Shown: piece by piece, positions 1-64,000 of the stretch
Position numbering within the stretch: position 1 is the first letter of the stretch
Layout of the letters: the number at the start of each line of letters is the position of its first letter
Source: Nostoc sp. PCC 7107
Lineage (GTDB): Bacteria; Cyanobacteriota; Cyanobacteriia; Cyanobacteriales; Nostocaceae
Length of the DNA stretch: 64,000 bases
NCBI RefSeq assembly: GCF_000316625.1
Contig: NC_019676.1
Coordinates: 4,854,501 to 4,918,500 of the forward strand
Direction: 5' to 3'
The notes under the pieces: model-generated
Seen by the model: the letters and a program-made list of their open reading frames with translations, nothing else
Database searches by the model: none
Told to the model about the DNA's origin: nothing
Program-made: the position numbers and the translations under genes

Positions 1-1077
1 ACAAGTTTGCATAAATTCAAATTCTGCTGTTGACAAATTGACTATTTGGTAGTCGTAATTAAAAATACATTGACTCGGAAAACCATCAATACAAGGGTTT
101 AATTCGGGAATTGCGGATAAAAGAGTGTCATCACTTGACCAGTCAGTTTTGATGATAGGGGGACGACCAAGAAAAAATTCGTAGTGGGTAACTTCTGGGT
201 CGAGTAATTCTATTAAACGATATAACTGACGCTGATTGAGATTTTCGGCTCGTTTGATTAACTCTAGTGCTTTACCCAAAAGTCTATCTAACTGCCAAAA
301 ACCAGGATTTGAGAAGCTAATAAATTCTAAACCAGACGCATCAATTAATTCAAATAATGTCTCAACGTTGTAATCAACTTCTTGGGGATGAACGTACATA
401 TCCGCGAAGCATTCATCTCGCTGATTTTCCATTGCCCAGCGTTGTTTTTCGTATTTGACAATTCGATTATTTTCTGGTAGAGACGAAAATATTTTTCGTC
501 CGACTTGCACACCATCACGGTAGTCGCCGCGTTGTTCACCTTGGAGAAGGGCGATCGCTTTTTGCATGAGTTGAATTTCCCAACGTCCCAACTCACCATA
601 CACAAAAATGTGCATGAAACCGCCTGGGGCTAATTTCTTGGCTAAAGCTTGAATACCACGAATTGGGTCGGGGAGGTGATGTAATACCCCGACGCAATTA
701 ATGAAATCAAATTCACCTGGTAACTGCTCCACATCATAGATGCTGAGGTGATGAAACTCAACGCGGTTTGCGCCAGAACGCTGACAACGTTCTTTCGCCA
801 CAGCTAAAGCACCCGCACTCAAGTCAATACCAACTACAGAAGCTTGGGGGTTGAGATGAACCAAGTATTCTGTACCTACACCTGTACCGCAGCCAGCATC
901 TAAAATGCGAATATCTTGCTTTTGCGGTTTTTGACCTGTGCAGAAGTTATAAGCTGCTAACCAATTCCAACGCCAGTTATAGCCTGGGGGTGGTTCATCT
1001 AGCAAGGGTTCTGGAGGAAAGGGATAGGTATTGTAGAGTTTGGCAACAGCAGCACTAACGCTTTTGGAATCTGACAT
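1..1077 (-). CDS. Class I SAM-dependent methyltransferase (3' end cut by window edge)
   Basis: The reading frame is open from an ATG at 1077 to the left edge of the window (359 codons), so the C-terminus is missing. The N-terminal part has a clear Rossmann methyltransferase core: motif I LDAGCGTGVGTEYL near residue 50, an acidic second strand (VGIDLSAGAL), and a post-core GVLHHLPDP segment typical of methyltransferase family 11/25 proteins. It therefore binds S-adenosylmethionine. The substrate cannot be told. The C-terminal half beyond the fold (from about residue 190) is an extension of unrecognised type seen in cyanobacterial homologues. It is transcribed toward the left edge, away from nothing obviously related. 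Confidence 0.85.
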   Translation of the reverse strand, partial: MSDSKSVSAAVAKLYNTYPFPPEPLLDEPPPGYNWRWNWLAAYNFCTGQKPQKQDIRILDAGCGTGVGTEYLVHLNPQASVVGIDLSAGALAVAKERCQRSGANRVEFHHLSIYDVEQLPGEFDFINCVGVLHHLPDPIRGIQALAKKLAPGGFMHIFVYGELGRWEIQLMQKAIALLQGEQRGDYRDGVQVGRKIFSSLPENNRIVKYEKQRWAMENQRDECFADMYVHPQEVDYNVETLFELIDASGLEFISFSNPGFWQLDRLLGKALELIKRAENLNQRQLYRLIELLDPEVTHYEFFLGRPPIIKTDWSSDDTLLSAIPELNPCIDGFPSQCIFNYDYQIVNLSTAEFEFMQTC

Positions 1078-1164
1078 GATCAACAACATCGCAGTATTTC
1101 TGAGTTTACCGAAATGCTGGACATTTGTGATAAGAGTTTTTGAACGCTAAGAGGCGCGGAGTTG

Positions 1165-1551
1165 TTATTCCCGTTCTTGGTAGTCTTCAGCGGATTTTGG
1201 ATCTAGTTCCCAGCGGCGATCGTCGCGTTGTTCGAGAATATCATTGGTGCGGAGGAAAGCGCGATCGTCCATTTCTAAGCCGACGGCTGCTTCGATTTCT
1301 TCGGTGACATCTTGTTCAGGGACAGCGACTGTACCACCAACAGCTTCATCACCTACGGTATCTTGCCAATAAGTGTAACTGTCCTGACTGGTGACTTCGG
1401 GGCTATCAGGATACTCTGGGGTACTTTGATCAAGCGATCGCTCACCAATATTGTATCCTGGCAAGTCTTTCACTCCAGTGCCGTAAGATTCGGTAATTTC
1501 CTGTGGTAAATCTTCAGAATTAATTTCCTGATGTTGATTTTTTTCTGCCAT
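1165..1551 (-). CDS. DUF6335 family protein
   Basis: A 128-residue, very acidic soluble protein with no signal peptide or membrane segment. The C-terminal half carries the block EEIEAAVGLEMDDRA followed by a WELDPKSAEDYQER ending, which I recognise as the cyanobacterial DUF6335 family. Function is unknown. The first 60 residues are low-complexity and probably disordered. It stands alone on the minus strand, about 90 bp upstream of the methyltransferase and divergent from the stress-type genes that start at 1888. Confidence 0.8.
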   Translation of the reverse strand: MAEKNQHQEINSEDLPQEITESYGTGVKDLPGYNIGERSLDQSTPEYPDSPEVTSQDSYTYWQDTVGDEAVGGTVAVPEQDVTEEIEAAVGLEMDDRAFLRTNDILEQRDDRRWELDPKSAEDYQERE

Positions 1552-1887
1552 AATATCTGCCTTTTCTGCCTCCTTACAATAACGTTTTTGTTAGCAAAAT
1601 TTGTCTCACTTTAGAAGTACAACTTTAGAGATAAAAAAATCTATCCCCTTAGAACGAAGTTAAGGTAGTTTTTACAGCCTAATCTTGTAAGTGTAAATTC
1701 AAGGTCAAGCAACTTGTAGTTGAATCTGTTAGTTATGAGTTAGAAGTTATCAACTCACACAACAAAATCCCCCAATTCTTGCTTCTTAACTCATAACTTT
1801 TTTTGGTTAAGAAATCACTATTTGTATTTTTATTCCTGAAACTTCTCATACTCATAGTGTTGAGTTTTTTTTCAGCGGAGGTAGAAA

Positions 1888-2289
1888 GTGGAATATCAAG
1901 AGTTTATTATCCATGTTCAAAGCCTATCTCAATCCACTTCTCTTGAGGAGGCGGAAGTTGCTACTCGCGCGACATTAGAAACTATCAAGGAACGTATTGC
2001 AGACAGTGACATTCAATATTTAGCTGCTCAACTTCCACAAGAATTAAGTCACTATTTACAAGTTCAAACACCAGCCAGTAGTCAAACCTTTAATCTCCAA
2101 GAGTTTATTCACCGTGTTAGTCAAAAAGAAAATATAGCACCCACTACTACAGCAATTCATGTCCGGGCAGTTTTTGCTGTGTTGCAAAATGCTATGAAAC
2201 CAGAAACTTTTTCTAAGTTTCAAGCCCATTTTACTCACGATTACGAAGAACTTTTTGCTGCACCACCAACTAGCGAAGTACCTGCTTAA
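1888..2289 (+). CDS. DUF2267 domain-containing protein
   Basis: A 133-residue soluble helical protein matching the DUF2267 pattern: an N-terminal segment (EYQEFIIHVQSLSQSTSLEEAE) and a second similar half starting FNLQEFIHRVSQ, suggesting two related helical repeats. It starts with GTG; a strong GGAGGT lies 5 nt upstream at 1877-1882, which fixes the start. DUF2267 proteins are often found with stress or envelope genes, but no biochemical role is established. It is 54 bp upstream of the DJ-1/ferritin-like gene, so co-transcription is likely. Confidence 0.85.
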   Translation: MEYQEFIIHVQSLSQSTSLEEAEVATRATLETIKERIADSDIQYLAAQLPQELSHYLQVQTPASSQTFNLQEFIHRVSQKENIAPTTTAIHVRAVFAVLQNAMKPETFSKFQAHFTHDYEELFAAPPTSEVPA

Positions 2290-2343
2290 TTCAACATTGT
2301 TAATTGTAAAAAATCCACCATATTAATTACAATAGGTAAATCT

Positions 2344-3441
2344 ATGTCATATCAAAACAATCATTCTGGGAAGAAAAAAGTTGCAATTCTAATTGAAAAT
2401 GATGTCGAAGATGCAGAATTTACTATTCCTTGTAATGGGTTGAAACAAGCGGGGATGGATGTAGTTGTCCTCGGTTCACGGATGAACGAAAAATACAAAG
2501 GTAAACGCGGTAGAGTTTCCGTTCAACCTGATGGTACAACCACAGAAGCGATCGCCTCAGAATTTGATGCAGTGGTAATCCCTGGTGGGATGGCTCCCGA
2601 TAAAATGCGCCGCAACCCTAATACAGTGCGCTTTGTCCAAGAAGCTATGCAACAAGGAAAACTTGTCGCCGCAGTTTGTCACGGGCCACAATTATTAATT
2701 GAAGGTGATTTGCTCAGAGATAGACGCGCTACAGGTTTTGTTGCTATCCGTCGAGATATGATCAATGCGGGTGCAAATTATCAAGATGAAGCACTTGTAG
2801 TTGATGGTAATTTAATTACTTCCCGCGAACCTGGAGACTTGGCAATTTTCACTACAGCTATTCTCAGTCGCTTGGGTTATGGCGGTAAAGATGTAGCACT
2901 TCCAGAAGAGACAGACACTAACGCTGAATGGTGGAAAATTGCTGATGCTTGGGGTGGTTCAACTAAAGGTGAAATTGCTAAAGGGTTAAATACTGCTTTG
3001 AGTGGTGAACGTTACTCTCTAGAAGCTTTAGAAAAGTATTACGAAAAAGAGTCTAATACTCAAGCGAAAGTTATTTTTCAAGAGATGATGGCTAAGAAAC
3101 AACGCCACATTGAAATATTAGAAACCCACCTCAATAGATTAGGTGAAAAACCTTCTTTGGCAGCAAATATTGCCAATCAATATGCAAAAGTCAAAACTGC
3201 CATGTCTGGTAGTGATGATATTTATCAAATGCGTTGCGCTTTGGGTGATTTGCAAACAGGTATCGGCGACATTGGTAATTTGTCTGCCATGTTTACTGAC
3301 CCAGTAGCAACGGCTATTTTTAAACAAATTTACCGTGATTTATTAAGAGATGAACAACGCCTAGTAGAGCTATATCAGTTACGACTGGGTGCTAAAGTGC
3401 AATCTCCTAAGCCAACTAGTGGTGCTGCGGTGTCTATGTAA
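2344..3441 (+). CDS. DJ-1/PfpI family protein fused to a C-terminal ferritin-like helical domain
   Basis: 365 residues. Residues 12-175 form a DJ-1/PfpI (class I glutamine amidotransferase-like) domain: VAILIEND, the acidic E24, VVIPGGMAPD near residue 78, and the nucleophile elbow AVCHGPQ with Cys112. Relatives include general stress protein 18 and protein/nucleotide deglycases, but the reaction here cannot be assigned. Residues about 185-365 are a separate all-helical segment with repeated Glu/His spacing (KRHIEILE-like, then DEQRLVEL), resembling ferritin-like/DUF892-type helices. The fusion is longer than ordinary PfpI proteins (about 170-190 residues). Likely cytoplasmic stress role, probably co-expressed with the DUF2267 gene upstream and the SRPBCC gene downstream. 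Confidence 0.8.
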   Translation: MSYQNNHSGKKKVAILIENDVEDAEFTIPCNGLKQAGMDVVVLGSRMNEKYKGKRGRVSVQPDGTTTEAIASEFDAVVIPGGMAPDKMRRNPNTVRFVQEAMQQGKLVAAVCHGPQLLIEGDLLRDRRATGFVAIRRDMINAGANYQDEALVVDGNLITSREPGDLAIFTTAILSRLGYGGKDVALPEETDTNAEWWKIADAWGGSTKGEIAKGLNTALSGERYSLEALEKYYEKESNTQAKVIFQEMMAKKQRHIEILETHLNRLGEKPSLAANIANQYAKVKTAMSGSDDIYQMRCALGDLQTGIGDIGNLSAMFTDPVATAIFKQIYRDLLRDEQRLVELYQLRLGAKVQSPKPTSGAAVSM

Positions 3442-3443
3442 AA

Positions 3444-3495
3444 AGAACCGCAGAGGCGCAGAGGCCGCAGAGAAATACAAGCTCGCCTCTGCGAT
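3444..3495. repeat. Dispersed intergenic repeat (CGCAGAGG-type)
   Basis: The spacer between the DJ-1 and SRPBCC genes contains ccgcagaggcgcagagg and then ctcgcctctgcg, which can pair as a hairpin. Related GC-rich 'cgcaaaggcgcaaagg' and 'cctctgcgtctctg' stretches recur at about 37060, 50331 and 53890, so this is a dispersed repeat. Confidence 0.6.
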
Positions 3496-3537
3496 CGCAT
3501 TAGGGAGATATTAACGCAAACAGTAATCTAAAATTGT

Positions 3538-4233
3538 ATGACTTCTACAGGCGATCGCACAACTAAAACTCCCCCAGAAGCTAATGAGATGGAACGCTGG
3601 GCTTCTCTCATTGGCGGTGGGGCTATGGTACTCACAGGTTTAAGCCAACGCTCTTTAAAAGGTGTATTAACTGCACTGGCTGGCGGTGGTTTAGTTTATC
3701 AAGGTTTAACTAAGCAAAGCACAATTCAGCAAGCACAGGATGTTATTGGCATTAATAAACCCATCAAAGTTGAAAAGACGGTAACTATTAATAAACCAGC
3801 CGATGAACTTTACCGTTTTTGGCAAAACTTTGAGCAGTTACCCAGCTTTATGAAGCATCTCCAATCGGTGACGGTGTACGATGCAAAACGCTCTCATTGG
3901 ATTGCAAAAGCGCCCTTGGCTAACAATGTCGAATGGGATGCAGAGATTCTCGAAGATAGAGAAAACGAGTTTATTTCTTGGGCTTCTGTCGAAGGTGCAG
4001 ATATTGATAATTCTGGCTTTGTCAGATTTAAAAAAGCCCCAGGCGATCGCGGTACGGAAGTCAAAGTAGTTTTAGAATACAACATCCCCGGCGGCGGATT
4101 AACTGCGGCTCTCGCCAAACTTTTTGGTGAAGAACCAGAACAACAAATTGGTGATGACTTGCGCCGCTTCAAAATGCTCATGGAAGCCGGAGAAATCGCC
4201 ACAACGGAAGGTCAGCCAACAGGAAGTAGGTAG
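3538..4233 (+). CDS. DUF2892 membrane segment plus SRPBCC (START-like) domain protein
   Basis: 231 residues. Residues about 18-72 are a glycine-rich hydrophobic DUF2892-type hairpin (ERWASLIGGG ... LTALAGGGLVYQG). From residue 79 an SRPBCC fold begins (VEKTVTINKPADELYRFWQNFEQLPSFMKHLQSV), the lipid- or ligand-binding coenzyme Q-binding/START-like family, ending with a helix containing RRFKMLMEAGE. This architecture is common in bacterial stress-associated gene sets, where it is presumed to bind a hydrophobic ligand at the membrane. No enzymatic motif is visible. It is co-oriented between the DJ-1 gene and the alcohol dehydrogenases. Confidence 0.82.
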   Translation: MTSTGDRTTKTPPEANEMERWASLIGGGAMVLTGLSQRSLKGVLTALAGGGLVYQGLTKQSTIQQAQDVIGINKPIKVEKTVTINKPADELYRFWQNFEQLPSFMKHLQSVTVYDAKRSHWIAKAPLANNVEWDAEILEDRENEFISWASVEGADIDNSGFVRFKKAPGDRGTEVKVVLEYNIPGGGLTAALAKLFGEEPEQQIGDDLRRFKMLMEAGEIATTEGQPTGSR

Positions 4234-4290
4234 AAGAGAGGGTGTAAGGGTGTAGGGGTGTAAAGGAACAGAGGAAGAATATACTACTCA

Positions 4291-4341
4291 GCAACGCCAC
4301 TTGCTTCAAGTCGGCAAAGCCGCCCAACGCAGTGGCTCCTC
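4291..4341. repeat. Palindromic dispersed repeat, copy 1
   Basis: Imperfect hairpin: outer arms GCCACT (4296-4301) and AGTGGC (4331-4336), inner stem CGGC-AAA-GCCG (4312-4322). A second copy at 51321-51372 keeps both stems through compensatory changes. It lies just upstream of the first alcohol dehydrogenase. Confidence 0.75.
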
Positions 4342-4389
4342 AGCACTTAGCACTTTTAACTAATGACTATTGACTATGGACTAATATTT

Positions 4390-5586
4390 ATGAAAGCAGT
4401 CTGTTGGCAAGGTGCTAATGAAGTGCGGGTGGAATCAGTACCAGACCCGAAGATTCTGAATCCCCGCGATGCGATTATTAAAATAACTTCCACCGCTATA
4501 TGTGGTTCTGACTTACATATATATGGCGGCTATATCCCGACAGTCCAAAAAGGTGACATTATTGGTCACGAATTTATGGGTGAAGTCGTTGAAGTTGGTA
4601 AGGGAGTCAATAATTTAAAAATAGGCGTAGACGCGAAGCGGCTTCTCCCTGGAGATCGCGTTGTTGTTCCTTCAACAATTGGTTGTGGTAACTGTGCTTA
4701 TTGCCAGCGGGATATGTGGTCGCTGTGCGATAATTCCAATCCCAACAGTTGGCTAGAAGAAAAGTTATTTGGCAATGTCACCTCAGCAATTTACGGCTAT
4801 TCTCACCTCTTAGGTGGCTATGCAGGCGCACAAGCAGAATATATCCGCGTACCATTTGCTGATGTTGGCGTTGTCAAGGTTCCATCAGATATACCCGACG
4901 AGAAACTATTGTTCATCTCCGACGCTATCCCTACTGGCTATATGGGAGCAGAACTCTGTGATATTCAGCCAGGCGATACGGTAGCTGTTTGGGGTAGCGG
5001 TGCAGTGGGACTGTTCGCCATGATTAGTGCCTATATGATGGGTGCAGAAAAAGTAATTGCGATCGACCGCTTCCCGGAACGCTTAGAAATGGCAAGAAAA
5101 TATGCCAAAGCCGAAGTAATTAACTACGAAGAAGTTAATACAGGTGAAGCATTAAAAGAAATGACTGGCGGACGCGGCCCTGATGCTTGCATTGATGCAG
5201 TCGGTTTAGAAGCGCACGGTGTTGGTTTAGAAGACTTCTACGACCAGACAAAACAAAAGCTCAGATTAGAAACCGATCGTCCCCACGTATTAAGAGAAAT
5301 GATGGTCGCCTGTCGTAAAGGTGGCACTCTGGCAATTATGGGTGTTTATGGCGGATTTGTAGACAAAATACCCTTGGGTGCAGCTTTTAACAAAGGTCTA
5401 ACCTTCAGAATGGGACAAATGCACGGACAGAAATATATGCGTTTGTTACTCCAGCAAATCTTGGACGGTAAACTTGATCCTTCTTTTGTGATAACTCATC
5501 AACTCCCACTAGAAGAAGCGGCTCACGGTTATCACATTTTTCAACAGAAAAAAGACAACTGTGTCAAAGTCGTCCTCAAACCATGA
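4390..5586 (+). CDS. Zinc-dependent alcohol dehydrogenase (formaldehyde dehydrogenase-like), paralogue 1
   Basis: 398 residues, medium-chain zinc dehydrogenase (MDR). Catalytic-zinc residues lie in AICGSDLH (Cys38) and GHEFMGEV (His60). The structural-zinc lobe is GCGNCAYCQRDMWSLC (four Cys, from residue 98), and the NAD-binding glycine motif is VWGSGAVG. Close relatives are annotated as glutathione-dependent formaldehyde or zinc alcohol dehydrogenases; the substrate is not determined. An upstream in-frame ATG exists at 4363, but this start is chosen because it aligns with the 398-residue paralogue at 6250. Residues 80-88 (VDAKRLLPG) look like an inserted repeat that splits the usual K-x-GDRVVV segment. 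The same insertion is in the paralogue. Confidence 0.9.
   Translation: MKAVCWQGANEVRVESVPDPKILNPRDAIIKITSTAICGSDLHIYGGYIPTVQKGDIIGHEFMGEVVEVGKGVNNLKIGVDAKRLLPGDRVVVPSTIGCGNCAYCQRDMWSLCDNSNPNSWLEEKLFGNVTSAIYGYSHLLGGYAGAQAEYIRVPFADVGVVKVPSDIPDEKLLFISDAIPTGYMGAELCDIQPGDTVAVWGSGAVGLFAMISAYMMGAEKVIAIDRFPERLEMARKYAKAEVINYEEVNTGEALKEMTGGRGPDACIDAVGLEAHGVGLEDFYDQTKQKLRLETDRPHVLREMMVACRKGGTLAIMGVYGGFVDKIPLGAAFNKGLTFRMGQMHGQKYMRLLLQQILDGKLDPSFVITHQLPLEEAAHGYHIFQQKKDNCVKVVLKP
4621..4661 (+). repeat. Dispersed repeat inserted in frame in alcohol dehydrogenase 1
   Basis: The core gcgtagacgcgaagcggctt matches the intergenic repeat at 8688-8710 at 21 of 23 positions when extended by three bases. The stretch 4617-4661 is identical except for one base to 6477-6521 in the paralogue, while the flanking coding sequence has diverged more. 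It adds about nine codons without breaking the frame. Confidence 0.75.
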
Positions 5587-5643
5587 ATTGGCTAATCGCC
5601 ATTCAGTTGTACACACAAATAAATAAAACAAATGAGGTTATTT

Positions 5644-6030
5644 ATGAAGCAAGTGATTTCTAGCTTACGCAAAATTATCGTTGTTTTCTTAGTAGGATTT
5701 ATGTTCTTACTAGGTCAAGCTTTTAGCTTTGTGAGCGTAGCCCAAGCTGATGTGAAAACTCCCGAAGGAACTTATTACAAAGGCGTACCCGAAGGACTAA
5801 ACAACAACATTCAAAACGATAACCAAGTCAGAAATGCTCAGTCTAAACTTAAAGGTGCGGCTGATAATATCCGCGAAAAACTTAACTTAGATGAAGATAC
5901 TCCTAGAGCTACAAAAGAGTTTCTCAAAGATGCAAAAAATAGAGTTGGTAATGCAGTTGAGCCAGCCACAGGAAGCAGAGAAGGCTATTACCAAAATCCT
6001 CCTAGCAAACAACTTAGAGATAGAACATAA
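5644..6030 (+). CDS. Small secreted hypothetical protein
   Basis: 128 residues with a clear signal peptide (KKxx-type basic start, hydrophobic core IIVVFLVGFMFLLGQAF, likely cleavage after VAQA near residue 36). The mature part is short, polar and helix-prone (ADNIREKLNLDEDTPRATKEFLKDAKNRVG), with a Tyr/Asn/Pro-rich tail. I do not recognise a named family. An ATG at 5632 is also in frame, but GAGGT at 5635-5639 sits at the right distance only for the ATG at 5644. It lies between the two alcohol dehydrogenase copies, all in the same direction. A periplasmic or thylakoid-lumen location is likely. Confidence 0.75.
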   Translation: MKQVISSLRKIIVVFLVGFMFLLGQAFSFVSVAQADVKTPEGTYYKGVPEGLNNNIQNDNQVRNAQSKLKGAADNIREKLNLDEDTPRATKEFLKDAKNRVGNAVEPATGSREGYYQNPPSKQLRDRT

Positions 6031-6180
6031 AGCAAAAGTAAAAAGTAAAAAGGCAAAGGTAAAAAAATAGCTATAGCTATGTAGGGTGTGTAAGGCGCGT
6101 CTTTTAGATATGATTTTTCACAAAAAAGATAATCAAAGCGCCTAACGCACCTGTTTATTTAGCTATTAGTTCCATTAGTT

Positions 6181-6196
6181 ATTTGTTATAACAAAT
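6181..6196. repeat. Perfect 16-bp palindrome upstream of alcohol dehydrogenase 2
   Basis: ATTTGTTATAACAAAT is a perfect inverted repeat within a stretch of tandem atgacaaa-type heptamers (6181-6245) preceding the ATG at 6250. Such short tandem heptamers are common in heterocystous cyanobacteria. A regulatory role is possible but not shown. Confidence 0.5.
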
Positions 6197-6249
6197 GACA
6201 AATAACAAACAACTAATGACCAAGAACAAATGACAAAGGACTAAAAATT

Positions 6250-7446
6250 ATGAAAGCAGTTTGCTGGCACGGAGCAAACGACGTGCGGGTAGAAACGGTT
6301 CCCGACCCAAAAATTCTTAACCCGCGTGATGCCATTATTAAAATTACTTCCACAGCAATTTGTGGCTCAGATTTACATATTTATGATGGTTACATTCCCA
6401 CCATGCAAAAAGGAGATATCCTTGGGCATGAATTCATGGGGGAAGTTGTAGAATTAGGCAGTGAAGTTAAGAATGTCAAAATAGGCGTAGACGCGAAGCG
6501 GCTTCTCCTTGGAGATCGCGTCGTCGTTCCCTTCACAATATCCTGCGGTAACTGTTTTTTCTGCCAGCGTGATTTATGGTCACTTTGTGATAACTCCAAC
6601 CCAAATGCTTGGATGACAGAAATGCAAATGGGCTACTCACCAGCAGGCTTATTTGGTTACTCACACTTATTTGGTGGTTACGCTGGCGGACAAGCCGAGT
6701 ATGCACGCGTACCCTTTGCAGATGTTGGCTTATTCAAAATTCCTGATCATCTTACCGACGAGCAAGTTTTATTTTTAACAGACATTTTCCCGACTGGTTA
6801 CATGGCAGCAGAAAACTGCAACATCAAACCCGGCGATATCGTGGCTATTTGGGGTTGCGGCCCAGTCGGGCAATTTGCCATTAAAAGTGCTTTTCTCCTC
6901 GTTGCGGAACGCGTTATTGCCATAGACCGCATCCCTGAACGCCTGCAAATGGCTAAAGAACAAGGTAAAGCCGAAGTCCTCAATTACGAAGAGGTAGATG
7001 TTGGCGAAGCACTTAAAGAGATGACAGGCGGTCGTGGCCCCGATGCTTGCATTGATGCTGTAGGTATGGAAGCACATGGCACAGATGCAATGGCTATCTA
7101 CGACAAAGTAAAACAAGCAGTCCGGCTAGAAACAGACCGTCCAACAGCCTTACGCCAAGTAATTCTGTCTGCGGGAAAAGGTGGTCATGTGTCAATTGCT
7201 GGAGTATATGGCGGTTTCCTCGACAAAATACCAATGGGTTCGGCTATGAATAAAGGTCTCACGTTCAAAATGGGACAAACCCACGTTCATAGATACTTAA
7301 AACCTTTGCTCAATCACATTGAAAACGGTGATCTTGACCCTTCATTTGTAATCACTCACACTCTACCTTTAGACCAAGCACCCCACGGCTACCAAATTTT
7401 TAAAGAGAAAAAAGATAACTGTATCAAAGTTGTTCTTAAACCATAA
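6250..7446 (+). CDS. Zinc-dependent alcohol dehydrogenase (formaldehyde dehydrogenase-like), paralogue 2
   Basis: 398 residues, colinear with the copy at 4390 and sharing the same opening (MKAVCW-GAN-VRVE-VPDPK). It keeps the catalytic zinc ligands ([16 protein letters not shown]), the four-Cys structural zinc lobe [16 protein letters not shown] and the nucleotide-binding turn IWGCGPVG. It is a tandem duplicate separated only by the small secreted gene. The same nine-residue insert (VDAKRLLLG) is present at the same site. The 15-bp gap to the downstream cupin gene indicates an operon. Function in aldehyde/alcohol detoxification is inferred from family membership only. Confidence 0.9.
6481..6521 (+). 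repeat. Dispersed repeat inserted in frame in alcohol dehydrogenase 2
   Basis: Same repeat as 4621-4661, differing by one base (ctccttgg against ctccctgg), at the homologous position of the duplicated gene. The local identity is clearly higher than in adjacent codons. Confidence 0.75.
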
Positions 7447-7461
7447 AGTGGGTAATTAAAT

Positions 7462-7803
7462 ATGACTGACACAAGCGTTAAAAAAGTAGATTCTAGCCAT
7501 TCACCCAAAGGTCAAGATGGTCAGAAATATCTAGCTTCTGGCAAATCACTTTCAATGCGCCTTTGGGAAAATGAACAACCAGGAAAAGATAAACAACCAA
7601 CTGCACGGGACTATGAAACTGTTGGTTATGTAATTAATGGTCGTGCAGAATTGCATATAGAAGGGCAAATGGTTTTGCTAGAGCCTGGTAGTTCTTGGGT
7701 TGTTCCCAAAGGTTCACAACATACCTACAAAATCCTGGAACCATTCACCGCAGTGGAAGCAACTAGTCCACCCGCTCAAGTTCATGGGCGTGATGAAAAT
7801 TAA
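7462..7803 (+). CDS. Small cupin domain protein
   Basis: 113 residues with a single cupin barrel: the first motif region (YETVGYVINGRAELHIEGQMVLLEPGSSWVVP) and the second motif region (GSQHTYKILEPFTAVEATSP). Only some of the metal-binding His/Glu positions are obvious, so metal dependence is uncertain. It begins 15 bp after alcohol dehydrogenase 2 and is followed by a strong terminator, so it closes that transcription unit. Function unknown; small cupins near oxidoreductases may sense or bind a metabolite. Confidence 0.82.
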   Translation: MTDTSVKKVDSSHSPKGQDGQKYLASGKSLSMRLWENEQPGKDKQPTARDYETVGYVINGRAELHIEGQMVLLEPGSSWVVPKGSQHTYKILEPFTAVEATSPPAQVHGRDEN

Positions 7804-7842
7804 GTTTTCATAGTTTACCTAACTTCTATGCCTATAGTTTAT

Positions 7843-7879
7843 AAAGTGCGTTTAGTTTTTACTAACGCACTTTTTTTTA
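7843..7879 (+). terminator. Intrinsic terminator after cupin gene
   Basis: AAAGTGCGTTTAGT, a short T loop, and ACTAACGCACTT form a near-perfect stem followed by a T run (ttttttttatt), 40 bp after the cupin stop codon. Confidence 0.85.
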
Positions 7880-7948
7880 TTTCGCACATAGCATAAAAAC
7901 TCCGCATTACTTTGCGCTTTTATTGGTGTTACTCTGCGTTTAATAATA

Positions 7949-8326
7949 TTATTGCTGAGTGTTTGGTAAGGCAGATTTTAACCGAGTAACTGTGCTTTTA
8001 CGAATGCGATCGCTTTTTCGCACACCACCAGCCATTTCATATTCGTTGCTGTCGTTACCATACTTAAACGCAACTCCCAGCAGCATTTTTTCACATAGGG
8101 CGCTCAAATTTTTTTCTAGCCGTTCAATTTCAGTTCTAGAAGCATCCAGTACTGCCAATGCTGTATTGTGAGTATCAATTTTGGCAGTTAACTGATCAAT
8201 TTGTTGCTGCATATAGTCCAGACTATTATTGTCACCAAAATCAATATTTGGATCAATAGCTTTGAGTCCAGAAGCTCGAAGTTGAGCTTTTGCAAGTATG
8301 CGAGATGTGCGTTTTGCACGCGGCAT
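7949..8326 (-). CDS. Hypothetical protein with coiled coil
   Basis: 125 residues, soluble, basic at both ends. The middle (about residues 35-85: YMQQQIDQLTAKID ... SRTEIERLEKNLSALCEKML) has heptad-like spacing and probably forms a coiled coil. The C-terminus RKSDRIRKSTVTRLKSALPN is basic and could contact nucleic acid, though this is only a guess. A good GGAGTACATCT-like leader precedes the ATG at 8326. It stands alone, convergent with the cupin gene. I do not recognise a named family. Confidence 0.65.
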   Translation of the reverse strand: MPRAKRTSRILAKAQLRASGLKAIDPNIDFGDNNSLDYMQQQIDQLTAKIDTHNTALAVLDASRTEIERLEKNLSALCEKMLLGVAFKYGNDSNEYEMAGGVRKSDRIRKSTVTRLKSALPNTQQ

Positions 8327-8462
8327 AGATGTACTCCTGTAATGATGATAGTGTTAGCTTGTCTCAAATTAGCTGTAATCTGGCTCAGGAAAAATCACAA
8401 AAATCAGTATTTTATAGAACAATCGGCTTAAGTATTATTATGTAATGATGTAGGCGTTATTG

Positions 8463-8680
8463 ATGAATGAGGTAGGGTTAATAAGAAACCTTACGTCGTT
8501 AGTGGCAAATAAGTTAAGGTTCTTTATGGATGAGGTGGCGTTAATAAGAAACCTTACGCCGTTTGTCGCAAATGAGTTAAGGTTCTCTATGGATGAGGTA
8601 GCGTTAATAAGAAACCCTACGTCGTTTGTTACAAATGAGTTAAGGTTTTCTATAGATGAGGTTGCGTTGGTAACAAAAGC
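8463..8680. repeat. 63-bp tandem direct repeat (about 3.4 copies)
   Basis: The landmark ATGAGGT recurs at 8467, 8530, 8593 and (as atgaggtt) 8656, exactly 63 bp apart. Each unit contains AACCTTA and TAAGGTT about 20 nt apart, giving a possible hairpin per unit. Because 63 is a multiple of three, one frame stays open from 8460 to 8693 and would encode a 21-residue repeat (MDEVALIRNLTPFVANELRFS-like). There is no convincing ribosome-binding site, so I treat it as a repeat, not a gene. Confidence 0.8.
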
Positions 8681-8687
8681 TAATTTT

Positions 8688-8722
8688 GCGTAGACGCAAA
8701 GCGGCTTGTCGTAGACATCGCA
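8688..8722. repeat. Intergenic copy of the GCGTAGACGC dispersed repeat
   Basis: The sequence gcgtagacgcaaagcggctt followed by gtcgtagacatcgc is the same family as the repeat found inside both alcohol dehydrogenase genes at 4621 and 6481. It immediately follows the 63-bp tandem repeat. Confidence 0.7.
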
Positions 8723-8962
8723 TTTTTTTAGTTGTGTAGGCGATCGCAGTAATTATGATATTTGAGAATTACACTGGTTGTACAGGCGATCGCGCATCAA
8801 TAAACAACGGAATATAACTGTTAAAATTAGCATAATGGTGTAAATGTGCAGCAAACACCCCATAAACACAAATGCCAGCCATTGATAAATTGCAACTTTC
8901 CTTAGAAGCTTTAGCAGAAGCAATGAAGCAATTGTCAAGGTTTTGGGATTGCTGTATTTGGT

Positions 8963-10636
8963 TTATTGAGATTGCATATTTTTGCTTTGAGATAAGTTAA
9001 TCGTATGTACAACTTGTTCTCTTAAGTTCTGTAAATTAATACCCAAGATTTCTAAAACCCTTACTGCTACGCCTTCTTCTAATCTCATACAACCCAAAAG
9101 CAGATCGCCAGTACTAATATAATTGTGCTTCAGTGCTTTAGCTTCTTCTAAAGATAAATCGAAAACCCGCTTTGCATTTTGTGTAAAAGGAATTTCTACT
9201 GCTACAAAACCACTGCCAAGTCCAATAATTTTTTCTACTTCTATACGAGTATCTCTAAGGTTAATACCTTTCAATTTCAACACTTGAGCAGCAACACCAG
9301 TTACTTCTCCAATCAGTCCTAAGAGTATTTGTTCTGTACCAACAAAATTATGACCAAGACGGCGTGCTTCTTCCTGCGCTAACATTATCACCTTAATTGC
9401 ACTCTCTGTAAAACCTTCAAATAAACCTTCGTCTTTGTACTTTTTCTGTTCCGCTATTTCTATTTCTGTTGATGTAATATTTACTAATTGATTTTTTACT
9501 TCTTTGTGTATTAAGGTATCAGTAGATTTTTGGTCTAGAAACTCAGATTGTTTGGTTATGTCTTTTTCTATTGCTACAGGCACTTCAATCAGATCGATAT
9601 CCTCATCTCTAAGTTGCAAAAGTTGCTGAAATCGCTTCAATTCTTCTCGTGTATGCTGGCTCAGAGTTCCTTCATACTGTATTGCCTCAGCTAGTGCTTC
9701 TTCGTATTCCCTGAGATTTGCTTGATATTGGCGGTAAGGTTCCAAAACTTCGTTTTCAATTTGGGCTGCTACCTCAGCTGATAAACCCAATTCACTTTGG
9801 CGACGTTTGAGAATGCGACGACCTATAACCGAAACATTACCATTTCTGACACATCGCTCTACTTCCTTACGGTACTCCAATTGCGGATCGCCTACAGGAG
9901 CTTTCGCTAACTTTATTTTAAAGCCTTCCCTCACAGCATAAATTTCTGGCTTCATTGCTGGGGCTGCTTCTTGCACCTTTTTACGGGCATATTCATGCAG
10001 TTCATCTACAGAAATCATGCCGTCGTTATCAGTGTCAGCTGCACCTTTCTCAATCCCTTCGACAATGTAGCGAGTGTAAACTGATAAGTCTGCCCCTTCT
10101 TGTTCAAAAGAATACTGAGTAGACGTAGAAGAAGTTAATACCGCCCTTCCTTCTCCTCCTAGTTGATTCTTGATATCTACGGTGTTATCATCTTTCGCCT
10201 TCATTCCTTCAGCAAAAGCACCGCTAAAGCAACAGTCTAGAATTATTACCTGTCGCCGAGAACGGCTTTTTTCCATCATTCCATGTATCAGGCTGGCAGC
10301 AGTAGCAGTAGTTTGGATGAGTTCACCTGATTGATGCTTGCTGGTTTCGCTGGTTGCTAAATATAATTTGCCACTGTCATCTTTAATTCCGTGTCCAGAG
10401 AAATAAAACAGCACTAAATCATCTTTTTGACGATGAGAAAACAGGTTTTCAATTGCTCTTTCCATTAACTGGCGTGGCGGATTTTCCAGCACTGTCATAT
10501 CAGCATCGGCAAAATCACCCATTTCTGAATGTTGTAAGACTCGCTGCATTGCTTTGATATCTTGCACAGCCCCAGGTAAAGCATTTAATCCTGGTTGGTA
10601 CTCACTAACCCCAATCAGCAATGCAAATTTTGCCAT
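8963..10636 (-). CDS. Caspase-like (C14) protease with EF-hand and C-terminal ClpC N-domain
   Basis: 557 residues. Residues 1-235 form a bacterial metacaspase/orthocaspase p20-like domain: FYFSGHGI with catalytic His82 and ILDCCFSGA with catalytic Cys (Cys136 by alignment to DxCxSG). Residues 201-212 ([12 protein letters not shown]) are a canonical EF-hand loop, consistent with calcium control known for metacaspases. Residues about 250-370 are a two-part helical region widely attached to cyanobacterial signalling proteins (TerB-like; assignment uncertain). Residues about 410-550 match the N-domain of cyanobacterial ClpC very closely ([20 protein letters not shown], then [13 protein letters not shown] and a second repeat). 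No AAA module follows. The N-domain normally recruits substrates or adaptors such as ClpS and McsB, so it may guide substrates to the caspase domain. Confidence 0.9.
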
Positions 10637-10764
10637 TGTAACTGTTTACTTTTGACTTACAAAATTTTTTACTGCTTTAACTGCTACTGCCAATTCTGAC
10701 ATATTACTAGTTTTTACCTGGATTTTCTTAGCGTTTATTCCCCATATTTTGGTCTAGCTACATA

Positions 10765-10797
10765 AAAAATCAGGTGAGCATTGCTCACCTGATTTTT
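10765..10797 (-). terminator. Intrinsic terminator after glmM
   Basis: A 15-bp perfect stem (AAAAATCAGGTGAGC / GCTCACCTGATTTTT) with a 3-nt loop. On the minus strand it ends in a T run and lies 25 bp past the glmM stop codon. Confidence 0.85.
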
Positions 10798-10821
10798 CAA
10801 TTTCATATAACTCAGGACTGC

Positions 10822-12291
10822 TTACGCCAAATGTTGCTGGACTTTGGCGACTAATTCATTTGTCCAATGTTGGGTAAGTTCGGCATCAGCGGCTTCAACC
10901 ATGACTCTAATTACTGGTTCTGTACCAGAGGCGCGGACTAAGATTCTACCACTATCACCCATTGCGGCTTCAGCTAAGGCGATCGCATCTTGAACAGGTT
11001 GACAATCTTTCCACCCCAAACGGCGATCGCGATCTACTACTCGCACGTTCTTTAATAATTGGGGATATGTCTGGAAGCTTTGGTCTACTAATTCACCCAA
11101 GGAAACACCAGATTGTTTAACTAAGTTGGCGATATGCAGCGCTGTTAATAAGCCATCCCCTGTAAAGCCATAATGTCTACACAAAATATGACCAGATTGT
11201 TCGCCGCCTAGCATTCCGCCAGTCCGCAACATTTCGGCTTGCACATATTGATCACCAACGGCGGTACGAATCAATTTACCACCTTGTTGTTGCCAAGCTC
11301 GTTCAAATCCTAAATTGGCCATGACGGTGGAAACTATCAGGTTATCTGGTAATTGTTGCTGTTGTTGCAGCTGGCGACCCCAGAGGTAAAGGATATAGTC
11401 GCCATTTATTTGTCTACCAGTATTATCGACTGCTAAAACGCGATCGGCATCGCCATCGAAGGCAAATCCGACATCGGCGTGATGTTCTTTAACTGCGGCT
11501 TGCAAAATATCGAGGTGGGTAGAACCACACTCAACGTTAATGCAATCGCCATCAGCAGCGTTATGTAAGCAGATAACTTCTGCGCCCATTTCCATCAATA
11601 CTTGGGGTGCTAACCCAACGGCTGCACCCCAAGCTAAATCTAAAACTATTTTCATCCCTTGCAGATTTCCATGATTCTGCAAGGGCTGTTTCAATGCTTG
11701 GCTGTATTCACTCACTAACTGCGGACGAGAATAATGTCTACCGCAACTCATCCCACCTGCAACTGCTAACTTACCGCGTAATCCGGCTTCAATTTCTGCC
11801 TGTAATGCTTGTGGCAACTTCGCGCCATCGGCACCAAAAACTTTAATCCCGTTGTCTTCGGGTGGGTTGTGACTGGCAGAAATCATCACGCCGCCGATCG
11901 CATCACTCATACTGGTAAGATAAGCAACGCAAGGAGTAGGACATAAGCCTAAATACCATACTTCAATGCCAGCGGCTGTTAACCCAGCACTCAACGCCAT
12001 TGCTAACATATCGCTAGAATTACGCGAATCTTGCCCCAGAATTACTGGTCGTGTTTCCCCTGCATGGTTCCGTAAAACTACGCCTGTCCAAAAACCTATT
12101 TGTAAAGCTAAAGGCGCATTCAGTAATTCTCCTACTTTACCTCGAATCCCATCTGTACCAAACAAAGGAGTTGCGGGTAGCGATATCAAACTAAATGCCA
12201 AATTCTCTTCCAGTCCTGTTTCACAACTATAAGATTCTGTGACAGAAAGACCTCGAATATTGCCTTGAGTTCTAGTTATTGATGAAACCAT
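10822..12291 (-). CDS. glmM: Phosphoglucosamine mutase
   Basis: 489 residues. It interconverts glucosamine-6-phosphate and glucosamine-1-phosphate on the way to UDP-GlcNAc for peptidoglycan. Domain 1 begins LFGTDGIRG, the active-site serine loop is [15 protein letters not shown], the metal-binding loop is [14 protein letters not shown], the sugar-binding loop is GGEQSGHI, and the phosphate-binding loop near the end is [16 protein letters not shown]. All are hallmarks of the family. The ATG at 12291 is chosen because GAGGTG lies 9 nt upstream. The in-frame GTG at 12303 would overlap that site. Length is slightly above bacterial GlmM (about 450) owing to an N-terminal extension common in cyanobacteria. 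Confidence 0.95.
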
Positions 12292-12303
12292 AATATTAAA
12301 CAC

Positions 12304-12731
12304 CTCACACCGTAAAACCAGAAAATATTACTTTACTCTTTAATTCCAACAATTCAAGTAGCTTTGATAAACTGCCAGTCTTTTGACTCAGCACTTTTAT
12401 CCGTACTATATACTCGTTTTTCTTTTTAAGAATCTATTATCAATAGACTTAATTAAGTAAAAATCTCTAAAATTTTTCTGATGTTTGTAAAATTTTTATA
12501 CATAAACTCTACTAATCATCATCTTCGCCATAAATTTTACCCTTGGCGATGAGTAGATTAGTTAGTTTCTCGGAGTCCGATCCAGATTTACAAAAGTATA
12601 CACTCTGATGGCTTAAAAAATTTTAATATAAATTCTCATCAAATAGTTCTAATGTAACTTTTTAATGACCTTTCTTAGCCGTTCGTAAATCGGAACCTCG
12701 GTATATCTTTTTAAAGGTGAGAAATTTTAGT
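12304..12731. other. Intergenic region between divergent glmM and heme oxygenase
   Basis: About 430 bp, AT-rich, with the promoters of both genes presumably inside. I see no open gene or strong repeat. AAAGGTGAG at 12714-12722 is the likely ribosome-binding site for heme oxygenase. Confidence 0.5.
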
Positions 12732-13448
12732 ATGAGCAGCAATTTAGCCAGCAAATTGCGTGTCGGCACGAAAAAAGCCCACACGATGGCAGAAAATGTA
12801 GGTTTTGTCAAGTGCTTTTTAAAAGGAGTGGTAGAGAAGGCTTCCTACCGTAAGCTAGTGGCTAACTTTTACTTTGTCTACTCGGCAATGGAAGAGGAGA
12901 TGGAAAAGCACCGCCAGCACCCAATTGTTTCTAAAATTAATTTTCCCCAACTGCACCGTAAGCGTACCCTAGAGCAAGACCTAAGCTTTTATTATGGTAC
13001 TAACTGGCGTGAGCAAATCAAACTATCGCCTGCGGGTGAAGCTTATGTGCAACGCATCCGCGAAATTTCTGCGACAGAACCAGAATTATTAATTGCTCAT
13101 TCTTACACCCGTTATTTAGGCGATTTATCCGGGGGACAAATTCTCAAGAACATTGCTGTCACAGCGATGAATTTGAATGAAGGTCAAGGAACAGCCTTTT
13201 ATGAATTTGCCGACATTCCTGATGAAAAGGCATTTAAAGCCAATTATCGGCAAACATTAGACGAACTGCCCATTGATGATGCTACAGGCGATCGCATCGT
13301 TGAGGAAGCTAACGCCGCCTTTGGCACCAACATGAAAATGTTCCAAGAGTTGGAAGGCAACTTGATTAAAGCGATCGGCATGATGTTATACAACAGCCTC
13401 ACCCGCCGTCGCGCTCGTGGCAGTACCGAACTAGCTACAGCTGAGTAA
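12732..13448 (+). CDS. ho1: Heme oxygenase (biliverdin-producing)
   Basis: 238 residues. It cleaves heme to biliverdin IX-alpha, CO and iron with reduced ferredoxin, feeding phycobilin synthesis. The proximal-histidine segment is TKKAHTMAENVGFVK, and the distal helix glycine motif is YLGDLSGGQILK. The sequence is highly typical of cyanobacterial HO1 throughout. The ATG at 12732 gives the usual MSSNLA start; a GTG at 12717 is in frame but would overlap the AAAGGTGAG ribosome-binding site. It stands as a single gene here with no bilin reductase adjacent. Confidence 0.96.
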   Translation: MSSNLASKLRVGTKKAHTMAENVGFVKCFLKGVVEKASYRKLVANFYFVYSAMEEEMEKHRQHPIVSKINFPQLHRKRTLEQDLSFYYGTNWREQIKLSPAGEAYVQRIREISATEPELLIAHSYTRYLGDLSGGQILKNIAVTAMNLNEGQGTAFYEFADIPDEKAFKANYRQTLDELPIDDATGDRIVEEANAAFGTNMKMFQELEGNLIKAIGMMLYNSLTRRRARGSTELATAE

Positions 13449-13599
13449 ATTTCTGTAAACTAATTTTAGTTACTTCTAGGGGCGATTTCCCTGGGATCAT
13501 CTTATCAAGGTAAGGCGATCGCAAGGAAGTTGCCCCTACTGCTGTCTGTAAATAGTGCTGAGTGCTAAGTAAAAAGTCGTAAGGCTAAATGATTGAACA

Positions 13600-14640
13600 A
13601 TGGCTAACAAAATTCCCGTTACTGTAATTACAGGCTTCTTAGGCAGTGGTAAAACCAGCCTAATTCGTCACCTGCTGCAAAATAACCAAGGTCGTCGCAT
13701 CGCCGTTTTAGTCAACGAATTTGGCGAATTGGGTATTGATGGCGAACTGTTGAAATCTTGTCAAATCTGCCCTGAAGATGAGGATGGCGGGAGTAATATC
13801 TTTGAGTTAACCAATGGTTGTCTTTGCTGCACTGTGCAGGAAGAATTTTATCCCACAATGCAAGAGTTGATTAAACGGCGGGACAGCATCGACTGTATTG
13901 TAATTGAAACATCTGGGTTAGCTTTGCCTAAACCGTTAGTTAAAGCCTTTCGTTGGCAAGAAATTCGCAACGCTGCAACCGTAGATGCAGTAATTACCGT
14001 GGTAGATTGTGCAGCTGTCGCCGCCGGGACATTTGCCAGTGATTTAGAAGCGATCGCCGCCCAACGCCAAGCAGATGATAGCTTAGAACATGAGACACCC
14101 TTGCAGGAATTATTTGAAGACCAACTCGCCTGTGCAGACTTGGTAGTTTTAAGTAAAACTGACTTAGTAGATGCAGAAACCAAATCACAAGTCGAGCAAT
14201 TAGTCAAACAAGAACTACCCAGAGTGGTAAAAATGGTCGAGAGCGATCGCGGTCAAATCGATCCATCTGTATTATTAGGATTACAAGCCGCCGTCGAAGA
14301 TAATTTAGATAGTCGTCCCAGCCATCACGATAACGAAGAAGACCACGACCACGATGACGAAATCACCTCAACCCATCTGATTTTAGACCGCGCCTTCGAC
14401 CCCGAACAACTCCAACAACAGTTGCAAAATTTAGTCAACCAACAAGAAATCTACCGCATTAAAGGCTTTGTTGCCGTTCCTAATAAACCCATGCGCCTAG
14501 TTATGCAAGGTGTAGGAAACCGCTTTGATAAATTTTATGACCGTCCTTGGCAAACAACAGAGGCCAGACAAACCCGCTTAGTGTTTATCGGTCGTGATTT
14601 GAACTCCACAGAAATAGAATCCCAACTTGTAGCTTTGTAG
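13600..14640 (+). CDS. cobW: CobW/COG0523-family GTPase
   Basis: 346 residues. The N-terminal G domain has the P-loop GFLGSGKTSL (residues 9-18), the family's metal-binding GCLCC motif (near residue 74), a VIETSGLA switch and the SKTDL guanine-specificity motif. A His/Asp-rich stretch (HHDNEEDHDHDDE, about residue 247) lies between G domain and the C-terminal CobW_C domain. COG0523 GTPases insert or chaperone metals such as zinc or cobalt; length and the CobW-type pattern suit the cobalamin-associated subgroup. A zinc-chaperone role cannot be excluded since no cobalamin gene is adjacent. Confidence 0.88.
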   Translation: MANKIPVTVITGFLGSGKTSLIRHLLQNNQGRRIAVLVNEFGELGIDGELLKSCQICPEDEDGGSNIFELTNGCLCCTVQEEFYPTMQELIKRRDSIDCIVIETSGLALPKPLVKAFRWQEIRNAATVDAVITVVDCAAVAAGTFASDLEAIAAQRQADDSLEHETPLQELFEDQLACADLVVLSKTDLVDAETKSQVEQLVKQELPRVVKMVESDRGQIDPSVLLGLQAAVEDNLDSRPSHHDNEEDHDHDDEITSTHLILDRAFDPEQLQQQLQNLVNQQEIYRIKGFVAVPNKPMRLVMQGVGNRFDKFYDRPWQTTEARQTRLVFIGRDLNSTEIESQLVAL

Positions 14641-14736
14641 GTTATTCTACTTTTGCTATTGATAGTAAACCAAGGTTTTAGGACATCGGTAGATGATAAA
14701 ACCTAATTCTGTAACCTATAACCTGCTATACCTTTT

Positions 14737-15210
14737 ATGACAATCTCGCAATTATTTGATATTGCCAATTTATTCGTTTTACCTTTTTGGGCGTTGATTA
14801 TTCTCCTCCCCAACTGGAAAGTCACACGGCGAATTATGGAATCATACATTCCATTTTTGCCCTTAGCTGGAGCATATTTGTATTTATTCATTACCAGCAT
14901 TACTCTAGAAAATGCCCAAGCTTTATCCAATCCTCAACTAACGGATATTGCGCGATTTTTTGCCGATGAAACAGCTGCTGCAACAGGTTGGATTCATTTT
15001 TTAGTGATGGATTTATTTGTTGGCAGATTTATCTATTGGGAAGGTCAGAAAACTGGAGTTTGGACAATTCATTCTCTCATTCTTTGTTTGTTTGCTGGGC
15101 CGATGGGAGTGCTTTCTCACATCCTGACTTACTGGATTACCAAAGCAATTTATCCCAAGTTCCCAGCTAATGAAGCAGACACATCACCAGAACAAGCTAT
15201 GTCAAGATAA
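14737..15210 (+). CDS. ABA4-like (DUF4281) membrane protein
   Basis: 157 residues with four hydrophobic helices (near residues 8-25, 40-58, 85-102 and 112-135). Recognised as the ABA4-like family by the block WIHFLVMDLFVGRFIYWE and the end segment LCLFAGPMGVLSHILTYW. The plant member ABA4 is required for neoxanthin synthesis; cyanobacterial members have no settled role but may act on carotenoids. Likely thylakoid or plasma membrane. It follows cobW in the same direction after about 100 bp and may be separately transcribed. Confidence 0.85.
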   Translation: MTISQLFDIANLFVLPFWALIILLPNWKVTRRIMESYIPFLPLAGAYLYLFITSITLENAQALSNPQLTDIARFFADETAAATGWIHFLVMDLFVGRFIYWEGQKTGVWTIHSLILCLFAGPMGVLSHILTYWITKAIYPKFPANEADTSPEQAMSR

Positions 15211-15374
15211 TTCGTAATTACAATTAGTGGTGGAATCAGATTCACCATTAATTGATGATGGCAATCAAATAGGATTGCTATATTATGCAATGTATATAAT
15301 TTTTATGCGTATTTAAAACTACGTCTATTAATTCTGTATTTTCTTATGTATGATTGAAAATTGACTTTGTTGTA

Positions 15375-16316
15375 CTAGTTGGAGTCAGAAGTTCTACTAT
15401 TTACGGCAATTTTGGGCTTAATAAACTTTAAGGTCATGCGATCGCTCTCGCCAATAGCCAGGAAACGTTCCCTATCTTTTTGGCCTTGTCTCAAGGTTGG
15501 AGGTAACGCCCAAACGCCAGAAGGATAGTCTTTAGTATCTTTAGGATTGGCATTAATTTCTGATTTGCTCACCAATTTGAAGCCAGCTTTCTCCACAGCA
15601 GCAATTACGCCATCTTGAGACATATAGCCCGTTTTAATACTTTCTTCTAAAGAAGTACCCGGCTTGGCGCGGTGTTCTTCCACTCCCAAAATTCCCCCTG
15701 GCTTGAGTGCTTTGTAAGCCACTGCATAAACCTGATCGGCATAGCCAGCACCAACCCAGTTATGAATATTGCGGAAAGTCACAACCATATCTACAGAGTT
15801 ATCTGGGGCTAAAGTTAGTTCTTTTGGGGGATGAATCTGGGCAACTTTCACCTTACCAAAAACTTCTGGATTAGCTTCTAACTTTTGTTGAAAAGCCAAG
15901 GCTAACTTCTGTTGGAAAATTACCGAGGGTTGTTTACTGTCGTTCGGCGCAAAGTTAGTAACTATAAGTTGTCCTTTGTCCGCTAGAAATGGAGCTAATA
16001 TCTCGGTATACCAACCATTTCCCGGCCATAATTCAACTACGGTCATGTTGGGACGTAAACCAAAAAATTCCAGAGTTTCTGCGGGGTGACGATACTTATC
16101 TCGTTCCCGATTGGCTGGGGAGCGATGATCGTTAGCAATGATGCTTTGAAGTGTTGTTGTGCTATCCAAAGTTGTGGATTTTTGGCTCTGGTTAGCCAGA
16201 ACACTCGGAGTTATCACAGATGCTAATACCAACAAAGCTAAAGCTAAGGCTTTGAGCAATCCAAGGCAGCGCACAAGGTTTTTCATCAATGTTTTTTCTC
16301 TTTTCTGCTTTAGCAT
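15375..16316 (-). CDS. Secreted class I methyltransferase-like protein (COG4798 type)
   Basis: 313 residues with an N-terminal signal peptide (LLKALALALLVLASVITPSVLA). The body follows the COG4798 'predicted methyltransferase' pattern: HPAETLEFFGLRPNMTVVELWPGNGWYTEIL as SAM-binding motif I, a VDMVVTFRNIHNW segment and LKPGGILGVEEHRA. An exported SAM enzyme is odd because SAM is cytoplasmic, so the true activity is uncertain. The start is uncertain: the internal ATG at 16286 (MKNLVRC) is equally good and leaves the signal peptide intact. Convergent with the ABA4-like gene. Confidence 0.85.
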   Translation of the reverse strand: MLKQKREKTLMKNLVRCLGLLKALALALLVLASVITPSVLANQSQKSTTLDSTTTLQSIIANDHRSPANRERDKYRHPAETLEFFGLRPNMTVVELWPGNGWYTEILAPFLADKGQLIVTNFAPNDSKQPSVIFQQKLALAFQQKLEANPEVFGKVKVAQIHPPKELTLAPDNSVDMVVTFRNIHNWVGAGYADQVYAVAYKALKPGGILGVEEHRAKPGTSLEESIKTGYMSQDGVIAAVEKAGFKLVSKSEINANPKDTKDYPSGVWALPPTLRQGQKDRERFLAIGESDRMTLKFIKPKIAVNSRTSDSN

Positions 16317-16630
16317 AAGGTAATTTTCTTACGGAAAACTACTTAAATGGGAAATAGAGATTAAACACTTGATTTACAGCCTTGGTGTTCATTTTTTCAC
16401 CGCACACGATATCAGGCATTGGACTATAGTATTTTTTCTAGGTTTAGTGGTACAATTATACTACTCATGCAGAATTAAATGCTCGTTCCAGTCAGGCGAA
16501 GGTAGCCAGTAGTTTTACGATTACTGGGCAACTCCATCGCTTGGCTTTTATGCTAGAAATAACGCACAATAAACAGTCTATACATGAATTCATAATTACG
16601 AATTAGGAATTATTAGATTAGGAGGATGCA
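16317..16630. other. Intergenic region between divergent methyltransferase and ssb
   Basis: About 315 bp with presumed promoters in both directions. A purine-rich AGGAGGATGCA just before 16631 is a strong ribosome-binding site for ssb. No other gene or strong repeat is visible. Confidence 0.5.
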
Positions 16631-17185
16631 ATGAACAGCTGCGTTTTAATGGCAGATATTATTCAAGAGCCACAATTACGCTACACAGCAGATAATCTAG
16701 CAGTTACAGAAATGCTAGTACAGTTTGCTAATTCCCAAAGACCAGAAGATCCGCCAGCAACCTTGAAAGTTGTGAGTTGGGGAAATTTAGCTACAGATGT
16801 GCAGCAAAATTATCATCAAGGCGATCGCGTGATTATTGAAGGGCGTTTAGGCATGGTAACATTCGAGCGCCGGAACGAAGGTTTTAAAGAAAAACGTGCC
16901 GAACTGACAATTCAACGCATTCATCCTGTAGGCACAGGTTTTTATACTTCATCAGTCCCAGACACTTACTCGCAACCAGCACCTTCAGCAACAACGGCTC
17001 CCCCAGCATATACTCAAGCTGAGGTTCCCAGTTATGATTCGCGTCCCGCAGCCGCACCGGCTACTAGCAATGTTAGTGTTGCGCCGCCAGTCAAAAACCC
17101 TGAACCAGCATATCAACCCAGCAATTTTGAGCGTAGCTACACGCCAGCGACAGAAGAACCCGATCCAGATGATATTCCGTTTTAA
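16631..17185 (+). CDS. ssb: Single-stranded DNA-binding protein
   Basis: 184 residues. Residues 1-105 form one OB fold (SCVLMADIIQEPQLRYT ... LKVVSWGNLA ... GDRVIIEGRLGMVTFER). A Pro/Ala/Ser-rich disordered linker follows, then the acidic tail EEPDPDDIPF that in SSBs recruits repair and replication proteins. It coats single-stranded DNA in replication, repair and recombination. It has a very strong AGGAGG ribosome-binding site and is closed by a terminator, so it is monocistronic. Confidence 0.94.
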   Translation: MNSCVLMADIIQEPQLRYTADNLAVTEMLVQFANSQRPEDPPATLKVVSWGNLATDVQQNYHQGDRVIIEGRLGMVTFERRNEGFKEKRAELTIQRIHPVGTGFYTSSVPDTYSQPAPSATTAPPAYTQAEVPSYDSRPAAAPATSNVSVAPPVKNPEPAYQPSNFERSYTPATEEPDPDDIPF

Positions 17186-17218
17186 ACGGACTTTTGTAAA
17201 AATATCGTCGTTGAAAAT

Positions 17219-17257
17219 GGGTGTAAGGGTTTTACTCACTTACACCCTTAATTTTTT
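17219..17257 (+). terminator. Intrinsic terminator after ssb
   Basis: GGGTGTAAG (17219-17227) pairs with CTTACACCC (17239-17247), followed by ttaatttttt. It lies 34 bp after the ssb stop. Confidence 0.9.
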
Positions 17258-17432
17258 GCACTGCGGCGTAAGTCACAAATCGATGAATACGGGGAACGCG
17301 TATTTATATTGAGCCTGAATGGTTATTTGTGACCTCAAGCTAAAATGAGCAAAAACTTCAGATTACCAGCATAGTATCGAAACAACTGCTAAAATCCAAA
17401 TAATTTTCTGTGAATATCCATACGCAACTCCT

Positions 17433-19319
17433 ATGAGAGAAACTGTCCTAGAGGTTCGCAATCTCCAAGTTGAATTTTCCAGTGATGACAACAGCCTCAA
17501 AGCTGTAGATGGAATTTCGTTTGAACTACATCGGGGTGAAACTCTAGGAATTGTAGGAGAATCAGGAAGCGGAAAATCTGTAACTTCACTTGCAGTCATG
17601 GGGTTGTTACAAACTCCCGGTAGGGTAAGTGGTGGGGAAATTTGGTTTCGTCAACAGCCAGAAGCCAAGCCAATTAATTTGGTAGAGTTACCGCCGGAAC
17701 AAATGCAGCTACACCGAGGCGGCGACTTGGCGATGATTTTCCAAGAACCGATGAGTTCGCTGAATCCAGTTTATACGATTGGCTTTCAGTTAACGGAAGC
17801 GATTATGCGTCATCAAAATGTCTCTACAGCTGAAGCTAGGCAAATTGCGATCGCAGGTTTGCAAGAAGTTAAACTTCTGCCTAGTGATGAACTAATCAAA
17901 CAACAATATCTCGAAACTTGGCCGCAAACTAACCCCCATTCACCCACACCAGATGATTACAAACTGGCGCAGTTGGTAAAACAGCACAAAGAAGCCATCT
18001 TAGAACGTTACCCGCACCAACTTTCCGGCGGACAGTTGCAACGGGTGATGATTGCAATGGCAATTTCTTGCAACCCATTGCTGTTAATTGCAGATGAACC
18101 AACCACAGCCTTAGATGTGACGGTGCAAGCCACAATTATTGATTTGTTGAGAGAATTGCAACAAACCCGCGAGATGGCGTTGATTTTTATCACCCACGAC
18201 TTGGGATTAATCTCGGAAATTGCCGATAAAGTTGGGGTGATGTACAAAGGTAAAATTGTTGAATATGGTGCCGCAGCAGATATTTTTAGTAACCCGCAAC
18301 ATCCATATACTAAGGGATTAGTAGCTTGTCGCCCCACACTCAATCATCGTCCCCACAAACTACTAACGGTGGCAGATTATATGAGTGTGAAGGAAACAGT
18401 TAATGGCGAGTTGTTAATTCAGGCAAAAGAACCACCACAACCATCAGAAATTTCTCCAGAAGAAATTAGCACACGATTGGCAAATCTGGAAGAAAAGCCA
18501 GCTTTATTGCAAATCCGCAACCTAAAAGTAGGTTTCCCAGTGCGGGGGGTGTTTGGTGGAACAAAACGCTACAACATGGCAGTGAATGATGTTTCCTTTG
18601 ATGTTAAGCCAGGGGAAACTTTAGGTTTAGTAGGTGAATCTGGTTGCGGTAAAACCACTCTCGGTAGAACTTTGTTGCGGTTAATTGAACCGATAAGTGG
18701 AGAGATTATTTTTGATGGTCAGAATATCACCAAGTTAAAGGGCGAAACTTTGCAGAAACTCCGGCGCGAAATGCAAATTGTCTTCCAAAACCCCTTTAGC
18801 GCCCTTGACCCCCGGATGAAAGTTGGCGATGCAATTATGGAACCGTTGTTAATTCACTCTGTGGGTAAAACGGTTAAACAACGACGAGATAGAGTTGCGG
18901 AACTTTTAGAACGGGTGGGTTTGAGTGCAGATGCGATTAACCGTTATCCTCATCAGTTTTCTGGTGGTCAGCGTCAACGGATTTGTATAGCCCGTTCCTT
19001 GGCTTTAAATCCGAGATTTATTATTTGTGATGAATCGGTTTCGGCGCTAGATGTATCGGTGCAGGCGCAAGTATTGAATTTGTTGAAAGAATTGCAAGAT
19101 GAATTTCAACTCACTTATATTTTTATTTCTCATGATTTGAGTGTAGTGAAATTTATGAGCGATCGCATTTTAGTTATGAATCGTGGTCAAATTGTCGAAC
19201 AAGGTACAGCCGAAAGCATCTACCGCGAACCTAAACAAGCATATACACAAAAGTTAATTGCGTCCATTCCTACAGGTAGCCCAGAAAGAATACGCGATCG
19301 GCATTTGCGGACTATATAA
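17433..19319 (+). CDS. Peptide-type ABC transporter ATPase, two fused nucleotide-binding domains
   Basis: 628 residues with two complete ABC ATPase domains. NBD1 (about residues 3-290) has Walker A GESGSGKS, signature LSGGQLQRV and Walker [16 protein letters not shown]2 (about 350-620) has GESGCGKT, signature FSGGQRQRI and [12 protein letters not shown]. Both end in the oligopeptide/dipeptide-type C-terminal extension ([12 protein letters not shown] and [11 protein letters not shown]). This is the DppD-DppF or GsiA fusion format, energising uptake of di/oligopeptides, nickel or glutathione. NBD1 has an unusual insertion of about 45 residues before the signature motif ([16 protein letters not shown] region). 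The partner permeases and binding protein are not in the window. Confidence 0.93.
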
Positions 19320-19401
19320 TTTTGTCAATAACTATTTATTCTCAGAAAGTGCGATCGCTCGGTGAATGAACTTTGTCCGACATTAGTTAATTTGAAAAAT
19401 C

Positions 19402-19431
19402 TGTAGAGATGTAAAAACTTGCATCTCTACA
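19402..19431. terminator. Bidirectional hairpin between convergent genes
   Basis: TGTAGAGATG (19402-19411) and CATCTCTACA (19422-19431) form a perfect 10-bp stem in the gap between the ABC ATPase and the DUF411 gene. The T tract is weak on both sides; this hairpin is also a common dispersed sequence in Nostoc-type genomes. Confidence 0.6.
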
Positions 19432-19466
19432 AACCAGTTATTCTGAATAATTAACTTTAAATGAGC

Positions 19467-19982
19467 TTAATAAGACTCATAGCTGTTAAATACTTGCAAT
19501 TCGCCTTTTTTATTAAATGCAATCACAGAAAAAGGCTCTTTTGTATTTCCTATTTCCATTCCAGGTGTGCCTACAGGCATTGCGGGAACAGCTAAACCTG
19601 CAAGTTGTGGTTTTTGCTTTAGTAACCGCTTGATGTCATCAGCAGGAACATGACCTTCCATCACATAACCGTCGATAATTGCCGTGTGACAAGATGCTAA
19701 CTCTGAAGGTAAATTATATTTTTGTTTAATTGCCTCCATCTCGTCAGTTTTGACATCTTCTTTAATTTTAAAACCATGTTTTTTTACGTGGTCTAACCAA
19801 TCTCCACAGCAGCTACAGCTGGGGCTACGATAAACAATCATTTCCTGCTTGCCGGAATAAGATTCAGTTTCATTGTCCCAAATACTCGCTGCGATCGCCG
19901 ATGCAGAATTACTAGTTATACTCGCTACAGTAATAATTATTATGCCTAGTAAGATAATTCCCGAAGCTAAAAATTTGTTCAT
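19467..19982 (-). CDS. DUF411 family protein, secreted, probably copper-related
   Basis: 171 residues. An N-terminal hydrophobic segment (residues 5-30) serves as signal peptide or anchor. The mature domain starts IVYRSPSCSCCGDWLDHVKKHGF, the diagnostic DUF411 Cys-x-Cys-Cys motif in a thioredoxin-like setting, and continues with ASCHTAIIDGYVMEGHVPADDIKRLL and GLAVPAMPVGTPGME. Proteins of this family occur in copper and other metal-resistance loci and are suspected periplasmic metal-binding proteins. Here no copper pump is adjacent, though a copper-storage-like protein is encoded at 37291. GAGGT lies 9 nt upstream of the ATG at 19982. Confidence 0.88.
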   Translation of the reverse strand: MNKFLASGIILLGIIIITVASITSNSASAIAASIWDNETESYSGKQEMIVYRSPSCSCCGDWLDHVKKHGFKIKEDVKTDEMEAIKQKYNLPSELASCHTAIIDGYVMEGHVPADDIKRLLKQKPQLAGLAVPAMPVGTPGMEIGNTKEPFSVIAFNKKGELQVFNSYESY

Positions 19983-20451
19983 TTTCCATACCTCTTTTAT
20001 ATAAAGAATTATTAACTTTAATATATTCTTATCCTACCCTCTAAACACAAGCAAAGTTTGGCCTGTTTATGGCTTTGGTTTATTCTGTCCATAATATAGT
20101 TAACATAAATGCAAGTGGCTCCAACCTGAAACTAAAAACTGAACATAGCTTGACTGCTACTTGTATTACAATGTAATATGAAAATATTGATTCACTATCA
20201 GCTTGCCAGAAAAAAGCAGACTATACTTGTAGTATATAGTTAAAATCTCTGGAAATTTTGCCTAAACTCAAGTTTTGTAACATTGTGATGAAAAAAAATA
20301 AGTAAAGTAACCTTTATTGACCTTGATAGATATAACAGTACTCAATGAGTCGTCAACACCTCAATTTTTCATGTATCTCTCCATAAGTAGTTGAGAAATC
20401 AAAGAAGATTGCTATAGTTGAGCAAACATTTTTACGCAAGTAAGTAAAAAT
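19983..20451. other. Intergenic region between divergent DUF411 gene and AAA ATPase gene
   Basis: About 470 bp, AT-rich. It holds several short inverted stretches such as attacaatgtaat and cttgtagtatatag, but no gene or known repeat that I can support. Confidence 0.4.
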
Positions 20452-21654
20452 ATGGCATTTGATTATTTTAGTAGTAACGAAAGCACATCCAATAATAATA
20501 AACAGCAAAATTTACTGACTAGTGGTTGGCGGCCATTACAACGAGATTTAGATTGGGAATTTTTATGGCAACTTGCACAAAATGACACCAAGGAATTTGC
20601 CCAAAAAAGCTTTAATTTAGCCAGCACATTTAGTGAAGTTTTAGGGAGAAATAATTTTACTTGGTGGGCAAACTTATTAGGCGTAGCCTCTGAAAATACC
20701 CGCTATGAATTAGAAAGGTTTTGGAATTATATTACACCTGACCCGCAATCACCAGACCATCGTTATAAAGATGTTTTGAGTACAGAAACACCGATATTAC
20801 AATTTGTCAGTCGCAACAGCATACCCATTGATTATGTTTTGAATCGTCTACAAGAAATTACTGTTTTACGAGTCTTACAAATTTTAGGCAGACCTAATGT
20901 AATTACCCAGTATTACTCCGAGAGAGATTTTTATTTTCCGGTGGAGAAATTTATCAATTGGGAACGTTTAGATGTTGTTAATACTGTGAATGCGTATTGG
21001 TCAATGTATGACATTTGGCTGCAAATTGAACCTTACGATCGCGGTAGGCGACAATATACTTTAATGTCTAAAGATTTAGCGCCATTAGTTAACAAAGCTA
21101 CCTACGATTTAGCGGTGATGTTAAGTGGCTATCAAAGTCGTGTGGGTAAGGTTCACAGCCAATTTCCCATTCGCACATTTCCCGCAGAGATTCAAAGTTT
21201 TACCGATACATTACAACAAGCGGTTCTCAATCAAAATCAGTTAGCAGTGGTAGTACATGGCGAACCAGGTACAGGTAAAACCGCCTGGACACAAGCCGTA
21301 GCGAAAGAAATTCTGATGCCTTTGGGGTTTGTCATCTTCATTTTAGATCATGATGCGATCGCTAATTTTGTCCCGCCAACTTACTTAGAACGTATTTGTA
21401 TTATTATTAACGAAGCTGACAACTTAGCCCAAAATCGCGCTTCGGAAATAGCCCAATCTAATAATAAAACCGAACATATTTTGAGTTTGTTGGATGGCAC
21501 TTTATACCAAAGCGTCATTGATGAATCTGGAATTCAGATGAAACAGCGGTTAGTTGTGTTGATGACTTGCAATACCACCGAAAGATTAGACCCCGCAATG
21601 TTACGTAAGGGACGGGTAGATTTAATCGCTGAATTTACACAGCGATTTGTGTAA
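20452..21654 (+). CDS. AAA family ATPase with unrecognised N-terminal half
   Basis: 400 residues. Residues 1-250 are a Trp/Tyr-rich region with no recognised domain. Residues about 255-400 are a short AAA core: Walker A GEPGTGKT, a Walker B-like CIIINEADNLA in which the usual Asp before Glu is Asn, sensor 1 VLMTCNTTERLD, and LRKGRVD as arginine-finger region. This resembles the AAA module of FtsH/BCS1-type proteins (LDGTL, RKGRVD) without a protease domain or membrane anchor. It is likely a remodelling ATPase of unknown substrate. It is monocistronic with no functional neighbour. Confidence 0.8.
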   Translation: MAFDYFSSNESTSNNNKQQNLLTSGWRPLQRDLDWEFLWQLAQNDTKEFAQKSFNLASTFSEVLGRNNFTWWANLLGVASENTRYELERFWNYITPDPQSPDHRYKDVLSTETPILQFVSRNSIPIDYVLNRLQEITVLRVLQILGRPNVITQYYSERDFYFPVEKFINWERLDVVNTVNAYWSMYDIWLQIEPYDRGRRQYTLMSKDLAPLVNKATYDLAVMLSGYQSRVGKVHSQFPIRTFPAEIQSFTDTLQQAVLNQNQLAVVVHGEPGTGKTAWTQAVAKEILMPLGFVIFILDHDAIANFVPPTYLERICIIINEADNLAQNRASEIAQSNNKTEHILSLLDGTLYQSVIDESGIQMKQRLVVLMTCNTTERLDPAMLRKGRVDLIAEFTQRFV

Positions 21655-21873
21655 ATTTAGAAAAAAGTCGGCTATGGGTAATAACGTTTTTTGTGGAACT
21701 GCGTCAAATTAGTTTAACGCAGAGGTTAAAGGAGGTTTTTTGTAAATGATCCGTTATGTTTTCCAGAGAATGGCGATGAGTCTTAGTGATGCTACTTTAA
21801 ACTCTGTGATGTTTCACAATTGATTCATCTACCATTCAAACTTTTGAATTTTATTTTGATTAACCTCATCAAA

Positions 21874-22848
21874 ATGTCACAGCATGACTCCGTTACTGTA
21901 GACGATGTAAAAGCAGCACAAGGGCGGCTTGTGGGGATAGCGCACCAGACACCAGTGTTAACGTCTAGACTGATGAACGATCGCACCCATAACCAAGTAT
22001 TTTTTAAATGCGAAAACTTTCAACGCACAGGCGCATTTAAATTTCGAGGTGCATACAATGCCTTAGTACAGTTATCAGAAATTCAAAAACAACAGGGTGT
22101 AATTACATTTTCCTCTGGTAATCATGCCCAAGCGATCGCTCTCGCGGGAAAGTTACTGCATATTCCTACAACTATTGTGATGCCTGATGATGCGCCAGAA
22201 GTAAAGCAACAAGCCACCCGCAGTTATGGCGCAGAGGTGATTTTATACAGTCGCCACGAAAGTGACCGCGAAGAATTAGCCAAAACCCTAGCCAGCGATC
22301 GCCAGCTTACCTTGATTCCGCCGTACGATCATCCTCATGTTATCGCCGGACAAGGAACTACAGCTTTAGAATTCATCCAAGAAGTTGGTCAACTAGACTA
22401 TTTATTAGTTTGTTGTGGTGGTGGTGGCTTAATATCAGGATGTGCGATCGCGACAAAAGCACTGTTACCTACGTGTCAAGTTATTGGTGTGGAACCAGAA
22501 CTTGCTGATGATGCAACTCGTTCCTTTCACAGCAAAACTCTGCAAACCGTGATTAATCCGCCAACAATTGCTGATGGTGTGCGGACTCCTAGCCTTGGTA
22601 AATTAACTTTTCCCCTAGTACTGAATTACGTTGATGATATGGTGACAGTCTCGGAAACTGCCATTATTAACAGTATGTTTTTCCTGTGGGAACGCCTGAA
22701 AATTGTCGTTGAACCTACTGGTGCATTAGCCGCAGCAGCATTACTCAGCGGTGTAGTGTCAGTAAAAGACGCGAAAATAGGTGTAATTATCAGTGGTGGT
22801 AATGTAGATTTAGCAAAAGTTGCTAAATTATATTCAGGAAATTACTGA
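21874..22848 (+). CDS. PLP-dependent threonine/serine dehydratase
   Basis: 324 residues, fold-type II PLP enzyme. The PLP lysine lies in RTGAFKFRGAYNAL, the substrate loop is FSSGNHAQAIA, and the phosphate-binding glycine loop is LVCCGGGGLISG. This pattern fits biodegradative threonine dehydratase or serine racemase-like enzymes, producing 2-oxobutyrate or pyruvate with ammonia. There is no C-terminal ACT domain, unlike the allosteric biosynthetic IlvA. An in-frame TTG at 21820 would add 18 hydrophobic residues, but the ATG at 21874 gives the usual N-terminus. Confidence 0.9.
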   Translation: MSQHDSVTVDDVKAAQGRLVGIAHQTPVLTSRLMNDRTHNQVFFKCENFQRTGAFKFRGAYNALVQLSEIQKQQGVITFSSGNHAQAIALAGKLLHIPTTIVMPDDAPEVKQQATRSYGAEVILYSRHESDREELAKTLASDRQLTLIPPYDHPHVIAGQGTTALEFIQEVGQLDYLLVCCGGGGLISGCAIATKALLPTCQVIGVEPELADDATRSFHSKTLQTVINPPTIADGVRTPSLGKLTFPLVLNYVDDMVTVSETAIINSMFFLWERLKIVVEPTGALAAAALLSGVVSVKDAKIGVIISGGNVDLAKVAKLYSGNY

Positions 22849-22925
22849 GGAGATTTTGAACTTTTTTTCTCGTTAGCCAGTCAAATAACGATGTGTTCGC
22901 CAACCGAGAAAGGATAACTCAAGTT

Positions 22926-24416
22926 ATGACAGTAAAACCGAGATATTTGGTATTGTTGCTGTTCATCTTGTTGGTAGGAAGTAACCCCATCTATGCAGCT
23001 ACTAAGCCTGTTGACCCCAAAATATTACACTTAATTAATCGTCTGAGTTTTGGGGCTAAACCGGGAGACCTTCAGAAAGTCCAGTCTTTAGGTGTAGAGA
23101 GCTATATTAAACAACAACTTTCACCCAATTCTATATCCGAACCGCCCAGCCTCACCCGCCAGCTTTCACAGCTAGACACTCTCCGGTTAAATACAGTCGA
23201 AGTTAGAGAATATCTCAAGAATTCGCCACAAGCAACTCCAGAAGAAAAAAAAGCCCAGCAAAGGAAAGGAAACAAAATTTTACCAGAAGCAGTCAAAGCG
23301 CGGTTATTACGAGCTACTAGTAGTAACCGCCAACTGCAAGAAGTAATGGTGGACTTTTGGTATAACCACTTCAATGTTTATGGGGGTAAAGGAAATGCTC
23401 GCTACTGGACGAGTGCGTACGAACAAGAAGCCATTAGACCTTATGTTTTCGGGCGATTTCGTGATTTATTAGGTGCAACAGCCCATCATCCAGCAATGCT
23501 AGTTTATTTAGACAACGCGCAAAATAAAGGTAGTGGTCGTCGTGGTGTGACTCCACGGGTGAACGAAAACTATGCGCGGGAATTAATGGAACTGCATACT
23601 CTAGGTGCAGATGGTGGCTATACCCAACAAGATGTGATTGCTTTAGCGAGAATTTTTACTGGTTGGGGAATAGCTCGTCCTAATCAACAGACCAATGGCA
23701 AGTCACTATTTTACTTTGAACCCAAGTTTCATGATCCGAGTGATAAGGTTTTTTTAGGACGTACGATTAAAGCCAGTGGCGAAGCTGAAGGAGAAACAGC
23801 TTTAGATATATTGGCACGGAGTCCCGCTACGGCTCATCATATTAGTTACCAATTAGCGCAGTATTTTGTCAGCGATCGCCCACCTACATCTTTAGTTAAT
23901 CGTCTCACACAACGCTTTCTTAAAACCGATGGCAATATTCGTGCTGTTTTAGAAACTTTATTCCAAAGCCCAGAATTTTGGGATAAAAAATATTTCAACG
24001 CTAAATTTAAAACACCATTACAATATACTGTCTCAGCAGTCCGGGCTACAGGGCTGGAAGTAAACAATACCCTACCCCTTTCCCGCAACTTGGAACAATT
24101 AGAAATGCCTTTGTATGGTTGTCGGACTCCTGATGGGTACAAAAATACACAAGATGTTTGGTTGAATCCCGAAGCGATGAACCGTCGCCTCAGCTTTGCA
24201 ACTGCATTAGGTGGTGGTCGCGTACCACTGCTTGGAACAGTCAATAATGCCCCTAAAAGTAAAAGCATTAACCGCATTCAACCCCTCGATGCAACTCAGT
24301 TAATCAACACCTTGGGTAACTCTCTTTCACCCAAAACCCAAAGCGCGATCGCCTCTAGTCCCCCAGAACTCAAAGCCGCATTAGTCCTGGGTAGCCCAGA
24401 ATTTATGCGCCGTTAG
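22926..24416 (+). CDS. DUF1800 family secreted protein
   Basis: 496 residues. A signal peptide (YLVLLLFILLVGSNPIYA) is followed by the DUF1800 domain, recognised by LHLINRLSFGAKPGDL near the start, MVDFWYNHFNVYGGK, NENYARELMELHTLGADGGY and FTGWGI. Family role is unknown; it almost always sits beside a DUF1501 gene, as here. The ATG at 22926 is used because it directly precedes the signal peptide and has AAGGA upstream; the upstream GTG at 22893 is also in frame. Likely periplasmic. Confidence 0.9.
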   Translation: MTVKPRYLVLLLFILLVGSNPIYAATKPVDPKILHLINRLSFGAKPGDLQKVQSLGVESYIKQQLSPNSISEPPSLTRQLSQLDTLRLNTVEVREYLKNSPQATPEEKKAQQRKGNKILPEAVKARLLRATSSNRQLQEVMVDFWYNHFNVYGGKGNARYWTSAYEQEAIRPYVFGRFRDLLGATAHHPAMLVYLDNAQNKGSGRRGVTPRVNENYARELMELHTLGADGGYTQQDVIALARIFTGWGIARPNQQTNGKSLFYFEPKFHDPSDKVFLGRTIKASGEAEGETALDILARSPATAHHISYQLAQYFVSDRPPTSLVNRLTQRFLKTDGNIRAVLETLFQSPEFWDKKYFNAKFKTPLQYTVSAVRATGLEVNNTLPLSRNLEQLEMPLYGCRTPDGYKNTQDVWLNPEAMNRRLSFATALGGGRVPLLGTVNNAPKSKSINRIQPLDATQLINTLGNSLSPKTQSAIASSPPELKAALVLGSPEFMRR

Positions 24417-24438
24417 GCTACTAGGTTCATACTCAGCG

Positions 24439-24487
24439 AGACGTTGCGTGCGGGGGTTCCCCCCGTTGAGCAAACTTCGGTAACTCA
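24439..24487. repeat. Dispersed palindromic repeat with GC-rich hairpin
   Basis: gcgtgcgggggttccccccg contains the hairpin CGGGGG-TT-CCCCCG (24451-24465) followed by ttgagcaaac. It resembles, in base content and in the gagcaaact tail, the other palindromic repeats of this window. It lies between the DUF1800 and DUF1501 genes. Confidence 0.65.
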
Positions 24488-24505
24488 GCACTTTAAATTA
24501 ACAAT

Positions 24506-25732
24506 ATGAAAAGACGTGATTTTCTCATCCAAGCAGGACTGTTTTCTACAACTGCGATCGCCTCTGTTGGTTGTAATACTTGGGTAGTTCATTCTGCTAC
24601 CAAAAAAAGCGATCGCCAGCGTTTGATTGTGGTTTTTATGCGTGGTGGTGCAGATGGTTTAAATATCGTCGTTCCTTACACAGAGCCAGCTTACTATCAA
24701 GCCCGACCAAAAATCGCCCTTGCCAAACCCGGACAAGAAAAAGGTGTTTTAGATTTGGATGGACACTTTGGCTTACATCCAGCTTTATCACCAATTATGC
24801 CCCTGTGGCAACAAGGTAATTTAGCCTTTGTTCATGCTTCTGGTTCCCCCGATCCCTCTCGTTCCCATTTTGACGCGCAGTTTTATATGGAAATTGGCAT
24901 TCCTGGGAACCAAAGAATTAACGAAGGTTGGATGAATCGCTTATTGGGTGCTATCTCTAACAAAACACCCATCCAAGCAGTTAGCTTGGGTAGCACTAAA
25001 CCCCGCATTTTGAATGGTTTAATGCCAGTTGCTAACATAGGCTCTGGGAGAAATGCTAACAAACCAATTTCTTTAGATCGACCACAAGTAGGCGCAGCAT
25101 TTGACCGACTATATAGTGGTAATGATGTTCTTAGTCAAACCTATCATCAAGGACGCGTTGCCCGTGCCGCCTTGATGAATGACTTCGCCCAAGAAATGAA
25201 AATGGCGAATAATGGCGCACCATCACCCAATGTTTTTGTTGGTGATGCTCAACGCTTAGGTAAACTGATGGCCAAAGACCCTAGAATTGAGTTAGGCTTT
25301 ATGTCTTTGGGTGGTTGGGATACCCATATTAATCAAGGTAGCGATCGCGGTTATTTAGCTAAAAGCTTAGGAAGTTTGGGCAAAGGTTTAGCGGCTTTAG
25401 TGCAGAATTTAGGGCCAGCTTATCAAAACACAGTAATTTTAGTCATGTCTGAATTTGGCAGGACATTACGCGAAAATGGTAATGGTGGCACAGATCATGG
25501 CCACGGCAATGTCATGTGGGTTTTAGGTGGCAAAGTCCGTGGTGGCAAAGTTTACGGCGAATGGCCTGGTTTGGAAACTGCTGCACTTTATGAAAAAAGA
25601 GATTTGGCTATTACTACTGATTTTCGAGATGTAATTTCTGATGTTTTAGCACAACACCTGTCTGTGAATGACAAGCAACTCAGTAAAATTTTCCCCAGTT
25701 ATACTCCCAAGCAAAAAATTGCTTTGTTATAG
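24506..25732 (+). CDS. DUF1501 family protein, Tat-exported
   Basis: 408 residues. The N-terminus MKRRDFLIQAGLFSTTAIASVGC has a twin-arginine motif and a possible lipobox (SVGC). The body shows the DUF1501 pattern: VVFMRGGADGLNIVVPY, HASGSPDPSRSHFDAQ, LGGWDTHINQG, VMSEFGRTLRENGNGGTDHGHGNVM. The family belongs to the alkaline-phosphatase/sulfatase-like superfamily, and the conserved Asp/His clusters suggest a metal-dependent enzyme. The reaction is unknown. It pairs with the DUF1800 gene 90 bp upstream; Tat export implies folding in the cytoplasm before export. Confidence 0.9.
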   Translation: MKRRDFLIQAGLFSTTAIASVGCNTWVVHSATKKSDRQRLIVVFMRGGADGLNIVVPYTEPAYYQARPKIALAKPGQEKGVLDLDGHFGLHPALSPIMPLWQQGNLAFVHASGSPDPSRSHFDAQFYMEIGIPGNQRINEGWMNRLLGAISNKTPIQAVSLGSTKPRILNGLMPVANIGSGRNANKPISLDRPQVGAAFDRLYSGNDVLSQTYHQGRVARAALMNDFAQEMKMANNGAPSPNVFVGDAQRLGKLMAKDPRIELGFMSLGGWDTHINQGSDRGYLAKSLGSLGKGLAALVQNLGPAYQNTVILVMSEFGRTLRENGNGGTDHGHGNVMWVLGGKVRGGKVYGEWPGLETAALYEKRDLAITTDFRDVISDVLAQHLSVNDKQLSKIFPSYTPKQKIALL

Positions 25733-25787
25733 CAGGTTACAGGCTTAACATTCCATCAGGCATGATTTTACAAGAACTTTTTGCTGT

Positions 25788-26333
25788 ATGAATACCCCAC
25801 GCTTAGTCAAGATTAGTAAATTCTTGAGCAAATATCTCCGCCATCAACCAGAATCTTTAGGAATTACACTTGCGCCTGGTGGTTGGGTTGCAGTTGATGA
25901 ACTTTTAGCGGCTTGTGCAAAAAATAAGTTTCCCATTACGCGCCAGGAATTAGCAGATGTAGTCGCCACTAACGATAAACAACGCTTTAGTTTCGACTCT
26001 ACAGGTACTCAGATTCGTGCTAACCAAGGCCACAGCGTTGAAATTGATTTACAATTACTCCCATCTGTCCCCCCTAACGTGCTGTATCACGGGACAGGAT
26101 ACAAAGCCGTCGAGTCCATCTTGCAAACCGGACTGAATAAAATGTCTCGACATCATGTCCATTTATCGCAGGATATTACTACAGCAAAAACTGTCGGCGC
26201 ACGACATGGTAAACCCGTTGTTCTTGCTGTAGACGCAGCGACTATGTATCAGATGGGTTACATATTCTACTGTTCTGAGAATGGTGTTTGGTTAGTAGAT
26301 GCTGTACCGCCTGAATATCTACACCAACTATAA
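25788..26333 (+). CDS. kptA: RNA 2'-phosphotransferase (Tpt1/KptA)
   Basis: 181 residues. It transfers a 2'-phosphate from RNA to NAD+, releasing nicotinamide and ADP-ribose 1'',2''-cyclic phosphate. The N-terminal lobe has SKFLSKYLRHQPESLGI, the NAD-binding lobe has LYHGTGYKAVESIL and RHHVHLSQDITTAKTVG. Length matches bacterial KptA. In bacteria the physiological substrate is unclear, as no tRNA-splicing ligase of the yeast type exists. It follows the DUF1501 gene by 55 bp. Confidence 0.92.
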   Translation: MNTPRLVKISKFLSKYLRHQPESLGITLAPGGWVAVDELLAACAKNKFPITRQELADVVATNDKQRFSFDSTGTQIRANQGHSVEIDLQLLPSVPPNVLYHGTGYKAVESILQTGLNKMSRHHVHLSQDITTAKTVGARHGKPVVLAVDAATMYQMGYIFYCSENGVWLVDAVPPEYLHQL

Positions 26334-26335
26334 AA

Positions 26336-26764
26336 TTAGAATCTACTACTAGGGAAAAATAGCAAATCGACAGCTTCACCAATAAATAAACCTGCTCCTG
26401 CCAAGAGTGTTAACATCCGAAATGAATCTTTTTTGTCAAAGCCAGCAAAACGCATTTCTAAATCTGCCAAAAAAGTAGTTGCTATTGGTATCAGAAATAA
26501 ACTAAACAATAACGACCAAGTGGCAACTAAAGCAACTGATGCACCTAAAGATAAAATAACAATTAAAATTTTAGAACCAAAAGCCGTTAGCTCTTCCAGC
26601 CAAGCATTACTTCTGCGAACAACAGCTATAGCCACAACCGCAATAAAAGCCCCAACTAACCAAACGATGTGATGCACAGCCAGATACCATCCTAGCAAGG
26701 CATAAGCCAGCCACAATAGTACAAGTGGCATCATAGGAATCCTAGTCGAAAATTCCATGTTCAT
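26336..26764 (-). CDS. Hypothetical four-helix membrane protein
   Basis: 142 residues with four predicted membrane helices (about residues 12-28, 32-48, 64-95 as a long hydrophobic region, 115-133). The motif LWLAYALLGWYLAVHHIVWLVGAF near the start is reminiscent of conserved cyanobacterial membrane proteins, but I cannot name a family. Two Met codons are close together; the third residue ATG may be the true start. Convergent with kptA with only 2 bp between stop codons. Confidence 0.7.
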   Translation of the reverse strand: MNMEFSTRIPMMPLVLLWLAYALLGWYLAVHHIVWLVGAFIAVVAIAVVRRSNAWLEELTAFGSKILIVILSLGASVALVATWSLLFSLFLIPIATTFLADLEMRFAGFDKKDSFRMLTLLAGAGLFIGEAVDLLFFPSSRF

Positions 26765-27358
26765 ATTGTTTAAGAATGATCATAATTTTAAATATCACTT
26801 AAATTCTAATCAGAATATTGATGATAGAAATTTCATCGAAACTGTAATTAATACTTTGTAAATATCGCACACAAAAACAAAGAATAAAATATATTAAATT
26901 CTGCATAATGATAGTTGCAATATAGTAATAATTATGCTTTTACAAAATTAGATATACTTTCCATAAATTCAACACATCTTTTGCCAATTAGATGTTTTTT
27001 AGAAATTGAGTACGAAATACATCTAAAAACTTTATAAACTCAGCGTTACTTAATTTATTTCAAGTATAAAATGTACCTAAATTTACTATTTATTAAACAT
27101 AAATTTACATAAACTTTATATAAGCACTAAACTTGTTATTATGCCAGAAACTAGATATTACAGTATTTATCACTGAATATAAAGTAATATTCAGAAGTTG
27201 ATAAAATTAAAGATTTAATAAAAATTCATAAAAAAAGTTGATTGTATTTATTTAAGTAGTAATCTTAATTACTAAGCACATTGGGAAAGATTACTTAAAT
27301 TTGCTTGATCGCAACTTAATGGTAATCGCTTGATCTTAGCTGTTTCATCTGAAAGTAC
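26765..27358. other. AT-rich intergenic region upstream of cyanoexosortase
   Basis: Nearly 600 bp, strongly AT-rich, with many short A/T runs. No credible open frame, RNA gene or known repeat was seen. It presumably contains the exosortase promoter. Confidence 0.45.
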
Positions 27359-28252
27359 ATGAAAGCAACTCGCATTTTAAATCAACCACTAACAAATCCC
27401 CAATTGTGGTTATTAGGAATAGGCGCAGGCTTAGTTGCAATACTTTTAACCATAATTTGGAAAGCGGGCGATGATTCTCACTTAGGAATAATAGTTTTAT
27501 CTTTATTTGCTGTAGTCTCCTTACTAGGAGATAAAAAACATAAACTTAAATTAGAAAGCGATATTATCTCTAGTGTTATCGGTACAGTTTTAATAGCCAT
27601 TGTACTTTGGTATAGTACTCACTTCCCGCCAGGGAAATTATTTGCAGTATACACTCATGTTGCACCTTTCTTTGCTGCACTTGGAATAAGTTTACTTGCT
27701 TCTGGATTGAAGGGATTAAAGCAATATTGGCAAGAACTAGCGATTCTTTTTTTCGCTAGTGTACCTAAAGTCTTAATTTTTGCTTTATTAAATGTGAAAC
27801 CATTATCGGTTTTAACTGCCAAATTGTCTACATTAATACTTTGGTACGCTGGGTTTGAAGTATATCTGCAAGATGTCTATATAAATTTACCAACTGGTGG
27901 AATTAAAGTTGCAGAAAACTGTGCAGGAATAGAATGGATATGCCATCTTTTAGGGCTATCTGTAATTGGTTTATTAATGTTTCCTCCAGAACGTAAAAAA
28001 AGAATATTAGTGCCTATAGTAGCTGTAATTATCGCTTTTATAGTTAATGCAGTCAGAGTTGCAGTTTTAGCGGTCATCGCCGCTAATCAACATCAGCAAG
28101 CTTTTAAGTTTTGGCATGTGGGAGATGGTTCATTAATATTTGGAATGATTACAGTGATACTTTTTGGTATATTTTACTGGTTTTTACTCAATCCACCAGA
28201 ACCTAAAAAAAGAGAATTACAAGGTCTAAAAGCTAATGAAGATTTGGAGTAA
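27359..28252 (+). CDS. Cyanoexosortase A
   Basis: 297 residues, about eight membrane helices. Exosortase catalytic residues are visible: Cys in KVAENCAGIEWICHLLGLS (near residue 187), Arg in VNAVRVAVLAVIAAN (near 236) and His in FKFWHVGDGSLIFG (near 256). Exosortases are membrane transpeptidases thought to process PEP-CTERM-type sorting signals, often linked to extracellular polysaccharide. The downstream short gene and HpsJ-like gene identify the cyanobacterial type A system. No PEP-CTERM substrate is encoded in this window, so substrates must be elsewhere. Confidence 0.88.
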   Translation: MKATRILNQPLTNPQLWLLGIGAGLVAILLTIIWKAGDDSHLGIIVLSLFAVVSLLGDKKHKLKLESDIISSVIGTVLIAIVLWYSTHFPPGKLFAVYTHVAPFFAALGISLLASGLKGLKQYWQELAILFFASVPKVLIFALLNVKPLSVLTAKLSTLILWYAGFEVYLQDVYINLPTGGIKVAENCAGIEWICHLLGLSVIGLLMFPPERKKRILVPIVAVIIAFIVNAVRVAVLAVIAANQHQQAFKFWHVGDGSLIFGMITVILFGIFYWFLLNPPEPKKRELQGLKANEDLE

Positions 28253-28418
28253 ACTGCGTATTTTATTGTTAGCTGTAAATCTAGGCTGTATCATTTTAGT
28301 TTTGGTAAATGTCATCCAAAAAGAATCATCAAAAAAGCCCAAATTAGAAGAATATAGAAGTCAAGTTTTTGTTGGTGAATTTCAGACAAGAGAATTTACA
28401 ATTAGATTATTATCTTAG
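28236..28418 (+). pseudogene. Truncated cyanoexosortase A-associated protein
   Basis: 60 residues overlapping the exosortase stop by 17 nt. It begins like the exosortase A-associated companion protein: a short basic start, one membrane helix (ILLLAVNLGCIILVLVNVI), then a polar segment. Normal companions are around 200 residues or more with a large extracellular part. Here the frame stops after FTIRLLS and the next gene starts 33 bp later, so nothing of the rest remains. It may be a decayed gene or a minimal version; I favour truncation because the break falls right after the membrane anchor. Confidence 0.6.
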
Positions 28419-28451
28419 CTTGAATTTAACTTTGGAACATTTGCTAGAAAT

Positions 28452-29171
28452 ATGACTAAATCAAACACTGATAAACTTATTCCCGTAATTCAGGAGTTGC
28501 AGGAATTTGCTTACAACCAAGTAGGCTCAATGAATATTTTACGAGTTCTTGGTTATGGGTTATTGTTGTTGGCATTATTCGATATAGTTGAAACTATTTT
28601 TCCGCCTAGCTTTATGAATCCCGTTTGGGAATTTCAAACTTTTGGTGCATTAGTCGAAAGAGTACCTGTGAGTTTGATTGGTTTGGCATTAGTGTTTTAT
28701 GGTGAGCTACACGCACGCTCTAAGTGGGAATTTTTAACTTTAAAATTACTATCTTGGATAAGTTTGTTGTTAGCGATAATTTTTATATTACTTATTCCTG
28801 TTGGTATTAGTAATACAGTCAGACTTAGCAAGCAAAGTTATAATCAAATTAACAATTTATCTCAGCAACAAATATTGCAAGCTGAACAAGTTGAACAGCG
28901 ACTTAACCAAGCTAAACCAGAACAAATAGAAACTTTGCTCAAAAGTCAAGGCCGTTCAGTCGATGCAAGTAATCCTCAAGAATTAAAAGAAAAAGTTTTA
29001 TCAGAAGTTTCCCAAGCTAAAGAGAAAATTAAACTACAAGCTCAAGCTAATCAATCAACTCAGCGGTTAAATTTACTAAAAAATTCTGTGAAATGGAATT
29101 TGGGGGCTTTAGTAACATCTGCTTTATTTTTCATCTTTTGGAGAACCACTAATTGGGCCAGAAGTAAGTGA
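28452..29171 (+). CDS. HpsJ-like membrane protein (cyanoexosortase-associated)
   Basis: 239 residues. Three N-terminal hydrophobic helices (about residues 27-45, 68-84, 95-122) and one near the C-terminus (about 214-232) flank a long Gln/Glu/Lys-rich helical segment (residues 128-205) that is probably a coiled coil. The layout and opening match HpsJ-like proteins of hormogonium polysaccharide and exosortase loci. The role is likely structural in polysaccharide secretion, inferred from context. It is the third gene of the exosortase unit. Confidence 0.75.
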   Translation: MTKSNTDKLIPVIQELQEFAYNQVGSMNILRVLGYGLLLLALFDIVETIFPPSFMNPVWEFQTFGALVERVPVSLIGLALVFYGELHARSKWEFLTLKLLSWISLLLAIIFILLIPVGISNTVRLSKQSYNQINNLSQQQILQAEQVEQRLNQAKPEQIETLLKSQGRSVDASNPQELKEKVLSEVSQAKEKIKLQAQANQSTQRLNLLKNSVKWNLGALVTSALFFIFWRTTNWARSK

Positions 29172-29270
29172 GATAGTCGGTGAAAAGTTTACAAGCTTTG
29201 TGTTGGCTAGTTTTTATCATTTGTATTTGTGGATGTCTGAAACTGTAATTGAAATTTAGTAAAGCAAAAA

Positions 29271-29304
29271 AGTAGGGTAGGCAATTTAAATTGCCTACCC
29301 TACT
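29271..29304. terminator. Perfect 34-bp palindrome, bidirectional terminator
   Basis: agtagggtaggcaattt is followed directly by its reverse complement, giving a 17-bp stem with essentially no loop. An A run precedes and T-rich sequence follows, and it lies between convergent HpsJ-like and rpe genes. Confidence 0.8.
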
Positions 29305-29329
29305 TTAATTAATGCAAGACTTAACTAAA

Positions 29330-30037
29330 TTAAACTTTTGCGAGTTCTGGTGTAGGACGCTTACTGTTGCGAATATTAGTAATTGCTTCAGCATAATCTT
29401 TGGCGTTGAATACAGCAGAACCAGCAACAATAGCATTAGCGCCTGCTTCTAAAACCTGCCAAGTATTGTTAGCTTTCAGTCCGCCATCAACTTCAATCCA
29501 GGGGTTGAGTCCGCGCTCATCGCACATCTGACGCAGTTGTCTAATTTTGGGTACAACACCAGGGATGAAGCTTTGACCACCGAAACCGGGGTTAACGCTC
29601 ATAATTAGGATTAAATCGCAAAGTTCCAGTACGTACTCAATGAATTCTAATGGTGTGGAAGGATTGAGTACTACCCCTGCTTGTTTACCAAGTTCTTTAA
29701 TTTGACCGAGAGTGCGGTGTAAGTGCGGCGAAGCATTATGTTCGGCGTGTACAGAGATAATATCTGCACCTGCTTTAGCAAAGCTTTCTACATACTTTTC
29801 TGGTTCCACAATCATCAAGTGGACATCCAGAGGTTTTGTAGTGACTGGACGAATCGCCTCCACAACCAGAGGGCCTATCGTAATATTAGGTACAAAACGA
29901 CCGTCCATTACATCAACATGAATCCAATCTGCTCCAGCTGCGTCTACAGCGCGAATTTCATCGCCCAGACGACTAAAATCGGCTGATAGTATAGATGGAG
30001 AGATCACAATGGGCTTTTCAGATCGGTTTTGGGTCAT
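29330..30037 (-). CDS. rpe: Ribulose-phosphate 3-epimerase
   Basis: 235 residues, TIM barrel. It interconverts ribulose-5-phosphate and xylulose-5-phosphate in the Calvin cycle and pentose phosphate pathway. Key segments: [34 protein letters not shown] (metal Asp), [30 protein letters not shown] and [10 protein letters not shown] with the phosphate-binding VAGSAVF. The ATG at 30037 gives the usual length; an upstream in-frame ATG at 30082 would add 15 residues. Confidence 0.95.
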
Positions 30038-30229
30038 GGCTAGTGGGTTTTTAAGCGTCCTCGTCTGTAAGCATTGTAACAAAAGACTGTAACAAAATAT
30101 TGAGTAATTCTCTGGAGTTTAATCTTGCTTTATCAGGTAAAGGCCATAAGCCGCTTACCTGTTGAGGTCAGCAGAGAAGAAAGAGAGAATGACAAATGAC
30201 CGATAAATATTGACCATTGACTATTAATT

Positions 30230-31819
30230 ATGAACAAAAAACTAAGTTGGCTAATTTGGGGTTTGAGTGCATCTTGTTTGAGTGTACCTGTACTGGCTTT
30301 AGGGTTAGACACTTCCTTAGGAACAAATGGTATTGATGCTTTAAAACTACATCAGTCTCCTTACAATTTAATCGGTCGCAAAATAGCCATTGGTCAAGTA
30401 GAAATAGGTCGTCCGGGAATGTTTGGTTGGGATAAAGCCGTCTCAAAAAATCGCAGGATATCTTTAGCGGCAGTTTTCTCACGTAATGGCCCCGCAAAAT
30501 CAAATACAGGTGTTGACCCCCACGCTTATAATGTCGCTGGGGTGATGGTGAGTACAGATAAGGGTTTACCTGGGGTCGCACCAGGAGCCAGACTGTATTC
30601 TTCTGCTGTCGGTTCTACGAAAAACATGGGTCAGCCAGAAGAGTGTTTATCCGCACAACACATTGCATTCCAAAATGGCGGTGATATCCGCGCAATTAAC
30701 TTTAGTTTTGGTGAACCCCTCAACCGTGATCCACGCGCGGATGCTGTTCTAGATGGGAATGCTTTGTTAACGTTATGTGTTGACTGGTCGAGTCGGGTTC
30801 ATGATGTTTTGTATGCGATCGCAGGCAATCAGGGTAAAGGTGGGATTCCGATTCCTACAGATAATTTTAATGGAGTTAACGTGGCTTTTTCATCCCGACG
30901 CGGCGGGATTTTTAATAAAGTAGATGTTTCTAATCTCGCAGGGGTGAATCAGGGAGCTAGTGGAAGGTTAGCAGGCAAAGAATTTAATCTGGATGGCCGT
31001 CGCGCCATCAGTATAGTTGCCCCTGGGAATAATATTCCTCTGCTGAATCCTGACGGCAAAATTAATAAAGCGACAGGTACAAGTTTTGCTGCACCTCATG
31101 TTACAGCTACAGTCGCTTTGTTACAGGAATTTGGCGATCGCCAACTCCGCACAAAAAAAACTAATTGGAGTGTTGATAGCCGCCGTCATCAAGTAATGAA
31201 AGCAGTGTTACTCAACTCCGCCGATAAAATCCAAGACAGTGGTAATGGTTTGCGTTTAGGGATGTCACGGACGCTAATCGATAAACAGAATCAAAATTGG
31301 TTAGATTCTGACGCTTATAAAAACCCGAAAATTCCCTTAGATGCTCAAATGGGTGCAGGTCATTTAAATGCGTTTCGCGCTTATCAACAATTTAGCGCTG
31401 GACAATGGCAACCGGCAAAGGCTGTCCCCGCGATTGGGTGGGATTATCGCCAAGTTGAGGTGGGGAATAGTGTTGATTATCAGTTAACAAAACCGTTAAA
31501 GCAAGGGAATTTCGTTTCCATCACCCTGAGTTGGGATAGATTGGTCGAGTTGAGCGATCGCAATCAAAACGAACAGTTTGATGTTGGCGAAACTTTTAGC
31601 GATAAGGGTTTAAATAACCTCGACCTCTACTTAGTCAAAGCTGATGCTAAAAATTCTGAGGCTGGTGTTGTTTGTTCTTCCATTAGTCAAATTGATAGTG
31701 TAGAACATATTTTCTGCCCCGTTCCTGCTAATGGGAATTACAAAATGCGTGTGCAATTTCGCCAACAGGTAAACGTTCCAACTCAACCTTATGCTTTGGC
31801 TTGGTGGACTGTGAATTAA
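30230..31819 (+). CDS. S8 (subtilisin-like) serine peptidase, secreted
   Basis: 529 residues with an N-terminal signal peptide (residues 1-24). The subtilase core runs to about residue 400: catalytic His99 in DPHAYNVAGV (standard HGTHVAG), oxyanion Asn200 in AIAGNQGKGG and catalytic Ser285 in GTSFAAPHVTATVALL. At the place of the catalytic Asp the sequence reads IAIGQVEIGRPG, so Glu58 appears to replace Asp. The C-terminal part (residues 400-529) is a beta-rich extension of the bacterial pre-peptidase/P-domain-like type. It is likely exported. A serpin gene lies 416 bp downstream. Confidence 0.85.
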   Translation: MNKKLSWLIWGLSASCLSVPVLALGLDTSLGTNGIDALKLHQSPYNLIGRKIAIGQVEIGRPGMFGWDKAVSKNRRISLAAVFSRNGPAKSNTGVDPHAYNVAGVMVSTDKGLPGVAPGARLYSSAVGSTKNMGQPEECLSAQHIAFQNGGDIRAINFSFGEPLNRDPRADAVLDGNALLTLCVDWSSRVHDVLYAIAGNQGKGGIPIPTDNFNGVNVAFSSRRGGIFNKVDVSNLAGVNQGASGRLAGKEFNLDGRRAISIVAPGNNIPLLNPDGKINKATGTSFAAPHVTATVALLQEFGDRQLRTKKTNWSVDSRRHQVMKAVLLNSADKIQDSGNGLRLGMSRTLIDKQNQNWLDSDAYKNPKIPLDAQMGAGHLNAFRAYQQFSAGQWQPAKAVPAIGWDYRQVEVGNSVDYQLTKPLKQGNFVSITLSWDRLVELSDRNQNEQFDVGETFSDKGLNNLDLYLVKADAKNSEAGVVCSSISQIDSVEHIFCPVPANGNYKMRVQFRQQVNVPTQPYALAWWTVN

Positions 31820-32235
31820 AGTATAAAGTATGAAGTCAGTAGTCAAAAGTTATTTTAGACTATTGACTTTTGACGCTCCGAATTTTGGATTTTGGATGAA
31901 AAATTTTTTGGGTTCATGCCCCATTCCCTTGTGGGTGGAATAAATCTAAAATCCCCAAGCTGCATCCGTACCCTACGAGAACACTTTGTGTACATGGATG
32001 CAGTTAATCTCAAATTTAAAATCCAAAATCTAAAATTGATTGACTTTGGACTACTATTTGGAGTTAGTATACTAACTAACAACTTAATTCAAAATCACTG
32101 CTACTCACTGAATTACCGTTACCAAAACTGTAACCGTCAAAGGTTGATGCCCCTACTAATGCAATAGTTAATCATTAACGCATTTAGCATCAATAGTGAT
32201 AGTTGCTAAACATCTTTGGTAAGTGAGGTGGAATC
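31820..32235. other. Intergenic region between subtilase and serpin
   Basis: 416 bp. A nearly perfect inverted pair, AATTTTGGATTTTGGAT (31881-31897) and ATCCAAAATCTAAAATT (32021-32037), bounds a 157-bp repeat-like element with an internal ctgcatcc / ggatgcag pair. The open frame at 31892-32167 lies inside this element and is not a credible gene. AGGTGG before 32236 is the serpin ribosome-binding site. Confidence 0.6.
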
Positions 32236-33561
32236 ATGAATCGGCAAAAGTTGCGCGGTATGAAAGAAAATTTTCTGCAAAGACGTTATGCTGTCAGCCT
32301 AGGAAGGCGTTATGTCATAGCTGCTGCGAGTGTCGTTTTGTTTGGTGTATTGGGTTGTTCTCAAGTTAATAGTAATAGTGATGCCCTTGCTGACTCTAAA
32401 ATGCCTCAAACAGAGTTACCATTGCAAAAAAAAACAGTAAAAGCTGATACAAAATTAGTAAAAGCCAATAATAAATTTGGCTTCAAGCTATTTTCAGAAA
32501 TTTTGACAGCAGAAAGTAGCGAGAAGAACATTTTTATCTCACCTTCTAGTTTGGCGATCGCCTTAGCCATGACCTATAACGGTGCTAGTGGTTCTACTCA
32601 AAAAGCAATGGCGAAAACCTTAGAACTTCAAGGTATGAGTTTGGCAGAAATTAACTCTAATTATGCAAATTTAAAAAGTCTGTTAGAAAATCCCGATGCT
32701 AATGTGCAATTAAATATTGCTAATTCATTGTGGGTAAATCAGGATGTGACTCTGCGTCCAGATTTCCTCCAAAGAAATCAAGAATTTTACCAAGCTAAGA
32801 TAGCTAATTTAGACTTTAAATCCGCCTCAGCTTTAAGTAGCATTAATAATTGGGTTAACGATAATACACGCGGCAAAATCAGCAAAATAGTTGACAAAAT
32901 TGAACCTAACCAAGCATTATTTTTGATTAATGCTATTTACTTTAAAGGGCAATGGAGTGAAAAGTTTGATAAAAATCAAACCACTGAACACCCTTTTTAT
33001 AGTGCATCTGGTCAGAAAAAACCACACATGATGATGTCTCAGACAGGAGAATATCAATATTATGAAAATGAACAATTCCAAGCAGTAAGTTTACCTTACG
33101 GAAAAGACAAAAAAGTCAGCTTTTATATCTTTTTGCCAAAACAAAACTCTAATGTCAAAACCTTTTATCAAAACTTGAATGCTGAGAACTGGGAAAAATG
33201 GCTAACACAATTTAAAAGCCAAGATGGTTTTATTCGCTTACCCAAATTTAAAACAGACTACGAAGTGACACTTAATGATGCGCTCAAAGCCTTGGGTATG
33301 CAGGAAGCTTTTAGTAAACAAGCCAACTTTTCCGAGATGGGGAAAGATTTGGCTATTAGCCAGGTAAAACACAAAACTTTTGTAGAAGTCAATGAAGAAG
33401 GCACAGAAGCGGCTGCGGCGACATCCGTAGGGATAGTTACAACATCCTTGAGAGAAAAGCCAGAACCATTCCGGATGATTGTTGATCGTCCCTTCTTCTG
33501 TGCCATACGAGATAATCAAACAGGTAGCATTTTGTTTATGGGTTCAATTTTGGAACCATAA
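32236..33561 (+). CDS. Serpin family serine protease inhibitor, lipoprotein
   Basis: 441 residues. A signal peptide ends in the lipobox VLGC (near residue 41), predicting a lipid-anchored protein. The serpin fold is clear: FGFKLFSEIL, NIFISPSSLAIALAMTYNGASGSTQKAM, NSLWVNQD, FLINAIYFKGQW and the C-terminal RPFFCAIRDNQTGSILFMG. The reactive-centre hinge EEGTEAAAATSVG has small residues, the signature of an inhibitory serpin. Placing the hinge Gly at P15 puts P1 at about Thr in GIVTT, suiting subtilisin- or elastase-like targets more than trypsin-like ones. The upstream subtilase is a plausible target. Confidence 0.93.
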   Translation: MNRQKLRGMKENFLQRRYAVSLGRRYVIAAASVVLFGVLGCSQVNSNSDALADSKMPQTELPLQKKTVKADTKLVKANNKFGFKLFSEILTAESSEKNIFISPSSLAIALAMTYNGASGSTQKAMAKTLELQGMSLAEINSNYANLKSLLENPDANVQLNIANSLWVNQDVTLRPDFLQRNQEFYQAKIANLDFKSASALSSINNWVNDNTRGKISKIVDKIEPNQALFLINAIYFKGQWSEKFDKNQTTEHPFYSASGQKKPHMMMSQTGEYQYYENEQFQAVSLPYGKDKKVSFYIFLPKQNSNVKTFYQNLNAENWEKWLTQFKSQDGFIRLPKFKTDYEVTLNDALKALGMQEAFSKQANFSEMGKDLAISQVKHKTFVEVNEEGTEAAAATSVGIVTTSLREKPEPFRMIVDRPFFCAIRDNQTGSILFMGSILEP

Positions 33562-33592
33562 TAAAAGGCAAAAGGCAAAAGAATAAAAAAAG

Positions 33593-34771
33593 TTAAGGTA
33601 ATGTTGGCTCCGAAAAACTGAGGGGATTTTTGACTTCGGCTTTGGGAGATTCTTCTATTACAGGGGGTGCAGGTTTCTCGCATTTAGCACTGCTGTCATC
33701 TATTTCGCTTGTTAACCTACCTGGACGAAGTGCGCCTAATGCAGTCTTGACGATGACAGCTGTAGGTACGGCGACAATTACACCTAACAGTCCACCAACT
33801 CTCGCACCAGTTAAGACAGAAATTAGTATCCAGACTGGGTTTAAGCCAGTAAAACTGCCTAATATCCGCGGCGCAATTAAATTTTCTAAAATTTGTTGCA
33901 CAATCACTGCGGCGAGTAAAACTCTGGTTCCCATCCAAAAGTCTTGTAAAGCAACTAACGAAGTAGTCAAGATAATACCCACGGAACCGCCAAAGGGTAC
34001 AAGAGCCATAATGCCGATAGTGAGACCAAATAACAAACCAAATGGTACTTTCAGCCACAAAAAGGCAGGAATCAAGGCTGAGGCCATGCAGGTAGACAAA
34101 ATTAGCTGAGTAATAAAAAAGTTTTGGAAACTGAGGCGGACTGTTTGGGAAAAGGGCTCACGAAATCTAGTTGGTAGCCATTCCACTAAACTTTGCCAGA
34201 GTTCATCGCCATGCTGCAAAAGATAGAAAGTCAAAACCATTGTCAGCAGAAAATCTAGCAAGCTAGTAAATGTGACAACAGCTAGATTGAGAACTTGTCC
34301 GGCGATCGCTTGTAATTGTCCCTTGACGCGATCATTTATTTGCACTACAAGAGCATCAAGGTTAATCGGTAAGCCAAGAACTTCTGCTTTCTCGTTTAAC
34401 ATCATTAACTGCGATCGCCCAGAATCAATCAATTCTGGTAAGCGGGCCACCAGCTGTTGGGCTTGAGTTAACGCTAATGGAAACAGAGTTACACCCAATG
34501 CTAATAAAATCGATAACGCTAATAAAAACACCAGGATAGCAACTTGCTCTCGCTTTGCACCGTGATGCTGCATCCAGCTAACGGGGTAGTTGAGCAGAAA
34601 TGCCAATACCGAGGCTCCGACTAAAATAACTATTAGGGAGTGGAAATATTCAAAAATTGCGGAAATTGCCCAACCATTGAGGACTAGCAGTGGTGCGAAT
34701 AGAGCGATCGCTCCGATTCGCGCTATTGGTGTTAGTGTCTGCCACCAGTCGATTAGCTTGCGTGTCTGCAT
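33593..34771 (-). CDS. AI-2E family transporter (PerM-like)
   Basis: 392 residues with about seven to eight hydrophobic helices: two N-terminal pairs, a long amphipathic middle (ALTQAQQLVARLPELIDSGRSQL, residues 100-170) and a C-terminal set with VPFGGSVGIILTTSLVAL and LIAPRILGSFTGLNPVWILISVLTGARVGGLLGVIVAVPTAV, which is diagnostic. The family was named for putative autoinducer-2 export; other members act in Na+/Li+ or pH stress, so the substrate is unknown. The C-terminal 40 residues are polar and cytoplasmic. Confidence 0.9.
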   Translation of the reverse strand: MQTRKLIDWWQTLTPIARIGAIALFAPLLVLNGWAISAIFEYFHSLIVILVGASVLAFLLNYPVSWMQHHGAKREQVAILVFLLALSILLALGVTLFPLALTQAQQLVARLPELIDSGRSQLMMLNEKAEVLGLPINLDALVVQINDRVKGQLQAIAGQVLNLAVVTFTSLLDFLLTMVLTFYLLQHGDELWQSLVEWLPTRFREPFSQTVRLSFQNFFITQLILSTCMASALIPAFLWLKVPFGLLFGLTIGIMALVPFGGSVGIILTTSLVALQDFWMGTRVLLAAVIVQQILENLIAPRILGSFTGLNPVWILISVLTGARVGGLLGVIVAVPTAVIVKTALGALRPGRLTSEIDDSSAKCEKPAPPVIEESPKAEVKNPLSFSEPTLP

Positions 34772-34879
34772 CTTTAGCTGCTTGCGAGATAAAACTAAAT
34801 AAAATCTTTCTCTAAAGCCTATTATCTCTAACTACATTACAGTCTTTCATCTCTCTAGTTTAGGATTAGACTCAGCCAA

Positions 34880-35311
34880 ATGGAAAATCTTGAACCAATT
34901 AATGATTCTTCCGGGGTAGAGGCGGAGAATTACCCTACCTCACCTCAAATTTTTAGTCAAAACTCCCATACCAATCAAAGACAGTTACTGATTTATGTCA
35001 TCCCAGTTCTTGGAGTTCTGCCCTCTCTATGGACTCTTTATCGTCGTCAGGGCAGTCGGGAACAACTGAGGGTTAGCCGTCAGTCTATTACTATGACATT
35101 TACTTGGCTGTTAGCTTATCTTTTGTTAGCAACTGGAGCAGCATCTTCTGAGTTTTTGGCATTGCGTTTATTAATACTCAATAGCTTGATCACATCTGGT
35201 TATTTTTTAGTGAGTATTTGGCTAATTTCTCGCATTATTCGGGGACAATCTAGTCGTTTACCAGGGTTAAGCAATTTAGCCGAGCGAGTGTTGGGTAAGC
35301 ATTTATCATGA
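34880..35311 (+). CDS. Hypothetical membrane protein
   Basis: 143 residues. Residues 1-32 are polar; then hydrophobic helices occur at about 36-54, 72-92 and 95-120, with a basic patch YRRQGSREQLRVSRQS between the first two. I recognise it only as a conserved cyanobacterial membrane protein. It is divergent from the AI-2E transporter and 280 bp upstream of the LCP gene, in the same direction. Confidence 0.7.
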   Translation: MENLEPINDSSGVEAENYPTSPQIFSQNSHTNQRQLLIYVIPVLGVLPSLWTLYRRQGSREQLRVSRQSITMTFTWLLAYLLLATGAASSEFLALRLLILNSLITSGYFLVSIWLISRIIRGQSSRLPGLSNLAERVLGKHLS

Positions 35312-35591
35312 TGCTGATCAGTAAACCTCTAGACGGTATTTTTACTGAATTTTTAGCTAATTACAGATTATCTCCTAGAGGCTCTGGTCAAACTGACTTA
35401 TTGTTGTCATACTTCTATAAAACATATCAGGATTTACCCCAAAAAAGAAAAATCCTGCTATAAGTGTTTTGGTTGACATAATAGCGAAAAGTCAACATGG
35501 TTAATTAAGAGTTAACTACTATGAGTTGATGTATTTGCATACTGATAATCTGCAAATTAACCGAATTTAATCAGCAAGTGTGAGGCAGTCT

Positions 35592-37025
35592 GTGACCAGT
35601 CAAAGAACTTCGGCGGAAGAAAACCACTCAAAAACCCCCAACTTAAAGGGTAGAAAGTCAATAAAGCCTAAATCGGGACGTTGGTTGTGGTTCTGGGTGG
35701 GCATGAGTGGTATTGCAATGGTGTCAGCAATGGCAGGGGCTTTGTTGGCAGTTTCTTTGACCAGTACGCCATTGCAGCAAGCCGATCTCAGTCCTCAAGA
35801 AGAAGCTGTCTTTGATAGCGATGCGATCGCTGGTGGTGGATTGCGTTTTTCGGAATTAACTCGCCCTGTGAATCTTTTGGTGATGGGGATGAGCGTATTA
35901 CCACCAGATGTCCAAAATCCTCCCGCTGACACGAAAAATCTCCGCTACTTGCCGCAAGTCAATTCTTTTGATGGTCTTTCTGATGTGATGTTGTTGGTCA
36001 AATTTGACCCAGAGACCAAAAAAATAGTCATGCTTTCGATTCCTAGAGATACCCGCACAGAAATTGAAGGGTATGGAACACGAAAAATTAATGCTGCTAA
36101 TGTCGAAGGTGGCCCAGCTTTAACGGCTAAAACTGTCAGCAATCTTTTGGGCGGCGTTGGTATTGACCGTTATATTCGGATTAACGTTCTGGGAGTTGCT
36201 AAACTCATTGATGCTTTGGGCGGAGTTACAGTCTATGTCCCCAAAGATATGAAATACCAAGATGATTCTCAACATCTATATATTAATTTAAAAGCAGGCA
36301 AACAGCATCTCAACGGGGAGCAAACGCTACAATTACTCCGTTTTCGTCATGATGAATTAGGCGATATCGGCCGAATTCAACGCCAGCAAATGGTAATCCG
36401 TGCTTTGACTGACCAAAGTCTTAACCCTTCTACCTTGACTCAATTACCCAAAATTCTGAATGTTGTCAAAGAACACATTGATACTAATTTGACAGTTGAA
36501 GAATTAGTGGCTTTATTAGGTTTTGGTGTGCGGACTAATCGCGCCAATATGCAGATGTCCATGCTGCCTGGGCGTTTTAGCGAGAAAGGCGAATATGATG
36601 CCAGTTATTGGTTGCCTAGCAAAAATGGGATTGCCAAACTCATGGCTAAACAATTTGGCTTACAATCAAACGCTGAAAATACCGAAACTCAGCAATTGAA
36701 TGATCCTGGTTCTGTGCGGATAGCAATTCAAGATAGTACAGGTAGCGATCGCGCTACCCTGCGACCTTTAATTCGCGCTTTAGAAAGGGCTGGATATCGT
36801 AATATTTACGTGTCTAAGCCTTGGAGTGAACCCTTAGAAGTAACTCACATTGTGGCTCAACAGGGAGACGGTAATAGTGCTGAATCAATTCAAGATGTTT
36901 TGGGAATAGGCGAAGTACGCGTTGAAAGCACTGGTAGTCTGGATTCCGATATCAGCATCCAAGTGGGCAAAGATTGGTTGCAACACCAAATGCCTTTGAA
37001 TGATTCTAGTCAGTCTTCTTATTAG
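35592..37025 (+). CDS. LCP family protein (LytR-CpsA-Psr)
   Basis: 477 residues. A cytoplasmic basic start and one membrane helix (about residues 30-55) precede the LCP domain (about 90-310): PVNLLVMGMSV, SDVMLLVKFDPETKKIVMLSIPRDTRTEI, KINAANVEGGP and LRFRHDELGDIGRIQRQQ, containing the Asp and Arg residues that bind pyrophosphate. A LytR_C domain follows (about 380-465). LCP enzymes attach glycopolymers to peptidoglycan or other acceptors. GTG at 35592 is chosen since GAGG lies 6 nt upstream; GTG at 35580 is also in frame. The TAG stop is formed by the left end of a MITE-like element. Confidence 0.92.
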   Translation: MTSQRTSAEENHSKTPNLKGRKSIKPKSGRWLWFWVGMSGIAMVSAMAGALLAVSLTSTPLQQADLSPQEEAVFDSDAIAGGGLRFSELTRPVNLLVMGMSVLPPDVQNPPADTKNLRYLPQVNSFDGLSDVMLLVKFDPETKKIVMLSIPRDTRTEIEGYGTRKINAANVEGGPALTAKTVSNLLGGVGIDRYIRINVLGVAKLIDALGGVTVYVPKDMKYQDDSQHLYINLKAGKQHLNGEQTLQLLRFRHDELGDIGRIQRQQMVIRALTDQSLNPSTLTQLPKILNVVKEHIDTNLTVEELVALLGFGVRTNRANMQMSMLPGRFSEKGEYDASYWLPSKNGIAKLMAKQFGLQSNAENTETQQLNDPGSVRIAIQDSTGSDRATLRPLIRALERAGYRNIYVSKPWSEPLEVTHIVAQQGDGNSAESIQDVLGIGEVRVESTGSLDSDISIQVGKDWLQHQMPLNDSSQSSY

Positions 37026-37146
37026 ACCTCTTGCACGAATGTTATAAAACACGAATTTTAAGTCTCACGCAAAGGCGCAAAGGCGCAAAGAGTTACAGAA
37101 AATTCACTTGTTTAGTAGGCATAATCTGATTTATGCAAGAGGTCTA
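37023..37146. mobile_element. MITE-like element with 13-bp terminal inverted repeats
   Basis: TAGACCTCTTGCA (37023-37035) and TGCAAGAGGTCTA (37134-37146) are perfect inverted repeats flanking 98 bp. The outer TA on both sides suits a TA target duplication as used by IS630/Tc1-mariner elements. The interior contains the dispersed stretch tctcacgcaaaggcgcaaag. There is no coding sequence inside. Confidence 0.8.
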
Positions 37147-37290
37147 TTGAACCAAATACTTTTAAAACAGCAGAGGAGATGTGAGCGCATTTTCCTCTGC
37201 TATTTATTTACAAAACTTCAAGCGCCCAGACTGCTAGAGTCTGAGCGCTTGAATAATAGGTTGCAGAGAAACTTCTGCGAAGTAGTGAAA

Positions 37291-37653
37291 TTAAGCAGGC
37301 ATCATTTGCATAGAACGGCAGGCTTCAGCACACTTGCGACAAGCTGCGGCACATTCCATCATCTTGGAATCGTCGCGCATTTTTTCACAAGCTATTGCAC
37401 AGCGATCGCACATATCAGCACACAGCATACAAGTGCGTTCTATGAATTCCGAACCACCCATCATCATAGTCATACACATCATACACATCTCTGAGCAATC
37501 GCGCATCATGCTCATCATGCTCATGTCCATGTACATACTGCCTTTGCTCATGCAGTAAGTCATAGTTTCCATACACATTTTATGGCATTCCATACAAGCG
37601 TTCATGCAGGTTTGCATTTCGGAAGTCATGGATTCAGTCATCATCATCATCAT
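37291..37653 (-). CDS. Cys/Met-rich four-helix copper-binding protein (Csp/DUF326-like)
   Basis: 120 residues, exceptionally rich in Met and Cys. Repeated spacings (MNACMECHKMC, CSEMCMMCM, CMLCADMCDRCAIAC, CAAACRKCAEACR) place Cys along one face of four helices, as in bacterial copper-storage proteins (Csp) and DUF326. This predicts high-capacity Cu(I) binding. No signal peptide is present, suggesting a cytoplasmic form. The gene opens with five consecutive ATG codons; AGGAGA about 8 nt before the first fixes the start region. It is isolated between the MITE and a long intergenic stretch. Confidence 0.85.
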   Translation of the reverse strand: MMMMMTESMTSEMQTCMNACMECHKMCMETMTYCMSKGSMYMDMSMMSMMRDCSEMCMMCMTMMMGGSEFIERTCMLCADMCDRCAIACEKMRDDSKMMECAAACRKCAEACRSMQMMPA

Positions 37654-38323
37654 AAGAAAAATCTCCTGATTTTTTGATGCTTTAATAGCGTCCTTTGTAG
37701 GACTTACCTATAACATTAATCTGATATTTTTAAGTGGTCAATAGAGTTATTTATGTCATTTTTTTAAGACATCAATCTCGATAAATTTACCGGAATTACT
37801 AAACAATTCCTCATAAAAAAGTGATGTTTATCGGCAAATGATTTAGAGACTAAGCTTTGAAACAACGGTTGCAAACTAGAGATTTTTGTGAAGATTTCAA
37901 ATCTAGCCAGAAATTTAGTCAGAGTAGTGTGTGCAACTGCCATCTATCCAGAAACTTTGGTTGTTACTTTAGCCAAAGTTTTGGGAATTATATAAATAAT
38001 ACTCTCATAGAGATTGTCAGTTAGATCCATCATGGCTGACTTTGCTGGTCTAATCCACAAATATGCTAGATCACAGCTTAGTTTTCGCTCAAGCATCTAC
38101 CGCAAAGAATATGGCAAAAAAATGAACTCTATTGATTTGTCATTGCCAAAATTACATTCAACCCACGATTGGTAAAGACAGGGGTAAAGCAGGATGACGC
38201 TGGCTCAACGAGGGATTAAACTGTGGGTAATGTCAATCATTTATGGTTAAAAGAGACGCATAAATAAAACTAATGACATTGTTGATTATTCCTAAAGTCT
38301 AATTCTGCTATAAAAAACTACTT
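37654..38323. other. Long intergenic region upstream of adenylate cyclase gene
   Basis: 670 bp with presumed promoters for the divergent copper-protein and cyclase genes. A 47-codon open frame (38032-38175, starting MADFAGLIHKYARS) exists but lacks a ribosome-binding site. No repeat or RNA gene is evident. Confidence 0.45.
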
Positions 38324-40906
38324 ATGACAGTGCATCAACGTGGTGTTGGGGAGACCGCTGATTTAATTATTGGTGTTCACAACCAAGAAAATCAATTACA
38401 ACCCAATTCTGCTCCTGTGGGTGCTCTTGCCAGAAGAAAAGGAACTATTTCTACTTTTCTTGCTCCCCTGACTCAGGATACTTTTAAACAAGTTGTGACT
38501 GAAGTCGAGCATAAGTTACAGATTGTCCATCAAACCCTGTCAATGTTGGATTCTCACGGGTTTGAAACAATCTTGCAAGAAATGTTGCAGTCAATTACCT
38601 TAAAAACAGGGGAATTATTAGGAGCAGACCGGACAACTATATTTTTGTTAGATGAAGAAAAACAAGAACTGTGGTCGATTGTGGCTGCGGGAGAAGGCGA
38701 TCGCTCCTTAGAAATTCGCATCCCCGCCGATAAAGGGATTGCGGGTGAAGTCGCTACCTTAAAACAAGTAGTGAATATTCCCTTTGACTTTTATAACGAC
38801 CCCCGTTCGATATTTGCCCAAGCACAAGAAAAAGTTACAGGCTACCGTACATATACAATGCTGGCTTTGCCACTGTTAAATGAACAAGGGCAGTTAGTGG
38901 CAGTAGTACAGTTACTCAATAAATTAAAGTCAATACATGATGTCAATGCGCCACTAGGCGAGCGAATTGATACCAAAGGTTTTACACACAGCGACGAACA
39001 GTTATTTCAGGAATTTGCCCCTTCGATTCGCTTGATTTTAGAATCATCGCGCTCTTTTTATATGGCGACGCAAAAACAAAGAGCAGCGGCGGCGTTGATG
39101 AAGGCGATTAAGTCTTTGAGTCAAAGCAGTCTGGACTTAGAAGATACCCTGAAGCGGGTAATGGATGAAGCCAAAGAACTGATGAACGCTGATCGCAGTA
39201 CCCTATGGTTAATAGATCGCGATCGCCATGAATTATGGACAAAAATTACTCAAGATGACAGTTCAACTAGGGAGCTACGCGTACCTATCGGTAAAGGTTT
39301 TGCGGGTATGGTTGCGGTATCTGGTAAAACACTGAATATTCCCTTTGACTTGTATGATCATCAAGACTCAGAAACAGCCAAACACATTGACCAGCAAAAT
39401 GGTTATCGTACCTGTAGTTTATTGTGTATGCCAGTGTTTAACGCCGATCAAGAATTGATTGGTGTTACACAATTGGTAAATAAAAAGAAATCTGGGGATT
39501 TTCCGCCTTATAACCCATCTACTTGGCCGAAAGCGCCTGAATGCTTCCAAGCTAGTTTTGACCGCAACGACGAAGATTTCATGGAAGCTTTTAACATTCA
39601 AGCGGGTGTGGCGCTGCAAAATGCTCAATTGTTTGCCACAGTTAAGCAACAAGAACAAATGCAACGGGATATTTTGCGGAGTCTTTCTAATGGTGTAATT
39701 TCTACAGACAAATCAGGTTGTATTATTGCTGCTAATGAAAGTGCGAAACGCTTGCTAGGCTTAGAATCAGAAGACCGTTTAGAAGGTAAATTAATTAATG
39801 AAGCGATCGCCATTAAAGAAGGCGACTTTAGCAAATGGTGTCAAGATGCTTTACAGGGAGATGATATCAAACGCCGCCAACAATATTATCCTGACCGCAC
39901 ACTCGTAAATACAGATACTGAACAGCACAGTATTAATCTATCAATTAATTCCATTGCTGATGCCAGCGACCAACAGCAAGTACGCGGCGCGTTGGTGGTG
40001 ATGGAAGACATTAGTGATGAGAAACGCCTCAAAAGTACCATGTACCGCTACATGACTCAGGAATTAGCGGAAGAATTACTCAAATTAGATGATGCCAAAC
40101 TAGGCGGCGATCGCAAAGAAGTTTCCATTTTATTCTCTGATATTCGCGGCTATACCACTTTGACAGAAAACCTGGAAGCAGAAGAAGTGGTGAGTATGCT
40201 TAATGAATATTTTGAGTCAATGGTAGAAGCCGTTTTTAATCACAAAGGTACTCTCGATAAATACATCGGTGATGCCATTATGGCTGTGTTTGGTTCTCCT
40301 CTACCTTTAGAAGATCACGCTTGGATGGCTGTACAAACATCCGTAGAAATGCGCCATCGCTTGCACGACTTTAACCAACGTCGCTACGCAGCTAATAAAC
40401 CCAGAATTAATATTGGCATTGGGATCAATTCCGATACAGTAATTAGTGGCAACATTGGCTCAAGTAAGCGGATGGAATTTACCGCCATTGGTGATGGTGT
40501 TAACCTCGGTTCCCGCTTAGAAAGTGTCAGCAAACAATACGGTTGTGACATTATTCTGAGTGATAACACTTTTAAACCCTGCCAAGAATATATTTGGGCG
40601 AGAGAGTTAGATTACATTCGCGTTAAAGGTAGAAACGAGCCAGTATCTATATATGAATTAGTGGGTTTACGTACTGACCCCATTCCTAGCGAAAAATTGC
40701 AAGTTATTGAACACTATCACAAAGGGCGTAAATATTACCTCAAGCGTGAGTTTACTTATGCTAGGGCTGAATTTGCCAAGGTTTTAGCTTATGACAACCA
40801 AGATAAAGCCGCGATGTTACATCTTTTGCGTTGTCAGCATTGGCTACAATCACCACCAACTGAGTTCGATTGGGATGACGGTGTTTGGACATTTAATGAG
40901 AAGTAA
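38324..40906 (+). CDS. cyaB: GAF-GAF-PAS class III adenylate cyclase (CyaB type)
   Basis: 860 residues, the length and layout of Anabaena CyaB1/CyaB2: GAF-A (about 65-235), GAF-B (about 255-425), PAS (about 440-555), class III cyclase domain (about 590-770) and a C-terminal TPR-like tail. GAF domains show the NKFDE cyclic-nucleotide signature (NK ... FTHSDE and NK ... FDRNDE); in Anabaena the GAF domains bind cAMP and activate the enzyme. The cyclase domain has metal-binding FSDIRGYT and GDAIMAVFG, with Lys646 in DKYIGD and Thr720 in EFTAIGD, the Lys/Thr adenine-recognition pair described for CyaB1. Which of the two paralogues it represents cannot be settled here. Confidence 0.94.
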   Translation: MTVHQRGVGETADLIIGVHNQENQLQPNSAPVGALARRKGTISTFLAPLTQDTFKQVVTEVEHKLQIVHQTLSMLDSHGFETILQEMLQSITLKTGELLGADRTTIFLLDEEKQELWSIVAAGEGDRSLEIRIPADKGIAGEVATLKQVVNIPFDFYNDPRSIFAQAQEKVTGYRTYTMLALPLLNEQGQLVAVVQLLNKLKSIHDVNAPLGERIDTKGFTHSDEQLFQEFAPSIRLILESSRSFYMATQKQRAAAALMKAIKSLSQSSLDLEDTLKRVMDEAKELMNADRSTLWLIDRDRHELWTKITQDDSSTRELRVPIGKGFAGMVAVSGKTLNIPFDLYDHQDSETAKHIDQQNGYRTCSLLCMPVFNADQELIGVTQLVNKKKSGDFPPYNPSTWPKAPECFQASFDRNDEDFMEAFNIQAGVALQNAQLFATVKQQEQMQRDILRSLSNGVISTDKSGCIIAANESAKRLLGLESEDRLEGKLINEAIAIKEGDFSKWCQDALQGDDIKRRQQYYPDRTLVNTDTEQHSINLSINSIADASDQQQVRGALVVMEDISDEKRLKSTMYRYMTQELAEELLKLDDAKLGGDRKEVSILFSDIRGYTTLTENLEAEEVVSMLNEYFESMVEAVFNHKGTLDKYIGDAIMAVFGSPLPLEDHAWMAVQTSVEMRHRLHDFNQRRYAANKPRINIGIGINSDTVISGNIGSSKRMEFTAIGDGVNLGSRLESVSKQYGCDIILSDNTFKPCQEYIWARELDYIRVKGRNEPVSIYELVGLRTDPIPSEKLQVIEHYHKGRKYYLKREFTYARAEFAKVLAYDNQDKAAMLHLLRCQHWLQSPPTEFDWDDGVWTFNEK

Positions 40907-40936
40907 ACAAGCTGTGTGATCAACAAAAATAGCTGA

Positions 40937-41530
40937 CTACGGCCAAATACCATAAAATCCCCTGGGGCGAAACCATGAATCACTGTGGTTGTAAAAATGT
41001 AATCTGCCATAACCTAAAAATTGACCGTGAGATTTTTCTCCAGGGGGAAAAGCTGTGACTCCAAAGAGATAAACACCAGTAATTCGCGGATTTTGCCAGG
41101 GTTTTAGACCAATTGTGATGGTTTTACCTGGAGACACTGGCGGATCAAATCTTAGGGTGACAGTCCGTGTTTTGCCATCGCCTACTACATTTTGTAATTT
41201 TACCTTCTGTCCTTTACCGGAAGGCTTACCTTCAAAAGCCACACTATCGTTCAAATCAAAGCGAATATTATCTACTCCCTCATGCTGATTAATCGCTAGA
41301 CTTTGTAGCGGTTCTCCAGCATTTTCTGGCAAGCTGATTGTAAAATAATATGTCGCACCCCATGCGTATACCTCATTGTAGGTAGTGATTGTATTCACTA
41401 GACGCGGTGGTTGTGCAAAATACACTGTGCCATCTTGTAATTGAATGGCAGAACTTGGCGATAGAAGGTATCCATTGATTAAGGTTATGCTGGCGATCGC
41501 AGCGCCTAACAACACTCTAGAACGCATCAC
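40937..41530 (-). CDS. DUF2808 secreted protein
   Basis: 197 residues. A signal peptide (LLGAAIASITLINGYLLSPSSA) precedes a beta-rich domain with the DUF2808 pattern: YYFTISLPENAGEPLQSLAINQHEGVDNIRFDL, PPVSPGKTITIGLKPWQNPR and GVYLFGVTAFPPGE. The family is nearly restricted to cyanobacteria; function unknown, probably an envelope protein. Convergent with the adenylate cyclase gene with only about 30 bp between stops. Confidence 0.88.
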   Translation of the reverse strand: MMRSRVLLGAAIASITLINGYLLSPSSAIQLQDGTVYFAQPPRLVNTITTYNEVYAWGATYYFTISLPENAGEPLQSLAINQHEGVDNIRFDLNDSVAFEGKPSGKGQKVKLQNVVGDGKTRTVTLRFDPPVSPGKTITIGLKPWQNPRITGVYLFGVTAFPPGEKSHGQFLGYGRLHFYNHSDSWFRPRGFYGIWP

Positions 41531-41803
41531 TTTTTTTTGGATGATTACTTAATTAATATTGTATGTTGAGTGCGTCGTGCCTGTATATTTCAGTCATATT
41601 CAGTTATAAACAAGCACAACAATAGATGTTTTTATTAAAGGTATTTGACTATTTACCTTTGGAAATAAATTTTATTTTTTACCTTTTGTTACATTTTTAT
41701 TCTCCTAGTTAATACTAATTTGTAAAAGTTAATTGATATTTGTTGTCAAAGTCACTCTTTAAGTTAGAAACTAAGAGTAAAAGAGCAGTAATTATTTTGT
41801 ATT

Positions 41804-42295
41804 ATGAATACACTTGCTACAGTTGCATTCAAGCGGTCAATTTGGCAACCCGCCATTATATTGACCTTGGGTTTTTGGTTAAGTACTAGTGTAATTTTAG
41901 ATTGGGTAATAATGCCTACCCTTTATCTTTCTGGCATGATGACCGAAGCTAGTTTTACTACAGCTGGCTATGCAATTTTTTGGAATTTTAATCGGATAGA
42001 ATTGTTATCTGCTGCGGTAATTTTAACTGGTGTATTGGCTTTGAGTAAAACCAAGCATAACTGGCATCCTAACACCATTGTTTTTGCTATCATCTTGCTC
42101 ACAGTCTCTCTGCTAGAAACTTACTTTTTAACTCCGAATATGTGCGCTACTGGAATTCATCTCAATTTGTTTGAAACAGCTACAGTTCCAGCATCAATGG
42201 ATTTACTACACGGCGGTTACTGGATATTAGACGTAGTTAAGCTTGTGACTGGGGGAATGTTGTTAAGCCAATGCTGGCGGATACAAGTTGAATAA
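41804..42295 (+). CDS. Hypothetical four-helix membrane protein
   Basis: 163 residues with four hydrophobic segments (about 15-35, 60-78, 86-104 and 140-155). The sequence has conserved polar residues in its loops (FNRIELLSA, LLETYFLTP, LLHGGYWILDVVKL) suggestive of a DUF4149-like membrane fold. I cannot assign a function. It is convergent with the manganese exporter pair across a terminator hairpin. Confidence 0.68.
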   Translation: MNTLATVAFKRSIWQPAIILTLGFWLSTSVILDWVIMPTLYLSGMMTEASFTTAGYAIFWNFNRIELLSAAVILTGVLALSKTKHNWHPNTIVFAIILLTVSLLETYFLTPNMCATGIHLNLFETATVPASMDLLHGGYWILDVVKLVTGGMLLSQCWRIQVE

Positions 42296-42377
42296 ATAAA
42301 GATAATTGGGAGTAGGAAAAATAAAACTTCTCCACCGTTGCTGATTGAAGACTTGTTACAAAAATTGAATGTGAAAA

Positions 42378-42416
42378 AACCCCAGTTTTTGAGAAAAGCT
42401 GGGGTTCTCATTTTTC
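42378..42416. terminator. Terminator hairpin between convergent genes
   Basis: AACCCCAG (42378-42385) pairs with CTGGGGTT (42399-42406). There is a T run on the plus side (tcattttt) and an A run before it that gives a T run on the minus strand, so it can serve both flanking genes. Confidence 0.8.
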
Positions 42417-42425
42417 AGTAATAAT

Positions 42426-42728
42426 TTAAGGTGTTGGTTCCGAGTCTGGCGATTCTTCTTTGTTAAAAAACAATAACCTTGCAGCTAGGATGGCAAAACC
42501 CACAGCCGCGATCGCTTTTAATATCCGTGTAGGTAATAATTCTGATACCGCACCCCCAGCTAATGCACCTAAAAGGCTGGTTAACAATAGTGCGCCTGCT
42601 GTACCAAAAAATATAGCCTTTTGAGATTGACCACGGCTAGAAAGTGCGATCGCCGCTAATTGGCTTTTGTCGCCTAATTCTGATAAAAAAACTGTAATAA
42701 AGCTTATTCCTAAAAGATGCCAATCCAT
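42426..42728 (-). CDS. Half-size UPF0016/GDT1 family cation exporter, second member
   Basis: 100 residues, three membrane helices. It carries the family motif FLSELGDKSQLAAIALSS (ExGDKS) and a C-terminal helix pair. UPF0016/GDT1 proteins export Mn2+ (Synechocystis Mnx) or Ca2+; full-length forms have two such motifs, and this protein has one, so it must pair with a partner. The gene upstream encodes the other half. Two-gene 'hemi' manganese exchangers (Hmx1/Hmx2) are known from Anabaena. The open frame extends to 42938, but the ATG at 42728 gives the usual start. Confidence 0.88.
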   Translation of the reverse strand: MDWHLLGISFITVFLSELGDKSQLAAIALSSRGQSQKAIFFGTAGALLLTSLLGALAGGAVSELLPTRILKAIAAVGFAILAARLLFFNKEESPDSEPTP

Positions 42729-42766
42729 AAATTTAGAGAGAGTAGGGAATAAATAGGGAATGTAAA

Positions 42767-43159
42767 CTAACCTTGCAATACATCCCAAAACAGCATCACT
42801 GAAATTAACAGCAACATGACTCCGGCTGATTTTTCTACAGTTTTGGGACTGAGGCGGTTTGATATCCAACTTCCCAACAGTACACCTAGCAAACTTGTTG
42901 TGATTAGCGCAGCCCCTGAACCTAGAAAAACTAACCAAGGTGCGTGAGATTCTGCACTCATTAATAAAGTCGATAGCTGGGTTTTATCACCGATTTCTGC
43001 GAGAAATATCGTCACGAATGTTGTGCTAAAAACAACAAACGCTGATTCCCGCTTTTTGGGACTTTCAGTAATTAGAGTAGTGAGCTGAGATGTAGTATCT
43101 TCTTTTAATTCTGGCAGGTCTTTCGCAGAAATAGCTACGGGTGCAGTGTCGAGTTTCAC
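42767..43159 (-). CDS. Half-size UPF0016/GDT1 family cation exporter, first member
   Basis: 130 residues. A polar 38-residue N-terminal extension is followed by three membrane helices with the motif FLAEIGDKTQLSTLLMSA (ExGDKT), and GVLLGSWISNRLSPKTVEKSAGVMLLLISVMLFW at the end. It complements the downstream half-protein 38 bp away, and together they make one six-helix exporter, probably for manganese. The start is GTG at 43159 with a weak ribosome-binding site; a start closer to the first helix cannot be ruled out. Confidence 0.86.
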   Translation of the reverse strand: MKLDTAPVAISAKDLPELKEDTTSQLTTLITESPKKRESAFVVFSTTFVTIFLAEIGDKTQLSTLLMSAESHAPWLVFLGSGAALITTSLLGVLLGSWISNRLSPKTVEKSAGVMLLLISVMLFWDVLQG

Positions 43160-43425
43160 AGGCAGTATTTTTTTACTAGGAATTTTTCATATTTCTCTCA
43201 TTTTCTCAGATAGTTGTCATAAATTGCAACTGTATCGCCAAAAATGTAATTATCTTGTGAATTTTTGAGTTAAGCCAATTCTCTGGCAGTAACAAAATGG
43301 CTAAAGCTATCAGCTTCTTATTCCTCGGCCATATCTTGCTACTTATCAATTCTCCAAAACTAAGCAGTAGAGGCAAATTCGGAAACCCTGATATAGTCTG
43401 ACTTTCCTGATGTTGAATTTTGGAT
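43160..43425. other. Intergenic region between manganese exporter and the four-gene cassette
   Basis: AT-rich with no credible open frame. It marks the left boundary of the cassette that begins at 43543; no inverted repeats or tRNA suggesting an integration site were seen. Confidence 0.4.
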
Positions 43426-43481
43426 TGACAAAACCTGACAAAATTGACATTTTTTCAAAAGAGTTAACTTAAGAATTGACA
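43426..43481 (+). promoter_or_regulatory. Candidate promoter/operator with phased TGACA repeats
   Basis: TGACA occurs at 43426, 43436, 43445 and 43477, roughly 10, 9 and 32 bp apart, close to whole turns of the helix. Two of these are part of TTGACA, matching a -35 hexamer, but -10 elements are weak. The repeats lie 60-115 bp upstream of the first cassette gene and could be bound by the cassette's own XRE-type regulator. This is inference only. Confidence 0.35.
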
Positions 43482-43542
43482 TTGTTAAATAAATGAACTA
43501 GCCTATTCATAGAAGCAAGCTCTGAGCTTTGGAGGTCAGATC

Positions 43543-44172
43543 ATGCCTGACGGAGATAAATTTCACAGTCGCCTTTCATGGCGTTATCAGGAGGCTTACC
43601 GAGACCTCTGTGAAAGAAAGTTTGACAGCAGCGAAATTGTATGGACTGTGAAAAAGGCGCTTTTGCAGGATATCAAGAAAAGCTATGGTGATCAGCCTGT
43701 TAAATACGCCAAGCGATTGGGAGAAATGTTACAAGGGGCTATCAAAAATGCTGGTAATAATAGCTTTGTGGACTGGGCTACTTTAAGTAAGGATATTGAT
43801 CGACAGGTAGGACAAACCGAACTTAAATATTATGAGAAAGGATTACTCCTTCGTGCTGCTAAGGCTGTACTCAATCAGTTTCGTTATAACCGGAGAGTAG
43901 ACACCAGTAATTTCCCAGAAGCTGTTGTGGGGCAGTTTTTCCTAGAAATTTACAAGTCAAATTTTGAGGAACGTATTCCTTTGACCCCCAATCATTATGC
44001 TGATCTTGATCGCATTACTGTTATGGAATGTGTTGAAGCAATCAATCCAGAGATTTCGGTTGAGATCAGCAAATGGGCGAAGAAGGCTACTCTGGATGAA
44101 GATGTAAAAAAGCTGCGGCGTTCTCCACGCCAGAAGGTGAAAGAGATAGACCTTGAGGAGAATCTGCTATGA
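43543..44172 (+). CDS. Cassette gene 1: unrecognised helical protein
   Basis: 209 residues, soluble, predicted mostly helical, with many charged residues. Recognisable features are limited: YQEAYRDLCERKF near the start, a helical middle (LLLRAAKAVLNQFRYNRR) and a basic C-terminal tail (KLRRSPRQKVKEID). I do not recognise a family. A strong GGAGGTC lies 5 nt before the ATG. The stop overlaps the start of the QueC-like gene by ATGA, so translation is probably coupled. It may be the scaffold or protein substrate of the cassette, which is a guess from position. Confidence 0.8.
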   Translation: MPDGDKFHSRLSWRYQEAYRDLCERKFDSSEIVWTVKKALLQDIKKSYGDQPVKYAKRLGEMLQGAIKNAGNNSFVDWATLSKDIDRQVGQTELKYYEKGLLLRAAKAVLNQFRYNRRVDTSNFPEAVVGQFFLEIYKSNFEERIPLTPNHYADLDRITVMECVEAINPEISVEISKWAKKATLDEDVKKLRRSPRQKVKEIDLEENLL

Positions 44173-45596
44173 ACTATGAACCGTCAACTGAGCAGAAACT
44201 TCAAAACAGCGATCGCAGAAACTACACCTTAAAATTCAGCCCTGTGTCAAACAATAACGGATCAGTACGCTTCATCGATCACTCTCAAGGTAAAGAACGA
44301 ACTGTTGGCATTAATGTGGTTGATCAAGTGTTTGAAAATCGGGTTCAGGCAGAGTTTCCAGCGATTATTGCTGATATTATTGACCTCGCCGTAGCAATCC
44401 ACGCATCAGACCGCCTCGCGCCCCAAAATTTGAACGAGAAGGAGCGTCAACTTCATGTCATCCTGCCAGTACGTCATCCAGAATTGCTGAGTGCTGAACC
44501 ATTTCAAACTAAGTTGAAAGAACTACTTGAATGGGCAACTGGAAGCCAATGGGTTTTCGAGTTTCAAAAACGGGAAGTACTTGCACGCTCTGTTGAGCAA
44601 CAATTACTTTTTGGAACAGAATCTAGAGGATATGAAGTGGTACTGTGGAGTGGTGGACTAGATGCTCTTGCAGGTCTGTACACTCGCCTGAAGATGTATC
44701 CAGAAAAGCGATTTGCATTGTTTGGAACTGGCAGCAACTTTAATGTCTATGACCTTCAAAAAAAGATAGCAAAAGAAGCTCAATTTATCTTCCCCAGACG
44801 TTGCGCTCTTTTCCGTCTCCCAATTACTTGGCAGGAAAGTTGCTCACAGCAAGAGAAAAGGAAGAAGAACAAGTTTTCCCGTGCGCGAGGTGTTGTGTTT
44901 ACACTACTTGGTGCTGCGTGCGCCTATCTTATGGGTCAAAGGATTCTCTGTGTTTATGAGAATGGGATGGGGGCGATTAATCTTTTTTACCGCGCATCTG
45001 CTGTAGGACTGGATCACACGCGATCTGTTCACCCACTAACTTTGCTGATGGTAGGTGACGTTATTTCAGAACTTTTAGGAGAAAAATTCCAGGTACAGAA
45101 CCCATTTCTGTTTTGGACTAAAGCTCAAATGTGCAAAGCATTGACTGAAGATGGAAGAAACGACCTAGCATCGCTAACCATGTCATGCGATAGTAAACAC
45201 CGTAAGTCTCAGCAGCCCACACAGTGTGGTTATTGCTCCTCCTGTCTTTTGAGGCGACAAGCCCTTGCCGCAGCTAACATAGAAGATAAGACTCCTTACA
45301 TAGTGCTTCATGAAAAACGCTCAGATAAGGATCGGAGTGAGGCTTTCCTGAATATGCGTGAGCAAGTCCGCATCCTCAATAATCTACTCAGTGTCTCAGG
45401 TGAAATTAGTTATCAGTGGGAAGCTTTGACCAGAAGGTTTTCAGATTTGGAAGATATAGTTGATCGAACTGCTGCTGCTGAAAACCTATTACCCTTGGAT
45501 ATGCGGAGTCGGCTGATTCAGCTTTATCAAAGCTACGTTGCTGAATGGGATACTGTGGAATCCCGAATTTCAAGCGGCTTTTTGAATAATGCTTAG
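44169..45596 (+). CDS. Cassette gene 2: QueC/QatC-like ATP-pyrophosphatase
   Basis: 475 residues, about twice the size of housekeeping QueC. Residues 1-150 are an extra N-terminal domain (IIADIIDLAVAIHASDRLAP ... LHVILPV). The PP-loop is LWSGGLDALAG (residues 159-169), and the C-terminal zinc site is Cys340 then CGYCSSC (Cys353, 356, 359), as in QueC. QueC makes 7-cyano-7-deazaguanine, but this large form with an N-terminal domain resembles QatC and Cap9 proteins of the Qat and type IV CBASS defence systems. Those are linked to deazaguanine-based modification of protein partners. Here it is flanked by a regulator and a PIN protein, which differs from both. Confidence 0.88.
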   Translation: MNYEPSTEQKLQNSDRRNYTLKFSPVSNNNGSVRFIDHSQGKERTVGINVVDQVFENRVQAEFPAIIADIIDLAVAIHASDRLAPQNLNEKERQLHVILPVRHPELLSAEPFQTKLKELLEWATGSQWVFEFQKREVLARSVEQQLLFGTESRGYEVVLWSGGLDALAGLYTRLKMYPEKRFALFGTGSNFNVYDLQKKIAKEAQFIFPRRCALFRLPITWQESCSQQEKRKKNKFSRARGVVFTLLGAACAYLMGQRILCVYENGMGAINLFYRASAVGLDHTRSVHPLTLLMVGDVISELLGEKFQVQNPFLFWTKAQMCKALTEDGRNDLASLTMSCDSKHRKSQQPTQCGYCSSCLLRRQALAAANIEDKTPYIVLHEKRSDKDRSEAFLNMREQVRILNNLLSVSGEISYQWEALTRRFSDLEDIVDRTAAAENLLPLDMRSRLIQLYQSYVAEWDTVESRISSGFLNNA

Positions 45597-45627
45597 TCAC
45601 AGATCAACACGCTTGAGGGAAAATGTT

Positions 45628-46845
45628 ATGACTACCAATATCCTAGACAATATAGACCTGCGGACATTGGGGGAACTCCTGGAACAGGCGCGTAAAAAGT
45701 GCGGCATGACTCAGGCTGATGCAGCGAAGGTCATTGATGTTTCACGTACCACTATGGTTGCCATCGAGAAAGGGGAGCGCCGTATTAAGTCAACTGAACT
45801 GATTCAGCTTGCTCGTGCCTACGGATGTTCTGTGAGTGACTTTGTAAGACCGCGCCCTGTGGTGCAACCTTTTGAAGTACAGTTCCGGGCAGTTTATCAG
45901 CGCAGTGAGAAGGAAGAGGCAGAAATTAAACCATTCATTCTTCACCTAGAGGAGTTGTGTCAGAATTACCTAGAACTAGAGAAGATTATAGATGCAGCAC
46001 TACCGCAGAACTACCCTTTGGAATATGAGGTGAAAAATCTGCCGATCAAGGCTGCTGCGGAAAATATAGCAGTTGCGGAGCGTCAACGCCTTGGACTAGG
46101 GGACGGCCCCATTCCACGTCTTCGGGACATTCTAGAGCAAGATGTGGGACTCCGTATTTTCTATCTGAAGATGCCCACAAAATACTCAGAAGTTTACAGC
46201 TACAACGAAGAACTCGGCGGCTGTATGGCAATTAACGCACTTCACCCAGAAGAGCGACGACGTTGGTCAATGGCTCATGGATACCTTCATTTTTTGGCAC
46301 ATCGGCGAAAACCTGAATTCCACTTTGATGATCAGTATCAACGAGTTCCAGAAAGCGAGCAACTAGCGGAAACTTTCTCAAAATATTTTCTAATGCCTAC
46401 CAGTGGATTGCTTAAACGGTTTAATGATATGTGCCGTACACATAGTGAATTCAAATTCACTCCTACCAATCTTTTTACACTGGCACATTACTATGGTGTT
46501 TCCATAGAAGCACTTGTTCATCGTTTAGAGGAAATGGAACTTCTGCGTTCAGGAACTTGGAATAAATTGCAAGACCGGGGTTTGAAAGTCAGAAAGGTGC
46601 AAAAGGAACTTGGCTTAGAAGAAATCCCACAGCGCCCTGACATGATGCCACTCCACTATCAACGGTTGGCGATTGAGGCACTAGATCAGGGACTGATCAC
46701 TGAAGGGCGTTTTGCGGATTTTTTCAATGTTGACCGCTTAGAAGCCCGCTGTATTGCAGAGAAATTGCGAGAGAAATTCTTGGAGGATTCAAGTGCAATG
46801 TTGCAAGAAACCGTTGATTTCGACCTGTGCCAGATGCAGGAATGA
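45628..46845 (+). CDS. Cassette gene 3: XRE regulator with ImmA/IrrE-like domain lacking the HExxH Glu
   Basis: 405 residues. Residues about 5-60 are an XRE helix-turn-helix (LGELLEQARKKCGMTQADAAKVIDVSRTTMVAIEKGERR). Residues about 140-320 follow the ImmA/IrrE (COG2856) metallopeptidase pattern (LRIFYLKM, RRWSMAHGYLHFLAHR, LAETFSKYFLMP), but the HExxH motif reads HGYLH (residues 217-221), so the catalytic Glu is Gly. GAGGG 9 nt upstream favours the ATG at 45628; an ATG at 45589 overlapping the previous gene is also possible. ImmA-type proteins normally cleave a repressor; this one may sense without cleaving. Confidence 0.85.
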   Translation: MTTNILDNIDLRTLGELLEQARKKCGMTQADAAKVIDVSRTTMVAIEKGERRIKSTELIQLARAYGCSVSDFVRPRPVVQPFEVQFRAVYQRSEKEEAEIKPFILHLEELCQNYLELEKIIDAALPQNYPLEYEVKNLPIKAAAENIAVAERQRLGLGDGPIPRLRDILEQDVGLRIFYLKMPTKYSEVYSYNEELGGCMAINALHPEERRRWSMAHGYLHFLAHRRKPEFHFDDQYQRVPESEQLAETFSKYFLMPTSGLLKRFNDMCRTHSEFKFTPTNLFTLAHYYGVSIEALVHRLEEMELLRSGTWNKLQDRGLKVRKVQKELGLEEIPQRPDMMPLHYQRLAIEALDQGLITEGRFADFFNVDRLEARCIAEKLREKFLEDSSAMLQETVDFDLCQMQE

Positions 46846-46860
46846 TGGAAGTGAGAAAAT

Positions 46861-47412
46861 ATGTATATTGCTCACTCCCATGTTCTTCTTGATGCCTGTT
46901 GCGTTCTAAACTTTTGTGCTTCGGGCAAATTTCTTGACATCTTGAAATCAATTTCTGCTGAAGTTGTAGTCACAACAGTTGTGCAAGAACGTGAGTTAAA
47001 GACGCTCCAACGCCTTAAGGATGAAGAAAATGAGGGTGCGACTCAATTCGAGGCAGCCATTTCACAGGGTCTACTTACAGTTGTGGATTTCGAGTCAGAA
47101 GAGGAAGTGGAATCTTATGTAAACTACGCCGCAATTCTCAGAGATGATGGCGAGTCTGCCACTTGTGCGATCGCAATTCACCGAGGATGGGCAGTAGCAA
47201 CTGACGACAAACGAGCTATCAAGTTTTTTCAGCAATCAGCACCGTACATTCAGGTTTTATCAACCCCGGATGTAATAAAACACTGGTCAGAGGAAGCAGA
47301 TGTTGATTTGTCTTTACTACGTGATGCTCTTAATGCAATTCAGGTCAAAGGCCGCTATTCCCCAGATAGAAATCATCCTCTAAGAAGCTGGTGGGAAGCA
47401 GCATTAAAATAA
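46861..47412 (+). CDS. Cassette gene 4: PIN-like domain protein
   Basis: 183 residues. The N-terminus HVLLDACCVLNFCASGK has the first PIN acidic residue (Asp in LLDA), RDDGESATCAIAIHRG gives the second acidic site and VATDDKRAIKFF the third, as in PIN-family (DUF3368-like) ribonucleases. Gene 4 begins 15 bp after gene 3, with GGAAGTGAG before the ATG. PIN proteins are frequent toxins, usually paired with a small antitoxin; the partner here would have to be the XRE/ImmA-like protein. Catalytic integrity looks intact, but activity is inferred. Confidence 0.82.
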   Translation: MYIAHSHVLLDACCVLNFCASGKFLDILKSISAEVVVTTVVQERELKTLQRLKDEENEGATQFEAAISQGLLTVVDFESEEEVESYVNYAAILRDDGESATCAIAIHRGWAVATDDKRAIKFFQQSAPYIQVLSTPDVIKHWSEEADVDLSLLRDALNAIQVKGRYSPDRNHPLRSWWEAALK

Positions 47413-47443
47413 TATTTTAGATTAGAATTAACTTCACATAAGT

Positions 47444-47794
47444 TTAAATCCCAACAGCTTTGTCAAAGCGCAACATTTCTAAAGAGCGATCGCCATATAC
47501 CCCCTCAATCTGTTGGCGACAGCAATCTATAGCAAAATCATTAAGTTCTTCTGGTTCAATCCCATACATATCCTGAAATGCCTCAACTTCTACCCGACAG
47601 AACCGCGGACGATTGGGGTAAATCTGGCATTCTCTTGTATCGTGGTCGAAATTAATGCACCAGCCATCTTTACCTACCATACTCAGATAAAGTTCTAACT
47701 CCTCTGGTAAGAGATATTCCTCTAAATCGGGGCGTTCTGCTGGGTCGAGATTACAGCAGGCTCCACATTGTTTGACACATTGCCAGTTTGCCAT
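47444..47794 (-). CDS. YkgJ family Cys-cluster protein
   Basis: 116 residues. It shows the CxxCxxCC-type cluster at the start (CVKQCGACCNL) and two more cysteines (GWCINFD ... CQIYPNRPRFCR), the pattern of YkgJ/UPF0153 zinc- or iron-chelating proteins. Function unknown. It is convergent with the cassette's last gene and divergent from psb30. Confidence 0.9.
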   Translation of the reverse strand: MANWQCVKQCGACCNLDPAERPDLEEYLLPEELELYLSMVGKDGWCINFDHDTRECQIYPNRPRFCRVEVEAFQDMYGIEPEELNDFAIDCCRQQIEGVYGDRSLEMLRFDKAVGI

Positions 47795-47924
47795 TTTATG
47801 TTTTTTCCTATAATTTTGTTAAGTAAATTAAAACTCGCATACCATTGCCGGATATGATCAAATGCGGGTTTTGCAACTGATTGATTATCGAACTGTTTTA
47901 AGATAATTGGGAGGAAAGAGAAAA

Positions 47925-48059
47925 ATGTTTGACGGTATCATTAGCGCTGTCACCAGTATCAATTGGGAAGTTATTTTCCAGCTACTCTCTGTAGCACTAA
48001 TTGTCATTGCTGGGCCTGCTGTAATTTTTGTTTTGGCTTTTCGCAACGGCAACCTGTAA
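47925..48059 (+). CDS. psb30: Photosystem II reaction centre protein Psb30 (Ycf12)
   Basis: 44 residues, below usual ORF cut-offs. The single membrane helix and C-terminus [31 protein letters not shown] match Ycf12/Psb30, a peripheral PSII subunit near PsbK and PsbZ that stabilises the complex. GGGAGGAAAGAG is a strong ribosome-binding site 7-9 nt before the ATG. A single-gene transcript between YkgJ and recJ is likely. Confidence 0.92.
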
Positions 48060-48104
48060 TAGTTTCAAGTGCTGAGTGCTGAGTGCTGAGTGAAACATCA
48101 GTAT

Positions 48105-50222
48105 TCATGACTCAGCATTTATGTATGATAATGCTTGCAAGGCTGCTTGGATAATGGAATCATACTGTGGTTGAGAGATATCAACCTCTATAGCCTCTTC
48201 ACGACTGGTTCCCAATAGACCGATTATGCTGCCTGGGTGCATGACGAGAATTTTGCCTTCAGGATTTTTGATTCTGAGTTCCGGTAAATAATTATTTTGA
48301 TAAATACCACAAGTATATTGACGTTCCTGGTAATGAAAGGTGGTTTTGAGTGGGTGAGTTTTTGGCGAAGTGTAGAAGATTTGAGAGGAGATTGTTGTTA
48401 ATCTCACTCCTAGCAACTCCAACTCAATGGTAGTGTTACCGTTAAAAGTATTTTCCCGTAACTTGTAAGCCACATCAACTCGCTGGGGTAAGGGGTAATA
48501 ATCGCGCCAACGCCAAGCGATCGCCTTAATTGTATACTGCTGATTATTGATAGTTTGGGCGAGTTTCACCTTAATATGACCCTTCCCCACAATTTGCTGT
48601 TCGATAACTTGGACATTTGCTGTCCAAAAAACTGGATCGGGGTTATCGATACCGCAAGGATGGAGAGCATTTAATTGTTGGAAAAGCTGGTGATTGATGT
48701 GATCAAAATTAGCTTGAGCATCAATTTTGAGCAGTGGTTTGAGGTGTTGCGGTTCTAGACACTGATTAGCAAAATCAATTAAACGCGATCGCACTAATTC
48801 TAAATTTTCTGCTGGTAATGAAAAACCACCCGCCGCTTTGTGACCGCCAAATTTGCCTAACAAATCTCGACAGTATTCTAACGCCTCAAACACATGAAAC
48901 TCAGGAATTCCCCGTGCCGAACCACGGATGTGTCCTGCATCTTCATAAGTACCAATAAATACAGGCACACCATAGCGTTCTACCAAGCGAGAGGCAACAA
49001 TCCCAATTACCCCATGATGCCACTCAGGTTGCACAACAACTAATACCCGGTCTTGGGGTAAAGACGCAGTAAATTCTGATTCTACATAAGCGATCGCTTC
49101 TTGTTCAATCTCCTCGCACATTTGCTGACGACTGGTGTTTGTTTGTTCACACTGCATTGCTCTTGTCAACGCAATTCCCATATCATCCGTAGTCAGCAAA
49201 TCAATCACCGTCTGCGGATCACCAATGCGACCAACAGCATTAATGCGTGGGCCAAGACGAAAGCCAATATCTTCAGGTTTAAGTGATTTAGAAGAATTTT
49301 TCTTCCCTGCGCCCTGGGTGAGCGAAGTCGCACCACTGCTTCTCGGCTCCCCGGCTTCCTTCGCTTGCACACCCCCTATTTGAATTAATGCTTGCACACC
49401 AGGTAATCTAGATTTAGGCAGATGTTTTAAACCACGTTTTACCCAACGACGATTGACACCAGTTAAAGGCGCTAAATCTGCAATGGTTCCCAGAGTGAAT
49501 AATTCTAGCATTGGCTGAATTAAGCCTCTGGTTTCGCCTAGCTGCTGTGCGAGACAAACCGCCAAAATATATGCAACACCAACACCAGCCACACCGCGAT
49601 AAGGTGAAGATTCGGCGATGAGTTTGGGGTTGAGAATAGCGTCAGCTGGGGGTAATTGTTGCGGGATGTCGTGGTGGTCGGTGACAATTACCTTTACGCC
49701 GAGTTCTCTGGCTCTAGCGATCGGTTCATAAGCAGAGATACCATTATCGACAGTGAGAATTAGTTTGACACCTTCACTGTGAAATTCTTCAACGATGCGT
49801 TTGTTAATCCCGTAACCTTCGTGCATTCGACTAGGGATAGCATAATCTACCCGTGCGCCCAAAGCTCGGAGACTCCGCAATAATAATGCAGTGCTAGTCA
49901 TACCATCTGCATCATAGTCTCCACAGATAGCGATTTTACTTTGAGATGCGATCGCCTCTTGCAGCAACTCCACACTCATCGCCAAATCGGGAAATTCTTC
50001 TAACGGCGAAGGTAAAACTATCGATTCTGGCTCTAAAAATGCTTGTGCTTGCGCTGGTGTTTCAATCCCACGATTGATTAATAACTGGCTGATGATGGGG
50101 GAGAGATTAGTTAAACTTGCTAGTTTTTCAGCTAACTCTACTTTTTGTGGGTAAATTTGCCAACGCTGATTTGGTAAGCGTCTGCGAATTTGTGAACGTT
50201 CTGTTAAAGGTCGGTCTAGCAC
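48105..50222 (-). CDS. recJ: Single-stranded-DNA-specific exonuclease RecJ
   Basis: 705 residues, 5'-3' exonuclease in recombination and mismatch repair. DHH-domain motifs: ICGDYDADGMTSTALLL, LTVDNGIS, VTDHHDIP; DHHA1 part: GHIRGSARGIPEFHVFEAL and GGHKAAGGFSL; the OB-like C-terminal domain follows. Residues about 281-309 (EAGEPRSSGATSLTQ... region) form an extra Gly/Ser-rich stretch between IQIGG and KPEDIGFRLGPRINAVGR, encoded by unusually GC-rich DNA at 49297-49380 and absent from the family pattern, which suggests an in-frame insertion. Confidence 0.93.
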   Translation of the reverse strand: MLDRPLTERSQIRRRLPNQRWQIYPQKVELAEKLASLTNLSPIISQLLINRGIETPAQAQAFLEPESIVLPSPLEEFPDLAMSVELLQEAIASQSKIAICGDYDADGMTSTALLLRSLRALGARVDYAIPSRMHEGYGINKRIVEEFHSEGVKLILTVDNGISAYEPIARARELGVKVIVTDHHDIPQQLPPADAILNPKLIAESSPYRGVAGVGVAYILAVCLAQQLGETRGLIQPMLELFTLGTIADLAPLTGVNRRWVKRGLKHLPKSRLPGVQALIQIGGVQAKEAGEPRSSGATSLTQGAGKKNSSKSLKPEDIGFRLGPRINAVGRIGDPQTVIDLLTTDDMGIALTRAMQCEQTNTSRQQMCEEIEQEAIAYVESEFTASLPQDRVLVVVQPEWHHGVIGIVASRLVERYGVPVFIGTYEDAGHIRGSARGIPEFHVFEALEYCRDLLGKFGGHKAAGGFSLPAENLELVRSRLIDFANQCLEPQHLKPLLKIDAQANFDHINHQLFQQLNALHPCGIDNPDPVFWTANVQVIEQQIVGKGHIKVKLAQTINNQQYTIKAIAWRWRDYYPLPQRVDVAYKLRENTFNGNTTIELELLGVRLTTISSQIFYTSPKTHPLKTTFHYQERQYTCGIYQNNYLPELRIKNPEGKILVMHPGSIIGLLGTSREEAIEVDISQPQYDSIIQAALQALSYINAES
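49297..49380. repeat. GC-rich repeat-like insertion inside recJ
   Basis: The segment containing ctgggtgagcgaagtcgcac and cttctcggctccccggcttc is much richer in G+C than its flanks and resembles dispersed cyanobacterial repeats rather than coding DNA. It adds about 28 codons to recJ without breaking the frame. Confidence 0.6.
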
Positions 50223-50330
50223 GATGAAGGACGAGAGTTGGGAGTTGTTGCGTAACTCTTAACTGATAGCACTTTTCAAACACATTATATTATTGATTGT
50301 TAAGAATCGATTTATTTCATCAAGGTTTTT

Positions 50331-50361
50331 TGTCTCACGCAAAGGCGCAAAGGCGCAAAGA
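50331..50361. repeat. Dispersed CGCAAAGG repeat
   Basis: tctcacgcaaaggcgcaaag followed by gcgcaaag matches the interior of the MITE-like element at 37060-37090. It lies in the spacer between recJ and the ABM monooxygenase gene. Confidence 0.7.
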
Positions 50362-50393
50362 AAAGCTCGCTAATTTTAAATGAAAAACAAAAA

Positions 50394-50417
50394 GGTGTAA
50401 CTTCAAGTAGTTACACC
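50394..50417 (-). terminator. Intrinsic terminator after ABM gene
   Basis: GGTGTAACT (50394-50402) and AGTTACACC (50409-50417) form a 9-bp stem; the minus strand continues TTTTTGTTTTTC. It lies 24 bp past the stop codon of the minus-strand gene. Confidence 0.9.
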
Positions 50418-50440
50418 CTTAAATCAACTAAAACCTTAGT

Positions 50441-50731
50441 TTATAAAATAGGTTCAAAATGTTCAACCGTCGGAAACGGTTTATAGAAATGGTGAAGTAG
50501 TAGTTTCCATTGCTGATATTCAGGTGAACCTCTAAACCCGATTGTATGCGCCTCTAAAGTTTCCCATTTCACCAACAATAAATATTTTCCCCTGACTTCT
50601 AAACATTTATGAAGTTCATGGGATATGTAGCCATTCATTGATGAAATGAGAGGTGAAGCTTGTTGGAAAGCGGTTTCAAAATCTTGCTCTGTACCAGCTT
50701 TGACATTGAGGATTACTGCTTCCAGAATCAT
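50441..50731 (-). CDS. Antibiotic biosynthesis monooxygenase (ABM) domain protein
   Basis: 96 residues, the full length of a single dimeric ABM ferredoxin-like fold: MILEAVILNVKAGTEQDFETAF, GYISHELHKCLEVRGKYLLLVKWETLEAH and WKLLLHHFYKPFPTVEHF. Members range from quinol monooxygenases and heme-degrading enzymes to proteins with no known activity, so the substrate is unassigned. It lies 9 bp downstream of the secreted hypothetical gene, indicating one operon. Confidence 0.88.
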   Translation of the reverse strand: MILEAVILNVKAGTEQDFETAFQQASPLISSMNGYISHELHKCLEVRGKYLLLVKWETLEAHTIGFRGSPEYQQWKLLLHHFYKPFPTVEHFEPIL

Positions 50732-50740
50732 AATGTAAGA

Positions 50741-51166
50741 TTACAAAACATTTATCCTACCATCATCTTGAATGTACACCGAGCGATCGCCAGGAACCCG
50801 CGCAGTCGGGCGCAGTTCTACTCGCAAGGTGGCTAAATTAGGTCGAGAAAGATTAGCTTGTATTGACCTACCCGTATTATCCCAAAAGATTAAAGATGTG
50901 TTTGGCTCAGTACCTTCTAGCTGATCTAAATATAAATTTTGTCCAGGATTTAGAGAAACCGGGTCAGTAACTGACGGTTTTTGTAGTTGAAGCACACGGG
51001 GTGTTCTGTTAACTACTTGCACGCGGATACGTTGCCCTGGTGTAAATTGAAGTGGAGCCTTACCACAGTTAGACGAACAAGTTCCCGCCATTGAAATCTT
51101 AGAATCATTGCTGGCTGTCAACAGCATAGTAGCGGTAATTAAAAAAGCTGATATTAATTTAGACAT
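50741..51166 (-). CDS. Secreted hypothetical protein
   Basis: 141 residues with an N-terminal signal peptide (ISAFLITATMLLTASNDS). The mature part has two Cys close together (GTCSSNCGKAPLQF) that could form a disulfide, then a beta-rich domain (IRVQVVNRTPRVLQLQKPSV ... LYLDQLEGTEPNTSLIFWDN). I do not recognise a family. Co-transcribed with the downstream ABM gene by spacing. Confidence 0.72.
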   Translation of the reverse strand: MSKLISAFLITATMLLTASNDSKISMAGTCSSNCGKAPLQFTPGQRIRVQVVNRTPRVLQLQKPSVTDPVSLNPGQNLYLDQLEGTEPNTSLIFWDNTGRSIQANLSRPNLATLRVELRPTARVPGDRSVYIQDDGRINVL

Positions 51167-51320
51167 AACAGAATTTACACAGTTAGTATTTATGTAGATT
51201 TGAATACCTCAGCGTAACACCGTACTTAATAAATTGTGTATTAGTGTAAATCCTGATGCGAAAAAAGTGCTGAGTGCTGAGTCATTCACAACTCTCACAT
51301 CTCATCCTCTCTGCGACTCC

Positions 51321-51372
51321 GCGCTACGCCAGTTTGCTCAAGTCGGGAAACCCGCCCACGCAACTGGCTCCT
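51321..51372. repeat. Palindromic dispersed repeat, copy 2
   Basis: Outer arms GCCAGTT (51328-51334) and AACTGGC (51362-51368), inner stem CGGG-AAA-CCCG (51344-51354). Compared with copy 1 at 4291, paired bases changed together in both stems, which supports selection or recent spread of the hairpin. Confidence 0.75.
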
Positions 51373-51446
51373 CTGCGTGAGACATTCTAAAAATGTTGGG
51401 TTACAGCACAAAACTCATCCGTGCGCCTGCACCTAACCGACCATCA

Positions 51447-52238
51447 TTATTTGCTTTCCTGCATACTTCTGACAATTTTAGTCACAAGTTTTCTGGGAGT
51501 GAATCTAACTGTTTCCGTGAGTAGTTTATTTTTCAAGCCAGGAACAACCACAGTTTTATTATCAAACAAAGCTTCGTAGCCGATTTTCGCCACAGTTTCC
51601 GCATCCATAATTTTTTGCCCGCTGACAAGTTTCGAGTCTTCCATCGCGGCGCGTTTTTGGAAATTTGATTCTGTCGGCCCTGGACACAAAGCAGTTACAG
51701 ACACACCTGTACCTTCTAATTCATTAGCGATCGCTTCTGAAAATGATAATACATAAGCCTTACTCGCATAATAAACCGCCATTAAAGGGCCTGGTTGAAA
51801 AGCCGCAGTCGAAGCCAAATTCAAAATTTTGCCATAACCTTGCTTCACCATATCCTTGAGAAACAACTTAGTTAAATGAGTCAGACACATCACATTAACT
51901 TGCAGCATTTGTAATTCCGCAGTTAAATCTGTTTCGTTAAACAAACCATAGCTGGCAAATCCCGCATTGTTAATCAGAATATCAACCTTAATTGATGCCT
52001 GTTGTAACTCAGCAAAAACTTCTTCTGGTGCAGCAGGATTCGCCAAATCTTTAGCGATAACTTTGACATCAATCCTAAAGTTAGTTCTTAATTCAGCAGC
52101 AATTTGATGGAGTTTTTGCTCACTTCTAGCGACTAATACCAAATTGTACTTATCTTGAGCAAATAACTTGACAAATTCATAGCCAATCCCACCAGAAGCA
52201 CCAGTAATCAGCGCAGTTTTTTTGCGATCGCTTTGCAT
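51447..52238 (-). CDS. Short-chain dehydrogenase/reductase
   Basis: 263 residues, classical SDR. Cofactor motif TGASGGIGYEF (residues 13-23, TGxxxGIG), NNAG at ILINNAGFASYG, catalytic Ser/Tyr/Lys in ASTAAF ... YYASKAYVLSF. It carries the LCPGPTESNF segment seen in DltE/YqjQ-like SDRs, NADP(H)-dependent by the Arg in ARSEQK. The substrate is unknown. Confidence 0.92.
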   Translation of the reverse strand: MQSDRKKTALITGASGGIGYEFVKLFAQDKYNLVLVARSEQKLHQIAAELRTNFRIDVKVIAKDLANPAAPEEVFAELQQASIKVDILINNAGFASYGLFNETDLTAELQMLQVNVMCLTHLTKLFLKDMVKQGYGKILNLASTAAFQPGPLMAVYYASKAYVLSFSEAIANELEGTGVSVTALCPGPTESNFQKRAAMEDSKLVSGQKIMDAETVAKIGYEALFDNKTVVVPGLKNKLLTETVRFTPRKLVTKIVRSMQESK

Positions 52239-52395
52239 AACTTTACCCTAATTAAAATCAAGAAAACAAGAATAGTTAGCTATTACCCATGACGCATAAC
52301 TGACTACAGATAAATCAATCATGTTTCCTAAAACAACTCAAAAACTCTCTCTTACTCCTTTCCGTATACCTTAGCGCACCTCTGCGTTTAACAAA

Positions 52396-53811
52396 TTATT
52401 GCCATTGGGAAATTTCCAACTTAATTGCTGATTTTGTACCCACAACATCACGACCGCGCTGTGGTAAGAGAACATCAGCACCTACGCTGAGGTCAATATT
52501 TGGCTCTAAATTTTCCGAATTCCAACAGTATTTTGCTTTGTATGTATCATCTTCGGCTGTGACATCCACAATTAAATAATCAGACCATAAAGGTAACTGG
52601 TCGATGTGACTATCAAACAACCAATCTCTTTCTTTCTTCGTGAAAGAATGCAACGCCAAACGAATTGCATATCTACAAGTATTATTGGCATTAACTGCAT
52701 AGCGGGGGATTAAAAAAGCCGTAAACAGCGGTACAGGCTTATCTCTGGTTAATTCCACCGTAATGGGACAATAACGGTCAATCGCTTGTTCGTGTATAGG
52801 AGTAGGAAGACCACGCAAAGCCACCCTAACTTCCATTTGATAAAAAGTATTTTGGCGATCGCTTAATTCTACATTACTCAAGGATAGCTTTACCTTGATA
52901 TCACCAAACAAAAACCTTTGCAGATTTTGATAGGCTTCTTCCGAATTAACCATCCCATAGCGTCCGCCATGAGTCCGATGGATATAAGCTCGATGCGCTC
53001 CTCTAACATAAGCTTTATCTAGCTGAACTAAACCATCACTTTGTGTACCTACAGCCTTTTGTGACAAACCAGCACCACTTTCATAATCACGCGCATTCGT
53101 ACCAATAATACAAAAAACCCGGTCTGGTGAAAAAGCATCATCTAGACTTTGCGGGTCAAAAGTTTGTGGTAGTGAACGCATCGAGTTGAGTTTATTTTCG
53201 GGAGTGAAATATTCATACATTCTTTGGAGGCCAAAATCATCAGAATTATTCCATTTCACTGTATCTCTGAGACCTTCAATTAAGCCGCTACCAACTTGAA
53301 AATAAATCCCACCATGCGGTGTACCATAAGTAAATAATTTATCAATATGATCTTCAGCTTTTTCGCCGTTCTCTGGATAAATTTTTTGCATCAAACTGCG
53401 ACAGACAAGACCTCCCATTGAGTGAGCAATTAAATGAACTTTTTCTGCTCCACTTTCATGTTTTACAACATTAATTAAGTCTCTTAAACCCTTAGCTATT
53501 TCCTCCATTTCTAGTCTGACTGTATTTTTATCACCAAAACTAGGAGAAGTCATATCATAAAATCGATAAATCCAAATGGTTTTGATATTACTGCTCAACT
53601 GCTTATTATCAAACACAGGGCGATAACCGTGGTCAGCAATTAATCGCAACAATGGACTCTCGAAAAAAAACTTTTCGGGAGTACCTTTTTCTCCTACACG
53701 AATATGAGTTGAACCACTATTAAATCCATAGAATGGATCATTTACAGTTTGGTCAACATCTTTATCTGTACCTGCATAACCGCGAACATAAATAATTGGT
53801 AAATATTGCAT
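52396..53811 (-). CDS. Alpha/beta-hydrolase (lipase/PGAP1-like)
   Basis: 471 residues. Nucleophile elbow HLIAHSMGGLVCRSL with Ser near residue 132 in a lipase-type GxSxG (HSMGG) environment. Strand-opening YLPIIYVRGYAGT suits an oxyanion-hole region as in PGAP1 or lipase-like hydrolases. The C-terminal third (residues about 300-471) is beta-rich and unrecognised (SNVELSDRQNTFYQMEVRVALRGLP). No signal peptide is visible. Acts on an ester, probably lipid, but the substrate is inferred from the fold alone. Confidence 0.85.
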   Translation of the reverse strand: MQYLPIIYVRGYAGTDKDVDQTVNDPFYGFNSGSTHIRVGEKGTPEKFFFESPLLRLIADHGYRPVFDNKQLSSNIKTIWIYRFYDMTSPSFGDKNTVRLEMEEIAKGLRDLINVVKHESGAEKVHLIAHSMGGLVCRSLMQKIYPENGEKAEDHIDKLFTYGTPHGGIYFQVGSGLIEGLRDTVKWNNSDDFGLQRMYEYFTPENKLNSMRSLPQTFDPQSLDDAFSPDRVFCIIGTNARDYESGAGLSQKAVGTQSDGLVQLDKAYVRGAHRAYIHRTHGGRYGMVNSEEAYQNLQRFLFGDIKVKLSLSNVELSDRQNTFYQMEVRVALRGLPTPIHEQAIDRYCPITVELTRDKPVPLFTAFLIPRYAVNANNTCRYAIRLALHSFTKKERDWLFDSHIDQLPLWSDYLIVDVTAEDDTYKAKYCWNSENLEPNIDLSVGADVLLPQRGRDVVGTKSAIKLEISQWQ

Positions 53812-53857
53812 TGATATCCTCCATGTTTATTATTTGTCATTGGTCATTTGTAGATAA

Positions 53858-53950
53858 TAGGACTTACGCAAAAAACCTCTCAAACTCTCATTCCTCTGTG
53901 TCCTCTGCGTCTCTGTGGTTCGTTATTCCGTAACTTGTGCGTAAGTCCTA
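53858..53950. mobile_element. MITE-like element with 13-bp terminal inverted repeats
   Basis: TAGGACTTACGCA (53858-53870) and TGCGTAAGTCCTA (53938-53950) are perfect inverted repeats around 67 bp that include cctctgtgtcctctgcgtct. The outer TA on each side suits TA target duplication. It lies between the hydrolase and helicase genes and contains no coding sequence. Confidence 0.8.
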
Positions 53951-54056
53951 GATAAAATGCCCACAATCATTACACTTAAGGCTATAGTGAGTCTTCAAAT
54001 GCTTTGATTCCAATTACTTGAGAGTGTATTCTGATTGAATTTGACATGACAATGAT

Positions 54057-56384
54057 TCAATCTACTTTTTGCAAATGAGCTAATCTGGGGTCAATAATTT
54101 TCTGACCTAAACTAGCAAATTTAATCGCCACAGATATTTTATTTGCTGTACCGAAAACGTGAGTTATTTCCCCAATCCCAAAGGTTTTGTGTAAGACTTG
54201 ATCGCCAACTTGCCAATTTTGCGATCCTTGTTGCTGTTCATCATTTGTTGCAGTCGTTTTGGTGTAAGTTTGCCGACTTTTATTGTTGCTAGTTAATAAT
54301 TCTGGGGGTAATTCATCAAGAAATTGCGATCGCAATGCGGGTTCTCTGGAACCATACAACCGGCGTTCGCGGGCGTGTGATAAATGTAACCGTTCTTGGG
54401 CGCGGGTAATTCCTACATAACACAAGCGGCGTTCTTCTTCTAAGGATGCGGGATCATTTAGCGAACGATAGCTGGGAAATAGCCCCTGTTCTAATCCTAC
54501 TAAAAAAACTACAGGAAATTCCAGTCCCTTAGATGCGTGCAAAGTCATCAAAGAAACGGCTGTTTTTTCTTCTTTTAAGTTATCGTCAGGATTTAAGGCC
54601 TTATCACTCAGAAAGTTTTGCAAGGAAACATCTTCGTTTCCTTCTTCTTCTTGAAATTCGATTGCAGCATTGTAAAGTTGCTGAACGTTTTTCACTCTTT
54701 CTTCATTTTCATCTGTATCTTTGCTTTGCAACTCTTGGATATAACCAGACTCTTCTATTACTCTGTTAATTAGATCAGGAACAGAAATGGTTGTAACTTC
54801 TTCTTGCCAACTTTGAATCATTTTAGCAAAGCCATTTACTGCTTTTGCCGAACGCCCAGCTAGTGTATTAACGGATATTTCATCCTGGATAATTTCCCAC
54901 AAAGTTGTCCCTAATTCTTGAGAAGCATTATCTAAAGCATCAATAGTTGCTTTACCAATTCCCCTGCGGGGTGTATTAATAACTCGCAATAAACTCACTG
55001 TATCAGATGGGTTATTTATCGCTCTTAAATAAGCGATAATATCTTTAATTTCTTTGCGATCATAAAATTTAATTCCACCTACGACAGTGTAAGGAATTTG
55101 TTTTTGTACTAACAGTTGTTCAAATGGTCGTGATTGAGCATTTGTACGATAAAGTATGGCAAAACTACCCCAATTCAATTCTGGATTTTTCTTTTCTAAT
55201 GTAAGGATTTGACGAACTACAAAGTCTGCTTCGTCTAGTTCATGCTCGGCTTTATGACAATGAATTTGTTCACCACTTCCCCGCGTTGGCTTGAGGACTT
55301 TATCAATTCTTTGGGTGTTATTTTCAATCAATTCATTCGCAGCTTGCAAAATATTTTCACAAGAGCGATAGTTTTCTTCTAATTTCACCATTGTGCGGGT
55401 ATCTTCATCTGGCAAACCATCACCGAAATCATTTTGAAATTCCAGCAAAATGGTAAAGTCTGCCATGCGGAAACTATAAATTGATTGATCTGCATCACCT
55501 ACGACAAATACTGAGCGATTCTGCCAATTCCATTCGCTCTTTCTATCTTCGCCGTTTGTAACTAACAACCGAATCAGGTCATATTGGGTGCGATTTGTAT
55601 CTTGATATTCATCAACCAAAATATGACAAAACTTACGATGCCAATAACCTAAGACTTGCTCGTTTTGTTGAAATAATTTAGTCGGGACAAGAATTAAATC
55701 GTCAAAGTCGAGGGCGTTGTTTTGTGCGAGTTTATCTTGATAAGAATTGTAAACTTGAGCTATTACCCGTCCGCGATAATTAGGCTGTTCCTTTTCAAAG
55801 TCTTGGGGTGATAAGCCTTGGTTTTTGGCATTACTAATAGCGTAGCGCACAGAACGCGGTTCAAACTTTTTCTCGTCGAGGTTTAGTTGTTTTGTGACGA
55901 TTTCTTTAACTAAAGATTGAGCATCAGCTTCATCGAAAATAGAAAAATTTCGATTCCATTTCCGTCCTTTTTCATCTTGATATTTTTCGATATCAAAACG
56001 CAGAATCCGGGAAAATAAACTGTGGAAAGTGCCACACCACAACTCTTTGATATAGGTGCGGTAAACTTGCGATCGCAGTTTTGTTTGTTCGTGTTCCGGT
56101 AATAAATCAAATTTTGTGCTGTGCTGCGTCATTGCTAATTGTTCCGTGAACAGCTTTTGAATCCGTTCTTTCATTTCCCGCGCAGCTTTATTCGTGAAAG
56201 TCACCGCTAGGATATTTTCAGGATTGACATGGTGTTTGAGAATCAAGTTAGCGATGCGATAAGTTAAAGCGCGGGTTTTACCGGAACCCGCGCCAGCCAC
56301 AACTAACAACGGGCCACAATAGTGTTCTACGGCTTGACGTTGGCTGGGGTTAAGGTGACTGAGAAAGTCAATCGTTGTAGTCAT
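54057..56384 (-). CDS. pcrA: UvrD/PcrA-type DNA helicase
   Basis: 775 residues, superfamily 1A 3'-5' helicase. Motif Q and Walker A: LNPSQRQAVEHYCGPLLVVAGAGSGKTRAL; Walker B VDEYQDTNRTQY; motif III VFVVGDADQSIYSFRMAD; motif V LMTLHASKGLEFPVVFLVG; motif VI YVGITRAQERL. The C-terminal tudor-like domain (WQVGDQVLHKTFGIGEITHVFG) is typical of PcrA. It acts in repair and clears recombination and replication intermediates. The ATG at 56384 gives the usual N-terminus; the GTG at 56441 has no ribosome-binding site. Confidence 0.95.
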   Translation of the reverse strand: MTTTIDFLSHLNPSQRQAVEHYCGPLLVVAGAGSGKTRALTYRIANLILKHHVNPENILAVTFTNKAAREMKERIQKLFTEQLAMTQHSTKFDLLPEHEQTKLRSQVYRTYIKELWCGTFHSLFSRILRFDIEKYQDEKGRKWNRNFSIFDEADAQSLVKEIVTKQLNLDEKKFEPRSVRYAISNAKNQGLSPQDFEKEQPNYRGRVIAQVYNSYQDKLAQNNALDFDDLILVPTKLFQQNEQVLGYWHRKFCHILVDEYQDTNRTQYDLIRLLVTNGEDRKSEWNWQNRSVFVVGDADQSIYSFRMADFTILLEFQNDFGDGLPDEDTRTMVKLEENYRSCENILQAANELIENNTQRIDKVLKPTRGSGEQIHCHKAEHELDEADFVVRQILTLEKKNPELNWGSFAILYRTNAQSRPFEQLLVQKQIPYTVVGGIKFYDRKEIKDIIAYLRAINNPSDTVSLLRVINTPRRGIGKATIDALDNASQELGTTLWEIIQDEISVNTLAGRSAKAVNGFAKMIQSWQEEVTTISVPDLINRVIEESGYIQELQSKDTDENEERVKNVQQLYNAAIEFQEEEGNEDVSLQNFLSDKALNPDDNLKEEKTAVSLMTLHASKGLEFPVVFLVGLEQGLFPSYRSLNDPASLEEERRLCYVGITRAQERLHLSHARERRLYGSREPALRSQFLDELPPELLTSNNKSRQTYTKTTATNDEQQQGSQNWQVGDQVLHKTFGIGEITHVFGTANKISVAIKFASLGQKIIDPRLAHLQKVD

Positions 56385-56644
56385 GGCTGTGAAGGATGCG
56401 GGTGAGTCGCTGCTTGTTCTATGGTATTTTAACAGCGTCACCTGTCAGGTTTTTATTTGAGGCGATCGCACAAATATCAAACCAGAGTATTTTTGTTGAT
56501 CATGAGCAGATGAAACACACCGACTATCTACCGCTTGCATTAAGCTTTCTTGATTAACATTGGCTTACTTACTTGTCAATGAGTACATATTGCATATACT
56601 GAACAGTATAGTAAATATAAAGTTTTGTATAGCGAGGACTAGGA

Positions 56645-58120
56645 ATGTACATAGTACAGATTGCCTCGGAATGCGCTCCTGTGATTAAAGCAGGCGGTTT
56701 AGGGGATGTTGTCTACGGACTGAGTAGAGAATTAGAAGGCAGGGGAAATTGCGTTGAGATCATACTACCTATGTATGATTGTATGCGCTACGACCATATT
56801 TGGGGATTGCATGATGCCTACAAAGACTTGTGGGTACCTTGGTATGGTGCAGCAATTCACTGTGCTGTATACTGCGGTTGGGTACATGGTAGGTTGTGCT
56901 TCTTTATTCAACCCCACTCAGAAGATAATTTCTTTAATCGCGGCTGTTATTACGGTTGTAATGATGACAATATGCGCTTTGCTTTTTTCAGCAAAGCCGC
57001 TTTAGAATTTTTAAATCAAAGCAACAAGCGACCTGATATCATCCATTGTCATGACTGGCAAACAGGCTTAATTCCCGTTTTGCTGGCGGAGATTTACAAG
57101 TATAACGGGATGGAATATCAGCGGACTTGTTATACCATCCACAACTTTAAGCATCAAGGAATAGGCGGTGTCCAAACGCTTGCAGCTACAGGTTTAAATC
57201 GAGAAGCTTATTATTTCCAATACGATAAGCTGCGCGACAATTTTAACCCCTTTGCTTTGAATTACATGAAAGGGGGTATTGTTTACGCCAATGCAGTCAC
57301 TACAGTTTCCCCAAACCACGCTGAAGAAGCGCAGTTTACAGAAGTGGGTTGTGGTTTAGGCCATACATTGCATTTGCATCAAGATAAATTTACCGGGGTG
57401 CTTAATGGTATCGATTACGATTTTTGGAACCCAGAAATTGACCGCTATATCCCCACGAACTATAGCTACGAAGATTTTGAACAAAAAATATATAACAAAA
57501 AAGCTTTACAAGAGCGTCTCTTGCTTGATGTTGCGGATAAACCAATCGTTGCTTACATCGGTCGGTTAGATAATCAAAAAGGTGTACATCTTGTACATCA
57601 CGCGATTTATCACGCACTCAATAAGGGCGCACAATTTGTATTACTTGGTTCAGCTACAGAAGCCGCAATTAATACTCATTTCCGTCACGAAAAAGAATTT
57701 TTAAATAATCACCCCGATGTGCATTTAGAATTGGGATTTAATGAAGAATTATCCCATCTCATCTATGCAGGGGCGGATATGATTGTTGTTCCCAGCAATT
57801 ATGAACCCTGCGGTTTAACTCAGATGATTGGTTTAAAATACGGCACAGTACCCATTGTTCGTGGTGTTGGTGGGTTAGTAAATACGGTATTTGACCGAGA
57901 TTACGACCAAAATTTACCACCAGAAAAATGTAATGGTTACGTATTTTATGACACAGATAATTATGCGCTAGAATCTGCGATGAATCGAGCAATTGATTTG
58001 TGGCATGAATCGCCTGATGAGTTCCGTCAACTAGCTATTCAAGGTATGAGATACGACTACTCATGGAATATTCCAGGCGCAGAGTATCTCAAGATTTACG
58101 AGTGGATTAGACATCGGTAG
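56645..58120 (+). CDS. glgA: Glycogen synthase
   Basis: 491 residues, GT5 ADP-glucose-dependent glycogen synthase. The substrate-binding KAGGLGDVVYGLSREL opens the protein, and C-terminal GT-B motifs include YIGRLDNQKGVHLV, VPSNYEPCGLTQMIGLKYGT and VRGVGGLVNTV. The N-terminal half contains several extra Cys and aromatic residues (CGWVHGRLCFF, YYGCNDD), typical of the cyanobacterial GlgA2-type branch. It elongates alpha-1,4-glucan for carbon storage. Upstream lies a 200-bp gap with a TATAGT-like element about 25 bp before the ribosome-binding site region. Confidence 0.93.
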   Translation: MYIVQIASECAPVIKAGGLGDVVYGLSRELEGRGNCVEIILPMYDCMRYDHIWGLHDAYKDLWVPWYGAAIHCAVYCGWVHGRLCFFIQPHSEDNFFNRGCYYGCNDDNMRFAFFSKAALEFLNQSNKRPDIIHCHDWQTGLIPVLLAEIYKYNGMEYQRTCYTIHNFKHQGIGGVQTLAATGLNREAYYFQYDKLRDNFNPFALNYMKGGIVYANAVTTVSPNHAEEAQFTEVGCGLGHTLHLHQDKFTGVLNGIDYDFWNPEIDRYIPTNYSYEDFEQKIYNKKALQERLLLDVADKPIVAYIGRLDNQKGVHLVHHAIYHALNKGAQFVLLGSATEAAINTHFRHEKEFLNNHPDVHLELGFNEELSHLIYAGADMIVVPSNYEPCGLTQMIGLKYGTVPIVRGVGGLVNTVFDRDYDQNLPPEKCNGYVFYDTDNYALESAMNRAIDLWHESPDEFRQLAIQGMRYDYSWNIPGAEYLKIYEWIRHR

Positions 58121-58176
58121 TAAGTCAACTTTGTTAAACGGATTTATCTTGGTTTAATTTAAAATAAATTCGATAT

Positions 58177-58240
58177 TGTAGGGTGCGTTTCGTTATGGCG
58201 AAATGCACCTTATCAACGGCGTAAATCGCTGCTACTCTTG
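58177..58240. repeat. Dispersed GTAGGGTGCG repeat
   Basis: The sequence gtagggtgcgtttcgttatg continues as gcgaaatgcacctta and forms an imperfect hairpin. A related gtagggtgtg ... aacgcacc pair is at 6080-6150. It overlaps the truncated 3' end of the mtnX-like pseudogene. Confidence 0.6.
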
Positions 58241-58571
58241 GGACTATCTCACCTAAAACAACTTCTACCATTCCCCGCAATCCACCAGACACAACAACCA
58301 AAGCGACACCTTGAAAATCCAGAAAATCTAGCAGTTCCCTAAATCCTGGACGGATGAGTTGCGATCGCGTATGTTCTAAAATTTCTTTATACTGTGCAGA
58401 GGGAATTGATTCTCAAGTTTTCTTCACCCTCTCCCGCAGTGTTACCCGCTGTGCATATATTTCTGGTAATAATTGTGCAGCAACTTCCGGTACAAACTTT
58501 TTTAGCACCGCCACAAGGGTTTCTTCAATTGTGATTGTGCCATCAAAATCACAAAAAACAATTCGCTTCAC
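58200..58571 (-). pseudogene. mtnX: mtnX-like phosphatase pseudogene (HAD superfamily)
   Basis: Read on the minus strand from GTG at 58571, the sequence encodes KRIVFCDFDGTITIEETLVAVL, the HAD motif I (DFDGT) of 2-hydroxy-3-keto-5-methylthiopentenyl-1-phosphate phosphatase, the methionine-salvage enzyme. An in-frame TGA at 58415-58413 (codon 53) is followed, in the same frame, by ESIPSAQYKEILEHTRSQLIRP and VALVVVSGGLRGMVE (motif II). After AAIYAVD the similarity ends in a dispersed repeat, removing the C-terminal half including motif III/IV. Nonfunctional. Confidence 0.8.
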
Positions 58572-59065
58572 GGTTTTATCCTCTATCTAAAGTATGAACT
58601 TTCCTATACACATTGATAGATATATTTAGCTTGGTATTTGTCACAAGTCATCCTATTAGCTTATGACTTGAGATTGATTAATAAATACAGATTTTCTATT
58701 AAAAAAATACAAGTACTAATACTAGGAAATTAAAAATTCTGTGCATTGAGTTACAAAAAAATGCAATAACGTATGTTACGGTTAAGACTAATCAAGTAAT
58801 GATCAAGCTTTTAACTAGCTAATATATATTATGTTTTAATAAATAAAAAATTAAGTACTCCTATATGTATACTATGTAGGTTGCTAAAATTTAGATTTTA
58901 TGCAAGTACAGGCTTCCATAACGAATACCTATAAAATTTGTAACCAAATATAAATACGATATTCAGATTTAGTTTCAAAGAATTGCTAACGTTTATGTTT
59001 GCAAGTGCTATCTCAAATAGTTTTGACAACTAAATTACAAAATTAATTGCTCGACAAAACTTACC
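58572..59065. other. AT-rich intergenic region
   Basis: About 490 bp of very AT-rich DNA between the mtnX remnant and the beta-propeller-like gene, with no credible gene, RNA or repeat. Confidence 0.4.
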
Positions 59066-60190
59066 ATGAATGCACTATCCATTACAAAACTTGCTGTCCC
59101 AGATAGATTTTGGTACACAGGAGTTGGGAAAAAAGTCTTAATTGACTTTGGTGGCGATCGCCCGAAAATTCTGCCAAAAGCTGGACACAGTTCAGGATTT
59201 GAAGCAACTGCCAGCTATACTGATCCCATAACAGGTAAACTGCGGTTATATAGCGATGGTCAACTAATCTTCAATGGGCAAACTCATCAAATTTTAGAAG
59301 ATGGAGTTTGGGGTGCAAAAAGTTGGTCAGCGACACAAGCAGTGACAATTGTACCAACTCCTGATGGTAATCCTGACAGATTCTACATCTTTACAAACAA
59401 CAACCAGGCGATATTCTACTCTATTGCAGATTTATCTAAAGGTATCAACGGCTCAGTTATTCTTTTGAACCGAAAACTGACAGGGAAACTCGATAACCCA
59501 GGCGAAGCTCTTGGTGTTGCGCCGCATAGTAATGGTAATGCGTTCTGGTTATTGATTTTCAACGGCAGAACTGAGATCAGAGCTTACTTAGTAGATAAAA
59601 GTGGTATCAATAGCAAATATGTTTCCTCATCAATTATGTTCCCAGAAAATCGGCTGAACCCCTTAGTTGGTAAAAGAGTCAATAAAGGTTCAATTATTTT
59701 CAGCCCCAATTGGAACAAAATCGCCTTGGGTGTGGCAGGATTAGGAATTGCGATCGCCAAAATTGACCGGACTACTGGGAAAGTCAGTCATAGTGATTAT
59801 TTAATTCGCGGTTCCGCTGGTTACTCCTGCGCCTTCTCCTCTGACAGTACAAAGTTGTATTACGCTAAAGGTGATTGGGAATTTGGCCAGTGGAGTAAAC
59901 ATACTTTAGAAGGTTGGAGTGCGACACCGCACCAAATGGATTTAGTCACTGAGATAGAAACCGAAATTGATACATTGGCAATTGGTGATGTAACTGGCTA
60001 TTCTGGGCCGAGGTTAGCACCTGACGGCAAAATCTACTGGACAGGACAAGGTAAATCTTCCCTAGCTGTAGTCGAAAACCCCAATGCACCAGGACACGCC
60101 CTGCGATTTAACCCTGATGGTTTAACCTTGGGAAATGGTGTGTTTGCTAGTTGGAACTTACCAACACAGACATTTAGTTTTTTGACATAA
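59066..60190 (+). CDS. Beta-propeller-like hypothetical protein
   Basis: 374 residues with no signal peptide. Blade-like repeats are visible: VLIDFGGDRPKIL, LRLYSDGQLIFNGQ, FYIFTNNNQAIFYSIADLSKG, SIIFSPNWNKIALG, YSCAFSSDSTKLYYAKGDWEF and RLAPDGKIYWTGQGKSS, spaced about 45-60 residues apart as in WD40/YVTN-type propellers. Such proteins usually bind partners or ligands. No enzymatic motif was seen and I cannot name the family. Confidence 0.7.
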   Translation: MNALSITKLAVPDRFWYTGVGKKVLIDFGGDRPKILPKAGHSSGFEATASYTDPITGKLRLYSDGQLIFNGQTHQILEDGVWGAKSWSATQAVTIVPTPDGNPDRFYIFTNNNQAIFYSIADLSKGINGSVILLNRKLTGKLDNPGEALGVAPHSNGNAFWLLIFNGRTEIRAYLVDKSGINSKYVSSSIMFPENRLNPLVGKRVNKGSIIFSPNWNKIALGVAGLGIAIAKIDRTTGKVSHSDYLIRGSAGYSCAFSSDSTKLYYAKGDWEFGQWSKHTLEGWSATPHQMDLVTEIETEIDTLAIGDVTGYSGPRLAPDGKIYWTGQGKSSLAVVENPNAPGHALRFNPDGLTLGNGVFASWNLPTQTFSFLT

Positions 60191-60323
60191 TTCTTGGTTT
60201 AAAGACGTAAGGATTTTCAACACTTCACTGTGTCATGGTAGAGAAGTGTCCAGTTTTGCGATCGCAGAACTCAGGTTATAGTAGGATTTTCTTTCTGAAA
60301 AAGAACACACCAGATACAGTGAA

Positions 60324-60890
60324 ATGAAATATATTAAGCGTCACATTAAATGGATTGAAATCATTGTCGAAGTTATTTTTTTAATAGTTTTATTTCTATT
60401 GGGATTCTTCCTAGATTATGAACTTGCTGCTTCCTTGTTCTGGCAATTTTACTTATTTATGGCTGTTTTAGCCCTCATCTTACTCTTGCCAATATACTTA
60501 CAATCTCGGCGTAAACAAGAATTGTGGCTGTTCATCGGTTTCAATCTCAGTCTATTAACTCTACATTTTTTGACTCTTAATCCGATAAAACCTTTCACAA
60601 AGTTTTATCTCGATGCTAAAAATGGTCTGACAATTCAAGAGGTTCAAAGCTTATTTAACCAGCGTTTTCCTCAAGGGGGAAAATTTCCGCAACCGGAATG
60701 GGCATTAAATGATGAACATAATGATGGTGTGTGGGAAAATCGTGATCCTAAAGAAAAAGGCTTGGTTGCGATACCTGACCAGAATTTAAATTACATTCTT
60801 GACCCAAACGATGGTCGTTACAATGCGGAAATAGTGACTGTTTATTTCAAAGATGGCAAAGTGGTAGGAGCTAAGTATTTGCCCGATTGA
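60324..60890 (+). CDS. Hypothetical membrane protein
   Basis: 188 residues. Three hydrophobic helices (about residues 10-30, 36-56 and 68-88) are followed by a soluble domain (residues 95-188) beginning NGLTIQEVQSLFNQRFPQGG and ending AEIVTVYFKDGKVVGAKYLPD. The last portion resembles BamE/SmpA-like or DUF-type small domains, but this is a weak similarity. The function is not known. Confidence 0.68.
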   Translation: MKYIKRHIKWIEIIVEVIFLIVLFLLGFFLDYELAASLFWQFYLFMAVLALILLLPIYLQSRRKQELWLFIGFNLSLLTLHFLTLNPIKPFTKFYLDAKNGLTIQEVQSLFNQRFPQGGKFPQPEWALNDEHNDGVWENRDPKEKGLVAIPDQNLNYILDPNDGRYNAEIVTVYFKDGKVVGAKYLPD

Positions 60891-60892
60891 TA

Positions 60893-61220
60893 CTCTAATA
60901 AGTATTTAATTCTATTGCTGATGCACCTGCTTATTCTAAAAGTCTGGCGTAGTCAGTCCAGCCATCTAAAGAAGAACCATTCAAACTTCCAACAATGGGG
61001 ATATCTACTTTTTCCTTGGCTTTGTGAATCAGTTTTAAATATTCATCTAGGCCGATGCGAAATCTATCTGGTTTGTTCTTCAAATAGTGAGTGCATGACT
61101 ACTGCACCTGCGCCAGCATCTTCCATCCCCTGAAGATTATCAATGTCTGCGTCAGGGGAGACGATGAGGGGACAAGAGGCGATCGCATTGCATCCCCATG
61201 TATGTTGTAGTTAAATTCAT
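60893..61220 (-). pseudogene. Dihydroorotate dehydrogenase-like pseudogene
   Basis: Minus-strand reading in shifted frames recovers the family's start (MNLTTTYMGMQ from 61220), then PLIVSPDADIDNLQGMEDAGAGAVVMHSLFEEQ, then after a frameshift YLKLIHKAKEKVDIPIVGSLNG and SLDGWTDYARLLE, a TAA in place of a Gln codon, and AGASAIELNTY. This is the dihydroorotate dehydrogenase-like family often encoded next to nifJ. The remnant is about one third of normal length and has at least two frameshifts and stops, so it is dead. Confidence 0.75.
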
Positions 61221-61686
61221 ATAGTATTTTTCCTAAATTGTAGTGATTTCTTGCTTAACTTGTCCATTTGAGAAGCAATATCGCGCCAGGCTTTGACTAA
61301 ATATTTTCAAAATATGCTTCTTTGATATGAGGATTTTTACTTCGTCAAAATAATTTTTTAGTAAAATATTATACATATTTGCTTTTGAGCATCTTATTTT
61401 TGATATAGGCTCTCAACTCCCAGACATTATTTCAATCTGCTGATTTTATCTGGGTGTGAAAATTAAGATGCTTCTTGGGCATACTAGCTTTACATCATTA
61501 AATTATACTCTGAGGTAAGTAGAAATGGTGAGCGCAAACTCCACTCTTGTCATCCCTGGATATGAAATTAGTTGGAGCAATAGACATAAAGTCTTTTGCC
61601 AATTTTGGGAATAATCTAAGCATCGTTAACGTTATTTACTGTTCACATAGCAATACTGTCCAGACAAAACTTGTAGAACACGGCTC
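61221..61686. other. Intergenic region upstream of response regulator gene
   Basis: About 465 bp, AT-rich. A short minus-strand frame near 61222-61299 (AWRDIASQMDKLSKKSLQ) may be the tail of a lost gene upstream of the pseudogene. The promoter of the response-regulator gene is probably within 61500-61680. Confidence 0.4.
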
Positions 61687-62724
61687 ATGAAAGGTATAAG
61701 TTCACTTTCTCTGACACAAAAATCTCCAGTCATTCTAGTAGCTGATGATGATCCAGTCATTCGAGTTATATTGCGGCGAATTATGGAAAACGAAGGCTAT
61801 CAGGTAGTTGAAGTTTCTAATGGTAAGCAATGTTTAGATGCTTATGAAACTGTTAAGCCAGATATCATTTTACTAGATGCTGTTATGCCTGTAATGGATG
61901 GTTTTACATGTTGTCAACAGTTGTTGCAAATTAACAAAAATAAGTTGAAATCAGCGCTGACAAATTTTAATAATGACTTAGAGATACATGATATTGTAAT
62001 TTCTAAACTTTGGAAACATACTCCAATATTAATGATTACAAATTTAGATGATGAATATTCTATCAATCGTGCCTTTGATGTCGGTGCAATCAATTTTATT
62101 CGCAAGCCAATTCAACTAACAGTATTACGTCGACAGTTGCGACAATTACTCAAGCAAGCCCAAGTTTACAAACAACTAGAGGCAGCTAATCAGGCTTTAC
62201 AGGAATTAGCGAACGTAGATAGTTTAACTGGTTTGGCTAATCGTCGTCGTTTTGATGACTATCTCAATACTCAGTGGATTAATTTAGTCCAAAAAGAGTC
62301 TCCTTTATCTTTGATTCTCTGTGACATTGACTTTTTTAAATTTTATAACGACAAATATGGCCATCCTGTAGGAGATATTTGTTTACAAAAAGTAGGTACG
62401 GCATTAAACTCTACAGTTCAAAAATATCAAGATTTAGTAGCCCGTTATGGTGGAGAAGAATTCGCAGTTATTATGCCAAATACCCATGCGGATGGGGCTG
62501 TTCATATTGCTCATTTAATACAATCTGAAGTCAGAGACTTACAGATTATTCATGACGGGTCTTTAATTAGTCCGTATGTTAGTTTGAGCTTAGGAGTAGC
62601 AACTGTCATTCCTACTTGGGAATCTTCACCTTTGGATTTAATTGTGGATGCAGATAAGGCACTTTACCAAGCAAAAGAGGCAGGTCGCAATCGCATTGTT
62701 TCCAATATTAAAATGATGGTCTAA
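61687..62724 (+). CDS. Response regulator with GGDEF diguanylate cyclase domain
   Basis: 345 residues. The receiver domain has acidic residues ADDDP (20-23), phospho-acceptor Asp64 in IILLDAVMPVMDGF, Thr118 in MITN and Lys140 in FIRKPIQ. Between strands 3 and 4 lies an insert of about 28 residues (82-110). A helical linker (150-176) leads to a GGDEF domain with RYGGEEFAVIMP (255-259) and DIDFFKFYNDKYGHPVGD, so c-di-GMP synthesis is likely. The allosteric I-site RxxD is altered to KYQD (246-249), which may weaken product inhibition. Confidence 0.92.
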   Translation: MKGISSLSLTQKSPVILVADDDPVIRVILRRIMENEGYQVVEVSNGKQCLDAYETVKPDIILLDAVMPVMDGFTCCQQLLQINKNKLKSALTNFNNDLEIHDIVISKLWKHTPILMITNLDDEYSINRAFDVGAINFIRKPIQLTVLRRQLRQLLKQAQVYKQLEAANQALQELANVDSLTGLANRRRFDDYLNTQWINLVQKESPLSLILCDIDFFKFYNDKYGHPVGDICLQKVGTALNSTVQKYQDLVARYGGEEFAVIMPNTHADGAVHIAHLIQSEVRDLQIIHDGSLISPYVSLSLGVATVIPTWESSPLDLIVDADKALYQAKEAGRNRIVSNIKMMV

Positions 62725-62848
62725 AATCTCAACTTTAATTCAGTTAATACAAACCATTCACTCATTATCCCTATAACCTGTCACCTGTAACATATACCCT
62801 ACGATATACTGCACAATAAATGTAGTTCGTTGTGGTGACTACCAACAA

Positions 62849-64000
62849 ATGCCAACTACACTTGCAGACGCGCAAAATTTAGTTTCTGACCTCATTTCCC
62901 GCTACTCATCCCGTGTAGATTATTTGATGATTCGCCTAGAGGAAGCAGAAGGGACTGATATCTTGTTGCGTGGCGACAAGGTAGAAACCCTGAGTGAAGG
63001 TATTTCTATTGGTGGACATATTCGCGCTTGTTATAAAGGTGGCTGGGGTTTAAGCAGTTTTAACCAGCTTTCTACTATTAAAGAACGAATTGAAGAAGCG
63101 ATCGCAGCAGCTTTGATGGTAGGCGATGAAGAAACTTTACTAGCTCCCATTGATCCAGTGCAAGCCATCTGTCAACTACCGCTAACGGGTACAGATCCGC
63201 GTAAAATTAGCCTATCGCAGAAAAAAGAATTGTGCGATCGCTACACTCAACTGTTAAAAAGTGTTGATCCTCAAATCACTACAACTTCTGTCCGTTACGG
63301 TGACAGCGCTCAAAGAATCATCATTGCCACCTCCGAAGGTACACTGATTGAACAATCTTGGGTAGATATGGAAATGCGCTTCGCCGCCACTGCAAGAAAT
63401 GGCGAAACTGTCCAAACCGGAAGGGAAACTACTGGTTCTCGCAAAGCCTATGAAGATTTAGTTAATTTAGATGAACAAGTAAAAAGTTCGGCTCAAAGGG
63501 CGGTTGCGGCTTTATCGCTTCCATCCGTTAAAGGTAATACATATACTGTAGTTATTGACCCCATTCTCACAGGTTTATTTGTTCATGAAGCCTTTGGGCA
63601 TCTTTCTGAAGCAGATATGGCTTACGAAAATCCCGATTTGCTAGAAGTAATGACCATCGGGCGGCGGTTTGGGCCAAAAGAACTGCAAATTTTTGATGGT
63701 GCAGCCCCAGAAGGACACCGCGGAAGTTATTTTTATGACGATGAAGGGACACCTGCTACTACCACCCAACTCATCAAAGATGGGATTTTAGTTGGGCGGT
63801 TACATTCTCGTGAAACCGCAGGTAAATTAGAAGAAACCCCCACTGGTAACGCTCGTTGTCTCAATTATCACTTCAGCCCCATTGTTCGGATGACCAATAC
63901 CTGGATAGAACGGGGTAAAACGCCAGCTGTAGATTTATTTACAGGTATCAAAGAAGGCGTTTATGCCCGTAACTGGCTGGGCGGGATGACTAATGGCGAA
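62849..64000 (+). CDS. tldD: TldD/PmbA family metalloprotease (5' part; runs off window)
   Basis: 384 codons from ATG at 62849 to the right edge with no stop. The start LADAQNLVSDLISRYSSRVDYLMIRLEE and the zinc motif FVHEAFGHLSEAD (HExxxH) fit TldD, the metal-binding subunit that pairs with PmbA/TldE to process peptides such as microcin B17 or to degrade unfolded peptides. GGGRRF-, GSYFYDDEG and RETAGKLEETPTGNAR are also family-typical. The partner tldE may follow outside the window. Confidence 0.93.
   Translation, partial: MPTTLADAQNLVSDLISRYSSRVDYLMIRLEEAEGTDILLRGDKVETLSEGISIGGHIRACYKGGWGLSSFNQLSTIKERIEEAIAAALMVGDEETLLAPIDPVQAICQLPLTGTDPRKISLSQKKELCDRYTQLLKSVDPQITTTSVRYGDSAQRIIIATSEGTLIEQSWVDMEMRFAATARNGETVQTGRETTGSRKAYEDLVNLDEQVKSSAQRAVAALSLPSVKGNTYTVVIDPILTGLFVHEAFGHLSEADMAYENPDLLEVMTIGRRFGPKELQIFDGAAPEGHRGSYFYDDEGTPATTTQLIKDGILVGRLHSRETAGKLEETPTGNARCLNYHFSPIVRMTNTWIERGKTPAVDLFTGIKEGVYARNWLGGMTNGE

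What the first reader, a model, noticed from the sequence alone, without database searches (positions are those of the whole stretch)
43543..47412. Four-gene cassette: unknown protein, QatC-like QueC, XRE/ImmA-like regulator, PIN protein
The genes are tightly packed (4-bp overlap, about 31 bp, 15 bp), co-oriented and set between unrelated housekeeping genes. Seen: a large QueC homologue with an extra 150-residue N-terminal domain, an HTH/ImmA-type protein and a PIN-like nuclease. Known: large QueC homologues occur in the Qat and type IV CBASS defence systems, and ImmA/XRE and PIN proteins are common in mobile or toxin-antitoxin loci. I know no named system with exactly this set (Qat has an ATPase and TatD nuclease; type IV CBASS has a cyclase). 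Inference: a deazaguanine-linked modification system with a PIN effector, possibly anti-phage or stress-controlled.
Basis: partly seen in the sequence, partly recalled or inferred. Interest (0 to 1): 0.88.

Follow-up and report, generated by a model that had tools for sequence, protein, structure and literature searches.

The report
Qat-like gene pair with toxin-antitoxin
Four genes that travel together in cyanobacteria and a few Chloroflexota combine a relative of a known anti-phage protein-modifying enzyme with a likely toxin-antitoxin pair, and two kinds of phage carry only the likely antitoxin, which hints at a self-contained immune switch not yet described.

Summary
In detail: four packed genes, 43543-47412. 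The cassette recurs. A scan of 84,980 species genomes with gene 2 gave 22 loci; 21 hold all four genes in the same order (18 with all four full length), in many cyanobacterial families and a Chloroflexota MAG. Gene 2 falls beside QatC, away from housekeeping QueC. Gene 1 sits where qatB sits; the best PDB matches of its model are QatB, but sequence homology is not significant and MGTS is replaced by M-(x)-D-G-D. Gene 3 (XRE plus ImmA-like) and gene 4 (PIN fold) look like a known toxin-antitoxin kind. A conserved palindromic operator heads the cassette. Genes 3-4 occur without genes 1-2 in 12 of 386 genomes (gene 4 broken in two); genes 1-2 were not seen without gene 3. Gene 3 was intact in 40 of 40 loci, gene 4 broken in four. 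Two different tailed-phage contigs carry gene 3 with no full gene 4. Best reading: a QatBC-type switch joined to a toxin-antitoxin pair, probably anti-phage. Defence-island context was not seen; no function has been tested. New variant of a known kind.

The parts
43445..43449 (+). upstream operator half-site TGACA, 31 bp before the palindrome
   Evidence: TGACA at 31-32 bp in 25 of 27 cassettes (the spacing had no shuffle control)
43476..43488 (+). palindromic operator-like element over the -35 box (TTGACATTGTTAA in the window); predicted -10 at 43499-43504
   Evidence: within 2 mismatches of TTGACAATGTCAG in 19 of 27 cassettes (3 mismatches in the window copy); shuffles give 0.35%
43543..44172 (+). 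gene 1: all-helical protein in the position of QatB; N-terminus MPDGD
44169..45596 (+). gene 2: QatC-like QueC-family enzyme (SGGLDA, TRSVHP, Zn-type CGYCSSCLLRR)
45628..46845 (+). gene 3: XRE HTH plus ImmA/IrrE-like domain (HGYLH in place of HExxH), predicted antitoxin and autorepressor
46861..47412 (+). gene 4: PIN-fold nuclease, predicted toxin
43245..47412 (.). approximate extent of the inserted cassette against empty sites in the same genus

Best explanation
A composite, self-contained immunity cassette of two modules under one autoregulated promoter. Module A (g1-g2) works like QatB-QatC: g2, an ATP-using QueC-fold enzyme, binds the helical g1 and acts on its conserved N-terminal tail (inferred). 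Module B (g3-g4) is a toxin-antitoxin pair of the XRE-ImmA/PIN kind: g3 represses the operon at the GACAWTGTC operator and holds the PIN nuclease g4 in check (inferred from architecture, operator and loss pattern). On infection, module A or the phage's disturbance of g3 frees the PIN nuclease, which cuts RNA and stops growth (inferred). Phages answer by carrying g3 without a full g4 (their carriage is shown, the purpose is inferred). Shown here: the modules, their order, the operator-like element, the separate histories, the asymmetric losses and the phage-borne g3. Not shown: any activity.
Confidence: 0.55

Rival explanations
1. g3-g4 is only an addiction module that stabilises the g1-g2 cargo; g1-g2 works alone (as QatBC alone defends against some phages) and does not signal to the PIN toxin.
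For: g3-g4 occurs without g1-g2 in 12 genomes; the modules have different histories in the window; QatBC alone suffices against lambda (PMC13279940); a COG2856 TA next to the multi-ubiquitin cassette was read as stabilising (PMC4963859 passages).
Against: None of the 9 sampled cassettes has g1-g2 without g3 beside it; one operator-promoter appears to serve all four genes; an addiction module that stabilises g1-g2 should not see g1-g2 deleted beside it so often.
Confidence: 0.25
2. g3 is a CapH-CapP-like stress regulator: damage or infection triggers its protease part, which derepresses the operon; g4 is a direct effector, not a TA toxin.
For: PADLOC capP 9.8e-11 and capH 1.3e-7 on g3; conserved operator-like element at the head of the cassette.
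Against: The catalytic Glu of HExxH is Gly in 30 of 40 loci, the window included, Glu in 9, Asp in L046 and in two more Chloroflexota copies, and the motif is RQYFR in phage L168, so proteolysis can hardly be the general mechanism; no locus was seen with an intact g4 and no g3.
Confidence: 0.12
3. Gene 2 is an ordinary metabolic QueC or another small-molecule enzyme and the cassette is a stress or metabolic operon.
For: QueC Pfam domain.
Against: Canonical QueC is elsewhere in 10 of 10 genomes tested; g2 lies apart from QueC by a 100/100 branch; at this site the cassette was seen in the window's genome only, of 11 same-genus genomes queried, one of which (L143) ends there.
Confidence: 0.03

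Closest known systems
qatABCD (Qat) anti-phage system, core QatB-QatC
   Same: QatC-like enzyme with N- and C-terminal extensions; small helical gene directly upstream; hydroxyl residues in place of the Tyr/Asp nucleobase pair in 26 of 29 copies; conserved N-terminal tail on the partner; structural best hit QatB
   Different: no TatD-like gene near any of 29 cassettes and a QatA-like gene near only one (L159, other strand); g1 starts M-(x)-D-G-D and not MGTS, with a tail of about 10 and not 30-90 residues; SGGLDA in 27 of 29; XRE-ImmA and PIN genes instead
XRE-COG2856 (ImmA) / PIN toxin-antitoxin operons (Makarova 2009, PMC2701414, passages)
   Same: fused XRE plus M78 protein followed by a PIN gene; occurs as a two-gene unit
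   Different: here joined to a QatBC-like pair under one operator; protease motif mostly lost
Type IV CBASS (Cap9)
   Same: QueC-family enzyme; Cap9 modifies a partner's N-terminus (PMC13279940)
   Different: no CD-NTase or Cap10 hit among the four genes; g2 matches QatC
CapH-CapP of CBASS
   Same: XRE repressor and M78 domain (PADLOC matches)
   Different: fused in one protein, catalytic Glu mostly lost, paired with a PIN gene

Membership tests
qatABCD | QatC homologue | tested here: met
   PADLOC QatC 1.8e-40, NCBIfam 155.8 bits (under cut-off 280); on the QatC side of a 100/100 branch from QueC
qatABCD | QatA ATPase and QatD TatD nuclease in the operon | tested here: not met
   tblastn of 4 QatA and 4 TatD-type proteins against 29 cassette loci with flanks: TatD 0 of 29, QatA-like only beside L159, on the other strand; three control qat loci were hit. 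Some loci are short contigs
qatABCD | QatB with MGTS N-terminus | tested here: not met
   M-(x)-D-(G/A)-D in 26 of 26 g1; MGTS in 10 of 10 QatB
qatABCD | QatB fold in the partner | tested here: inconclusive
qatABCD | SGGxDS ATP loop and the QatC hydroxyl pair (T278/T280) | tested here: inconclusive
   SGGLDA in 27 of 29, SGGLDS in L046 and L159; both hydroxyls in 26 of 29, one in L027, L046, L159
qatABCD | anti-phage activity | not testable with these tools
   needs plating
XRE-ImmA/PIN toxin-antitoxin | fused XRE plus M78 protein adjacent to a PIN-fold protein | tested here: met
XRE-ImmA/PIN toxin-antitoxin | pair occurs on its own; antitoxin not lost before toxin | tested here: met
   12 pair-only genomes, g4 intact in 10; g3 intact 40 of 40, g4 broken 4 of 40
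XRE-ImmA/PIN toxin-antitoxin | HExxH protease motif | tested here: not met
   HGYLH in the window; variable across the family
XRE-ImmA/PIN toxin-antitoxin | toxicity and neutralisation | not testable with these tools
   needs expression
canonical QueC | about 222 aa, groups with QueC | tested here: not met
   475 aa, other side of the tree; a canonical QueC lies elsewhere in the genome
Type IV CBASS | CD-NTase and Cap10 | tested here: not met
   no such family hit in the four genes or the next one

The most novel reading that the evidence does not exclude
A QueC-family protein-modification switch is wired to a PIN toxin-antitoxin pair: the enzyme acts on a new kind of N-terminal acceptor or pseudosubstrate (M-x-D-G-D) of its helical partner, and the modified partner tells g3 to release the nuclease. 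Two phage lineages defeat it by carrying a copy of the antitoxin, one of which has lost its protease motif and kept the rest.
Probability: 0.3. Interest if true: 0.88.

Novelty: new variant of a known kind. Interest (0 to 1): 0.75.

Why it matters
What QatC does to QatB and how that stops phage are stated as open questions (PMC13279940). Here a QatBC-like pair has other accessory genes, a toxin-antitoxin pair with a predictable effector, and phages carry the likely antitoxin. That gives a system in which the output (PIN cleavage) could be assayed directly, and it suggests that QatBC-type pairs are modules that plug into different effectors.

Tried and rejected
Housekeeping QueC: rejected. Defence-island association: looked for in 136 flanking ORFs of 100-520 aa within 4 kb of 26 cassettes (25 gave ORFs; the window was not among them). 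Pfam: 135 families, none in more than 4 members (Uma2 4, PIN 3); PADLOC at 1e-15: 102 families, the 25 listed each in 2 members, mostly PD-T4-6. Both lists were capped at 25, so a defence gene beside a single cassette is not excluded; indeed L159 has a QatA-like gene about 1 kb past g4 on the other strand.

Plasmids: g1 and g4 no match, g2 only distant QatC-like places under 60% identity in 87 records. Phage collection (INPHARED): g2 only two distant Listeria phage hits, g3 none at 1e-20. Viral contigs: g1 and g2 none, g4 two contigs, g3 three. Viral structure library for g1: nothing at E up to 0.001.

Sequence homology g1-QatB by profile: not significant. N-terminal glycine modification as in Cap9 and as proposed for QatC: the acceptor residue is not conserved in g1, so I do not claim deazaguanylation. 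QueE supply: TIGR04322 gave matches in 11 of 13 genomes, none over its cut-off, inconclusive.

The 40 loci were chosen by g2 or g4, not at random. The start of g1 was set at the motif in 7 of 26 rows (L014, L020, L021, L029, L033, L034, L042), where the frame is open further upstream. The operator consensus was drawn from the same sequences that were then scored, so the shuffle test is not independent. The module-history test was run after I had seen the identities, on 22 chosen cassettes and two constrained trees. L105 was not used in the QatB alignment because its annotated start looked wrong.
Full report
WHAT IS THERE. Four co-oriented genes lie at 43543-47412 with a 4-bp overlap and gaps of 31 and 15 bp. 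Gene 1 has no match in Pfam, NCBIfam or PADLOC; gene 2 matches QatC far better than QueC; gene 3 is XRE plus an ImmA/IrrE-like domain; gene 4 is a weak PIN match. The AlphaFold2 model of gene 4 (pLDDT 92.9) matches PIN and VapC structures with probability 1.00. The host genome has its own canonical QueC elsewhere, as do all 10 cassette-bearing genomes tested.

IT RECURS. Of 386 sampled genomes of the phylum, 13 have a gene 2 match. Nine, the window's included, carry g1-g2-g3-g4 in order (G022 has a stop in g1 and G306 a broken g4); one (G087) has an in-frame deletion that joins the start of g1 to the end of g2; one (G233) is a decayed remnant; two (G170, G113) have MGTS-type QatB before QatC. 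A scan of the GTDB species genomes with the gene 2 alignment gave 22 loci: 21 hold all four genes in order and 18 hold all four at full length (L027 has a short g4; L044 and L045 have g2 in two frames; L047 is the G087 deletion). Named hosts include Nostoc, Microcoleus, Planktothrix, Oscillatoria, Coleofasciculus, Leptolyngbya, Spirulina, Acaryochloris, Thermosynechococcus and a Chloroflexota MAG. Of 301 Chloroflexota genomes, 4 match gene 1: L046 and L160 have all four genes, L159 has g2-g3-g4 with a g1 broken by stops, and L161 is a g1 fragment at the edge of a short contig. In L160 g4 has lost the first PIN aspartate.

A SELF-CONTAINED INSERT. I queried 11 genomes of the window's own genus for the gene to the right and read the site in the 10 others. 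The cassette was seen at this site only in the window's genome. L145, L146 and L147 are empty there; L142 keeps the last 18 codons of g4; L144 has a VapBC-type pair, L149 an antitoxin-like gene resembling that of L144, L148 genes that read by eye as a TetR regulator and a glycosyltransferase; L141 and L150 match on one side only and show none of the four genes in the 9 kb taken; L143 ends at a contig end and tells nothing. Four genomes of the same family (L151-L154) have the two flanking genes close together without the cassette. The insert is about 43245-47412, with no mobility gene. Elsewhere the neighbours differ: among 136 ORFs beside 25 cassettes no Pfam family is shared by more than 4 (capped lists). 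I saw no defence-island context. One Chloroflexota locus (L159) has a QatA-like gene about 1 kb past g4 on the other strand; none of the other 28 cassette loci has a QatA-like gene and none of 29 a TatD-like one, while three control qat loci were hit.

GENE 2 LIES BESIDE QATC. In a tree of 16 g2, 11 QatC and 2 QueC, g2 is one clade (100/100) on a long branch and QueC is split off by a 100/100 branch; whether g2 is sister to all QatC is not resolved (82/27). Solved QatC chains are the only PDB sequence hits at 0.001. QatC replaces the nucleobase-binding Tyr/Asp of QueC and Cap9 by two threonines (PMC13279940, parts 1-3 of 6 read); by alignment g2 has hydroxyl residues at both places in 26 of 29 copies and at one in L027, L046 and L159. 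g2 has SGGLDA for SGGxDS in 27 of 29; L046 and L159 keep the serine.

ONE PROMOTER, ONE OPERATOR. Upstream of g1 lies TTGACAATGTCAG, a palindrome over the -35 box, 51-56 bp before the start in 26 of 27 cassettes (in L021 the best match fell elsewhere). It is within two mismatches in 19 of 27 against 0.35% in shuffles, and a second TGACA lies 31-32 bp upstream in 25 of 27, the Chloroflexota copy L046 included (also visible in L159). The window copy has three mismatches. This is what an autorepressing XRE protein would bind (inference).

TWO MODULES WITH DIFFERENT FATES. Gene 4 is in 23 of the 386 genomes: 9 cassettes, G087, G233, and 12 with g3-g4 but no g1-g2 (g4 itself broken in two, G042 and G215). 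In several of the 12 a scrap of g1 or g2 remains (L091, L094 with L093, L095, L096, L098), and in L090 and L092 the deletion runs from about 50 bp before g1 to about 10 bp before g3, judged against L015. The pair-only label needs 9 changes (gains or losses) on the g3 tree, at least 7 forced by well supported branches. In the three pairs measured g3 is still under strong constraint (dN/dS 0.05-0.09) and g4 under some (0.19-0.38); g1 evolves fastest (0.35-0.45). In a table of 40 loci g3 is intact in all and g4 broken in 4: the pattern expected if g3 neutralises g4. No g1-g2 was seen without g3. In the window itself g1-g2 sits with Microcoleaceae-type copies (grouping with the Nostoc type: AU p 0.043) while g3-g4 sits with the Nostoc type (grouping with the Microcoleaceae type: AU p 0.0004), as if a new g1-g2 had joined a resident g3-g4. 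This test was chosen after seeing the identities.

GENE 3 AS PROTEASE. HExxH is HGYLH in the window and 30 of 40 loci in all, HEYLH in nine, and HDYGH in L046 and the two other Chloroflexota copies. Proteolysis is therefore unlikely to be the common mechanism.

PHAGES CARRY GENE 3. Two near-identical IMG/VR contigs (L162, from a 75.8-kb contig, and L163) have g3 at 99.2% identity to that of Planktothrix (L019) followed by a g4 cut short by about 40 residues, and no g1-g2 in the stretch read. The 75.8-kb contig has a terminase large subunit (E 1.1e-145) and phage-type nucleotide genes. A 188.6-kb contig (L168) has g3 alone, 69.6% to Microcoleus, no g4 match on the whole contig at 0.01, and terminase small and large subunit genes that begin within 4 kb; its protease motif is gone (RQYFR). 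On the g3 tree the two phage copies lie in different places inside the cassette g3 (100/94 with Planktothrix, 99/96 with Microcoleus), so two captures. I saw no cassette operator just before either phage g3. Phage-carried antitoxins as counter-defence are known (recalled, not looked up); a recruited regulator is the alternative.

MECHANISM. Best reading: a QatBC-type pair (g1-g2) joined to a PIN toxin held by g3, with growth arrest as the output. The parts, order, operator-like element, losses and phage copies are shown; every activity is inferred. The XRE-COG2856 and PIN pairing as a TA kind was predicted in 2009 (PMC2701414, passages).

KNOWN OR NEW. The two papers on QueC-family defence (PMC13279940, parts 1-3 of 6; PMC13329287, parts 1-3 of 5) hold no PIN, XRE or ImmA as words in their main text. 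The second reports qatA beside only about a third of its QatC cluster and does not, in the parts read, say what lies beside the rest. Searches with these words listed no paper on the combination (listings only, some capped). The library lacks most subscription journals and holds no bioRxiv set. It does not meet the definition of qatABCD (no QatD, no QatA in the operon, no MGTS), so I file it as a new variant: Qat-like core, toxin-antitoxin accessory.

Noticed in passing
L162:3789-5456, L163:3789-5456, L168:4995-6164: Tailed-phage contigs carrying the cassette's g3 with a truncated g4 or none: candidate counter-defence antitoxins.
   Followed up: yes
L159:1468-2967: A QatA-like (KAP-type) gene of 499 aa lies about 1 kb past g4 of a Chloroflexota cassette, on the other strand.
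   Followed up: partly
L093:4491-4646 and L094:5247-7128 (G380:C1:5010490-5044128): First 52 codons of g1 and the last 17 codons of g2 plus g3-g4 are about 32 kb apart; the middle of the cassette has been replaced by a long stretch.
   Followed up: partly
L022:8985-9722 (= L047): In-frame deletion joins the start of g1 to the end of g2 as one 245-aa frame.
   Followed up: partly
L144:7111-7807: The same intergenic spot holds a VapBC-type toxin-antitoxin pair in another species of the genus.
   Followed up: partly
L106:2330-6949: Calothrix sp. NIES-4101 plasmid5 has a qatABCD-type operon annotated as queC, TatD-related and hypothetical proteins.
   Followed up: no
OR846725.1 and OR848142.1: Two unannotated Listeria phage records encode a distant QatC-like stretch (24% identity).
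   Followed up: no
L101:1797-4283: An 828-aa protein of a small-genome member of the phylum shows weak similarity to g1 (E 4e-5) in its C-terminal part; may be chance.
   Followed up: no
L160:11505-12152: Chloroflexota g4 copy that has lost the first PIN aspartate while g3 is intact.
   Followed up: no
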